NCBI GenBank assembly: GCA_005889405.1
Contig: VBFY01000009.1
Coordinates: 1-38,029, forward strand
Length of the DNA: 38,029 bases
Direction: 5' to 3'
Origin: Chloroflexota bacterium
GTDB lineage: Bacteria; Chloroflexota; Limnocylindria; P2-11E
Part shown: one piece after another, positions 1-38,029 of the stretch
Layout: the number at the start of each line of letters is the position of its first letter
How positions within the stretch are numbered: position 1 is the stretch's first letter
The notes under the pieces: model-generated
Databases searched by the model: none
What the model was told of the DNA's origin: nothing
Seen by the model: only the letters and a program-made list of their open reading frames with translations
Position numbers and translations under genes: made by a program

Positions 1-2
1 CG

Positions 3-1322
3 GCGCTCGGCGTCGTGCACACGCTCTGGCCACCGATCCCGGGGCAGTTCGACGACTACATCGCGGTGCCGAAGGCGAACCTCTATCAGTCGCTGCACAC
101 CGCGGTCATGGGTCCCGCCGGTCAGCCGCTCGAGATCCAGGTGCGCACCCAGGAGATGCACGCGCTCGCCGAGTATGGCATCGCCGCGCACTGGCGCTAC
201 AAGGAGGGCGGGAAGGCCGACCGCGATCGCGACTACGAGTCGAAGCTCGCGTGGGTCCGCCAGCTGCTCGAGTGGCAGCACGACGTCACCGATGCCCAGG
301 AGTTCGTCGAGTCGCTCAAGGTCGATGTGTTCCAAGACGAGGTGTTCGTCTTCACGCCGAAGGGCGAGGTGAAGGCGCTCACGGCCGGTGCGACGCCGAT
401 CGACTTCGCCTACCGCATCCACACCGATGTTGGCCACCGCACGATCGGCGCGAAGGTGAACGGACGCATCGTTCCGCTCGATCACCGTCTGCAGTCGGGC
501 GACATCGTCGAGATCGTGACGAGCAAGGCCGCACGCGGACCGTCACGTGACTGGATCGGCATGGTCCGCACGCCGGGCGCGCGCGAGAAGATCCGCCAGT
601 GGTTCAAGCGATCGGAGCGCGACGAGAACATCACGCACGGCAAGGAGCTGCTCGACCGCGAGCTCAAGCGCCTCGCGCAGCGGTCCCTCGGCGATCTCTC
701 GGACGAGGATCTCCGCCGCGTCACCGAGGCGCTGAACATGCACGACGTCGACACGCTGTTCGCGTCGCTCGGGTACGGCGAGGTCACCGCGGCGCAGGTC
801 GTGATGCGGCTGGGCATCGTCGACGACGCACAGCAACAGCTACCCGAGTCGGCGCCGCCGTTGCCGCCGACGACCTCGCGTGGTGGCGTGACCGTGAAAG
901 GCGTGGACGATCTTCTGGTGCGGTTCGCGGTCTGCTGCAATCCGGTGCCGGGCGACCCGATCGTCGGCTACATCACGCGCGGCCGTGGCGTGACCGTTCA
1001 CCGTGCCGACTGCGCGAACGTGAAGGCCAGCTCCGAGAAGGAGCGCCACGTCGAGGTCGAGTGGGAGAGGACCGCCGCGCGCACCTACCCGGTCGCGATC
1101 CGCATCGAGGGCTGGGACCGCGATGGCTTTCTCCGTGACGTGGCGGCGGTCATCAGCGAGAACCAGGTCGCGCTCGTCGCGCTGTCCGCGCTTGCGAACC
1201 CCGACAAGAGCGCGACGGTCAACGCGACGCTGCAGGTCACGAGCGTCGAGCAGCTCTCGCGCGTGCTCGCGAAGCTCGAGGGTGTGCGCGACGTCTTCAG
1301 CGTCCACCGCGACGGCCGTTAG
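3..1322 (+). CDS. relA: RelA/SpoT family (p)ppGpp synthetase/hydrolase, 3' part (5' end outside window)
   Basis: The reading frame is open from the first bases of the window, so only about the last 440 residues are visible; an internal GTG at 15 is not the true start. The visible order is the end of the (p)ppGpp synthetase domain ([19 protein letters not shown]), a TGS domain at about residues 107-168 of the fragment ([11 protein letters not shown]-like core, [10 protein letters not shown]), a zinc-finger/conserved-cysteine region with the CCNPVPGD motif near 309, and a C-terminal ACT domain from about 363. This is the architecture of long RSH enzymes that make or degrade the stringent-response alarmone. 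Whether the HD hydrolase domain is active cannot be seen, so RelA, SpoT and bifunctional Rel cannot be told apart; a lone bifunctional Rel is likely. The next gene begins one base after the TAG stop. Confidence 0.96.
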
Positions 1323-1323
1323 G

Positions 1324-3108
1324 GTGTCGGAAGCGACCTGGAAACGCCGTTTCCGCGCGCCGGTGGTGATGTTCCCGACCTGGGCGCGCGACAACCCTGA
1401 CCGCCTTCTCTACCTCTCCAATGCCGGCGGCAAGTTCGAGGTCTATGCCTGGGACGAGCGCACTGGTGGGAAGCGGCAGGTCACAGATCGCTCCGAGGGC
1501 ACGGGCTATCGGGTCTCGAGCCAGCTCGACCCGCGCGGCGAATGGATCTGGTGGTTCGACGACGAGAAGGGGAACGAGCTCGGGCGGTGGGTCCGCGAGC
1601 CCTGGTCAGGCGGTCCACGCGAAACGATGGCGCCGCAGCTTCCGCCGTCGTACAGCGGCCGCATCGCGATCCACAGCGACCCCGCCGTCGCCGATGGTTT
1701 CGCCGTGATCGGCCGGTCACGCTCGCACGAAGGCACGACCGTCTACGTGGTCGCCGATGGTGACACGCCGCGACGGATCTACGCGCATGAACAGAGCGCG
1801 TTCATCAGCGGCCTCTCGCGCGACGGGACGCTCGTCGCGCTGTTCCATTCCGAGCACGGTGACAGCCGCAACCGCGTTCTTCGCGTGATCGACCTCGACG
1901 GCGCGTGCGTCGCCGAGCTCTCGCACGGTGCGGGCCACGGCATCTCGCCCGCGGGCGGCTGGTCGCCAGTCGTCGGCGACGCGCGGTATCTCGCCGTGCA
2001 CGATCGTGAGGACCTCGAGCGGCCGCTTATCTTCGACGCGAGAACGGGCGCGTCGACCGAGATCCGGCTCGACCTTCCTGGCGAAACGTTCGCTGATTGG
2101 TATCCGGACGCGCGGTCGCTCTTGGTCGGTCACGACCACCGTGGGCGTACCGAGCTCTACCGCTACGACCTCGCGACGGCGAAACTCGAACGCCAAAAGA
2201 CAGAGCCCGGCACGATCGGCGCCGCTCGTGTGAGACCCGACGGCAAGGTCTGGTACATGCTGGATCGTTCGTCGGAGCCGGCGGCGGTGCGTGAGGTGGG
2301 TGCGGGCGTGGTGCTCGCCGGGAGCGACGCGCCGACCGGCGTGGCCTACCGCGACGACGATGTCGATGGCGTGCATGTCTTCGTCGCGGAGCCGCGCAAG
2401 CCCGGGCCGCACCCGACGTACTTCTTCGTCCATGGCGGGCCCGAAGCGTCCGATCGCGACAGCTTCTCGCCGACGGTCCAGGCCTGGGTCGATCACGGCT
2501 TCGCGGTCGTCTGCGTGAACTACCGCGGCTCGAGTGGCTACGGCAAGGCCTGGCGCGACGCGATCGTCGGACGGCCGGGTCTTACCGAGCTCGAGGACAT
2601 CGCGAGGGTGCACGACTGGGCGGTTGCGACCAAGCTCGCCGATCCGCAGCGAACTGTGCTCGGGGGTGGATCATGGGGCGGCTACCTCACGCTCCTTGGT
2701 CTCGGTACACAGCCGGAGCGGTGGGCGCTCGGCATCGGCATCGTTCCGATCGGCGACTACATCCCGGCGTACGAGGACGAGATGGAGCCGCTCAAGAAGT
2801 ACGACGCCGCACTCTTTGGCGGCACGCCGAGCGAGGTCCCTGAGCGGTACCGCGTCGCGAACCCGATCACCTACGTCGAGCGCGTCCGCGCTCCGATGCT
2901 GCTGCTCGTCGGCCAGAACGATCCACGCTGTCCATCGCGCAGCGTCGACGTCTACCGCGACCGCCTTCGCGCGCTCGGGAAGCCGTACGAGGAGTATCGC
3001 TATGACGCCGGGCACGGCTCGCTCGTCGTCGACGAACGGATCAAGCAGGTCGCGATGGAGATCGCGTTCGTCGCCACCCACCTCGGGACGCCGCCGCCGC
3101 AGGCGTGA
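1324..3108 (+). CDS. S9 family (prolyl oligopeptidase-type) serine peptidase
   Basis: A 594-residue protein with an N-terminal beta-propeller-like half and a C-terminal alpha/beta-hydrolase catalytic half, the S9 plan of acylaminoacyl peptidases and dipeptidyl peptidases. The catalytic triad is visible: Ser450 in GGGSWGGY, Asp533 in GQNDPRC and His564 in DAGHGS; the oxyanion segment FVHGGPE and the NYRGSSGYG motif are also present. I place the start at GTG 1324, one base after the relA stop; the frame is open further upstream inside relA, but that extension is arginine-rich shadow sequence. There is no signal peptide, so it is probably a cytoplasmic oligopeptidase. Its stop overlaps the GTG of the next gene (GTGA), implying translational coupling. 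The substrate cannot be read from sequence. Confidence 0.92.
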   Translation: MSEATWKRRFRAPVVMFPTWARDNPDRLLYLSNAGGKFEVYAWDERTGGKRQVTDRSEGTGYRVSSQLDPRGEWIWWFDDEKGNELGRWVREPWSGGPRETMAPQLPPSYSGRIAIHSDPAVADGFAVIGRSRSHEGTTVYVVADGDTPRRIYAHEQSAFISGLSRDGTLVALFHSEHGDSRNRVLRVIDLDGACVAELSHGAGHGISPAGGWSPVVGDARYLAVHDREDLERPLIFDARTGASTEIRLDLPGETFADWYPDARSLLVGHDHRGRTELYRYDLATAKLERQKTEPGTIGAARVRPDGKVWYMLDRSSEPAAVREVGAGVVLAGSDAPTGVAYRDDDVDGVHVFVAEPRKPGPHPTYFFVHGGPEASDRDSFSPTVQAWVDHGFAVVCVNYRGSSGYGKAWRDAIVGRPGLTELEDIARVHDWAVATKLADPQRTVLGGGSWGGYLTLLGLGTQPERWALGIGIVPIGDYIPAYEDEMEPLKKYDAALFGGTPSEVPERYRVANPITYVERVRAPMLLLVGQNDPRCPSRSVDVYRDRLRALGKPYEEYRYDAGHGSLVVDERIKQVAMEIAFVATHLGTPPPQA

Positions 3109-4016
3109 GGCTCTTCGATCCGGAGCTTGGGCGGCCGATCGTGGCGCCACCGTGCGCGGGGCCAGGCTGCTGGGCCGGCGCCCCTGGGGCCTACAACGAC
3201 GGACGCGACACATATCTCGTGTATCGGATGCGCCGCCCACAACCCGGACGTGGATACGAGCTCCGCATCGCCGCGAGCCATGACGGCCTGCGCTTCGAAA
3301 AGGTGTGGTCGGCTGGCAAGGAACAGTTCGGCGCCGAATCGATCGAGCGCTGTGCGCTGACGCGCGTCGGCGACGTGTGGCGCCTGTACGCGAGCTTCGT
3401 GCGCCGGACCGATCGACGCTGGTGCATCGGACTCGGCGAAGCGCGAACTCCCGACGCGTTCGATGCGAACGACATGGTCGTAGTCCTCGATCCCCTCGAC
3501 GTCGGGCTCGCGGCGGTGAAGGATCCCTGGTTACGTCACGATCGTGGGCGCTGGCTCATGTTCGTCTCGTGCGGCACGCTTCCCGGGTCGGGCGACCCCG
3601 GCCTCCACATCACCGGCGACGCGCTCTCGACCGGGCGGACGTTGTCGGTCAGCGGCATCGCTACGAGCATGGACGGCAGAGTCTGGGCCTGGGAAGGTCC
3701 GACCCTTTGGCCCAGCGCGTCGGGGTGGGACTCGTTCACGGCGCGTCTGAGCGCGGTAGTGCGTGATGGAGAGGGCTGGCTCGGACTGTACGACGGCAGC
3801 GCATCGCTGGCGGAGAACTACGAGGAGCGCTGCGGCATCGCACGCAGTAGCGATCTGCGGCACTGGGAGCGGGTGAGCGTGGACGGTCCGGCGATAGGTA
3901 CGGCGCGCGGTGCGGGCGGCGTTCGTTACGTCGAGATCACGGACGCCGGCGACGTCTTCTACGAATACACGCGCGCGGACGGCGCGCACGAGCTGCGGGT
4001 CACGCACACCGACTGA
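3105..4016 (+). CDS. Five-bladed beta-propeller glycosidase-like protein (GH43/GH32/GH130-like fold)
   Basis: A 303-residue soluble protein starting at a GTG that overlaps the preceding peptidase stop by four bases. Repeated blade-like segments (DTYLVYRM, DVWRLYASF, GRWLMFVSC, EGWLGLYDG) with the spacing and Trp/Tyr/Asp pattern of five-bladed propeller glycosidases are visible, as are the SHDGLRFEK, TSMDGRVW and SSDLRHWE motifs typical of arabinanase, levanase or mannoside-phosphorylase propellers. I see no signal peptide, so it probably acts inside the cell on oligosaccharides or is a non-catalytic relative. Acidic catalytic residues cannot be assigned confidently without a structural alignment. 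Tight coupling to an S9 peptidase could mean joint turnover of glycopeptides, but that is speculation. Confidence 0.7.
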   Translation: MRLFDPELGRPIVAPPCAGPGCWAGAPGAYNDGRDTYLVYRMRRPQPGRGYELRIAASHDGLRFEKVWSAGKEQFGAESIERCALTRVGDVWRLYASFVRRTDRRWCIGLGEARTPDAFDANDMVVVLDPLDVGLAAVKDPWLRHDRGRWLMFVSCGTLPGSGDPGLHITGDALSTGRTLSVSGIATSMDGRVWAWEGPTLWPSASGWDSFTARLSAVVRDGEGWLGLYDGSASLAENYEERCGIARSSDLRHWERVSVDGPAIGTARGAGGVRYVEITDAGDVFYEYTRADGAHELRVTHTD

Positions 4017-4069
4017 CCGTCGGGAACCGGCACCGCGGCCCCGTTGTACGGAAGGCAGACCCAGCGACC

Positions 4070-4076
4070 GGAGGTG
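4070..4076 (+). promoter_or_regulatory. Strong Shine-Dalgarno site
   Basis: GGAGGTG lies five bases before the ATG at 4082 and fixes that start. It lies in a 65-base gap (4017-4081) in which I see no convincing terminator or -10 element. It shows that the organism uses classical ribosome-binding sites for some genes, in contrast to the leaderless-looking junctions elsewhere in the window. Confidence 0.7.
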
Positions 4077-4081
4077 ACTCA

Positions 4082-4651
4082 ATGCGCCGGATCCTGCTTG
4101 CGTTCGTGATTTCTCTCCTGAGCCTCGCATCATTCGCGGCGCCGGCCGCCGCAAAGTGCCAAACGTGCCTCGATGGTGTCTCGGTGCAGACGCCCGACGG
4201 ACAAGCGTGGTCCGATGGCAAGCCGGTGACCCTGGTCGTATCCGCGCGACGCGGCGACCCGGGCGCAGCGTTCCCGACTACCGGGCTCGCCGTGATCATG
4301 CAGACCGACCGCGAGCGCACCAAGTGCCTCGACGTCCCGCTCAAGCTCGTGAGCCAGTCAGGCGACGGCGCGCTCTACGCCGGCGTGTTCTACCCGTTCA
4401 AGGCCGCCGTCTACTCGGGTCTGGTCCAGTTCGGTGACTTCAAGTTCGATGTCACCATCGACGTGAACGCGGTGGCCGCCACGACACCGATCGCGACGAA
4501 CGACCTTCCCGTCGCGGCGCCACAGCAGGCCGTCGGCGAGACCCTCAGCTACACGATCGGCGCGATCCCGTTCTTCCTCCTCGCGGTCGGCTTCTGGTGC
4601 GCGGTCGCGTTCGCCATCGCGCGCCGCCAGCCGCGGATGCGGACCGTCTAG
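4082..4651 (+). CDS. Secreted, membrane-anchored Ig-like/FixH-YtkA-like protein
   Basis: A 189-residue protein with a clear signal peptide (positively charged MRR, hydrophobic core, probable cleavage after APAAA at residue 24), a mature N-terminus starting with a Cys-x-x-Cys pair (Cys26 and Cys29), an all-beta region of roughly 110 residues, and one C-terminal transmembrane helix at about 155-178 followed by a short basic tail. The YAGVFYPFKAAVYSG segment resembles the Ig-like core of FixH/YtkA-type domains, which occur next to metal-handling or oxidase functions. The exported Cys pair could bind metal or form a disulfide. Function is unknown. It overlaps the downstream lipoprotein gene by one base (TAGTG), so the two are probably co-translated. 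Confidence 0.72.
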   Translation: MRRILLAFVISLLSLASFAAPAAAKCQTCLDGVSVQTPDGQAWSDGKPVTLVVSARRGDPGAAFPTTGLAVIMQTDRERTKCLDVPLKLVSQSGDGALYAGVFYPFKAAVYSGLVQFGDFKFDVTIDVNAVAATTPIATNDLPVAAPQQAVGETLSYTIGAIPFFLLAVGFWCAVAFAIARRQPRMRTV

Positions 4652-5709
4652 TGCATCGGGTCCTGCTCGGAGCGGTGCTCCTCATCCTGGCTTGCGGGGG
4701 AGTGGCGACGCTCCCTACTCCCTCGCATTCATCGCCGGCGCGGACCGCGGCGGTCGCGCCCACCGCGACCATCGATGTGAGCGACATGATGGGAGCGTTC
4801 CCAGCCGCGACGTTCTTCGTCGTGACTGACGAAGGTGTGAAGGCGATCGCACTCTTGAATCACGCGACGAAATACACGATCCCGACCTCAGGACCCTGGG
4901 GCGCGGTCCAGGTCGCGGTCGGCGACGGCCAGGTCTACGTCGCCGACGAGACTGCCGGAGCGACAAGACTGCGCTGGATCGATCCCGCGAGCGGCACCGT
5001 GGTGGCGACCCAGACCGTGCCGGGCCGTCGACTTTTCCTCACCGGTATCGGTCGCGGCTCTCTCATCGTCGAGCCGACCACCCGACGGCTCCTCGCACTC
5101 TTCACCGCCGAGAACGATCGTCGCGTCGTCGAGGCGTACGAGCCGTACGATCTGCGGCCGCTCGGCAGGCGACTCGAAGCGAGCTGCGGCGATCGACTGC
5201 TCGCGGCCGCCGACCGTGTCGTCCTAGCGTGTTTCGCTCAGGGCGTGCTCGTGATCAAGGACAACGCCGGTGAGCCCCGCACCGTCAGCGCGGGCATCGG
5301 TGCTTTGGTGGCCGCGGCGATCAGCGGAGACGGCACCACCCTCGTCGGTCGCGACGATGGGACGCTGTCGCGCATCCCCCTGGCCTCGACGACCTCAGAG
5401 AAGATCGAGCCGTTCCGGCCAGCGCGTCTCGTCGCGGACGGCATTGCGTCGTCGGATCCGCAGACCTTCGCGATCGCGCTCGAGACGTCGGACTTGGATC
5501 TTGCGGTGAGCGAGAGTCGTTCGGGACGGAGATATCTGTCCTTCCCGCGCAAGGACACGCCATTCGGCGGCCTTCTCGCTCAGGGTCAGTTCGCCTTCTG
5601 GTCTGTCGGAAGCGCGGCACGGCACATCGATCTCTTCCAAGGCTTCACCGAGACGATGGCGACATTCAGTGGGACGACCCGGGCGCTACCAGGTGGCGTC
5701 GGTCAGTAG
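4651..5709 (+). CDS. Putative lipoprotein with YncE-like beta-propeller
   Basis: A 352-residue protein starting at GTG 4651, the last base of the previous TAG stop; the frame is open upstream but only this start gives a lipoprotein signal peptide with lipobox LILAC at residues 11-15. The mature part begins with a Ser/Thr/Pro/Ala-rich linker and then shows repeated short beta segments (GDGQVYVADE, RRLLALFTAEN, GVLVIKDNAG, GTTLVGRDDGTL) as in YncE/NHL-type propellers. No catalytic motif is seen. It is probably anchored on the outer face of the cytoplasmic membrane and may act with the preceding Ig-like protein. The gene converges on korB with a gap of three bases, leaving no room for a separate terminator. 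Confidence 0.72.
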   Translation: MHRVLLGAVLLILACGGVATLPTPSHSSPARTAAVAPTATIDVSDMMGAFPAATFFVVTDEGVKAIALLNHATKYTIPTSGPWGAVQVAVGDGQVYVADETAGATRLRWIDPASGTVVATQTVPGRRLFLTGIGRGSLIVEPTTRRLLALFTAENDRRVVEAYEPYDLRPLGRRLEASCGDRLLAAADRVVLACFAQGVLVIKDNAGEPRTVSAGIGALVAAAISGDGTTLVGRDDGTLSRIPLASTTSEKIEPFRPARLVADGIASSDPQTFAIALETSDLDLAVSESRSGRRYLSFPRKDTPFGGLLAQGQFAFWSVGSAARHIDLFQGFTETMATFSGTTRALPGGVGQ

Positions 5710-5712
5710 CGG

Positions 5713-6660
5713 CTAGCGCATCGCCTCGAGGAGCGGGTTGACGTCGCGCTCGAAGGCGTTCTGCTCGACGAGCGGCGTCTCCTTCAAATCCGGGATGCGG
5801 CGGAAGACCTCGTCCTCGTACGTCGGCAGATCGATCTCGTAGTACACGCCGATCGGGATCGGCTCGTCCTCGTAGCTGCGCGCCACCGCGGCGGACTTCT
5901 TCGCGATGATCTCCTGCTTATCGGTCGGATCCTTCACCTTGCCGTCGAAGCCCTGGTCCTCGAGCTTGTAGAGGCGCGAGCGTTTCTCGGGGAGGTCCGC
6001 GCCCTCGTACCACTCCTTGGTGTAGAGATCGTTGTACGTCGGGCACGTCTGCAGTACGTCGACGAGCGCCGCGCCGCGATGCTCGATCGCACGGGCGATG
6101 ATGCCCGCGGTGTACTTCGGCTCGAGCGCGTAGGCGCGGGCGATGAACGTGTAGCCGGAGGCGATCGCCATCGCGACCGGGTTGATGCCGTCCTGGATCG
6201 ACTGCTCGGGCATCGACTTCGTCTTCTTGCCCTTCGCGAGCGTCGGTGAGGCCTGGCCCTTGGTGAGGCCGTAGACGTTGTTGTTGTGGACGAGGTATGC
6301 GAAGTCCACGTTACGGCGCCCCGCGCCGACGAAGTAGCCCGCGCCGATACCGTAGCCGTCGCCGTCGCCGCCGAGCGCGAGCACGGTTTGTTTCGTGTTC
6401 GCGAGACGCGCGCCGGTCGCGACCGTCAGGACGCGGCCGTGCAGCGTGTGGAACCCGTAGGCGTTGATGTAGTGCGGCGTCTTGCCGGAGCAACCGATGC
6501 CAGAGAACACCGCGACCTTGTCCGGATCGAGCTGCAGCTGCGCGAGCGCCATCTGGATGCTCGTGAGGATGCCAAAATCTCCGCAGCCGGCGCACCAGTC
6601 ATTGTGCAGTTCGGACTTGTAGTCCTTGATCGTGAGCTTCACCGGTGCGTTAACGGACAT
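5713..6660 (-). CDS. korB: 2-oxoacid:ferredoxin oxidoreductase beta subunit (2-oxoglutarate type likely)
   Basis: A 315-residue thiamine-diphosphate subunit. The ThDP/Mg site is visible as GGDGDGYGIG at about 97-106. Cysteines at positions expected for the [4Fe-4S] cluster are Cys23 and Cys26 (WCAGCGDFG), Cys57 (GIGCSGK) and Cys206 (QTCPTYN). With the fused alpha-gamma subunit encoded immediately upstream it forms the KorAB-type enzyme that oxidatively decarboxylates a 2-oxoacid, most likely 2-oxoglutarate, to its CoA thioester and reduces ferredoxin, replacing the 2-oxoglutarate dehydrogenase complex in the TCA cycle. The ATG overlaps the end of korA by 11 bases, so the two are co-translated. 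Pyruvate or branched-chain specificity cannot be fully excluded. Confidence 0.94.
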   Translation of the reverse strand: MSVNAPVKLTIKDYKSELHNDWCAGCGDFGILTSIQMALAQLQLDPDKVAVFSGIGCSGKTPHYINAYGFHTLHGRVLTVATGARLANTKQTVLALGGDGDGYGIGAGYFVGAGRRNVDFAYLVHNNNVYGLTKGQASPTLAKGKKTKSMPEQSIQDGINPVAMAIASGYTFIARAYALEPKYTAGIIARAIEHRGAALVDVLQTCPTYNDLYTKEWYEGADLPEKRSRLYKLEDQGFDGKVKDPTDKQEIIAKKSAAVARSYEDEPIPIGVYYEIDLPTYEDEVFRRIPDLKETPLVEQNAFERDVNPLLEAMR

Positions 6661-8581
6661 GCGTCACCACCGGCTCGATCTTTCCGCCCGCGTACGCGTT
6701 CGCGAGCGCGCGGACGACCTCGTCCTCGCTGAACGGCCGGCCGTCGTACTTGTTGATGCGGTCTTTGATGAGGATGCCGGTGTGCTCCGTCACGAGTGAC
6801 GCGAGCTGACCGGAGTAGTTCTCCTCCATGCTCACGATGTGCTTCGCCTTGCGGAGGATGGTGCCGACCGCCTCGGCCGGGAAGGGCTTCATCAAGCGGC
6901 ACTGCAGGAAGTTGATCTTCTTGCCCTGCGCCTCGAGCACCCGGATCGCGTCGAGGATCGTGCCCTTGGTCGAGCCCCACGCGACGACGGTCAGCTCGGC
7001 GTCAGCAGGGCCGTGCAGCGCGTACTGCTGGTCCTGCGGGATGGCCTTCTGCACCAGCGCGAGCTTGCCCATGCGCTTGTGCATCATCGCCATGCGCATC
7101 TCGACGCCCTCGGTGATATGGCCGTCGGGATCGTGCTCGTCGGACGTGACCCAGAAGCGGCCACCCGGGATGCCCGGGCGGCTGCGTGGCGAGATCCCAT
7201 CCTTCGTGAGCGCGTAACGGAGGTATTCCTTCACGTCCGCGCCCTTTCCGTTCCCGTTGTGGCCGTTCGCGCTGTCGTTCGGGCCCTTCGCGTCGAGGGC
7301 GGTCCACTCGCTCCCGGTGAACCGCTCGCCGCGGTCGATCCTGTCGTACTTCAGCTCGAGCTTGTCGATCGTCGTGTACACCGACGCGAGCTTCTTGTCC
7401 GATAGCACGATGATCGGCATCTGGTAGCGCTCCGCCCAGTTGAAGGCGGAGAAGATGTCCTGATACGACTCACGCAGATCGCCGGGCGCGGTGACGATGT
7501 GCGGGAAGTCGCCCTGCGCGGGGTGGAGGGCGAACTGCAGGTCGCCCTGCTCCTGCCGCGTCGGCATCCCCGTCGACGGCCCGCCGCGCTGGTACAGCAC
7601 GAGCACCGGTCCGGGCGCTTCGGTGATGGACGCGAAGCCGATGCCTTCGACCATGAGCGCGAAGCCGGGACCGCTCGTCGCCGTCGCGACGCGCACGCCC
7701 ATATGTGCCGCGCCGACCGCCATGTTGATCGAGCTGATCTCGTCCTCGCATTGCACGACGAGCAGGTTGTAATCGCGCTGGTGTCGCTCGAGGAAGACGC
7801 TCTCGTCCGTCGCGGGCGAGATCGGGTAGTAGGTCTGGAACGAGCAGCCCGCCTTCAGCTTCGCGATCGCGGCGATCTCGTAGCCCTTCGCGAGGATGCG
7901 CGCCTTCGGCTCGCTGCCGGGCTTCAGTGTGTACGGGAAGTCCTTCGCGCTCCCATGCTGCTTCACGTGCTCGAACGCCAGTCGTGCGGCCCGAACGTTG
8001 AGCTCGCCGACCTCGGAGCGCTTGCCCTTGAACTGGCTGCGGATGACCTCGGCGACGAGGTCGAACGGGTAATCGCAGAGCGCCAGTGACGCGCCCAGGC
8101 CGACGGTGTTCTTCATGACCTCGTAGCGCCGCGCCTGCTCTCCCTTGCCGACCTCTTCGAGCGCCTTCTTGATGATCTCCATGAACGGGACCGGATAGAA
8201 ACGCAGGTCGGCGCGGCCGCTCTCCTTCGGCTGGAACTCGATCTCGCTGTCGTAGATGACCCCGCCGCCCTCGTTGATCTCGTGCAGGTGGCCGAAGTGC
8301 GTGGGCCAGCGGCGGTGATGTCCGTCGCCGGTGAGCGTCTCGTCATCGAGCGCCACGAGGATGTCGGCCGTGTCGCGGTACGAGCGGATGTCCTCGTCGT
8401 CGACGCGTACTCGATAGAAGGAGTGCTTGCCCATGATGTTCGAGTGGTATTCGATGTTCGCGTAAACGCGTAGGCCGGCCCGTGAACAGGCCTTTGCGAA
8501 CACCTCGGCGGAGGCATTGATGCCGCTCCCCTGTGGTCCGCCGATCATCCAGGTGAGCCGATTCTTCTGCACGCGGAACAC
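6650..8581 (-). CDS. korA: 2-oxoacid:ferredoxin oxidoreductase, fused gamma-alpha subunit
   Basis: A 643-residue fusion: residues 1 to about 190 are the gamma domain (MIGGPQGSGINASAEVFAKA, IEYHSNIMGKHSF), followed by the alpha pyrimidine-binding part from about 225 (FQTYYPISPATDES) with the GGPSTGMPTRQEQGD signature near 330-346 and a C-terminal transketolase-like domain. This size and order match the KorA of aerobic actinobacteria, where gamma and alpha are fused. It pairs with the overlapping korB. Start choice: GTG 8581 gives the full protein; a second in-frame GTG at 8572 would lie better relative to the -10-like TACAAT on this strand. Divergent from aspA with only 15 bases between the starts. 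Confidence 0.94.
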   Translation of the reverse strand: MFRVQKNRLTWMIGGPQGSGINASAEVFAKACSRAGLRVYANIEYHSNIMGKHSFYRVRVDDEDIRSYRDTADILVALDDETLTGDGHHRRWPTHFGHLHEINEGGGVIYDSEIEFQPKESGRADLRFYPVPFMEIIKKALEEVGKGEQARRYEVMKNTVGLGASLALCDYPFDLVAEVIRSQFKGKRSEVGELNVRAARLAFEHVKQHGSAKDFPYTLKPGSEPKARILAKGYEIAAIAKLKAGCSFQTYYPISPATDESVFLERHQRDYNLLVVQCEDEISSINMAVGAAHMGVRVATATSGPGFALMVEGIGFASITEAPGPVLVLYQRGGPSTGMPTRQEQGDLQFALHPAQGDFPHIVTAPGDLRESYQDIFSAFNWAERYQMPIIVLSDKKLASVYTTIDKLELKYDRIDRGERFTGSEWTALDAKGPNDSANGHNGNGKGADVKEYLRYALTKDGISPRSRPGIPGGRFWVTSDEHDPDGHITEGVEMRMAMMHKRMGKLALVQKAIPQDQQYALHGPADAELTVVAWGSTKGTILDAIRVLEAQGKKINFLQCRLMKPFPAEAVGTILRKAKHIVSMEENYSGQLASLVTEHTGILIKDRINKYDGRPFSEDEVVRALANAYAGGKIEPVVTHVR

Positions 8582-8582
8582 C

Positions 8583-8589
8583 TATTGTA
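8583..8589. promoter_or_regulatory. Shared divergent -10-like element between korA and aspA
   Basis: The 15-base gap between the two starts holds one A/T-rich patch. On the plus strand it reads TATTGT (8583-8588), eight bases before the aspA ATG; on the minus strand the overlapping TACAAT (8589-8584) lies two bases before the korA GTG at 8581 and eleven before the alternative GTG at 8572. Both fit TANNNT. The plus-strand geometry would start transcription at or next to the ATG, giving a leaderless mRNA. No clear -35 box is visible. This is prediction from spacing only. Confidence 0.45.
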
Positions 8590-8596
8590 AGCCGCG

Positions 8597-9991
8597 ATGG
8601 CGGCGCGTCGTGAGAAGGACACGCTCGGAGAGATCGACGTCCCGGCCGACGCATTGTGGGGAGCGCAGACCCAGCGAGCCATCGAGAACTACCCGATCTC
8701 CGGCTACAAGCCGTTCCCCGCGTTCGTGCGCGCGATGGTCCGCGTGAAGCGTGCTGGGGCGCTCGCCAACGCCAAGGAAGGTCGGCTGGAGCCCAAGCGA
8801 CGGGACGCGATCGTGGCAGCGTGCGACGAGATCCTCACCGGAAAGCACCAGGATCAATTCGTTGTCGATGTGTTCCACTCCGGCGCCGGCGTGTCGTTCC
8901 ACATGAACGTCAACGAGGTCATCGCCAATCGCGCGAACCAGATCTGCGGCGGTGGCCTGGGCACCTACGAGCACGTCAATCCCAACGATCACGTGAACAT
9001 GAGCCAGTCCACGAACGACGTGACGCCCACGGCGATGCGCCTCGCGCACCTGGAGTTGACGAAGACGGTCGTCGAGGAGCTCGGCTTGATCGCCGCCGTG
9101 CTCACGAGGAAGGCGACCGAGTACGCGAACGTCGTGAAACCGGGCCGCACGCATCTGCAGGACGCGGTGCCCATCACGTACGGACAAGAGCTCGGCGCGT
9201 GGGCACACCGGATCACCGGCGCCTCGGTCCGACTATCGGCGGGTCGGGCCGAGCTGTGCGAGCTCGGCATCGGCGGAACGGCGGCGGGCACCGGTCTGAA
9301 CGCTGCGCCGACGTTCCGCGAGCGCGTCTGCGCGTATCTCGCGCAGTGGTACGGAGAGCCGATCGTGCCCGCGAAGGACCTCGTCGCGTCGATGCAGTCG
9401 ATGGCGCCGTTCGTCCGCATCTCGAGCGGCATGCGGACCGCCGCGATCGAGATCTCGCAGATCTGCAACGACATCCGGCTGCTCGTCTCGGGACCACGGA
9501 CCGGCTTCGGCGAGCTGGTGATCCCCGCGGTGCAGCCTGGCTCGTCGATCATGCCGGGCAAGGTGAATCCGGCGATCGCCGAGATGGTGAACCAGGTGTG
9601 CTTCCAGGTGATCGGCAACGACACCGCCGTCGCCTGGGGCGCGCAGGCCGGGCAGTTGGAGCTCAACGTGATGATGCCGGGCATCAACTACGCGGTCTGC
9701 TTCTCGGCGACGATCCTGGCGAACGCGCTCCGGCAGCTTCGGGTGAAGACGCTCGAGGGCCTGCGCGTCGACGAGGAGCGCGTGAAAGAGCTCATGGACG
9801 CGAGCCCATCGCTCATCGTGACCGCCCTGTCCCCTCACATCGGCTATGCCAAGGCGGCTGATCTCGTGAAGAAAGCGCTCGCCCAGAAGCGATCGCTCAT
9901 CGATGTCGCGCTCGAGGAGAAGGTCATGCCGGAAGAGAAGCTCCGCAAGCTGCTCGACCCGCTGCCCATGACGCGTGGCGGGGTGCAGTGA
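8597..9991 (+). CDS. aspA: Aspartase/fumarase superfamily lyase, probably aspartate ammonia-lyase
   Basis: A 464-residue class II fumarase/aspartase family protein with the superfamily signature GSSIMPGKVNP at about 315-325 (catalytic-loop Ser316-Ser317) and the GRTHLQDAVP and MNVNEVIANRA motifs. Several features favour aspartase (aspartate to fumarate plus ammonia) over fumarase: SQSTND with Thr139 where fumarases usually have Ser, a VNQVCFQVIGND stretch and a C-terminal PEEKL..LLDPLPMTRGG tail as in AspB-type enzymes. Oddly, the residue usually Thr in GAGTS of aspartases is Val99 (GAGVS). Class II fumarase (fumC) is therefore the main alternative. ATG 8597 is chosen by family N-terminus (REKDTLGEI). 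The stop overlaps the cupin start. Confidence 0.85.
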   Translation: MAARREKDTLGEIDVPADALWGAQTQRAIENYPISGYKPFPAFVRAMVRVKRAGALANAKEGRLEPKRRDAIVAACDEILTGKHQDQFVVDVFHSGAGVSFHMNVNEVIANRANQICGGGLGTYEHVNPNDHVNMSQSTNDVTPTAMRLAHLELTKTVVEELGLIAAVLTRKATEYANVVKPGRTHLQDAVPITYGQELGAWAHRITGASVRLSAGRAELCELGIGGTAAGTGLNAAPTFRERVCAYLAQWYGEPIVPAKDLVASMQSMAPFVRISSGMRTAAIEISQICNDIRLLVSGPRTGFGELVIPAVQPGSSIMPGKVNPAIAEMVNQVCFQVIGNDTAVAWGAQAGQLELNVMMPGINYAVCFSATILANALRQLRVKTLEGLRVDEERVKELMDASPSLIVTALSPHIGYAKAADLVKKALAQKRSLIDVALEEKVMPEEKLRKLLDPLPMTRGGVQ

Positions 9992-10392
9992 CGGCGGGCC
10001 CGAAGATCGATGGCCACAGCGGCTCGGTACGCGTGCGGAGCACCGTCGCGTTCGAGGCGAAGCAGAAGATCCCGTACTTCCTCGGCGTGTCGGGCAGGAC
10101 CGCGGGCGCGAAGGATCTCTCGCTCAACTTGATCGTCGTGCCGGCGAGGGGCAAGGCCGAGCCGCACACGCACAGCGAGTTCGAGAGCGCGATCTATGTC
10201 ATCAGCGGCCGCGCGATCCACCACTGGGGCGAGCGGTTACAGCACTCGATGGAGATGGAGGCGGGAGACTTCCTCTTCGTCGCGCCGGGCGTCGCGCATT
10301 ATCCGGAGAACCCCTACGACGAACCGGTCATCGCCGTCGTGGCGCGAAACGATCCCGAAGAGCAGGAGCACGTGATCCCGTTCGCCGGCTGA
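9988..10392 (+). CDS. Small single-domain cupin protein
   Basis: A 134-residue conserved beta-barrel protein. Cupin motif 1 is seen around residues 59-74 (PHTHSEFESAIYVISG) with metal-ligand candidates His60, His62 and Glu64 or Glu66; motif 2 is at 93-108 with His104 (GDFLFVAPGVAHYPEN). A single metal-binding cupin of this size may be a dioxygenase, isomerase or ligand-binding protein; the substrate is not apparent. The GTG start lies in a GTGA overlap with the preceding aspA-like gene, so it is probably its translational partner. Its last 65 bases are also covered on the other strand by the end of a lipoprotein gene. Confidence 0.85.
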   Translation: MTAGPKIDGHSGSVRVRSTVAFEAKQKIPYFLGVSGRTAGAKDLSLNLIVVPARGKAEPHTHSEFESAIYVISGRAIHHWGERLQHSMEMEAGDFLFVAPGVAHYPENPYDEPVIAVVARNDPEEQEHVIPFAG

Positions 10393-10804
10393 AGCTCAGT
10401 GGCTGCGGGAACAGCTGGTCATAGTTTCCGGGTTCCAGCCCGAGCGTCTGCGCGAAGACCGTCCAAAATGCGTCGTCCGTCGCCCGTCGTCGATCGGTCC
10501 CGTGAAGGATCGCCTCAAAACAGCCTCCGATCTCAACGGTCGCGACGAGGGTCCTTCGAACTGTGTCACTGAACACGATCTCGTAACCGGCACCCGTCCC
10601 GTATGCGCACCATCGGTTTTGGGCGACTGGTAGTGAGACCGGCTGATCATGAAGCCGCTGCGCAGCAGCGCCATCAGCGACGGATCGATCGAGCGCCGGG
10701 ACCGGAGAGAGCCCCGAGAATCTGACCACTCGGAGCGGCGCGGTGGACGCCACCGAGCACGCGGCGGCGACGAGAACAGCCAAGGCGGCGCCGAGCGCAC
10801 GCAT
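10328..10804 (-). CDS. Small putative lipoprotein A, paralogue of the upstream neighbour
   Basis: A 158-residue protein starting at ATG 10804 (an earlier in-frame ATG at 10855 would add 17 residues and hide the signal peptide). The N-terminus MRALGAALAVLVAAAC is a lipoprotein-like signal. The mature part is clearly related to the gene directly upstream on the same strand: both share an NRWC/DRFC-x-[FY]G-x-G segment, a second Cys in a GGC/DGC turn, and the strongly conserved RRATDD-x-FW...A-x-TLG block. Beyond that block this copy has about 20 extra basic residues that read through the antisense of the cupin gene, suggesting that the ancestral stop was lost. No known family or function is recognised. 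Coding reality is supported by conservation between the copies. Confidence 0.72.
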   Translation of the reverse strand: MRALGAALAVLVAAACSVASTAPLRVVRFSGLSPVPALDRSVADGAAAQRLHDQPVSLPVAQNRWCAYGTGAGYEIVFSDTVRRTLVATVEIGGCFEAILHGTDRRRATDDAFWTVFAQTLGLEPGNYDQLFPQPLSFSRRTGSRAPALRDRFAPRRR

Positions 10805-10838
10805 GCGCGCGCTGATTATCAGCTGCGGCGCACCTCGT

Positions 10839-11261
10839 TCAGCGTCTGAATTCATCCGGGAGCAGGTAGTAGATTTCTGACTTCTTTACACCCAGCGTCT
10901 CGGCGAGAAGGTCCCAGAACACGTCGTCCGTGGCGCGCCGGTCGGCATTCGAGAAGATCACCTCCGCGCAGCCGTCACCCTCTACAACGACCGAAAGGAC
11001 CACCCTGGCTGCCTCGTTGAAAGCGAGTCGGTAGCGGAGGCCAGCTCCGAATGGACAAAAGCGATCTTTCGGCGCGGGCGGGAGTGCGCGGACCGCGTCA
11101 TGGACCCGACGCGCGGCGGCGGGATCGTCGACGGAGCGATCGAAGGCGGGGTAGTGATTCTCGGACATCGTCGAGAAGCGCGTGAAACGCATCGCGGCGA
11201 TGGAGGGTGCCGCGCACGAGGCGACTACAAGCACAGCCAACGCGACGAAGACCAGCCTCAC
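10839..11261 (-). CDS. Small putative lipoprotein B, paralogue of lipoprotein A
   Basis: A 140-residue protein starting at GTG 11261, which overlaps the TGA of the upstream membrane-protein gene (GTGA on the minus strand). The signal peptide ends in lipobox VVASC with Cys16. Two further cysteines, in DRFCPFG (Cys69) and GDGCAEV (Cys98), match those of lipoprotein A and could form a disulfide outside the membrane. The C-terminal RRATDDVFWDLLAETLG helix region is shared with the paralogue. The open frame extends much further upstream on this strand, but that part overlaps the membrane-protein gene and is shadow. Function unknown; probably expressed with the membrane protein and the cyclophilin. 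Confidence 0.75.
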   Translation of the reverse strand: MRLVFVALAVLVVASCAAPSIAAMRFTRFSTMSENHYPAFDRSVDDPAAARRVHDAVRALPPAPKDRFCPFGAGLRYRLAFNEAARVVLSVVVEGDGCAEVIFSNADRRATDDVFWDLLAETLGVKKSEIYYLLPDEFRR

Positions 11262-11965
11262 ACCGCTTCCGCGAGCTCCGCCACGGCGCTCCGGCGCGCG
11301 CGCATCCGACCGACGATCCGCCGCGTGAGCGCGTCCATCGCTGCGTAGCCCGCGCCGATACCCGTCGGCGGATTGCCCGCCGGGAGCATCAGACCGGGCA
11401 GGACCGGCGCCCAGCGCCAGATGCCGAGACCGGTCCCGTACAGCTCGAGCGCGGTCGTCATCGCGAAGCTCACCGCATACAGCAGCGGAAAGCGCCCGCG
11501 GACGATGAAGCGGATGAAGATCGCCCAGGTCACGAAGCCAAGCAGGTCGGGCAGCGGCGGGCGCGCCAGCCCGTAGAGCATCCAGAGCGTCGCGGCCGCG
11601 GTGGCGGCGATCACGATCCGTCGCGCGTGGCGCTCGAGGAGCGGCAGCGACGCGACCCGCAGCGCCGCCAGATAGAAGAGACCGTGGCCCGCTGGAACGT
11701 ACAGCGGCAAGTTCTCGAGGCGGTAGCGATACGCGCCCCAGACGATGGAGCCAATGATCTCGAGCACCGTCGCGAGGACGACGAGGGTCGCGACCTGCAC
11801 GCGCACCGCCGGCGGCTGGAGCCAGAGTGCGACCGCGAGGAAGACCCACGCGGTGAGTCCGAGCGCGGACTGCTCCAGCAGGGATGTCGCGCGGTCGAGC
11901 GGAAGCGCGATCGCGACGAAAGCGGCGAACGCGATCGCGTATGCGAGCGAGCCGCGCGCGCTCAT
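11258..11965 (-). CDS. Multi-pass integral membrane protein of unknown function
   Basis: A 235-residue hydrophobic protein with about seven predicted membrane segments (around residues 8-26, 34-52, 58-77, 92-106, 116-135, 141-157 and 162-180) and a basic cytoplasmic-looking C-terminus. Distinctive polar motifs between helices are GSIVWGAYRYRLENLPLY and ELYGTGLGIWRW followed by GNPPTGIGAGYAAMD; conserved Trp/Tyr/Asn-Pro-Pro loops of this kind look like a binding or catalytic site within the membrane, but I cannot name the family. ATG 11965 lies 11 bases after the cyclophilin stop with a GAGGG close by, and the TGA overlaps the start of lipoprotein B. The gene is therefore the middle of a four-gene minus-strand unit. 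Confidence 0.75.
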   Translation of the reverse strand: MSARGSLAYAIAFAAFVAIALPLDRATSLLEQSALGLTAWVFLAVALWLQPPAVRVQVATLVVLATVLEIIGSIVWGAYRYRLENLPLYVPAGHGLFYLAALRVASLPLLERHARRIVIAATAAATLWMLYGLARPPLPDLLGFVTWAIFIRFIVRGRFPLLYAVSFAMTTALELYGTGLGIWRWAPVLPGLMLPAGNPPTGIGAGYAAMDALTRRIVGRMRARRSAVAELAEAV

Positions 11966-11976
11966 CCCTCACACGC

Positions 11977-12525
11977 TCAGCTGATGCGGATCGTCTTGAT
12001 CTTGTCCCCGATCTTGATGCCGGCGACGACGTCCATGCCGGCCGTCACCTGACCGAAGTTCGTGTACTGCTTGTCGAGGAACGTTGAGTCCTTCTTCACG
12101 ATAAAAAACTGGGAATCGTTGTTGAACGCTGGATCCTGACCGCGCGCGATACCGGCCGCGCCGAGCTTGAAGCTGAGGTCGTTGTACTCGCTCGGCACGC
12201 GATCGCCGCCGGTCCCCGTTCCCTTGGGGTCGCCACCCTGAACGACCCAGTCCTCGACACGGTGGAAGGTGAGGTTGTCGTAGAAACCGCTCCGCGCCTT
12301 GCCCGCGAACCGTTCGACGGTCTGCGGCGCCTTGTCGGGCCGCAGCGTGAATGTGAAAGAGCCGCCCTTCGCGAGCTCGACGGTCGCCTGTGTCGCTTTG
12401 GCGCCGGGTGTTGGAGTGGCCGTGGTAGTCCCTCCCGTTTTCGTTCCGCCGCTCTGCGCGGTCGAGCCGCAGGCGGCCAGCGCAAAGCCGGCGGCGATGG
12501 CCTGCAAGACCGAGCGACGATTCAT
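11977..12525 (-). CDS. Cyclophilin-type peptidyl-prolyl cis-trans isomerase, exported lipoprotein
   Basis: A 182-residue cyclophilin that speeds proline isomerisation during folding. ATG 12525 is preferred to an earlier in-frame ATG at 12576 because it gives a compact export signal: MNRRSVLQ with a twin-arginine-like pair and lipobox LAAC (Cys19). A Gly/Thr-rich linker follows, then the cyclophilin domain from about residue 46, with catalytic Arg89 in FHRV, Gln96 in VVQGGD and the SQFFIV strand. It should sit on the outer face of the membrane and help exported proteins fold. The twin-arginine pair suggests possible Tat export, but Sec is equally possible. It heads the unit containing the membrane protein and the two paralogous lipoproteins. 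Confidence 0.92.
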   Translation of the reverse strand: MNRRSVLQAIAAGFALAACGSTAQSGGTKTGGTTTATPTPGAKATQATVELAKGGSFTFTLRPDKAPQTVERFAGKARSGFYDNLTFHRVEDWVVQGGDPKGTGTGGDRVPSEYNDLSFKLGAAGIARGQDPAFNNDSQFFIVKKDSTFLDKQYTNFGQVTAGMDVVAGIKIGDKIKTIRIS

Positions 12526-12532
12526 CGCCTTC

Positions 12533-12573
12533 ACGATATCCGCTGCGCGGCACGCGTCGCTGCGGGATATCGT
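12533..12573. promoter_or_regulatory. Mirror-image promoter elements in the cyclophilin/hisS junction
   Basis: The interval contains an inverted repeat: CGATATCC at 12534-12541 and GGATATCG at 12565-12572, 23 bases apart. Each arm contains TATCGT pointing outward. On the minus strand TATCGT (12538-12533) is followed by seven bases and the cyclophilin ATG, leaderless-type spacing. On the plus strand TATCGT (12568-12573) lies one base before ATG 12575 and ten before ATG 12584. The symmetry could also be an operator for a dimeric regulator. Evidence is pattern and spacing only. Confidence 0.45.
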
Positions 12574-12583
12574 CATGCCTCCG

Positions 12584-13960
12584 ATGCCGACTTATCAGCG
12601 GCCCCGCGGGACGCGGGATCTGCTCCCCGACGAAGCGGCTGCGATGGACGCGCTCCAAGCCGTCGTGCAGGCGCGCGCGCTGCGCTACGGCTACCCGCGC
12701 ATCAGCACGCCGATCATCGAGAACCGCGAGGTCTTCGTGAAAGGAGTGGGCGAGGGGAGCGACATCGTCGGTTACGAGATGTACGAAGTCGGCCAGCGCG
12801 GCGAAGGCGGACTGACCCTCCGGCCCGAGGGCACCGCCGCCGTCGTGCGCGCGCTCCTGGAAAACGGACTCCACAAGTCGCCACAGCCGATCCGCTTCTT
12901 CTACTGGGAGCCGATGTTCCGCGGCCAGCGGCCGCAGCTCATGCGCTTCCGTCAGTTCTGGCAGTGGGGTCTCGAATGCTTCGGCGCGCCCGAGGCCGCT
13001 GCCGACGTCGAGATCATCGACTTCGCGAACGGTCTGTTCGCGGAGGTCGGTTTCACTGCCTTCGAGCTCGAGATCAACACCATCGGCGACGAGCCGTGCC
13101 AGGCGAAGCTGAAGACCGCGCTCGGCGAGTATTTCGCGAAGCACCGTGATGCGCTGAGCGCGCAGTCGCAGCGCCGCGTCGACACGAACGCGCTCCGCGT
13201 TCTCGACTCGAAGGAGCCGCAGGACCGCGAGATCATCGCCGGCGCGCCGAAGCTGACGGACGTCCTGTGCGACGAGGACAAAAAACACTTCGCCGAAGTG
13301 CAGGATGGGCTCACGCGCCTCGGTATCGCGTACAAGGTCGTCGATACGCTCGTGCGCGGACTCGACTACTACACGCGGACGGTGTCCGAGTTCGTGCTGA
13401 CCGATCCCGAGTACCGAAAGGGTGGCGACATCGCGGTCGCGGCGGGCGGCCGGTACGACGGTCTCGTTCGTCGGATGGGCGGGCCGGACCTGACCGGCAC
13501 CGGCATCGCCGGCGGCGTCGATGTCCTCTACTACGCGCTGAAGCAGCAAGGGGTGACCGTGGCACGGGAACCGAGAGCCGATGTCTACGTCGTGTCGGGG
13601 CAGCCCGACGACTTCGCGGATCGCACGCAGATCGCGAACCCGCTACGTGAGGCCGGGTTCACCGTTGCGATCGACTACTCGGCGCGGCCACTCGAGCGCC
13701 AGCTCGAGAGCGCCATCAAGCACGGCGCGCGCATCGCTGTGATCCGTGGCACCGCCGAAGCCGCAGGAGGCAACGTCATCGTCCGGGATCTCGGGAAAAA
13801 GGAACAACGGGTAACGAGGCTCGCCGCGGTCGTGACCGAGGTCGGGCGTCACGTCCCGAAGCGCCCGCGCCCCACTCTTTTGAAGCCGCCGACGAACCCA
13901 GACGACCACGAGCCGGGGGCCGCCGGCGAGGCGCCGTTCCTCACGGACCCGCGCGACTGA
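12584..13960 (+). CDS. hisS: Histidyl-tRNA synthetase
   Basis: A class II aminoacyl-tRNA synthetase of 458 residues that charges tRNA-His. Visible landmarks are PRGTRDLLP at the N-terminus, LRPEGTA, motif 2 (MFRGQRPQ...RFRQFWQWG), the HisRS-specific RGLDYYTRTVSE and motif 3 GGRYDGL, then an anticodon-binding domain. In motif 2 the usual FR-x-ERPQ reads FRGQRPQ, so the Glu is Gln, and FHQ is FWQ. The C-terminus has a Pro-rich tail of about 30 residues beyond the anticodon domain. Start: ATG 12575 is also in frame, but ATG 12584 gives the usual family N-terminus and better spacing from the -10-like TATCGT. The last base of the TGA stop is the first base of the aspS ATG. Confidence 0.96.
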   Translation: MPTYQRPRGTRDLLPDEAAAMDALQAVVQARALRYGYPRISTPIIENREVFVKGVGEGSDIVGYEMYEVGQRGEGGLTLRPEGTAAVVRALLENGLHKSPQPIRFFYWEPMFRGQRPQLMRFRQFWQWGLECFGAPEAAADVEIIDFANGLFAEVGFTAFELEINTIGDEPCQAKLKTALGEYFAKHRDALSAQSQRRVDTNALRVLDSKEPQDREIIAGAPKLTDVLCDEDKKHFAEVQDGLTRLGIAYKVVDTLVRGLDYYTRTVSEFVLTDPEYRKGGDIAVAAGGRYDGLVRRMGGPDLTGTGIAGGVDVLYYALKQQGVTVAREPRADVYVVSGQPDDFADRTQIANPLREAGFTVAIDYSARPLERQLESAIKHGARIAVIRGTAEAAGGNVIVRDLGKKEQRVTRLAAVVTEVGRHVPKRPRPTLLKPPTNPDDHEPGAAGEAPFLTDPRD

Positions 13961-15735
13961 TGCTGCGGACGCACACCGCGGGCGAGCTCCGCGCCGCGGA
14001 CAGCGGAAAGACCGTCACGCTCGCGGGCTGGGTGGACCGCCGCCGCGACCACGGTGACGTAACGTTCATCGACCTCCGCGACCGGTACGGGAAAACGCAG
14101 ATCGTCGCGAGCGCGGCGGAGCGATCGAGGGCGCACGTCGCGCTCAAGGACGCACGGAGCGAGTGGGTGTTGCAGGTCCGCGGGACCGTGCGCCCGCGCC
14201 CCGAGGGCACGCGCAACCCGAAGCTCCCGACGGGCGACATCGAGGTCGCCGCCACCGAGGTGGTCGTCCTCAACGAAGCCAAGACGCCGCCGTTCTACGT
14301 GAACGAGGAGACGCCCGTCGACGAGAACCTGCGCTGGAAGTACCGCTACGTCGATCTGCGCCGCGAGCGCTCGAAGGATCTGATGCGCCTCCGCAGCGAG
14401 GTCACGAACATGATCCGGAACTTCTTCGTGGAGCGCGGTTTCTGGGAGATCGAGACCACGATGATGATCCGCTCCGACCCGACCGGCGCGCGCGACTTCG
14501 TCGTTCCGTCGCGCTACTACCCGGGGAAGTTCTGGGCGCTCCCGCAGTCGCCACAGCAGCTCAAGCAGATCCTCATGGTCGGTGGCATCGACAAATACGT
14601 GCAGATCGCGCGCTGCTTCCGCGACGAGGACCCGCGAGCCGACCGCATCTACGAGCTCACGCAGCTCGATGTGGAGATGAGCTTCGCCGAGCCTGGCGAC
14701 GTCATGACGATCATCGAGGAGTGCTACACGGCGGTGTTCGAGCGCTTCGCCGCGAAGCCCCTGCACCAGAAGCCTTGGCCGCGCATGACCTACGACGACG
14801 CGATGCGCCGCTTCGGGAGCGATCGCCCCGACACGCGCTTCGCGATGGAGCTGGTCGATCTGACCGAGATTCTGAGCGCCACCGGTTTTGCGGTGTTCAA
14901 GGACGCTATCGCGCAGGGCGGCGCCGTGCGCGCGCTCGTCGTGCCCGGCAAGGCCGACGCGTCGCGGAAGGACATCGACGGTTGGGCCGCCATCGCCAAG
15001 GCGCGCGGCGCCAAGGGCCTGGTCTCGTTCGCGTTCAGTGGTTCGGAGGTGAAGTCTCCTGTCGCCAAATTCTTCAGCGCCGACGAGCTCGCGCGTGTCC
15101 GATCGACTTCGGGGGCAAAGGACGGCGACCTCGTGCTCGCCGTCGCGGCCGAGTACCGCGTGGCGAGCCGGTCGATCGGCGAAGTGCGGCGGCAGCTCGG
15201 CGAGGAGCTCCGTCTCGTCGACGGGTCGACGCATCACGCGATGTGGATCCACCGCTTCCCGATGTTCGAACGCGAGCTCGACGGCCGATGGACGTTCTCC
15301 CACAACCCCTTCGCCGGTCCGCTCGACGAGGAGAACGCGAAGCATCTCTTCAGCGACGACCCCGGCAAGGCGCTCAGCTCTCAGTACGACCTCGTCGTCG
15401 ACGGCAATGAGCTCGGCGGCGGGAGCATCCGCATCCACAACCGCAAGATGCAGGAGCGCGCGTTCGAGGTGCTTGGGATCTCGAAGGAGGTCGGCGCGAT
15501 CCGCTTCGGCGCCCTCCTGGACGCGCTCGAATACGGCGCGCCGCCGGAGGGCGGAATCGCGACCGGCATGGACCGGACGCTGATGATCCTCGCCGGACTG
15601 GCGAACGCGCGCGAGACCATTGCGTTCCCGAAGACGCAGACCGGCTACGACCCGCTGCTCGACGCGCCAGCCGCGCTGGATGACGTGCTTCTCGAGGAGC
15701 TCGGCCTGCGCGTGATCAGGAAACCGCCGGCCTAA
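13960..15735 (+). CDS. aspS: Aspartyl-tRNA synthetase, probably non-discriminating
   Basis: A 591-residue bacterial-type AspRS with an N-terminal OB-fold anticodon domain, class II core motif 2 (ARCFRDEDPRADR), the GAD insertion domain at about 280-420 and motif 3 (GIATGMDRT). The anticodon domain has RRRDHG with His31 and PEGT with Gly83. From memory of studies on bacterial AspRS, His and Gly near these positions go with enzymes that also charge tRNA-Asn, whereas discriminating ones carry Leu and Lys. If so, Asp-tRNA-Asn would be amidated by GatCAB. The gene follows hisS with a one-base overlap (TGATG) and converges on ycaQ with a four-base overlap (15732-15735), so neither has its own terminator there. 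Confidence 0.96.
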   Translation: MLRTHTAGELRAADSGKTVTLAGWVDRRRDHGDVTFIDLRDRYGKTQIVASAAERSRAHVALKDARSEWVLQVRGTVRPRPEGTRNPKLPTGDIEVAATEVVVLNEAKTPPFYVNEETPVDENLRWKYRYVDLRRERSKDLMRLRSEVTNMIRNFFVERGFWEIETTMMIRSDPTGARDFVVPSRYYPGKFWALPQSPQQLKQILMVGGIDKYVQIARCFRDEDPRADRIYELTQLDVEMSFAEPGDVMTIIEECYTAVFERFAAKPLHQKPWPRMTYDDAMRRFGSDRPDTRFAMELVDLTEILSATGFAVFKDAIAQGGAVRALVVPGKADASRKDIDGWAAIAKARGAKGLVSFAFSGSEVKSPVAKFFSADELARVRSTSGAKDGDLVLAVAAEYRVASRSIGEVRRQLGEELRLVDGSTHHAMWIHRFPMFERELDGRWTFSHNPFAGPLDEENAKHLFSDDPGKALSSQYDLVVDGNELGGGSIRIHNRKMQERAFEVLGISKEVGAIRFGALLDALEYGAPPEGGIATGMDRTLMILAGLANARETIAFPKTQTGYDPLLDAPAALDDVLLEELGLRVIRKPPA

Positions 15736-16949
15736 CGGAGTCCCGGCACGCCGGCGCCCACGGGAACGCTCACCCGCGACATGCCGGTGAACTGCGCCAG
15801 GTCATCGAGCACCGCTGCGACGGCGCGCCCGGTCGCGCGGTCAGGCTTCACGCCGGGCTCGATGTGAACGGCGTTGATGACGAGCGTCTCCCGCTCCCGG
15901 TCCACGCGCGGATCGATGCGTCCGATGAGCGAGTCGTTGTGCAGGATCGGCATCGCGAAGTAGCCGTACTGCCGCTTCGCCTGCGGCACGTAGATCTCGA
16001 TGCGGTAGCGCATTCCGAAGAGCGCGTTGGCTCGAGAACGGTCGCGGATCAGTGTGTCGAACGGCGAGAGCAGTGTGGTGCGGCCGCTCCAGCTCCGCTC
16101 GAGCGCCGCGACTCTCTCGGCGTCGGCCGCTCGCACGTACCACCGCCCCTTGAGCCTGCCGTCGGCGGACGCGACGCGCGCGGGGACGAAGTCACCCGAC
16201 CTCTCGAGGCTCACGATCGCCTTCGCCACGGATTCGCGTACTGCGGCCGGAAGCATGTTCTGGATCTGTGCCGATGTCGCGACGCCGAGTGCGCGGAGCG
16301 AGCGGATCGTCGCTTCGCGAATGAGCTGCGTCGGCGTGGCCGACGCTACGAGCGCGGCCGCCGGAACACACCGCTCGGTGAGGTCCCACAGCCGCTCCTG
16401 ACCGGCGCGACCCGCGACGAGCACGTGCCCCTTGGCCGATAGGAACTCCAGCATCTGGCTGGCGTTTCGGTCATTCGTCCATCCCGGCGAGTGCCACGAG
16501 ACCGCCGCGCGCCCGTCGAAGGCACTCGTCGCAAGTGGGCCCTCGCGTCGGAGTCGCGACAGCACCTGGCGTCGAAGGGGGAGGTTCTCGCGCATCCACG
16601 CGGCGCGGCGTCGCCAGTGCATGTACTTCAGCGATCTGCTGCGCATCGCGAGGCGATAGAAGGGCAGATGCCGCGTCGGATACAAGAACGCGCGCCACTC
16701 GAAGAGACGCTGGTCGCGATAGATGAGCCGAGCGACGTCGGCGGGATCGTATCGTCCGAGGCGGCTCCACAGGACGAGGAGGTGACTACGCGCGACGACG
16801 CTCGTGGGATCGAGCTGCAGCCAGACCAGCCGCTCGACCGTCGCGAGGATTCCGCGACGGTCGGGGCTGTGCCGCTCGGCTCCGAGAAGCTGGGCGTCGA
16901 TGACGAGCCGCCGCGCCGCGCGCTGGCTCATCTCGACTTCGTTCATCAC
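15732..16949 (-). CDS. ycaQ: YcaQ/AlkX-like winged-helix DNA glycosylase (HTH_42 family)
   Basis: A 405-residue protein of the winged-helix family that includes E. coli YcaQ and Streptomyces AlkZ, glycosylases that excise bulky or cross-linked N-alkyl bases. The QLD triplet at residues 45-47 (WLQLDPTSVVARSH) fits the Gln-hydrophobic-Asp catalytic motif of the YcaQ branch rather than the Gln-x-Gln of AlkZ. Other family landmarks are LLSPFDTLIRDR, FGMRYRIEIY, AKRQYGYFAMP and IGRIDPR near the C-terminus. GTG 16949 is immediately followed by ATG 16946; either could be the start. It is divergent from the cysteine desulfurase with 16 bases between starts. Role in interstrand cross-link repair is inferred from family. 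Confidence 0.88.
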   Translation of the reverse strand: MMNEVEMSQRAARRLVIDAQLLGAERHSPDRRGILATVERLVWLQLDPTSVVARSHLLVLWSRLGRYDPADVARLIYRDQRLFEWRAFLYPTRHLPFYRLAMRSRSLKYMHWRRRAAWMRENLPLRRQVLSRLRREGPLATSAFDGRAAVSWHSPGWTNDRNASQMLEFLSAKGHVLVAGRAGQERLWDLTERCVPAAALVASATPTQLIREATIRSLRALGVATSAQIQNMLPAAVRESVAKAIVSLERSGDFVPARVASADGRLKGRWYVRAADAERVAALERSWSGRTTLLSPFDTLIRDRSRANALFGMRYRIEIYVPQAKRQYGYFAMPILHNDSLIGRIDPRVDRERETLVINAVHIEPGVKPDRATGRAVAAVLDDLAQFTGMSRVSVPVGAGVPGLR

Positions 16950-16952
16950 GCC

Positions 16953-16958
16953 TAGACT
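16953..16958 (+). promoter_or_regulatory. -10-like TAGACT for the cysteine desulfurase gene (leaderless geometry)
   Basis: TAGACT matches TANNNT and ends seven bases before the GTG at 16966, so transcription would begin at the start codon. There is no Shine-Dalgarno sequence in the 16-base divergent gap, which supports leaderless initiation. No convincing -35 box is visible in the overlapping ycaQ coding region. The same hexamer recurs before alaS at 21185. Confidence 0.5.
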
Positions 16959-16965
16959 TACACAC

Positions 16966-18126
16966 GTGAAGCGCGTTTATCTCGATCATGCCGCAACCAC
17001 GCCGGTCGACCCCGAGGTCGCCGATGCGATGGCGCGGGTGCTGCGCGAGACGCACGGCAACCCGTCCAGCATCTACGCCGAGGGCCGTGCCGCGCGCGTG
17101 CTCGTCGACCGGGCGCGAGAGGACGTCGCGGCCGTTCTCGGTGCGCAGCCGACGGAGATCGTGTTCACCAGCGGGGGGACCGAGGCCGACAACCTCGCGC
17201 TACGCGGCGTGATGAAGGCGCGCCGCGGCCTCGGCGATCACCTCGTCACGACCGCGATCGAGCACCACGCGGTGCTCGACACCGCGAGGGACCTCGAATC
17301 GAGCGGGCATGTGCGGGTGACCATCGTGCCCGTTGATCGTGACGGCCGCGTCGATCCCGCCGCCATCGCCGCGGCGATCGAGCCGAAGACGACGCTCGTG
17401 TCGGTGATGCACGCGAACAACGAGATCGGAACGATCCAGCCGATCGTCGAGATCGGCGCGATCTGCCGTGACAAGGGCGTGAAGCTCCACAGCGATGCCG
17501 TTCAGTCGGTCGGCGCCGTCGACTTTGACACCAGTCGCATCCCGGTCGACCTGGTGTCGGTGAACGCACACAAGTTCTACGGCCCCAAGGGAGTCGGCGC
17601 GCTCTTCGTGCGGCGAGGCACGCGCCTCGCGACGATGCAGACCGGTGGCGGGCAGGAGAAGGGCCGTCGCACCGGGACCGAGAACGTTGCCGGTATCGTC
17701 GGCCTCGGCGTCGCGCTTCGCGTCGCTGCGGAGCGACGCGCGACGGAGTCGGCGCGGCAGGCGGCTCTGCGCGACCGGATCATCGACGGCGTCCTGGCGC
17801 GCGTGCCCGATGCGATCCTCACCGGACATCGGACGGAGCGGCTGCCGAACAACGCCTCGTTCTGCTTCCCGGGCGCACAGGGCGAGTCTCTCATCGTCGC
17901 GCTCGACCTCGCGGGATTCGCGGCGTCGAGCGGCTCCGCGTGCACTTCAGGGGACACCGAACCGTCGCATGTCTTGCTCGCGCTCGGGCTCGAGCGTCAT
18001 ATTGCGCAGGGATCGCTCCGGCTGACTGTCGGACGCGCGACGACCGACGCCGATGTCGACGCGCTGCTCGCCGCGCTGCCGCCCATCGTCGCGCGGCTGC
18101 GCGAGGCCGCGGTGGTCTCCGTTTGA
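16966..18126 (+). CDS. iscS: Cysteine desulfurase (NifS/IscS family)
   Basis: A 386-residue PLP enzyme that removes sulfur from cysteine as an enzyme-bound persulfide. The PLP lysine is Lys203 in NAHKFYGPKG and the catalytic cysteine is Cys326 in SSGSACTSG, in the long loop of group I enzymes. EHHAVLDT and HANNEIGT supply cofactor-binding residues. GTG 16966 gives the canonical MKRVYLDHAATTP start; a longer open frame upstream overlaps ycaQ and is not supported. The mnmA gene starts in the last four bases of this gene (TTGA overlap), so as in the YrvO-MnmA pair of Bacillus this enzyme probably feeds sulfur directly to MnmA for tRNA thiolation; Fe-S cluster assembly is another possible role. 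Confidence 0.95.
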   Translation: MKRVYLDHAATTPVDPEVADAMARVLRETHGNPSSIYAEGRAARVLVDRAREDVAAVLGAQPTEIVFTSGGTEADNLALRGVMKARRGLGDHLVTTAIEHHAVLDTARDLESSGHVRVTIVPVDRDGRVDPAAIAAAIEPKTTLVSVMHANNEIGTIQPIVEIGAICRDKGVKLHSDAVQSVGAVDFDTSRIPVDLVSVNAHKFYGPKGVGALFVRRGTRLATMQTGGGQEKGRRTGTENVAGIVGLGVALRVAAERRATESARQAALRDRIIDGVLARVPDAILTGHRTERLPNNASFCFPGAQGESLIVALDLAGFAASSGSACTSGDTEPSHVLLALGLERHIAQGSLRLTVGRATTDADVDALLAALPPIVARLREAAVVSV

Positions 18127-19202
18127 GCGGACAGGTCTTCGTCGCGATGAGTGGCGGGGTCGACTCGTCCGTCGCAGCCGCGCTGCTGCTCGAGCGTGGC
18201 GAGGACGTCGTCGGCGTGTGGATGCGGCTCGTTCCGGGCGGGGTGGATACCGACGCGCCGCGCTGCTGCGGCACCGACGAAGCCGGCGAGGATGCGCGGC
18301 GGGCGGCCGCGAGGCTCGGCATTCCTTTCTATGCGCTTGATTACGCCGAGGCGTTCGGCCGGCAGGTCGTCGACCGGTTCGTCGACGCGTACGCCTCGGG
18401 CGAGACGCCGAATCCCTGCGTCTCGTGCAACCAGCACGTGAAGTTCGACGCACTGCTGCGCGACGTCGTCGCGAAGTTCGGCGGCGCGCGCCTCGCGACC
18501 GGCCACTACGCGCGCGTGGCCGACGCGCCCGACGGAACGCGACGGCTGCTTCGCGCGCGCGACGCAGCGAAGGATCAGTCGTACGCGCTCTATATGCTCG
18601 GTCAGCGAGAGTTGCGCCGCACGGTGTTCCCCATCGGCGAGCTCGCGAACAAGACCGAGACGCGCGAGATCGCGGCGCGGTTCGACCTCCCCACCGCGAC
18701 GAAGGCCGAGAGCATGGACATCTGCTTCGTGAGCGGCGATTACCGCGATCTCGTACGCAAGCGGGCGCCGCGCGCCTTCGACGTTGGTCCGGTGGAGCGG
18801 GTGGACGGCGGCGTCGTGGGTCAGCACGGCGGCATTGGTGGGCTCACGGTCGGGCAGCGCTCTGGAACGGGAGTGGCGACGGGCGAACGCCTCTATGTCT
18901 TGCGCCTCGAGCCCGAGCGATCGGCAGCCATCGTCGGCACGCGCGAGGAGATCACGCGGACGACATACGAGCTGCGGGACGTCAGCTTCACGCGGGACAA
19001 GCCGCGTGGAAACAGCTTCGAGACATCCGCGGTGCTGCGATATCGCGGCACGCCCCTTGCCGCTGCGGTCGAGGTGATCCCTGACGGCGCGATCCTCCGG
19101 CTCGCCGCGCCGGCCCTCGTCGCACCCGGCCAGGCCGTGGTCTTCTACGAGGGCGACGAGGTGATGGGCGGCGGCATCGTCCGCGCCGGCAGCCCGGGCT
19201 AG
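18123..19202 (+). CDS. mnmA: tRNA 2-thiouridylase MnmA
   Basis: A 359-residue enzyme that converts wobble U34 of Lys, Glu and Gln tRNAs to 2-thiouridine. The ATP-pyrophosphatase loop SGGVDSS is at residues 10-16, and the two catalytic cysteines are Cys99 in NPCVSC and Cys201 in DICFVSG. GHYAR and KDQSYALYML are further family motifs. The start is TTG 18123 (MSGQVFVAMSGG), overlapping the cysteine desulfurase stop as TTGA; an upstream frame extension would run through the desulfurase gene and lacks support. No TusABCDE relay genes are nearby, which fits direct sulfur transfer from the adjacent desulfurase. Confidence 0.96.
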   Translation: MSGQVFVAMSGGVDSSVAAALLLERGEDVVGVWMRLVPGGVDTDAPRCCGTDEAGEDARRAAARLGIPFYALDYAEAFGRQVVDRFVDAYASGETPNPCVSCNQHVKFDALLRDVVAKFGGARLATGHYARVADAPDGTRRLLRARDAAKDQSYALYMLGQRELRRTVFPIGELANKTETREIAARFDLPTATKAESMDICFVSGDYRDLVRKRAPRAFDVGPVERVDGGVVGQHGGIGGLTVGQRSGTGVATGERLYVLRLEPERSAAIVGTREEITRTTYELRDVSFTRDKPRGNSFETSAVLRYRGTPLAAAVEVIPDGAILRLAAPALVAPGQAVVFYEGDEVMGGGIVRAGSPG

Positions 19203-19211
19203 ACGAGGGCG

Positions 19212-20600
19212 ATGCGCGCCCTCTTCCGGATGGCCGCGATCGCGGTCGCGGGCGCGGCGCTCTACTACGCGGGACTCCTCAACAGCATCGTCATCCAAAG
19301 ACCCGAGCGCCCCGGCGCGATCGCGGTCGTCGTCGCGATCGGTGCGGCGATCGTGGTGCTCATTGCGGCGGTCCGCGGCACGGGTCGCGGTGATGCCCAC
19401 ACGCCGCCGGCGCACATACTCGTTCATCGCGCGGTCTGGCTCTTTGCGAGCGTCATGGCGCTCGTCTCGCTCGCATGGATCTCGGATGTCCCGCGGCAGC
19501 GGTCATGGGACTGGACTCCGTATCACAACGATGCGATCGCGCTCAACGACTGCGCGGCACGCCTCGTGCTCGGGGGTCACGACCCGTACGCCTCGCTCGA
19601 CATCTTCGACTGCTACGCGCGCCTCGGCATCGGCGCCGATCGCACCACGCCGCTGAAGCTCGGACAGTTGGCCAGTGTCGCCGTATATCCGACCGACGAC
19701 CAGCTCGACGCGGCGTGGGACCTCCGCGCTCGCGAGGGTGGGAACGTCGAGTTCGTGTCGCGCCCGTCGTATCCGGCATTGTCGTTCCTGTTGATCATCC
19801 CGTTCGTCGCGCTCGGCTGGGACACCAATCGCCTGTACGTGCTGTGTCTGGGCGCGGCGATGGCGCTCGTGGTGCTGCGGACGCCGGTCGGCCTTCGTCC
19901 CTTCATGCTCACCGCGGTGCTCGGCGCGGCGTCGCTCGCCGCATTCACGGTCAGCGGAAGCGCCGATCTCCTGTACGTGCTGCCGCTGGCCGCCGCATGG
20001 CTGTGGCGGGAGCGACGGTGGAGCGCGCTCGCGTACGGGATCGCCGCCGCGACGAAGCAGCTGGCGTGGTTCTTCGGCCCTTTCTACCTCATCGCGGTGG
20101 TGACGACGCACGGATGGCGCGAAGGTCTCCGCCGCGCCGCCATCAGTGCCGCCGTCTTCGCGGCGGCGAATCTGCCGTTCGTGCTCGCGCATCCGCGTGA
20201 TTGGTTGGAGGGTGTGACGACACCTCTTTCGGATCCGATGTTCCCGCGCGGCGCCGGCCTCATCTTCCTCGGCACGAACGGCGGACTTCCTCTACTCCCG
20301 TCGAGCGCGTACCTCGCGCTCGAGGGACTCTGCGCGCTCGCATGCGTCATCGTCGCGTGGCGCGCGCGACGCACGAGCCCCGAGCTTGGCGTCGTGCTCG
20401 CACTCGTTCCGCTCTTCTTCGCGTGGCGGAGCCTCTTCTCCTATTTCTTCCTCATCCCGCTCTTCGCCGCCGTGGCCGTCGCGCGCATGCCGCTGGGAGA
20501 CCTCACGCCCGAACGCGCGCAGGCCGCGGGCGCGCTGACACTGTTCGCGCTTCCGGTGCGGCGTCTCGCGCTCGTCGCCCGGCGCGGCCGCGCCGCATAG
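19212..20600 (+). CDS. Polytopic membrane protein, putative GT-C glycosyltransferase (GT87/DUF2029-like)
   Basis: A 462-residue protein with about ten to eleven predicted membrane helices. A first pair of helices (about 5-60) is followed by another near 75-92 and a large outer loop with YHNDAIALNDCAARLVLGGHDPY, a pattern of acidic residue plus a G-x-D/N-P-Y motif typical of GT-C enzymes that use polyprenyl-phosphate sugars outside the membrane. The loop also holds two cysteines (Cys114 and Cys135) that might pair. The sugar and acceptor are unknown; O-glycan or lipoglycan assembly is possible. It starts nine bases after mnmA and overlaps the next small gene by one base (TAGTG). Confidence 0.7.
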   Translation: MRALFRMAAIAVAGAALYYAGLLNSIVIQRPERPGAIAVVVAIGAAIVVLIAAVRGTGRGDAHTPPAHILVHRAVWLFASVMALVSLAWISDVPRQRSWDWTPYHNDAIALNDCAARLVLGGHDPYASLDIFDCYARLGIGADRTTPLKLGQLASVAVYPTDDQLDAAWDLRAREGGNVEFVSRPSYPALSFLLIIPFVALGWDTNRLYVLCLGAAMALVVLRTPVGLRPFMLTAVLGAASLAAFTVSGSADLLYVLPLAAAWLWRERRWSALAYGIAAATKQLAWFFGPFYLIAVVTTHGWREGLRRAAISAAVFAAANLPFVLAHPRDWLEGVTTPLSDPMFPRGAGLIFLGTNGGLPLLPSSAYLALEGLCALACVIVAWRARRTSPELGVVLALVPLFFAWRSLFSYFFLIPLFAAVAVARMPLGDLTPERAQAAGALTLFALPVRRLALVARRGRAA

Positions 20601-20857
20601 TGCCGCCGGCGCTCATCCCCCTCGCGCTGGTGGCGCTCGGTGTCCCGGCCGCACTGCGCGCCGCGCTCGGGCGTCCGCGCTCGCTGGGCGCAGCCTGGGT
20701 GCTCGCGGCAGCGGCGGTGGCGCTGGCGCAGGCCGCCGGCGAGATCTCCGGATCGCGCCTTGGCGTGCTGGGAGACGCTCAGTTGCTTCTCGCGGCGATC
20801 GCGGCACTGGTGGCGGCATTCGCGGTAAGCGTCGCGGAGCCGCGTCGCAGGGGTTAA
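20600..20857 (+). CDS. Small three-helix membrane protein
   Basis: An 85-residue protein starting at GTG 20600 on the last base of the preceding stop. It has three hydrophobic stretches (about residues 3-19, 29-45 and 58-78) separated by short basic or polar turns (RAALGRPRS and EISGSRLG) and ends in EPRRRG. A longer upstream frame is shadow within the GT-C-like gene. The tight overlap suggests an accessory subunit of that protein. No family is recognised, and low sequence complexity (Ala/Leu/Val) makes homology search difficult. Confidence 0.55.
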   Translation: MPPALIPLALVALGVPAALRAALGRPRSLGAAWVLAAAAVALAQAAGEISGSRLGVLGDAQLLLAAIAALVAAFAVSVAEPRRRG

Positions 20858-20883
20858 GGTCATGAGGAACGAACGCATAAGTA

Positions 20884-20890
20884 GGGGAGG
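20884..20890 (+). promoter_or_regulatory. Shine-Dalgarno site for the YtxH-like gene
   Basis: GGGGAGG lies six bases before ATG 20897 and decides this start. The 39-base gap also holds a TANNNT hexamer, TAAGGT at 20855-20860, overlapping the stop of the small membrane protein; if used it would give a leader of about 30 bases. The promoter part is weakly supported. Confidence 0.6.
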
Positions 20891-20896
20891 CCTGCC

Positions 20897-21181
20897 ATGG
20901 GATTCCTCATCGGTCTGCTCACGGGCGCCGTCGTCGCGCTGCTCTACGCACCGAAGACGGGCGACATGACGCGCGAAGAGCTCCGCATCCGCAGCGAAGA
21001 GCTGAAGCGGCGTGCCGACGAGCTCCAGAAGATCGCGAACGACCTGTCGCAGCAGGCTCAGGTCAAGGGACGCGAGCTCGTCGACGAGGCAAAGCGGCAG
21101 TGGGACAAGTCCGGCGTTGGTCAGCGCTCGACCGAAACCGGCGCGCGCACCGGCCAAGGTGGTCCTCCCGCCAAGTCCTGA
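20897..21181 (+). CDS. YtxH domain protein
   Basis: A 94-residue protein with an N-terminal membrane segment carrying the YtxH signature (GFLIGLLTGAVVALLYAPKTG), followed by a charged amphipathic helix (about residues 28-68) likely to form a coiled coil, and a disordered Gly/Thr/Gln-rich tail. YtxH proteins are small stress-associated membrane proteins whose molecular role is poorly known. It is preceded by a strong ribosome-binding site and followed within 30 bases by an intrinsic terminator hairpin, so it may be the last gene of the transcript beginning at the cysteine desulfurase gene. Confidence 0.86.
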   Translation: MGFLIGLLTGAVVALLYAPKTGDMTREELRIRSEELKRRADELQKIANDLSQQAQVKGRELVDEAKRQWDKSGVGQRSTETGARTGQGGPPAKS

Positions 21182-21184
21182 CGC

Positions 21185-21190
21185 TAGACT
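21185..21190 (+). promoter_or_regulatory. -10-like TAGACT upstream of the alaS leader
   Basis: TAGACT starts four bases after the YtxH stop and is identical to the hexamer before the cysteine desulfurase gene. It would start a transcript near 21197, which would run first into the hairpin at 21209 and then alaS, giving a leader of about 80 bases. No good -35 sequence is visible. Chance occurrence is possible, since TANNNT is a loose pattern. Confidence 0.35.
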
Positions 21191-21208
21191 CAAGTTCAGG
21201 GCCGGGGA

Positions 21209-21249
21209 ACGCGGGGAGCTGACCGTTGGGTCGCCCCGCGTTTGTTTTT
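21209..21249 (+). terminator. Intrinsic terminator (or attenuator) hairpin between the YtxH gene and alaS
   Basis: A perfect eight-base-pair stem, ACGCGGGG (21209-21216) with CCCCGCGT (21234-21241), encloses an inner four-pair stem GACC (21221-21224) with GGTC (21229-21232) and a GTTG loop. It is followed directly by the T-rich run TTTGTTTTT. This is the clearest Rho-independent terminator in the window. It could end the upstream operon, but because the only candidate alaS promoter lies before it, it could also act as a leader attenuator for alaS. No T-box-like anticodon or specifier loop is recognisable in the short leader. Confidence 0.85.
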
Positions 21250-21265
21250 AGGCCAAGCGACGGCC

Positions 21266-21282
21266 GGGAGTAGGGGTCAATA
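21266..21282 (+). promoter_or_regulatory. Shine-Dalgarno and probable ATA initiation codon of alaS
   Basis: GGGAG (21266-21270) is spaced nine bases from ATA at 21280; a second purine patch AGGGG (21272-21276) lies closer. The alaS frame is closed by TAG at 21271 and contains no ATG, GTG or TTG between there and 21343, yet conserved AlaRS residues begin by 21289. ATA is therefore the most likely initiator unless the assembly carries an ATG-to-ATA base error. Confidence 0.5.
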
Positions 21283-23937
21283 GAGAGCGCCGAGATCCGA
21301 GAGCGGTTCATCAAGTTCTTCGAGGAGAAGGGCCATACGCGTATGCCCAGCTGGCCACTCATCCTGAAGGACGACCCCAGCGTGCTCTTCACCAGCGCCG
21401 GCATGCAACCGCTCGTGCCCTACTTCCTCGGCAAGAAGCAGCCCCCGGCCAAGCGCATCGTCGCGGTGCAGAAGGTCTTTCGCGCGACGGACATCGAGGA
21501 GGTCGGTCGGGACGGCTACCACCAGACCTTCTGGGAGATGCTGGGGAACTTCGGCATCGGCGACTACTGGAAGAAGGAAGCCATCGAGTGGGGCTGGGAG
21601 CTGCTCACGAAGGTGTTCGGCGTCGACGGCGCCAAGCTCGTCGCGACCGTCCATCACACCGATGAGGAGGCGTACCAGATCTGGACAAAAACGCTCGCGC
21701 TCCTTCCACCGGACAAGGTCTTCCGTCTCGGTGACGAGGCCAACTTCTGGGCGCCCGGGCCGACGGGACTCTGCGGGCCCGATAGCGAGGTCTTCATCGA
21801 CAAGGGTCCGCAGCCGGGGGTAGGGGCGCACGACTGCAACCCCGGCGAGAACTGCGGCCGCTACGTCGAGATCTGGAACTTCGTTTTCCAGCAGTACGAC
21901 CGCAAGGCCGACGGGACGCTCGTGCCGCTCGCGAAGAAGAACATCGACACCGGCGCGGGCCTCGAGCGGATCACCCAGGTGCTGCAGGGCGTTCCGGGCG
22001 ACGTCTACCGTACCGATCTCTTCCAACCCCTAGTGAGGAAGATCGAATCACTCTCGGGGAAGAAGTACGGCGCCGAGGGCGACACGGATCTGTCGATCCG
22101 CATCGTCGCCGAGCACTCGCGCGCCGCGACGTTCCTTATCGCCGACGGCGTCGTCCCGTCCAATGAATTCCGCGGATATGTTCTTCGCCGACTGATCCGC
22201 CGCGCGGCGTTGCACGGTCGACGACTCGGCCTCAAGACCGGCGTCCTCGCGACGCTTGGCGGCGAGGTCGTGAAGACGATGCAGAAGCACTACCACGAGC
22301 TCACCAAGGGGCGCGATCGGATCACGCAGGTGATCTCCGACGAAGAGGAGAAGTTCGAGAAAACGCTCGCGAACGGTCTGACCATGTTGAACGAGGCGAT
22401 CGCGCGCGCGAAGGCCGAGGGTCAGACCTGGATCGACAGCGACACGGCCTTCAGGCTGTCCGACACCTATGGCTTCCCGCTGGAGATGACCAAGGAGATC
22501 GCCGCGAGCTCCGGCTTGAAGGTGGACGAGCGCGGTTTTGCCGAGCTTCTGGAGGGACAGCGCAGCCGCAGCCGCGCCACCGCGAAGTTCACGCAGGACG
22601 CGATGCGTTTCGGCCAGTTCTACTCGGGGCTCCGCGAAACCCAGGGTCTCCGCAGCCAGTTCACCGGATACGACGAGCTCGCGACGGACGCGATGATCGT
22701 GTCGCTCGTCGTCGGCGGCTCGCGGGTCGAGGCCGCGCACGAAGGCCAGGACGTCGAGATCGTGCTGGACCGCACGCCGTTCTATCCGGAAGGCGGCGGT
22801 CAGGTCGGCGATCGAGGCACGATCACGACGGACGAGGGACGCGCGATGGTCGCGGACACCCAGACGGCAGCGCCGGGCGTGATCGTGATGAGCGCGAAGG
22901 TCGTCGACGGCGTGCTGCGCGTGTCAGCCCAGGCGCGCGCCGCGGTCGACGAGGAGCTACGCCGCGACACGATGCGCAACCACACCGCCACTCATCTGCT
23001 GCACGCGACGCTGCGGAATCTCTTCGGCGAGGACGTGCATCAAGCCGGTTCCCTCGTGCACGCCCCGAACCTGCGATTCGACTTCACGTTTGACCGCGCG
23101 CTCACGCCGCAGGAATTGCAGCGCGTCGAGGACGAGGTGAATCGCGCGATCCTCGACAACGCGAGCGTTCACGCGCGCGTGATGCCCCTGAGCGAAGCGC
23201 TCGCGACCGGCGCGATGGCGCTCTTCGGCGAGAAGTACGACGACGAGGTCCGCGTGATCGAGGCCGGCCCCAGCCGCGAGCTCTGCGGTGGCACGCACTG
23301 TCACTGCACCGGTGATATCGGACCGTTCCTCGTCACGAAAGAGGAGAGCATCGGAGCCGGCGTGCGGCGCATCGAAGCCGTCACCGGCGTCGGCGCGCTG
23401 CGCGAGATGCGGGAGGTGCGCGATCGGCTCTCACGCGCCGCGGCCGCGTTACGCGTACCGCCCGCTCGCGTGCCTGAGAGCGTCGGGCAGCTCATCGAAT
23501 CGCGAGAGCGTCTGGAAAAGGAGCTCGCCACGCTGCAGCGCAGCGGCGTCGACAGCGTGGCCGCCACGCTGCTGGCAAAGGCGGAGCTCGTTGGGAACGC
23601 CAAGCTCGTCGCGGCCGATGTCGGGGACGGGGACGTCAATCAGCTTCGCGCGCTGTCGGATCGGATCCGCGAGACGATTGGCTCTGGCGTCGTGGTGCTG
23701 GGAGCGAGGCGCAACGGAACCGCCGCGCTCGTCGTGAACGTAACGAAGGACCTGTCGGCGCGGGTGAACGCCGACGCGCTCGTGAAGGTGCTCGCGCGCA
23801 TCGTCGATGGAAGGGGTGGCGGCCGCCCGGAGAGCGCGACGGGCGGCGGAAAAGACCCCTCCCGGCTGGCGGAGATGCTCGAGACGGCACGGGAAACGGT
23901 GCGCGAGCGTTTGGACGGGGGACGTGACCGCCGCTAG
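21280..23937 (+). CDS. alaS: Alanyl-tRNA synthetase
   Basis: A class II synthetase of about 885 residues that charges tRNA-Ala and edits mischarged Ser/Gly. The N-terminal core has the conserved AEIRERFIKFFEEKGH start, LFTSAGMQPLVPYFLG, FRATDIEEVG and the GPDSEVF region; the editing domain has zinc-ligand motifs HTATH (His568, His572) and CGGTH (Cys669, His673); a DHHA1/C-Ala domain ends the protein. The first plain ATG (21343) would remove the conserved first 21 residues including motif-1 elements, so I place the start at ATA 21280. Transcription reaching it probably passes the hairpin at 21209. Its last 14 bases overlap the next gene. Confidence 0.95.
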   Translation: MESAEIRERFIKFFEEKGHTRMPSWPLILKDDPSVLFTSAGMQPLVPYFLGKKQPPAKRIVAVQKVFRATDIEEVGRDGYHQTFWEMLGNFGIGDYWKKEAIEWGWELLTKVFGVDGAKLVATVHHTDEEAYQIWTKTLALLPPDKVFRLGDEANFWAPGPTGLCGPDSEVFIDKGPQPGVGAHDCNPGENCGRYVEIWNFVFQQYDRKADGTLVPLAKKNIDTGAGLERITQVLQGVPGDVYRTDLFQPLVRKIESLSGKKYGAEGDTDLSIRIVAEHSRAATFLIADGVVPSNEFRGYVLRRLIRRAALHGRRLGLKTGVLATLGGEVVKTMQKHYHELTKGRDRITQVISDEEEKFEKTLANGLTMLNEAIARAKAEGQTWIDSDTAFRLSDTYGFPLEMTKEIAASSGLKVDERGFAELLEGQRSRSRATAKFTQDAMRFGQFYSGLRETQGLRSQFTGYDELATDAMIVSLVVGGSRVEAAHEGQDVEIVLDRTPFYPEGGGQVGDRGTITTDEGRAMVADTQTAAPGVIVMSAKVVDGVLRVSAQARAAVDEELRRDTMRNHTATHLLHATLRNLFGEDVHQAGSLVHAPNLRFDFTFDRALTPQELQRVEDEVNRAILDNASVHARVMPLSEALATGAMALFGEKYDDEVRVIEAGPSRELCGGTHCHCTGDIGPFLVTKEESIGAGVRRIEAVTGVGALREMREVRDRLSRAAAALRVPPARVPESVGQLIESRERLEKELATLQRSGVDSVAATLLAKAELVGNAKLVAADVGDGDVNQLRALSDRIRETIGSGVVVLGARRNGTAALVVNVTKDLSARVNADALVKVLARIVDGRGGGRPESATGGGKDPSRLAEMLETARETVRERLDGGRDRR

Positions 23938-25003
23938 CTCGCGCGACGCCCGCGCGGTCGCGACGAAGGGCCCGCTGGTCGCCGGCGTGGAGCTCTCGGC
24001 CACCGTCGCGCGGGTGATCGTCGCGACGCGCGAGAACGCCCGGCTGCGGATCACCGGCCGCGGCGAGGCGGGGCTCGCCGAGGGCGCCGTGGTCGGCGGG
24101 CTGGTCGTCGACCGCGAATCCGTGGCCGCGGCCCTCACCACCGCATATGGGGCGGCCGAGCGCGGGCAGCGGTCGGAGCGCTCGATCGTCGCGATCGACG
24201 GCGACGACGTGCGCACCTATCACCTCTCGACCTCGTTCGAGCGCGAGTCGTCGTCCGCGCCCGTCGCGCCGAACGAGATCTCGCGCGCGACGCGCGAGGC
24301 GGCGACGGTCACGGCGAAGACCGCGGCCGCGAACGCTGAGGACGACCCCGCCCTTCGCGGCGTGCCGACCGCGCGGCTCCACGAAGACGTCGCATCGCTG
24401 TCGCTCGACGGCCGGCATCTCGCGACGCTCGTCGGCCAGCGCGGCGGGCTGGTGGAGGTGTGGAGCGATGTGAGCGTCGCGCCGCTGGTCCTCTCCGGAG
24501 CGGCCATCGGCGCGCTCGAGACCGCACGTCATCGTGGCGCGATCGTGCCGGGCGCGTACGCGCTGGGTCGCCTGCTCACGGAATCCGGCGTGCTCGACGC
24601 CGGCGTGCTGCGTCTCGGCGCCGACGTGACTTCGCTCGCGGTCCTGCGCGAGGGACGCGTTGTCGCGACACGTGCGTTCGGTCTTGGCCGCATCGCGATC
24701 GCGTCGCGCCCGGACCGTCTCGAGGCCGACGCGCGCGTCTGGGCCGACTGCGTCATCGCGTCTCTCCACACACTCGATGGTCTCCCGCCGGCGCGCTGGC
24801 TCTTCGTCGGCGTGCCCGACTCGCTGTCCGCGCTGCCGCGCGCGCTCGGCGAGGCGGTGGGAGGAGTGCGCGGCGGCGCAGTGGATGTCGCGCCATTGTC
24901 GGTCGGGATCGCGAGCCGCGCGTACAGCGATGTGACATTGCGCGCGGACGACCTCGTCGCGGTCGGCGCGGCTGCGATCGCGTCCGGGATCTTCGCGTCG
25001 TGA
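23924..25003 (+). CDS. FtsA/PilM-like actin-fold protein with degenerate ATPase motifs
   Basis: A 359-residue soluble protein beginning at GTG 23924 inside the end of alaS. The order of segments resembles FtsA/PilM: a phosphate-1-like strand (VAGVELSATVARVIVA), an SHS2-like insert (GRGEAGLAEGAVVGGLVVDRES... then RSIVAIDGDDV), and a phosphate-2-like strand (VLRLGADVTSLAVLREG). In active FtsA these strands carry D-[IL]-G-S/G-[ST]-x-K and D-I-G-G-G-T; here the Asp residues are Glu and Arg and the Gly/Thr/Lys pattern is lost, so nucleotide hydrolysis looks unlikely. Its stop overlaps the next gene (GTGA), a single-pass membrane protein with a cytoplasmic domain, which suggests a PilM-PilN-like partnership. 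The assignment rests on pattern and not on a search. Confidence 0.6.
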   Translation: MTAASSRDARAVATKGPLVAGVELSATVARVIVATRENARLRITGRGEAGLAEGAVVGGLVVDRESVAAALTTAYGAAERGQRSERSIVAIDGDDVRTYHLSTSFERESSSAPVAPNEISRATREAATVTAKTAAANAEDDPALRGVPTARLHEDVASLSLDGRHLATLVGQRGGLVEVWSDVSVAPLVLSGAAIGALETARHRGAIVPGAYALGRLLTESGVLDAGVLRLGADVTSLAVLREGRVVATRAFGLGRIAIASRPDRLEADARVWADCVIASLHTLDGLPPARWLFVGVPDSLSALPRALGEAVGGVRGGAVDVAPLSVGIASRAYSDVTLRADDLVAVGAAAIASGIFAS

Positions 25004-26508
25004 CGGTGCCTGTCGCCGGTCGGACGGTGATCGAGCTCGGCGCGCGCGCGAGCGTCTTGGAGGCGGTCGAGCGCATCGCCGCGGCGCCCGCGGCGGACGA
25101 CCTGGTGCTGTCGATCGCGGCCGGCGCTCCTACCGCGCGCAACGCGGTGTTCTTCGAGGTCGCGCGTCGGGCGGCGGGAACGCGCCGTCTCGCGATCGTC
25201 TCGTCAGACACACGCGCTCGCGCCCTGGCGTCGTCCGTGCATCTACCGGCGTTCGCCAGCACGGCGGCGCTCGAGCGGCAGGAGCTCGACGCGACCGAGC
25301 CGCTGACGACAGCCCGCCGCGCCGCGCTGGCGCGACCGATTCGTGTGAAGCGCGCCGCGGGCGCCTCACCGGCGCGGGTCCTCGGCATCCTGGGGAGCCT
25401 GCTCGCGGCGGCGCTCGTGCTGATGGTCGTGCTCGGACCCACCGCGACGGTCGTCGTCGCGCCGGTGTCGAAGGCGCTCGGTCCGATCGAATTCGATCTT
25501 CGCGCCGGGCCGCAGGGCGAGATCCCCGGCGCGCTCACGCTCGTCGCGAACGATCTGAGCCAGAAATACACGCAGAACGCCACCGGCGAGCGCCTCGACC
25601 CGGTCAAGGCGAAAGGTGTCGCTCGCTTCACGAACAAGAACACGCAGGACGTCCGCGTGCTGAAGGGCACCGTCGTGCGAACGCGCGACAACGTCCGCTT
25701 CCAGACGACCGAGGAGAAGATCATCCCGCGCAGCACGCTCGACATTCTTCCGCCCTTCGTGAAGTTCGGGACGGTGGACATCGGGATCGAAGCGCTCGAC
25801 GCCGGAGCTGCGGGCAATGTCGCGGCGAACACGATCACGATCGTGGACGGCAATGACTACGCGGTGAGCAATCCGCAGGCGACGAGCGGCGGCGAGATCA
25901 AGAAGTTCGCGGTGATCACAGCGTCGGACTACGGGCTCGCCGCCGGGCGCGCCGAGGAAGAGCTTCACAAAGCCGGCCTGAAGAAGGTCGACGACTGGAA
26001 GAAGGCCGCCGCGAAGGGTCAGCTCATCTACGGTCCGGTCACGAAGGTCACTGGGGTCACGACGTCAGCCGGCCTCGTCGGGACCGAACCGCCGAACGGC
26101 ATGTTCGAGCTCACGGTCACCGGGACCGCGACCGGCTACAGCGTGCCGGACGTCGAGCCGCGCGCCACGACCATCACGAAACTGAAAGAGCGCGCCGACC
26201 CCGAGTACGACATCGACCAGCAGGCTGCCGTGGTTGACGTGATCATCCAGCCGACGCTCGATGACAACGGCGTGCGCTGGCGGGTCCGCGGCCGGACGTC
26301 GCAGTTCCCGCGGGTGAAGGACGCGCCGCTTCGCACCGCGCTCGCGGGCCGCGACTTCGACGACGCGAAGGGCGTCGTGGAGGGCCAGGGTCTGGAGCTC
26401 AGGCGGATCGTCGTCTGGCCGGGCTGGTGGCCGCGGTTCCCGTTCTTCGACTCGCGTCTGCAGATCAAGGTGGATACGGAGACTCCGGCGACGTCGGCGT
26501 CGCCCTGA
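25000..26508 (+). CDS. Single-pass membrane protein with baseplate J/gp47-like extracellular region
   Basis: A 502-residue protein starting at GTG 25000 overlapping the FtsA-like stop. Residues 1-105 form a small alpha/beta cytoplasmic domain (DDLVLSIAAGAP, RRLAIVSSDTRARALASS), a basic linker precedes one transmembrane helix at about 126-147, and the remaining 350 residues are outside. The outer part contains AKGVARFTNKNTQDVRVLKG and GTVVRTRDNVRFQTTEE, the pattern of proteins often labelled baseplate J/gp47-like in Chloroflexota, in which a strand-rich domain sets an initial value then a threshold. No phage genes surround it, so it is a resident envelope protein. Role unknown; close linkage with mltG points to cell-wall growth or division. 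Confidence 0.68.
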   Translation: MTVPVAGRTVIELGARASVLEAVERIAAAPAADDLVLSIAAGAPTARNAVFFEVARRAAGTRRLAIVSSDTRARALASSVHLPAFASTAALERQELDATEPLTTARRAALARPIRVKRAAGASPARVLGILGSLLAAALVLMVVLGPTATVVVAPVSKALGPIEFDLRAGPQGEIPGALTLVANDLSQKYTQNATGERLDPVKAKGVARFTNKNTQDVRVLKGTVVRTRDNVRFQTTEEKIIPRSTLDILPPFVKFGTVDIGIEALDAGAAGNVAANTITIVDGNDYAVSNPQATSGGEIKKFAVITASDYGLAAGRAEEELHKAGLKKVDDWKKAAAKGQLIYGPVTKVTGVTTSAGLVGTEPPNGMFELTVTGTATGYSVPDVEPRATTITKLKERADPEYDIDQQAAVVDVIIQPTLDDNGVRWRVRGRTSQFPRVKDAPLRTALAGRDFDDAKGVVEGQGLELRRIVVWPGWWPRFPFFDSRLQIKVDTETPATSASP

Positions 26509-26510
26509 CC

Positions 26511-26894
26511 GTGCGCTATCTTGCCATGGACGTCGGCGACCGACGCATCGGGCTCGCCGTCGGTGATGACGCGTTCGGCCTCGCGCGGCCGCTCCGCACG
26601 CTGGCGCGACGCAACCTCGAGGCCGACCTCGCGACCCTCCGTGAGCTGATCGCGAAAGAGGAGGTGGGTGCCCTGGTGATCGGTCTTCCGCTGACGCTTC
26701 GCGGCGACGACGGGCCGCAGGCGCAGCGCGTGCGGCGCTTCGCGGAAGCGTGCGCGGCACTGGGACTCCCCGTGGATCTCTACGACGAGCGGTTCACGAC
26801 GGCCGAGGCCGTCCACCGCGGCGCCGCCGATCTGGACGCCGGCGCGGCGACGGTGCTTCTCGAAGACTTCCTATCGCGACGTCGCCCGAGCTGA
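26511..26894 (+). CDS. ruvX: Putative Holliday junction resolvase/pre-16S rRNA nuclease YqgF
   Basis: A 127-residue RNase H-like nuclease. GTG 26511 starts two bases after the upstream stop and gives the family start MRYLAMDVGDRRIGLAVGDD with catalytic Asp7. Other motifs are VIGLPLTLRG, YDERFTTAEA at about 91-100 and the C-terminal DLDAGAATVLLEDFL, where Asp109 is the expected metal ligand. E. coli YqgF processes the 5' end of 16S rRNA and related proteins can resolve DNA junctions. Gene order alaS-ruvX-mltG is conserved in many bacteria; here two envelope genes are inserted between alaS and ruvX. Overlaps mltG by one base (TGATG). Confidence 0.93.
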   Translation: MRYLAMDVGDRRIGLAVGDDAFGLARPLRTLARRNLEADLATLRELIAKEEVGALVIGLPLTLRGDDGPQAQRVRRFAEACAALGLPVDLYDERFTTAEAVHRGAADLDAGAATVLLEDFLSRRRPS

Positions 26895-28048
26895 TGGCGC
26901 AGCCGCGCAGCAGGGCAGCGCGCAACCTACCGCCGCGACGGCGCTCGGCGTACGGCCCGTTCGGCTTCCTGCTCGCCGTGGCGCTGCTCGTCGTCGGGCT
27001 CTACGCGGTCGCGCTCCCCCTTGCGGAGCAGGCCGGCGTCGCGTATGTCACGGAACACGACACGCTGCTGCGGCAGGACTTCGTGCGTGGATTCCTCGCC
27101 GACCGCGTCCGCAGCGAGGTCGATCTCGCAAAAGACACCCGCGCCGACAACCGGCCGTTCGTGATCGCGCGCGGGGAGACCGCGGGTGAGATCGGGAAAC
27201 GACTCGAGCAGGACGGCATCATCCGCTCGGCGCTCGCGTTCGACTTCGTGCTGTACGAGACCGAGCGTGAGAACGCGCTGCAGTCCGGCACGTATACGGT
27301 GTCGGCCGCGCTCACTCCGCGCGAGCTGGCAAAGCTCTTCGAGAAGGCGCCCGGCGAGCAGATCGTCCTGCGCATCATCGACGGCTGGCGCCTCACGGAG
27401 GTCGCGGCGGCGGTGAACAAGGCATTCCCGTCGATCACGAAAGAGGCGTTCACCGCGGCGGCGGTGGTGGGCGATCGCAAGAACACGGTTCTGGCCGGGA
27501 TGGACGCGAAGGCGTCGCTCGAGGGCTTTCTCTTTCCGGACACCTATTTCATGCGTCCGGACGTGACGGCGCCACAGATCGTGGACGTGCTGCTCGATAA
27601 CTTCGAGCGTAGGGCCGGCGCGACCCTTCGTGCCGCTTCCGTCGATCGCGGCGTCGCGATCTACGACATCGTGAAGCTCGCGTCGATCGTCGAACGAGAG
27701 GCGCGCGACCGGAACGAGAGCGCGACGATCGCGGGCGTGTACACCAATCGCCTGAGGATCGGCATGAAGCTCGACGCGGATCCGACGATCCAGTACGCGC
27801 TCGGCGAGTGGCGCGAGCTGTCGCTCGACGATCTCAAGCTGGCGTCCCCGTACAACACCTATCTCAACGCCGGGCTGCCGCCGACGCCCATCGCCAATCC
27901 GGGCGTCGCCGCGCTCGAGGGCGCTGCGAAGCCGGCAGTCGTGCCGTACTTCTACTTCGTCGCGAAGAACGACGGCACGGGTGGACACGCGTTCGCGGTC
28001 ACGTTCGAGGAGCAAGAGGCAAATAGGGTCAAATACGGGAACAAGTGA
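26894..28048 (+). CDS. mltG: Endolytic peptidoglycan transglycosylase MltG (YceG)
   Basis: A 384-residue membrane-anchored murein lytic transglycosylase that cuts nascent glycan strands. A basic cytoplasmic start (RSRAARNLPPRRR) precedes one transmembrane helix at about 24-45, a LysM-like segment follows (FVIARGETAGEIGKRL), then the YceG catalytic domain with Glu267 in ASIVEREARD corresponding to the family catalytic Glu, and the signature YNTYLNAGLPPTPIANPG. The start ATG 26894 overlaps the ruvX stop. It is the envelope enzyme of this operon and a plausible functional partner for the two genes preceding ruvX. Confidence 0.95.
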   Translation: MAQPRSRAARNLPPRRRSAYGPFGFLLAVALLVVGLYAVALPLAEQAGVAYVTEHDTLLRQDFVRGFLADRVRSEVDLAKDTRADNRPFVIARGETAGEIGKRLEQDGIIRSALAFDFVLYETERENALQSGTYTVSAALTPRELAKLFEKAPGEQIVLRIIDGWRLTEVAAAVNKAFPSITKEAFTAAAVVGDRKNTVLAGMDAKASLEGFLFPDTYFMRPDVTAPQIVDVLLDNFERRAGATLRAASVDRGVAIYDIVKLASIVEREARDRNESATIAGVYTNRLRIGMKLDADPTIQYALGEWRELSLDDLKLASPYNTYLNAGLPPTPIANPGVAALEGAAKPAVVPYFYFVAKNDGTGGHAFAVTFEEQEANRVKYGNK

Positions 28049-28058
28049 GCGTGTGAGC

Positions 28059-28862
28059 ATGGCGACCGCGTACCTGCTTGGCCATCCTGTCGCGCATTCG
28101 CTCTCGCCGGCGATGCACAACGCCGCGTTCATGGCGCTGGGCCTGCCGCACCGGTACGAGGCGCGCGACGTCGAGCCGCACCGCCTCGGAGATGTCGTCG
28201 ACGCACTGCGTTCGGATGACGTCCTCGGCGCGAACGTCACCATCCCGCACAAGGAAGCCGCGCTTCGACTCGTCGACGAGCTCGCCGCCGAAGCGCGGCG
28301 GATCGGCGCGGTCAACACGATCGTGCGACGGGCATCGCGTCTGGTCGGCGACAACACCGATGGCTACGGATTCGCGCAGGCGCTCGCAGCGGCGCGGGTC
28401 GACGTGACGGGCAAGGACGTCCTGGTCCTCGGTGCGGGCGGAGCGGCGCGCGCATGCGTGGCGGCGCTCGGTGCGGCGCGGATCGTCCTCGTCGCCGCGC
28501 GGCGCCTGGATCGCGCGAGCGCGCTCGCGGCCGCTGTGGGCAAGCCCACCCGCGCTCTGCCCTGGGCCGACGCGCGTCAGACCGCGCGCATCGACGTCCT
28601 TGTCAACGCCACGCCCATCGGACTGCACGGAGAGGATCTGCTCGCCGAGTTCTCCTTCACCGAGCTGCCACTCGCCGTGGTGGACCTCATCCCCACCGCC
28701 GCGATGACGCCGCTCGTCAAGACCGCCCGCGCCGTCAAGAATGTGGTCGTTGTGGACGGACTCTCGATGCTGCTGCACCAGGCGGCGCGCTCGTTCACGT
28801 TGTGGACGGGACGTGAGGCGCCGCTTGCCGTGATGCGCGCCGCGCTCCCGCGCGCGATATGA
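28059..28862 (+). CDS. aroE: Shikimate dehydrogenase
   Basis: A 267-residue enzyme reducing 3-dehydroshikimate to shikimate with NADPH. Shikimate-binding Ser14 and Ser16 are in AHSLSPAMHN, catalytic Lys65 is in VTIPHKEA and Asp101 in GDNTDGYGF; the nucleotide loop is GAGGAARA and the C-terminal motif is DGLSMLLHQA. ATG 28059 is ten bases after the mltG stop; an in-frame GTG at 28053 is an alternative. It is the first of four consecutive shikimate-pathway genes; its TGA overlaps the ATG of aroC. Confidence 0.95.
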   Translation: MATAYLLGHPVAHSLSPAMHNAAFMALGLPHRYEARDVEPHRLGDVVDALRSDDVLGANVTIPHKEAALRLVDELAAEARRIGAVNTIVRRASRLVGDNTDGYGFAQALAAARVDVTGKDVLVLGAGGAARACVAALGAARIVLVAARRLDRASALAAAVGKPTRALPWADARQTARIDVLVNATPIGLHGEDLLAEFSFTELPLAVVDLIPTAAMTPLVKTARAVKNVVVVDGLSMLLHQAARSFTLWTGREAPLAVMRAALPRAI

Positions 28863-30007
28863 GGCTGATCACCGCCGGCGAGTCGCACGGTCCGGGACTC
28901 GTCGCGGTCCTGGACGGCGTTCCGGCCGGCGTGCCGATCGCGGCGGGGGCGATCGACAGCGATCTGCGGCGACGCCAGCTCGGATACGGGCGGGGTGCGC
29001 GGCAGCGCATCGAACGCGATGCCGTGAACATCACCGGCGGCGTCCGCCACGGTCGCTCGACGGGCGCGCCGATCGCGCTGCAGATCGCGAACCGCGATGC
29101 CGTCAACTGGGAGCGCGTGATGAGCGTCGAACCCGTCCCCGAGCCGCCCGCGGCGATCACACGGCTGCGACCTGGTCACGCGGACCTCGCGGGCGCGCTC
29201 AAGTTCGGGCACGAGGACGTGCGCGATGTCATCGAGCGGTCGAGCGCCCGCGAGACGGCGGCGCGCGTCGCCGCGGGTGCGGTGGCGAAGGCCGTCCTCC
29301 GGCTCGTTGGCATGGAGGTGCGGAGCGAGACCAAGGCGATCGGCAGTGTCGAGAGCGAGCCACACTTTGATGCCGAGGCGGTCGAGGCGAGCGAGGTGCG
29401 TTGCGCGGACCGCGCGCGCTCGGACGCGATGGTCGCCGCGATCGCCGCGGCGCGTGAGGCCGGCGATACGCTCGGCGGGATCGTCGCCCTGCGCGTGAGC
29501 GGAGTTGTCCCCGGCCTCGGGACATCCGCGCAGTGGGACCGCCGTCTCGACGGACGCATCGCGCAGGCGCTCCTGTCGATCCAGAGCGCGAAGGGAGTGC
29601 AGTTCGCGGACGCGTTCGCGGCGGCCCGCGAGCGCGGCAGCGCGGTGCACGATCCGATCACCGTGCGCGACGGGCACTTCGCGCGCACGCGGAATCGCGC
29701 TGGTGGCCTCGAGGGGGGCATGAGCAACGGTGAGGACATCACCGTCGAGGTGGCGTTCAAGCCGATATCGACGCTGATGAAGCCGCTCCCCTCCGCGGAC
29801 CTGCGCACCGGTGAACCATCGCCGGCGCACGTCGAACGCAGCGACGTCTGTGTCGTTCCGGCCGCCGGCGTCGTCGCCGAGGCGATGCTCGCGTTCGTGC
29901 TGGCGGACGCGCTCGTTGAGAAGTTCGGCTGCGATACCGCGGACGATCTCGTCGCCGCGGTCGAGCGTTACCGCGCGCGCCTCCGTCCGATCGACCAGAG
30001 GGCCTGA
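28859..30007 (+). CDS. aroC: Chorismate synthase
   Basis: A 382-residue FMN-dependent enzyme that removes phosphate from EPSP to give chorismate, the last shared step of aromatic amino-acid synthesis. Visible signatures are GESHGPGL at the N-terminus, GYGRGARQRIE, RPGHADLAGALKFG (with neighbouring ERSSARETAARVA) and the C-terminal GVVAEAMLAF. Starts at ATG 28859 overlapping aroE by four bases and overlaps aroKB by one base (TGATG). EPSP synthase and DAHP synthase are not in the window. Confidence 0.97.
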   Translation: MRLITAGESHGPGLVAVLDGVPAGVPIAAGAIDSDLRRRQLGYGRGARQRIERDAVNITGGVRHGRSTGAPIALQIANRDAVNWERVMSVEPVPEPPAAITRLRPGHADLAGALKFGHEDVRDVIERSSARETAARVAAGAVAKAVLRLVGMEVRSETKAIGSVESEPHFDAEAVEASEVRCADRARSDAMVAAIAAAREAGDTLGGIVALRVSGVVPGLGTSAQWDRRLDGRIAQALLSIQSAKGVQFADAFAAARERGSAVHDPITVRDGHFARTRNRAGGLEGGMSNGEDITVEVAFKPISTLMKPLPSADLRTGEPSPAHVERSDVCVVPAAGVVAEAMLAFVLADALVEKFGCDTADDLVAAVERYRARLRPIDQRA

Positions 30008-31599
30008 TGCATCTCTTCGTCGTCGGTCCGCCGGGCATCGGCAAGAGCACCGTCGCGCCTCTCCTTGCGGGGATGCTCGGCGCGAGCGTGGTCGAGACCG
30101 ACCGCGCCATCGCCCGACGGGCGCGTAAGACGAACAAGGACCTCATCGAACAGGACGGCATGGAAGCGTTCCGCGACGTCGAGTCGCGCGTCATCGCATC
30201 GCTGCGGCCGACACCGGCGTGGGTCGTCGTCGACACCGGTGGCGGCGCGCCGATCCGCGAAGAGAATCGCAAGCGGATGCGCGAGCTCGGCCTGATCATC
30301 GGGATGCGCGGGTCCGTGGAGCCGATCGCAGCCGGCATCGCCGCCACGATGGCGAAGCGGCCGAACCAGCAGGTCGCTCCGGAGGACCGAGCCCGATCGG
30401 CGCTGCGCGAGCGTCGCGTGGCGTACGCCGATGCGGACGTCACGTTCGACATCGACCGTGACGCGACGGCCGCGGACTCCGCGCACGCGATCGCGGCGTG
30501 GCTCATCGCGGCTCGCGGCGTCCGCGTCGATGTCGGCGGGGAGCATGCGTATCCGGTGCTCGTGCGCGCCGGACTCCTCGACCAGGTCGGCACACATCTC
30601 GGCGACCTCGGCTGGTCCGGGCGTATCGCGGTGGTCAGCGAGCCCGCCGCGGCCGCGCGCTACGAAGCGCGCTTGGTGCGCTCGCTGGAGCGTTCCGGGT
30701 TCGATCCGGTCGCGCTCCGCGTTCCCACCGGCGAAAGCGCGAAGTCGGTGCGGGCCGTCGCGCGGCTCTGGGGAGATCTCGCCGAAGCCGGGATCGGTCG
30801 CGATGGCGGGATCGTCGCGCTCGGCGGTGGCGCGGTCGGCGATGCGGCGGGGTTCGCGGCCGCGACCTATCTGCGTGGCGTCCGCGTCGCCCAGGTCCCG
30901 ACGACGCTGCTCGGCATGGTCGACGCGGCGATCGGTGGCAAGACCGCCATCGACATCCCGGAAGGCAAGAACCTGGTCGGCGCGTTCCATCCGCCCCACG
31001 CGGTCTTTGCCGACGTCGGCGTGCTCTCGACGCTGCCGCAGCGCCAGCTCTCATCCGGTCTCGCGGAGGTCGTAAAGAGCGCTTTCCTCGCGGATCGCGA
31101 CGCGGTCGCGCAGGTCGAGCGGTCGTTGGACTCGGTGCTGCGCGGCGAGATCGGTCCGCAGGTCACGACCGTCGCGCTCGCGGCCGAGGTGAAAGCCGGG
31201 ATCGTGACGCTCGACCCGCGCGAAACCGGGCTGCGCGAGCTCCTGAACTTCGGCCACACCATGGGTCACGCCTACGAGGCAGCCTCGGGCTACCGCGTCA
31301 CGCACGGCGAGGCCGTCGCGGTCGGCCTGGTGTTCGCGTCGGCGCTGTCCGAAACGCTGGGGCTCGCGCCGCGGTCGCTCCGGATCGACATCGAGCGACT
31401 GCTTGCACGCGCGCGCCTGCCGATCCGAGCGGCACTCACGCGCGAGGTCTGGACCTACCTCGAGCGGGACAAGAAGGCGCGCGCGGGGAAGGTGCGTTGG
31501 ATCTTGCCGCGGCGCGTCGGCCTTTTCAGCGAGGTCACCGATGTCGGCGACAAGGCGCTGCGCGAGGCGGCCCGGCTGCTGCGTGGTCGCGCCGCATGA
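30007..31599 (+). CDS. aroKB: Fused shikimate kinase/3-dehydroquinate synthase
   Basis: A 530-residue two-enzyme fusion. Residues 1-165 are shikimate kinase: Walker A GPPGIGKST (7-15), shikimate-binding Asp32 and Arg56, the GGG loop at 78-80 and lid RPN near 118. Residues from about 171 are 3-dehydroquinate synthase: NAD-binding GGGAVGDAAGFAAATY, PTTLLGMVDAAIGGK, GKNLVGAFHPP, EVVKSAF with a metal Glu and NFGHTMGHAYE with metal histidines. Both halves keep their active-site residues, so the protein should carry out steps 2 and 5 of the pathway. A kinase-first fusion is known from Thermotoga and some other bacteria. Overlaps aroC and aroQ. Confidence 0.96.
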   Translation: MHLFVVGPPGIGKSTVAPLLAGMLGASVVETDRAIARRARKTNKDLIEQDGMEAFRDVESRVIASLRPTPAWVVVDTGGGAPIREENRKRMRELGLIIGMRGSVEPIAAGIAATMAKRPNQQVAPEDRARSALRERRVAYADADVTFDIDRDATAADSAHAIAAWLIAARGVRVDVGGEHAYPVLVRAGLLDQVGTHLGDLGWSGRIAVVSEPAAAARYEARLVRSLERSGFDPVALRVPTGESAKSVRAVARLWGDLAEAGIGRDGGIVALGGGAVGDAAGFAAATYLRGVRVAQVPTTLLGMVDAAIGGKTAIDIPEGKNLVGAFHPPHAVFADVGVLSTLPQRQLSSGLAEVVKSAFLADRDAVAQVERSLDSVLRGEIGPQVTTVALAAEVKAGIVTLDPRETGLRELLNFGHTMGHAYEAASGYRVTHGEAVAVGLVFASALSETLGLAPRSLRIDIERLLARARLPIRAALTREVWTYLERDKKARAGKVRWILPRRVGLFSEVTDVGDKALREAARLLRGRAA

Positions 31600-32048
31600 A
31601 GACGAAGATGAAGCAATTCCTGCTGGTGAACGGGCCCAATCTCAACACGCTCGGCACGCGTGAGCCAGACATCTACGGCACGACGACGCTTGACGAGATC
31701 GTGACGCGCTGCAGCGCCATCGCCCGCGACGCCGGCGCCGCGGTCACGGCGTTCCAGTCGAATCACGAGGGCGCGCTCATCGACTTCCTGCAGCAGCAGG
31801 CGGCGGCCGATGGTGCCATCATCAATCCTGGAGGGCTCGCTCACACCTCGGTCGTGCTCCGTGACGCCGTCGCGGCCTGCAGGTTCCCGGTCGTAGAGGT
31901 GCACATCAGCGACGTGACGAAGCGTGAGCCGTTCCGCCACCATAGTTACCTCAAGGACGTGACCGCGAATCAGGTCGTCGGCCTGGGCGTCGTCGGCTAC
32001 GAGGTCGCGCTCCGCTGGCTCATCGAGGAGACGAGGAAGCAGCAGTGA
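31596..32048 (+). CDS. aroQ: Type II 3-dehydroquinate dehydratase
   Basis: A 150-residue dodecameric-type enzyme converting 3-dehydroquinate to 3-dehydroshikimate. Motifs are NGPNLNTLGTREPDIYG with the lid Arg22 and catalytic Tyr27, SNHEG, INPGGLAHTSVVLRDA and EVHISDVTKREPFRHHS with catalytic His103. ATG 31596 overlaps the aroKB stop; a second ATG four codons later could also be used. The stop overlaps the efp GTG (GTGA). Together with AroKB and AroE it completes the route from DAHP to shikimate-3-phosphate. Confidence 0.96.
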   Translation: MKTKMKQFLLVNGPNLNTLGTREPDIYGTTTLDEIVTRCSAIARDAGAAVTAFQSNHEGALIDFLQQQAAADGAIINPGGLAHTSVVLRDAVAACRFPVVEVHISDVTKREPFRHHSYLKDVTANQVVGLGVVGYEVALRWLIEETRKQQ

Positions 32049-32602
32049 TAAGCACCGGGGAGATCAAACGCGGCATCACCGTCGAGATCGACGGCCAGCT
32101 CTACCAGATCGTCGAGTTCCAGCACATCAAGATGGGGCGCGGCAGCGCGCAGGTCCGCATGAAGCTGCGGAACGTGCGTAAGGGCGACCTCATCGAGAAG
32201 ACGGTCCAGGCCGGCGAGCGCTTCCAGCGCGCCCGGCTCGACCACCGCGTGGTGCAGTTCATGTACAAGGACGGCACGCACTACCACTTCATGGACACCA
32301 AAACCTACGACCAGATCGCCCTCGACGCGGACCAGCTCGGCGACGCCGTAAATTACCTCACCGACGGCATGGAGGTCACGCTCAACGAGTACGAGGGCGA
32401 CCCGATCGGTGTCGACATGCCCGCATCCATCGTGATGACCGTCGCCTCGACGGACTTCGGCCTCAAGGGCGACACGGCGACCGGCGCGACGAAGCCCGCG
32501 ACGCTCGAGTCGGGCCTCAAGGTCAACGTGCCGCTGTTCGTGAAGGCGGGTGACAGGATCAAGGTCGACACGCGGACGGGTGAGTATCTCGAGCGCGCCT
32601 AA
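32045..32602 (+). CDS. efp: Elongation factor P, Arg32 type
   Basis: A 185-residue three-domain translation factor that rescues ribosomes stalled at polyproline. The KOW-like N-terminal domain, the central OB domain and C-terminal OB domain (SGLKVNVPLFVKAGDRIKVD, TGEYLERA) are all present. The tip of the domain-I loop, which in E. coli carries lysinylated Lys34 in PGKG, reads KMGRGSA with Arg32. Arg at the tip is found in rhamnosylated EF-Ps that need EarP, but the surrounding GRGSA context differs from the Pseudomonas one and no earP is in the window. GTG 32045 overlaps aroQ; the 3' end overlaps xseA by 23 bases. Confidence 0.95.
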   Translation: MISTGEIKRGITVEIDGQLYQIVEFQHIKMGRGSAQVRMKLRNVRKGDLIEKTVQAGERFQRARLDHRVVQFMYKDGTHYHFMDTKTYDQIALDADQLGDAVNYLTDGMEVTLNEYEGDPIGVDMPASIVMTVASTDFGLKGDTATGATKPATLESGLKVNVPLFVKAGDRIKVDTRTGEYLERA

Positions 32603-33803
32603 GGATGTCCTGCGCGTCGGCCAGCTCGCGATGCGGCTGGCCGAGCACATCCAGTCGGGCGACGAGTTCAAGGATCTGTGGGTCGAGGGCGAGGTTTCGC
32701 AGGCGCGCGTCTCGCCGGCGGGTCACGTCTACTTCACCCTTCGCGACAACGTCGGCCAGCTGCAGTGCGTGCTGTTCGCCTCGCAGGCCGCGCAGATCGC
32801 GCTGACGCCGCGCGACGGGACGAAGGTCCTCGCGCATGGCTGGGTCGAGTTCTATCACCGCGAGGGCCGCTGCCAGCTCCGCATCGACGACGTTCGTCCT
32901 GCCGGTGCGGGCGACGCGTTCCTGCGTCTCGAAGCGCTGAAGCGCCGCCTCGTCGCCGAAGGTCTGTTCGCGCAGGAGCGCAAGCGGGCGCTGCCGCCGG
33001 CCCCGCGTCGCGTCGGCGTGGTCACGAGCCCGATCGGCGCCGCATGGCGCGACGTGCAGACCGTCGTGGCGCGCCGCGATCCGCGCGTCGAGCTGATCCT
33101 CGCGCCCGCGCTCGTCCAGGGCGTCGGCGCGGTCGAGTCGCTCATCGGCGCGCTCGACGGGCTCGCGCAGCTCCGCGAGCTCGACGTCGTCATCATCGCG
33201 CGCGGCGGCGGCCCGAGCGAGGACCTGGCGGCCTTCAACGACGAAGCGCTCGTTCGCGCCATCGCGCGTTTCCCGCGACCGGTCGTCTGCGGTGTCGGTC
33301 ACGAGACGGACGTGACACTCGCGGACCATGCCGCGGATCTGCGCGCGCCGACGCCGTCGGTCGCGGCTGAGCTCGTCGTTCCCGACTCGACCCGCCATCA
33401 GGTCGCGGCCGAGCGCCTCTGGCGACGCATCGCGACGCGCATGCGCGAAGCGTTCGAGGGACGCCGACGTCGGCTCGTCGATGCGCGCCGGCTCGTCGAG
33501 CGCCGCGCTCCACCCGCGAAGGTCGCCGCGCTGCGTCAGCGGCTGGACGAGGATCGCCGAGTCATCGACCGTGCTGTCTCGCGTCTCGTGCCGTCCCGGC
33601 GGCAGCGGCTCCTCGGATCGCATCGCAGACTTGAGGCGTTGTCGCCGCTGAAGGTGCTCGGCCGTGGTTACGCGATCGTCGAAGGCGCCGACGGCCGGGT
33701 GCGCGCGTCCGTCGAGACGCTGCGGCCCGGCGAAGGCGCGAGACTGCGCATGCGCGACGGGCGCGCGAATGTCACGGTGGGGAAGGTGGAGAAGAGTGGC
33801 TGA
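32580..33803 (+). CDS. xseA: Exodeoxyribonuclease VII large subunit
   Basis: A 407-residue subunit of the single-strand exonuclease VII. An N-terminal OB-fold DNA-binding domain (about 10-110; LWVEGEVSQAR, GHVYFTLRDN) is followed by the catalytic domain with GVVTSPIGAAWRDV, IIARGGGPSEDLAAFNDE and GVGHETDVTLADHAADLRAPTPS, then an arginine-rich coiled-coil and a short C-terminal beta domain (GRGYAIVEG). I choose GTG 32580 inside the end of efp because it gives the family N-terminus; the frame has another upstream start at 32550 with no supporting homology. The protein is on the short side for the family. It overlaps xseB by eight bases. Confidence 0.95.
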   Translation: MSISSAPKDVLRVGQLAMRLAEHIQSGDEFKDLWVEGEVSQARVSPAGHVYFTLRDNVGQLQCVLFASQAAQIALTPRDGTKVLAHGWVEFYHREGRCQLRIDDVRPAGAGDAFLRLEALKRRLVAEGLFAQERKRALPPAPRRVGVVTSPIGAAWRDVQTVVARRDPRVELILAPALVQGVGAVESLIGALDGLAQLRELDVVIIARGGGPSEDLAAFNDEALVRAIARFPRPVVCGVGHETDVTLADHAADLRAPTPSVAAELVVPDSTRHQVAAERLWRRIATRMREAFEGRRRRLVDARRLVERRAPPAKVAALRQRLDEDRRVIDRAVSRLVPSRRQRLLGSHRRLEALSPLKVLGRGYAIVEGADGRVRASVETLRPGEGARLRMRDGRANVTVGKVEKSG

Positions 33804-34008
33804 GGCCGAGCCAAGCATCGAAGAGGCCCTCACGCGCCTCGAGACGATCGCCGATCGGCTCGAGGATCCCTCGCTCGACCTCGACGAGGCCGTGCGTCTC
33901 TACGAAGAAGGACTGCGTCTGTACGAGCGCTGCGCGAAGCGCTTGGACGCCGCCGAGCTGCGCATCACCCAGCTGGCGGAGGCGCTGCAGAAGCAGGCGC
34001 GCGGTTAA
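33796..34008 (+). CDS. xseB: Exodeoxyribonuclease VII small subunit
   Basis: A 70-residue all-helical protein with the typical pattern SIEEALTRLETIADRLEDPSL then LDEAVRLYEEGLRLYERC and a C-terminal helix. It wraps around the coiled coil of XseA and is needed for assembly of the exonuclease. GTG 33796 overlaps xseA; an open frame further upstream is shadow within xseA. Its TAA lies in TTAA at 34005-34008, which also supplies the TAA of the convergent gene on the other strand, so the two genes share four bases. Confidence 0.93.
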   Translation: MAEAEPSIEEALTRLETIADRLEDPSLDLDEAVRLYEEGLRLYERCAKRLDAAELRITQLAEALQKQARG

Positions 34009-34874
34009 CCGAAGCGGCTCCAGCCGGTGTGGTGAATGGACTGCGTCATCTGACGTTTCTGGCGCTCCTGTCCCTTCAGCGAGAACGTGTGCTGCTGCAG
34101 GAGGCGGACCGTCGGCATTGCGGCCACGACGGTAACGATCGTTTCGTGACCGTTCTCTGGTAGCTTCCACCGTCCCCACGCCGTTGTCGCGTCGCCACCG
34201 CGACCGAGCTCGGTGCAGCCCGCCGCGACCAGCTGTCCCGCAAAATGATCCCGTAGCTCGCTCGCCGGCATGTCCGTGAATGCCTGCCCGTTGCTGGTCC
34301 ACATGTCGTGGCTGCCACCGCTGCTGCCGCTCTGCATCATCACTCCGGGCGGGCCGTCGAGCGGGGGTAGCGAGCGCATCGCCTCCGACATCGGCGGTCC
34401 GTGCTGCGGCTGCGGGGCACACGGATTCCAACCCTGGTCGCCCCCGTGCCAGCTCAGGACCACCTGCAGGAGATCCTCTCCGCCGCCCAAAGAGAGCGAG
34501 TAATAGGGTGCGTCTGGCCCCTTGCAATACATCCCACCCCCGACGCGCGATTGGCCGAAGGGACGCATGGTGTGTCGGAATCCGCCCGGCGAACCGCCGG
34601 ACTGCTGCGGCACATAGGGGCGGTATCCGAACGACGCCATCCTCGCGTCGAACCACGACTTGATCGCGTCGGCATTCCCCGGGACATCGAGGTACGCGGC
34701 GATCTGTTCGGGGTCCGTCTCGTCGCCGCGCATGACCGACCCGAGCAGGGTTGCGCTCGGCGGGATTGGAAATAGGTCGGTGAACTTCTCGGGCACGCGG
34801 CGCTCGATCACGGTCGAGCGCTGGAACTCAAACGTCCGCTGCACCAGACGCCGAAGATCATCGATCTCACTCAT
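34005..34874 (-). CDS. Uncharacterised soluble protein with an internal duplication
   Basis: A 289-residue protein of no recognised family and no signal peptide or membrane helix. ATG 34874 has a GGAGG site six bases upstream, so the start is firm. Two halves, about residues 25-150 and 165-285, look like copies of one domain: each has a proline-rich strand (LFPIPPSATLLGS / LPPLDGPPGVMMQSG), a region ending in an amphipathic helix (NADAIKSWFDARMASFGY / PASELRDHFAGQLVAAGC), and a hydrophobic beta pair (LLQVVLSW / ETIVTVVAAMP). The linker is rich in Gly, Pro and Met. It is the third gene of the minus-strand set after a lipoprotein; converges on xseB with a four-base overlap. Confidence 0.75.
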   Translation of the reverse strand: MSEIDDLRRLVQRTFEFQRSTVIERRVPEKFTDLFPIPPSATLLGSVMRGDETDPEQIAAYLDVPGNADAIKSWFDARMASFGYRPYVPQQSGGSPGGFRHTMRPFGQSRVGGGMYCKGPDAPYYSLSLGGGEDLLQVVLSWHGGDQGWNPCAPQPQHGPPMSEAMRSLPPLDGPPGVMMQSGSSGGSHDMWTSNGQAFTDMPASELRDHFAGQLVAAGCTELGRGGDATTAWGRWKLPENGHETIVTVVAAMPTVRLLQQHTFSLKGQERQKRQMTQSIHHTGWSRFG

Positions 34875-34880
34875 GTCACG

Positions 34881-34885
34881 CCTCC
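34881..34885 (-). promoter_or_regulatory. Shine-Dalgarno site of the duplicated-domain gene
   Basis: On the minus strand GGAGG lies six bases before ATG 34874 and fixes the start. Confidence 0.65.
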
Positions 34886-34901
34886 ACCACGTCGCGGATC
34901 C

Positions 34902-34927
34902 GCTGAGACCGGCGACCGCCGGTCAGC
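34902..34927 (-). terminator. Hairpin without T-run between the lipoprotein and the duplicated-domain gene
   Basis: ACCGGC (34908-34913) pairs with GCCGGT (34918-34923) around a GACC loop, and GCTG (34902-34905) pairs with CAGC (34924-34927) with a two-base bulge. It lies just downstream of the lipoprotein stop in the 59-base gap. There is no T-run on either strand, so it may be a Rho-assisted terminator, an mRNA 3' end stabiliser, or chance in GC-rich DNA. Confidence 0.35.
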
Positions 34928-34933
34928 TGCTCA

Positions 34934-35995
34934 TCAGGCACGGTTGACGTCGAGGTCGACGAGCGCGAGATCGCCGCCCGATCGCCACACGCCGGGCGTC
35001 ACCTCCTCGTCGACCACCTCGGGCGACCAGTTTCCGAAGAACACCTTGACGCGGCGCGCCACAGGTTGGCGCTGCGTTCGGCCCGCGGCGTCGGTGGTGA
35101 CGAGCGTCGCCGCGACGCGCACGGTCGCCATGCCGCCCGCCATCTCGGCGAAGGTGTCGAATCGCTCGATCGTCGCGGTGACGTCGGCGAATGTGCGCGC
35201 CGGAGTCGCGACGCGATCGAAGGTCGCGAAGTACGCCGCTCGGCCTTTCTGGAACGGAGTCGCGCCGGCGCCGTCGAAGTACGTCTCCGCCGGCAAGCCG
35301 ACGACCCAGCTCTCCGTCCTCAGGTACCACCCGATCGGCTGCGCGATCGCCTCGCGCAGTCCGGCCGGATCCTCCGCGACGTGCCCGTTGAACCACCGGC
35401 CCGCCGCGCCGTCCCACGAATCGGTGACGCTCAGCCGGCGGTCGTCGCCGCCGAGGCGCAACAGACCGGTCTCGCGCTGGTCCGGCGCCGAACCATCGAC
35501 GGCGTGGTCTGCGATGGTCACGCGGACGTCCGCCAGCGCGAGGGTGCCCCACGGTTTGCGGTACACGCTCTCGATGCGCAGAGACTCGAGCACGAATGTC
35601 CGCTTGACGCCGGGCGTCCGTGACGCGACGAGCGCCGCGGCCACGGCCTTACCGAACGCGCCGCCGACCGGAAGGAAGTCGCCGTTGTCGCGGTACCGGT
35701 CGAGGCCTGCGAGGTAGTACTGGACGCCGCGGCTCGCGAGCTCTGTGTCGCCCGGCACGACGGCGGCCTTCGTGAGCGCGAACGTCGCCACCACCGGGAA
35801 CGGCGCGGTCGCCACCGTGACGATCGGGTCGTCGAGTCGTGCGGCGGGCGGGGTCACGGGCGTCAGCGACGCCGTGGCGATCGGCGTGGGTGCTCCGGGG
35901 CTGGCCGTGGCGGTCGTCGGCTCCGGCGACGGAGCCGGTCGCGCGGTCGGTGCGCATGCACCGAAGAGCAGGACCGCCGCGATCAGAACGCGCAT
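34934..35995 (-). CDS. Putative lipoprotein of unknown function
   Basis: A 353-residue protein. ATG 35995 gives a lipoprotein signal peptide (MRVLIAAVLLFGAC, lipobox FGAC with Cys14); an in-frame ATG at 36052 would bury it. A Pro/Thr/Ala/Ser-rich linker of about 45 residues follows, then a globular alpha-beta region of about 290 residues with FVLESLRIESVYRKPWGTLALADVRVTI and VARRVKVFFGNWSPEVVDEEV, suggesting two NTF2-like or cystatin-like sheets. I do not recognise a family. It is probably displayed outside the membrane. A TATCGT hexamer six bases before the ATG suggests its own leaderless promoter, although a hydrolase gene lies 53 bases upstream in the same direction. Confidence 0.78.
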   Translation of the reverse strand: MRVLIAAVLLFGACAPTARPAPSPEPTTATASPGAPTPIATASLTPVTPPAARLDDPIVTVATAPFPVVATFALTKAAVVPGDTELASRGVQYYLAGLDRYRDNGDFLPVGGAFGKAVAAALVASRTPGVKRTFVLESLRIESVYRKPWGTLALADVRVTIADHAVDGSAPDQRETGLLRLGGDDRRLSVTDSWDGAAGRWFNGHVAEDPAGLREAIAQPIGWYLRTESWVVGLPAETYFDGAGATPFQKGRAAYFATFDRVATPARTFADVTATIERFDTFAEMAGGMATVRVAATLVTTDAAGRTQRQPVARRVKVFFGNWSPEVVDEEVTPGVWRSGGDLALVDLDVNRA

Positions 35996-36001
35996 GTCCG
36001 G

Positions 36002-36007
36002 ACGATA
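36002..36007 (-). promoter_or_regulatory. -10-like TATCGT before the lipoprotein gene (leaderless geometry)
   Basis: On the minus strand TATCGT is followed by six bases and then ATG 35995. The same hexamer appears with seven-base spacing before the cyclophilin gene. No Shine-Dalgarno sequence is present in these few bases. No clear -35 is seen. Confidence 0.5.
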
Positions 36008-36048
36008 GGACCGCGCGGCAAGCAAGACGCGCCTCGGTCGCTCCGCGC

Positions 36049-36912
36049 TCACGATGTTCGGACGCGGCGTAGGAACGGCTCGAGCGTCTCGAGAAATGGC
36101 TCGGGTCTGAAGCCGTGGACGACGTGCCCGTGGCCAGGGAACCGCTTCACGGCGAAGTCCTTGATCTGCCGCTTGAGCGTGAACTCGGCGTTGTCGTCGA
36201 ACGCCGCTCCGAGGCGCGGCTCGCCGGTCACGACGAGCACCGGCGCGGTCAGCTTCGGTATGGAAGCGGCGATGAGCGTCGCGCTCCCGTCGGCGCTCGA
36301 CATGCGCCGATCGAGGAAGGCCGGGTCGATGTCCTTGAAGTACGACGCGACACGGTCCGCCGCGTAGAAGCCGCGCATCTCGCCGTACGTGCGCTCGCCA
36401 TGCGGGCCGGGTGAGGGGAGCGGTCGTTTCTCGACCGCTTTCAGGAACGCCCTCGGATCCTCGCGCAGGTCGAGCGCGTCGCGCAGACCCTGGTAGCGCT
36501 CGCGTTCCCAGGGCACGCCGTATTTGAGCGGAGGATCCTCGAGCACCAGCGCTCGCACGAGATCCGGTGCCTCGGCGGCCGCGATGAGCGCGGCGAGCGC
36601 ACCGAGCGAGTGGCCGATCACGACGGCGGGCGCCTTCACGACCTCGCGCAGGATGCGCAGCGCGTCGTCCACGAACGCACGCAGCTCGTAATCGGATGCG
36701 CGTTCGCTACGGCCATGACCACGCTGGTCGTAGGAAACGACGCGGTAGCGCGTGGCGAGCCGCGGGAAGATGTTCTCCCAGTCTTCCGAGCGATAGAGGC
36801 TCGCGTGGATCAAAAGGATGGGCGGCTCGCCCGGAAGACCACCGCCGGAGTCGTAGTAGGAGAGCTTCGGTTCTCCCTTGAGGGTCCGCGCGCGCGGCAA
36901 GCGCTTCGGCAT
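36049..36912 (-). CDS. Alpha/beta hydrolase
   Basis: A 287-residue alpha/beta-hydrolase-fold protein of the esterase/epoxide-hydrolase-like group. The nucleophile is Ser102 in GHSLGA; the oxyanion strand is LLIHASLYRSEDW (the usual HG-x-P is altered to HASL), SYDQRGHGRS follows, and the catalytic His is near the end in PGHGHVVHG. The acid residue is not obvious: the usual G-x-x-D strand reads VVTGEPRLG. ATG 36912 is chosen because the family N-terminus starts there; a longer frame upstream overlaps tlyA. Substrate unknown. It is divergent from tlyA, 35 bases apart. Confidence 0.87.
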   Translation of the reverse strand: MPKRLPRARTLKGEPKLSYYDSGGGLPGEPPILLIHASLYRSEDWENIFPRLATRYRVVSYDQRGHGRSERASDYELRAFVDDALRILREVVKAPAVVIGHSLGALAALIAAAEAPDLVRALVLEDPPLKYGVPWERERYQGLRDALDLREDPRAFLKAVEKRPLPSPGPHGERTYGEMRGFYAADRVASYFKDIDPAFLDRRMSSADGSATLIAASIPKLTAPVLVVTGEPRLGAAFDDNAEFTLKRQIKDFAVKRFPGHGHVVHGFRPEPFLETLEPFLRRVRTS

Positions 36913-36919
36913 CGGTCGC

Positions 36920-36941
36920 AGTATGCGAAATACGCGAGAAT
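36920..36941. promoter_or_regulatory. Weak divergent -10-like elements between the hydrolase and tlyA
   Basis: On the minus strand CATACT (36925-36920) lies seven bases before the hydrolase ATG; on the plus strand GAGAAT (36936-36941) lies six bases before the tlyA GTG. Both keep the second-position A and the last T of a -10 box but lack the first T. Neither gene has a Shine-Dalgarno sequence in the gap. The call rests on analogy to the clearer junctions. Confidence 0.3.
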
Positions 36942-36947
36942 CGCCGC

Positions 36948-37730
36948 GTGAAGCGCCGTGTCCGCCTGGATCAGCTGCTCGTGCAACGTGAGCTCGCACC
37001 GAGCCGCGAGCGCGCGCAGGCGCTGATCCTTGCCGGCGCGGTACGCGTGTCGGGCGACCGCGCCGACCGGGCCGCGGCGCCCGTCGCGGAGGACGCGGTC
37101 GTCACCGTCGAGGCCGGCCCGCGCTTCGCCTCCCGCGGCGGCGAGAAGCTCGAGGGCGCACTGGACGACTTCGCCCTCGATGTGGCGGGCCTCGCCGCGC
37201 TCGACGTCGGGTCGTCGACCGGCGGCTTCACCGATTGCCTGCTGCAGCGCGGCGCGGCGCGCGTCTACGCCGTCGATGTGGGCAAGGGGCAGCTCGACTG
37301 GAAGCTACGGAGCGACGCGCGCGTGCGGGTCATGGAAGGGATCAACGCCCGCGAGGGCTTCGAGCTGCCGGAGGCGGTCGACCTCATCGTGGCCGATCTC
37401 TCGTTCATCTCGCTGCGGCTCGCGCTGCCGCCGTCCTTCCGACATCTCCGCCACGGCGGCGCGGTCGTCGCGCTCGTGAAGCCGCAGTTCGAGGCCGGAC
37501 GCGAAGCCGTCGAGGCGGGCGGCATCGTGCGCGACAGCGGCGCGCGGGCCGCGGCCGTGGTCTCCGTCGCCGAGCGCTTCGCGCGCGAGGGCGCAGGTGT
37601 CGTCGCCGTCGCGGCGTCGCGTCTCGCAGGGCGCGAGGGCAATCGCGAGATCTTCGTCCACGCAGTGAAGGGCGCAGCCGGTCTTGCGCACGACGAGCTG
37701 CGCGGCGCGGCGGAGCGGGCCGCCGGATGA
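36948..37730 (+). CDS. tlyA: TlyA family rRNA (cytidine-2'-O)-methyltransferase
   Basis: A 260-residue protein with an N-terminal S4 RNA-binding domain (about residues 5-60; VRLDQLLVQRELAPSRERAQ) and an FtsJ-like methyltransferase domain. The SAM loop is ALDVGSSTGGFTD (84-96) and the family tetrad is visible as Lys67 (RGGEKLEG), Asp150 (VADLSFIS), Lys178 (ALVKPQFEAG) and Glu234 (GNREIFVH). TlyA methylates ribose in 16S and 23S rRNA; in mycobacteria its loss gives capreomycin resistance. GTG 36948 is the start; the TGA overlaps the nadK ATG. The tlyA-nadK order is common in bacteria. Confidence 0.95.
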   Translation: MKRRVRLDQLLVQRELAPSRERAQALILAGAVRVSGDRADRAAAPVAEDAVVTVEAGPRFASRGGEKLEGALDDFALDVAGLAALDVGSSTGGFTDCLLQRGAARVYAVDVGKGQLDWKLRSDARVRVMEGINAREGFELPEAVDLIVADLSFISLRLALPPSFRHLRHGGAVVALVKPQFEAGREAVEAGGIVRDSGARAAAVVSVAERFAREGAGVVAVAASRLAGREGNREIFVHAVKGAAGLAHDELRGAAERAAG

Positions 37731-38029
37731 AGGTCGCCCTCTGCGTACGCCCCGATCGACCTGACGCGGTGCGGGCCGCTCGCGACGCAGCGGCGCGCAT
37801 GCGGAAAGCGGGCCACGAGGTCGTCGATGTCAATCTCGACACGCCCAGCGCCGGTGCGGGTGCGAAGGGCGCGACGATCGCCTGCATCCTCGGCGGCGAC
37901 GGCACCATGCTGCGCGCGGCTCGCGCGATGTCGCCGCTCGGCATCCCGCTTCTCGGTGTGAACCTCGGCCGCCTCGGCTTTCTGACGACGATCACGATCG
38001 ACGACCTCGATTCGGCGATCGCCGACGTC
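37727..38029 (+). CDS. nadK: NAD kinase, 5' part (cut by window end)
   Basis: The first 101 codons of a gene running off the window, starting at ATG 37727 in an ATGA overlap with tlyA. The NAD kinase signature GGDGTMLRAAR and the following GVNLGRLGFLTT are both present, preceded by a Rossmann-like strand (MKVALCVRPDRPDAV). The enzyme phosphorylates NAD to NADP in the cytoplasm. The N-terminal part is compact: only about 56 residues precede GGDG. Confidence 0.95.
   Translation, partial: MKVALCVRPDRPDAVRAARDAAARMRKAGHEVVDVNLDTPSAGAGAKGATIACILGGDGTMLRAARAMSPLGIPLLGVNLGRLGFLTTITIDDLDSAIADV

Follow-up and report, generated by a model that had tools for sequence, protein, structure and literature searches.

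A conserved non-canonical start codon of alaS in a family of uncultured Chloroflexota, and its possible role in limiting alanyl-tRNA synthetase

The alaS locus and its ATA codon

The window, that is the whole stretch of 38,029 nucleotides analysed, carries the single alaS gene of a 3.05 Mb Chloroflexota metagenome-assembled genome, preceded by a leader whose features are listed in Table 1. The encoded protein is an alanine--tRNA ligase (AlaRS): it scores 855 bits with TIGR00344, whose cut-off is 457, and its residues 5-857 cover profile positions 1-847. Read in the alaS frame, the sequence runs from GGGAG (21266-21270) through TAG (21271), GGG TCA and ATA (21280) to GAG AGC GCC GAG ATC CGA, and the first in-frame ATG, GTG or TTG is ATG 21343. 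A preliminary description made from the sequence alone had given the same N-terminus and positions, which we recovered on re-reading, and had proposed that the gene starts at the ATA.

Table 1. Features of the alaS locus (positions in the window)
Feature	Position	Strand	Remarks
Putative -10 element TAGACT, alaS promoter	21185..21190	+	TANNNT upstream of hairpin; inference
alaS leader hairpin, GGGGAACGCGGGG...CCCCGCG then U-rich tail, terminator-like	21204..21249	+	pattern unique to alaS in 17/28 genomes
Shine-Dalgarno region GGGAGTAGGGG	21266..21276	+	5 of 6 to AGGAGG, spacing 5
In-frame TAG stop	21271..21273	+	bars in-frame start upstream; same TAG at -3 in L003, L011
ATA start codon of alaS	21280..21282	+	aligned codon non-canonical in 19/26 family genomes; conserved protein directly after
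alaS, alanine--tRNA ligase, 885 aa	21280..23937	+	TIGR00344; Pfam tRNA-synt_2c, tRNA_SAD, DHHA1

Residues 3-21 of the ATA-started protein are conserved AlaRS sequence, the alignment to solved AlaRS structures begins at query residue 2-3, and the Pfam catalytic domain (tRNA-synt_2c) is aligned from its profile position 1. A start at ATG 21343 would remove profile positions 1-18 of this domain. Position 1 of TIGR00344 falls on residue 5, and such a start would delete conserved core, just as the preliminary description had argued.

Non-canonical alaS starts across the family

We searched 28 genomes of the family, which consists of uncultured Chloroflexota from soil and groundwater, and found an intact alaS 5' end in 26 of them. 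The aligned start codon is non-canonical in 19 (CTG in six, ATA in five, ATC in four, ACG in two, GTA and GTC in one each) and canonical in the remaining seven (ATG in six, GTG in one). For 14 of the 19 non-canonical genes, there is no in-frame ATG, GTG or TTG from the upstream stop to the conserved N-terminus, so that alaS shares with genes of the infC and sigR kind a conserved non-canonical codon without a usable canonical alternative. Each of the six codons is one base from ATG or GTG, GTA and GTC being two positions away from ATG. Relatives with a clear ATG or GTG at this codon, which the preliminary description had singled out as evidence against an ATA start, belong only to other genera (g3, g5 and g7); there are none among the close relatives.

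These data bear directly on three ways in which the ATA might be misleading. First, for the window taken alone, one A/G difference is enough to suppose that an ATG was read as ATA, a caveat already raised in the preliminary description. However, 18 relatives are also non-canonical at this position, mostly with other codons, and because they come from independent assemblies a base-call or assembly error is rejected as a general explanation; its probability is close to nil. Secondly, translation could begin further upstream, either out of frame and followed by a frameshift or through coupling with an ORF in the leader. In-frame ATG, GTG or TTG codons do occur 3-46 codons upstream in five non-canonical relatives (at -3 in L016, -7 in L009, -13 in L014, -32 in L010 and -46 in L002). 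Most of these are implausibly far, although an upstream start could be used in L009 and L016, where the candidate is ATG. On the other hand, the upstream in-frame stop is just 3-5 codons away in eight non-canonical genomes, the window among them, where TAG 21271 excludes an upstream in-frame start, and no reading frame conserved between genomes was seen upstream, which leaves this explanation very improbable. Thirdly, AlaRS might start at ATG 21343 and lack its first 21 residues, this being the first canonical codon and the one that automatic annotation would probably pick. Yet codons 2-21 are conserved and belong to the family core (pN/pS of 0.30 among the 19 non-canonical genes, with synonymous changes dominating, and 0.15 for codons 23-60), the codon aligned with ATG 21343 is CTG in six of 19 relatives, and the first canonical codon lies only at residue 42 in L015 and L018. 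Conservation and the relatives devoid of that ATG rule out the internal start as a candidate, and we regard it as scarcely tenable.

The observation is thus real, conserved across the family and not an artefact, and it is very likely that alaS starts at ATA 21280, a proposal strongly supported by the non-canonical aligned codon of the 18 relatives. Among the 19 non-canonical genes, codon 1 switches among Leu, Ile, Thr and Val codons, a pattern that fits an initiator presumably always decoded as fMet.

Outside the family, we also read the alaS start in 20 genomes that belong to the same order or class. In all but one (19/20), an ATG, GTG or TTG is found either at the start itself or in frame at most 16 codons upstream; alaS starts outside the family are thus ordinary, and the non-canonical start characterises only a part of this family. 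The exception, L147 (G076), shows an apparent one-base frame break in the alaS N-terminal region, probably an assembly error. On the protein tree, the canonical/non-canonical character needs three changes, and the codon itself at least nine changes among the non-canonical genes. In a clade of 15 genomes, there is no return to ATG, GTG or TTG, although ATA to ATG is a single transition. When free drift between near-start codons was simulated, this clade had a 7-26% chance of containing no canonical codon if the number of changes was close to that observed. Active avoidance of ATG is therefore suggested, but not statistically proven by this pattern itself.

A leader hairpin and a strong Shine-Dalgarno sequence accompany the non-canonical starts

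A leader hairpin followed by a U-rich tail precedes alaS in 18 of the 19 non-canonical genes (counting the shortened form of L019), versus none of the seven canonical ones. In a strict exact-pattern search of the 28 family genomes, it was found once per genome in 17, always just upstream of alaS, while the reversed control pattern had no match in the same genomes. With its stem of about 11-12 pairs and its U-rich tail the hairpin resembles a terminator, but the consensus scan did not call it. Across genomes the outer stem hardly varies, its two G.U pairs included, and offers no compensatory changes by which to judge covariation; the inner stem varies between genera and still folds. The distance from the end of the U-run to the alaS start codon varies among genomes, from about 20 to 137 nt. 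Variable G+C-rich palindromes lie between the hairpin and the Shine-Dalgarno (SD) sequence, as if they were inserted repeats, in L002, L003, L004, L006, L009, L010, L014 and L015.

Searched against Rfam, the leader gave no sign of a known riboswitch or T-box: that of the window stayed without a match even at E values as high as 5, and those of L005, L011 and L018 gave nothing at gathering score. Upstream of the hairpin, a TANNNT hexamer (TAGACT, TATTCT, TACAAT, TATCCT or TATGCT) is found 12-21 nt away in all 18 hairpin genomes and is a putative -10 element, as judged from this recurrent position; no promoter came out of a scan with the sigma-70 consensus, and taken by itself the hexamer shows no enrichment in the window. 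The hairpin could act in transcription attenuation, in mRNA stabilization or in the binding of a factor.

Compared with AGGAGG, the SD sequence scores 5-6 of 6 in 16 of the 19 non-canonical genes (6 of 6 in eleven relatives), versus 2-4 of 6 in the canonical ones; a strong SD sequence at normal spacing is the second property shared with genes of the infC and sigR kind. The exceptions are L002 and L018 (4 of 6) and L017 (2 of 6), the latter having neither the hairpin nor a clear SD sequence. Several of the ATG-start alaS genes are possibly leaderless.

AUA initiation and the initiator tRNA

In 20 of 21 family genomes, that of the window among them (G000:C25, near 14756), ATA is the start codon of infC, the gene for initiation factor IF3. 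AUA initiation is thereby established for this lineage, through homology to the infC case already known. L111 is the infC exception, with a TTG-started extension (L111-L131 and L123 compared). An unusual initiator tRNA is ruled out as the source of the alaS starts, because the initiator tRNA found is ordinary, with a CAU anticodon and the usual GGG:CCC anticodon stem.

Weak initiation as a probable brake on AlaRS synthesis

Together, the start codon and its leader suggest that AlaRS output is deliberately throttled by a non-standard start. The explanation we favour, and consider probable, is that translation of alaS begins at weak codons, against which IF3 presumably discriminates, with a strong SD sequence compensating in part and AlaRS fixed at a low level. 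The strong SD sequence would draw the 30S subunit to the alaS start, where initiator fMet-tRNA would read ATA 21280 as methionine. The mismatched codon-anticodon pair would make initiation inefficient and expose it to rejection by IF3. AlaRS would thus be made at a low rate, rising when IF3 is scarce, as with infC. Across the family, the codon has moved between triplets that each differ by one base from a canonical start, yet it has stayed non-canonical, from which we infer selection to keep the start functional but weak, the SD sequence acting as counterweight. The hairpin would be a second probable control on alaS, in its simplest form partial transcription termination.

The main rival to IF3-type throttling is compensatory drift without regulation. 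A strong SD sequence in the leader would have made AUG dispensable and let it decay to any adequate near-start codon, the weak codon offsetting the strong SD sequence and responding to nothing. Free drift of codon identity on the tree, the weak SD sequences (2-4 of 6) of canonical-start relatives and a simulation that does not reject drift among near-start codons are all consistent with it. However, the 15-genome clade has never gone back to ATG, GTG or TTG, one transition away for ATA, and infC keeps ATA in the same genomes, which indicates that weak starts are retained here. We consider this drift unlikely, while taking it seriously.

Returning to throttling by a weak start, the preliminary description had suggested two consequences of the ATA: that it could hold AlaRS synthesis low, or make it self-regulated. 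Neither the variation of the codon within the family nor the leader hairpin specific to alaS figured in that description. The former consequence, through weak IF3-sensitive initiation, is plausible and has precedents in infC and sigR. The start codon itself lends no support to self-regulation, because the regulator would be IF3 and not AlaRS. Self-regulation could enter through the leader instead, in a two-layer homeostatic device where binding of AlaRS or another factor to the hairpin would govern read-through or translation, and where the weak start would make the remaining translation responsive to IF3 and to initiation capacity. AlaRS recognises the G3.U70 pair of tRNA-Ala, and G.U pairs that hardly vary are present close to the end of the hairpin's basal helix. 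We nevertheless hold such a device to be distinctly unlikely. Were it real, alaS would be an aminoacyl-tRNA synthetase gene tuned by IF3 and possibly self-sensing.

Very few characterised bacterial genes have conserved non-canonical starts, infC and sigR being documented cases, and none of the literature searched describes such a start for an essential aminoacyl-tRNA synthetase gene. If weak initiation is the correct reading, IF3-type start-codon control would reach tRNA charging, and a non-canonical start could drift over six codons yet remain weak. Automatic annotation would then probably truncate AlaRS in this family. In addition, the alaS leader provides a specific RNA open to direct laboratory testing.

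Comparison with known systems

The infC gene of E. coli is autoregulated via its non-canonical AUU start. Like infC, alaS is an essential translation gene with a near-cognate start, and it occurs in a family whose own infC starts at ATA. However, the product of infC is the discriminating factor itself, which AlaRS is not, and infC keeps ATA in nearly all family genomes whereas alaS uses six non-canonical codons.

The closest worked example is sigR of Streptomyces, which IF3 represses; its start codon is GTC in 32 of 34 species and GTT in the remaining two, and a conserved AGGAGGTG site precedes it (PMC5472188). Both genes combine a clade-conserved non-canonical start with a strong conserved ribosome-binding site, and both have ATG in other genera of the phylum. 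In contrast, sigR encodes a sigma factor and has an almost fixed codon, while alaS encodes an essential synthetase and has a drifting codon and a leader hairpin; moreover, repression by IF3 is demonstrated for sigR and proposed by analogy for alaS. In E. coli, a CTG start yields 0.86% of the output of ATG (PMC11497404). By analogy with sigR and with this CTG start, alaS initiation is expected to be inefficient, IF3-discriminated and partly compensated by the SD sequence.

Two other AlaRS systems offer partial parallels. Fungal AlaRS genes use near-cognate starts for dual localization, and share with the present case near-cognate translation and a repeated exchange of weak AUG and near-cognate starts; however, the second fungal start makes another isoform, whereas here the weak start would be the sole one (PMC7049704). 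Similarly, alaS of Streptomyces lividans has an Ala-rich leader-peptide attenuator, alaL, with a terminator-like structure in the leader as here (PMC8079986). Unlike alaL, the alaS leader examined here shows no Ala-rich leader peptide, and its hairpin lies just 12-21 nt from the putative -10 element.

Non-canonical starts elsewhere in the genome

We compared 184 ORF pairs with the same-genus genome G014, a control covering part of the genome, with final calls judged by hand. Clear absence of a canonical start from both genomes was limited to alaS, infC and one glycosyltransferase. Since non-canonical starts are this rare, alaS belongs to a small group, and genome-wide loose start-codon use is unsupported. 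The glycosyltransferase, of the dolichyl-phosphate type (G000:C50, about 118.2-119.0 kb), has an apparent CTG start both here and in G014, and is translationally coupled, its start lying directly after the upstream stop. At L212 (G000:C21, 16133-17068, minus strand), ATA stands at the codon aligned to a GTG start in G014. Viral contigs gave one distant match and nothing more. Finally, ARAGORN reported a selenocysteine tRNA gene at L199 (G000:C48, 5457-5552, minus strand).
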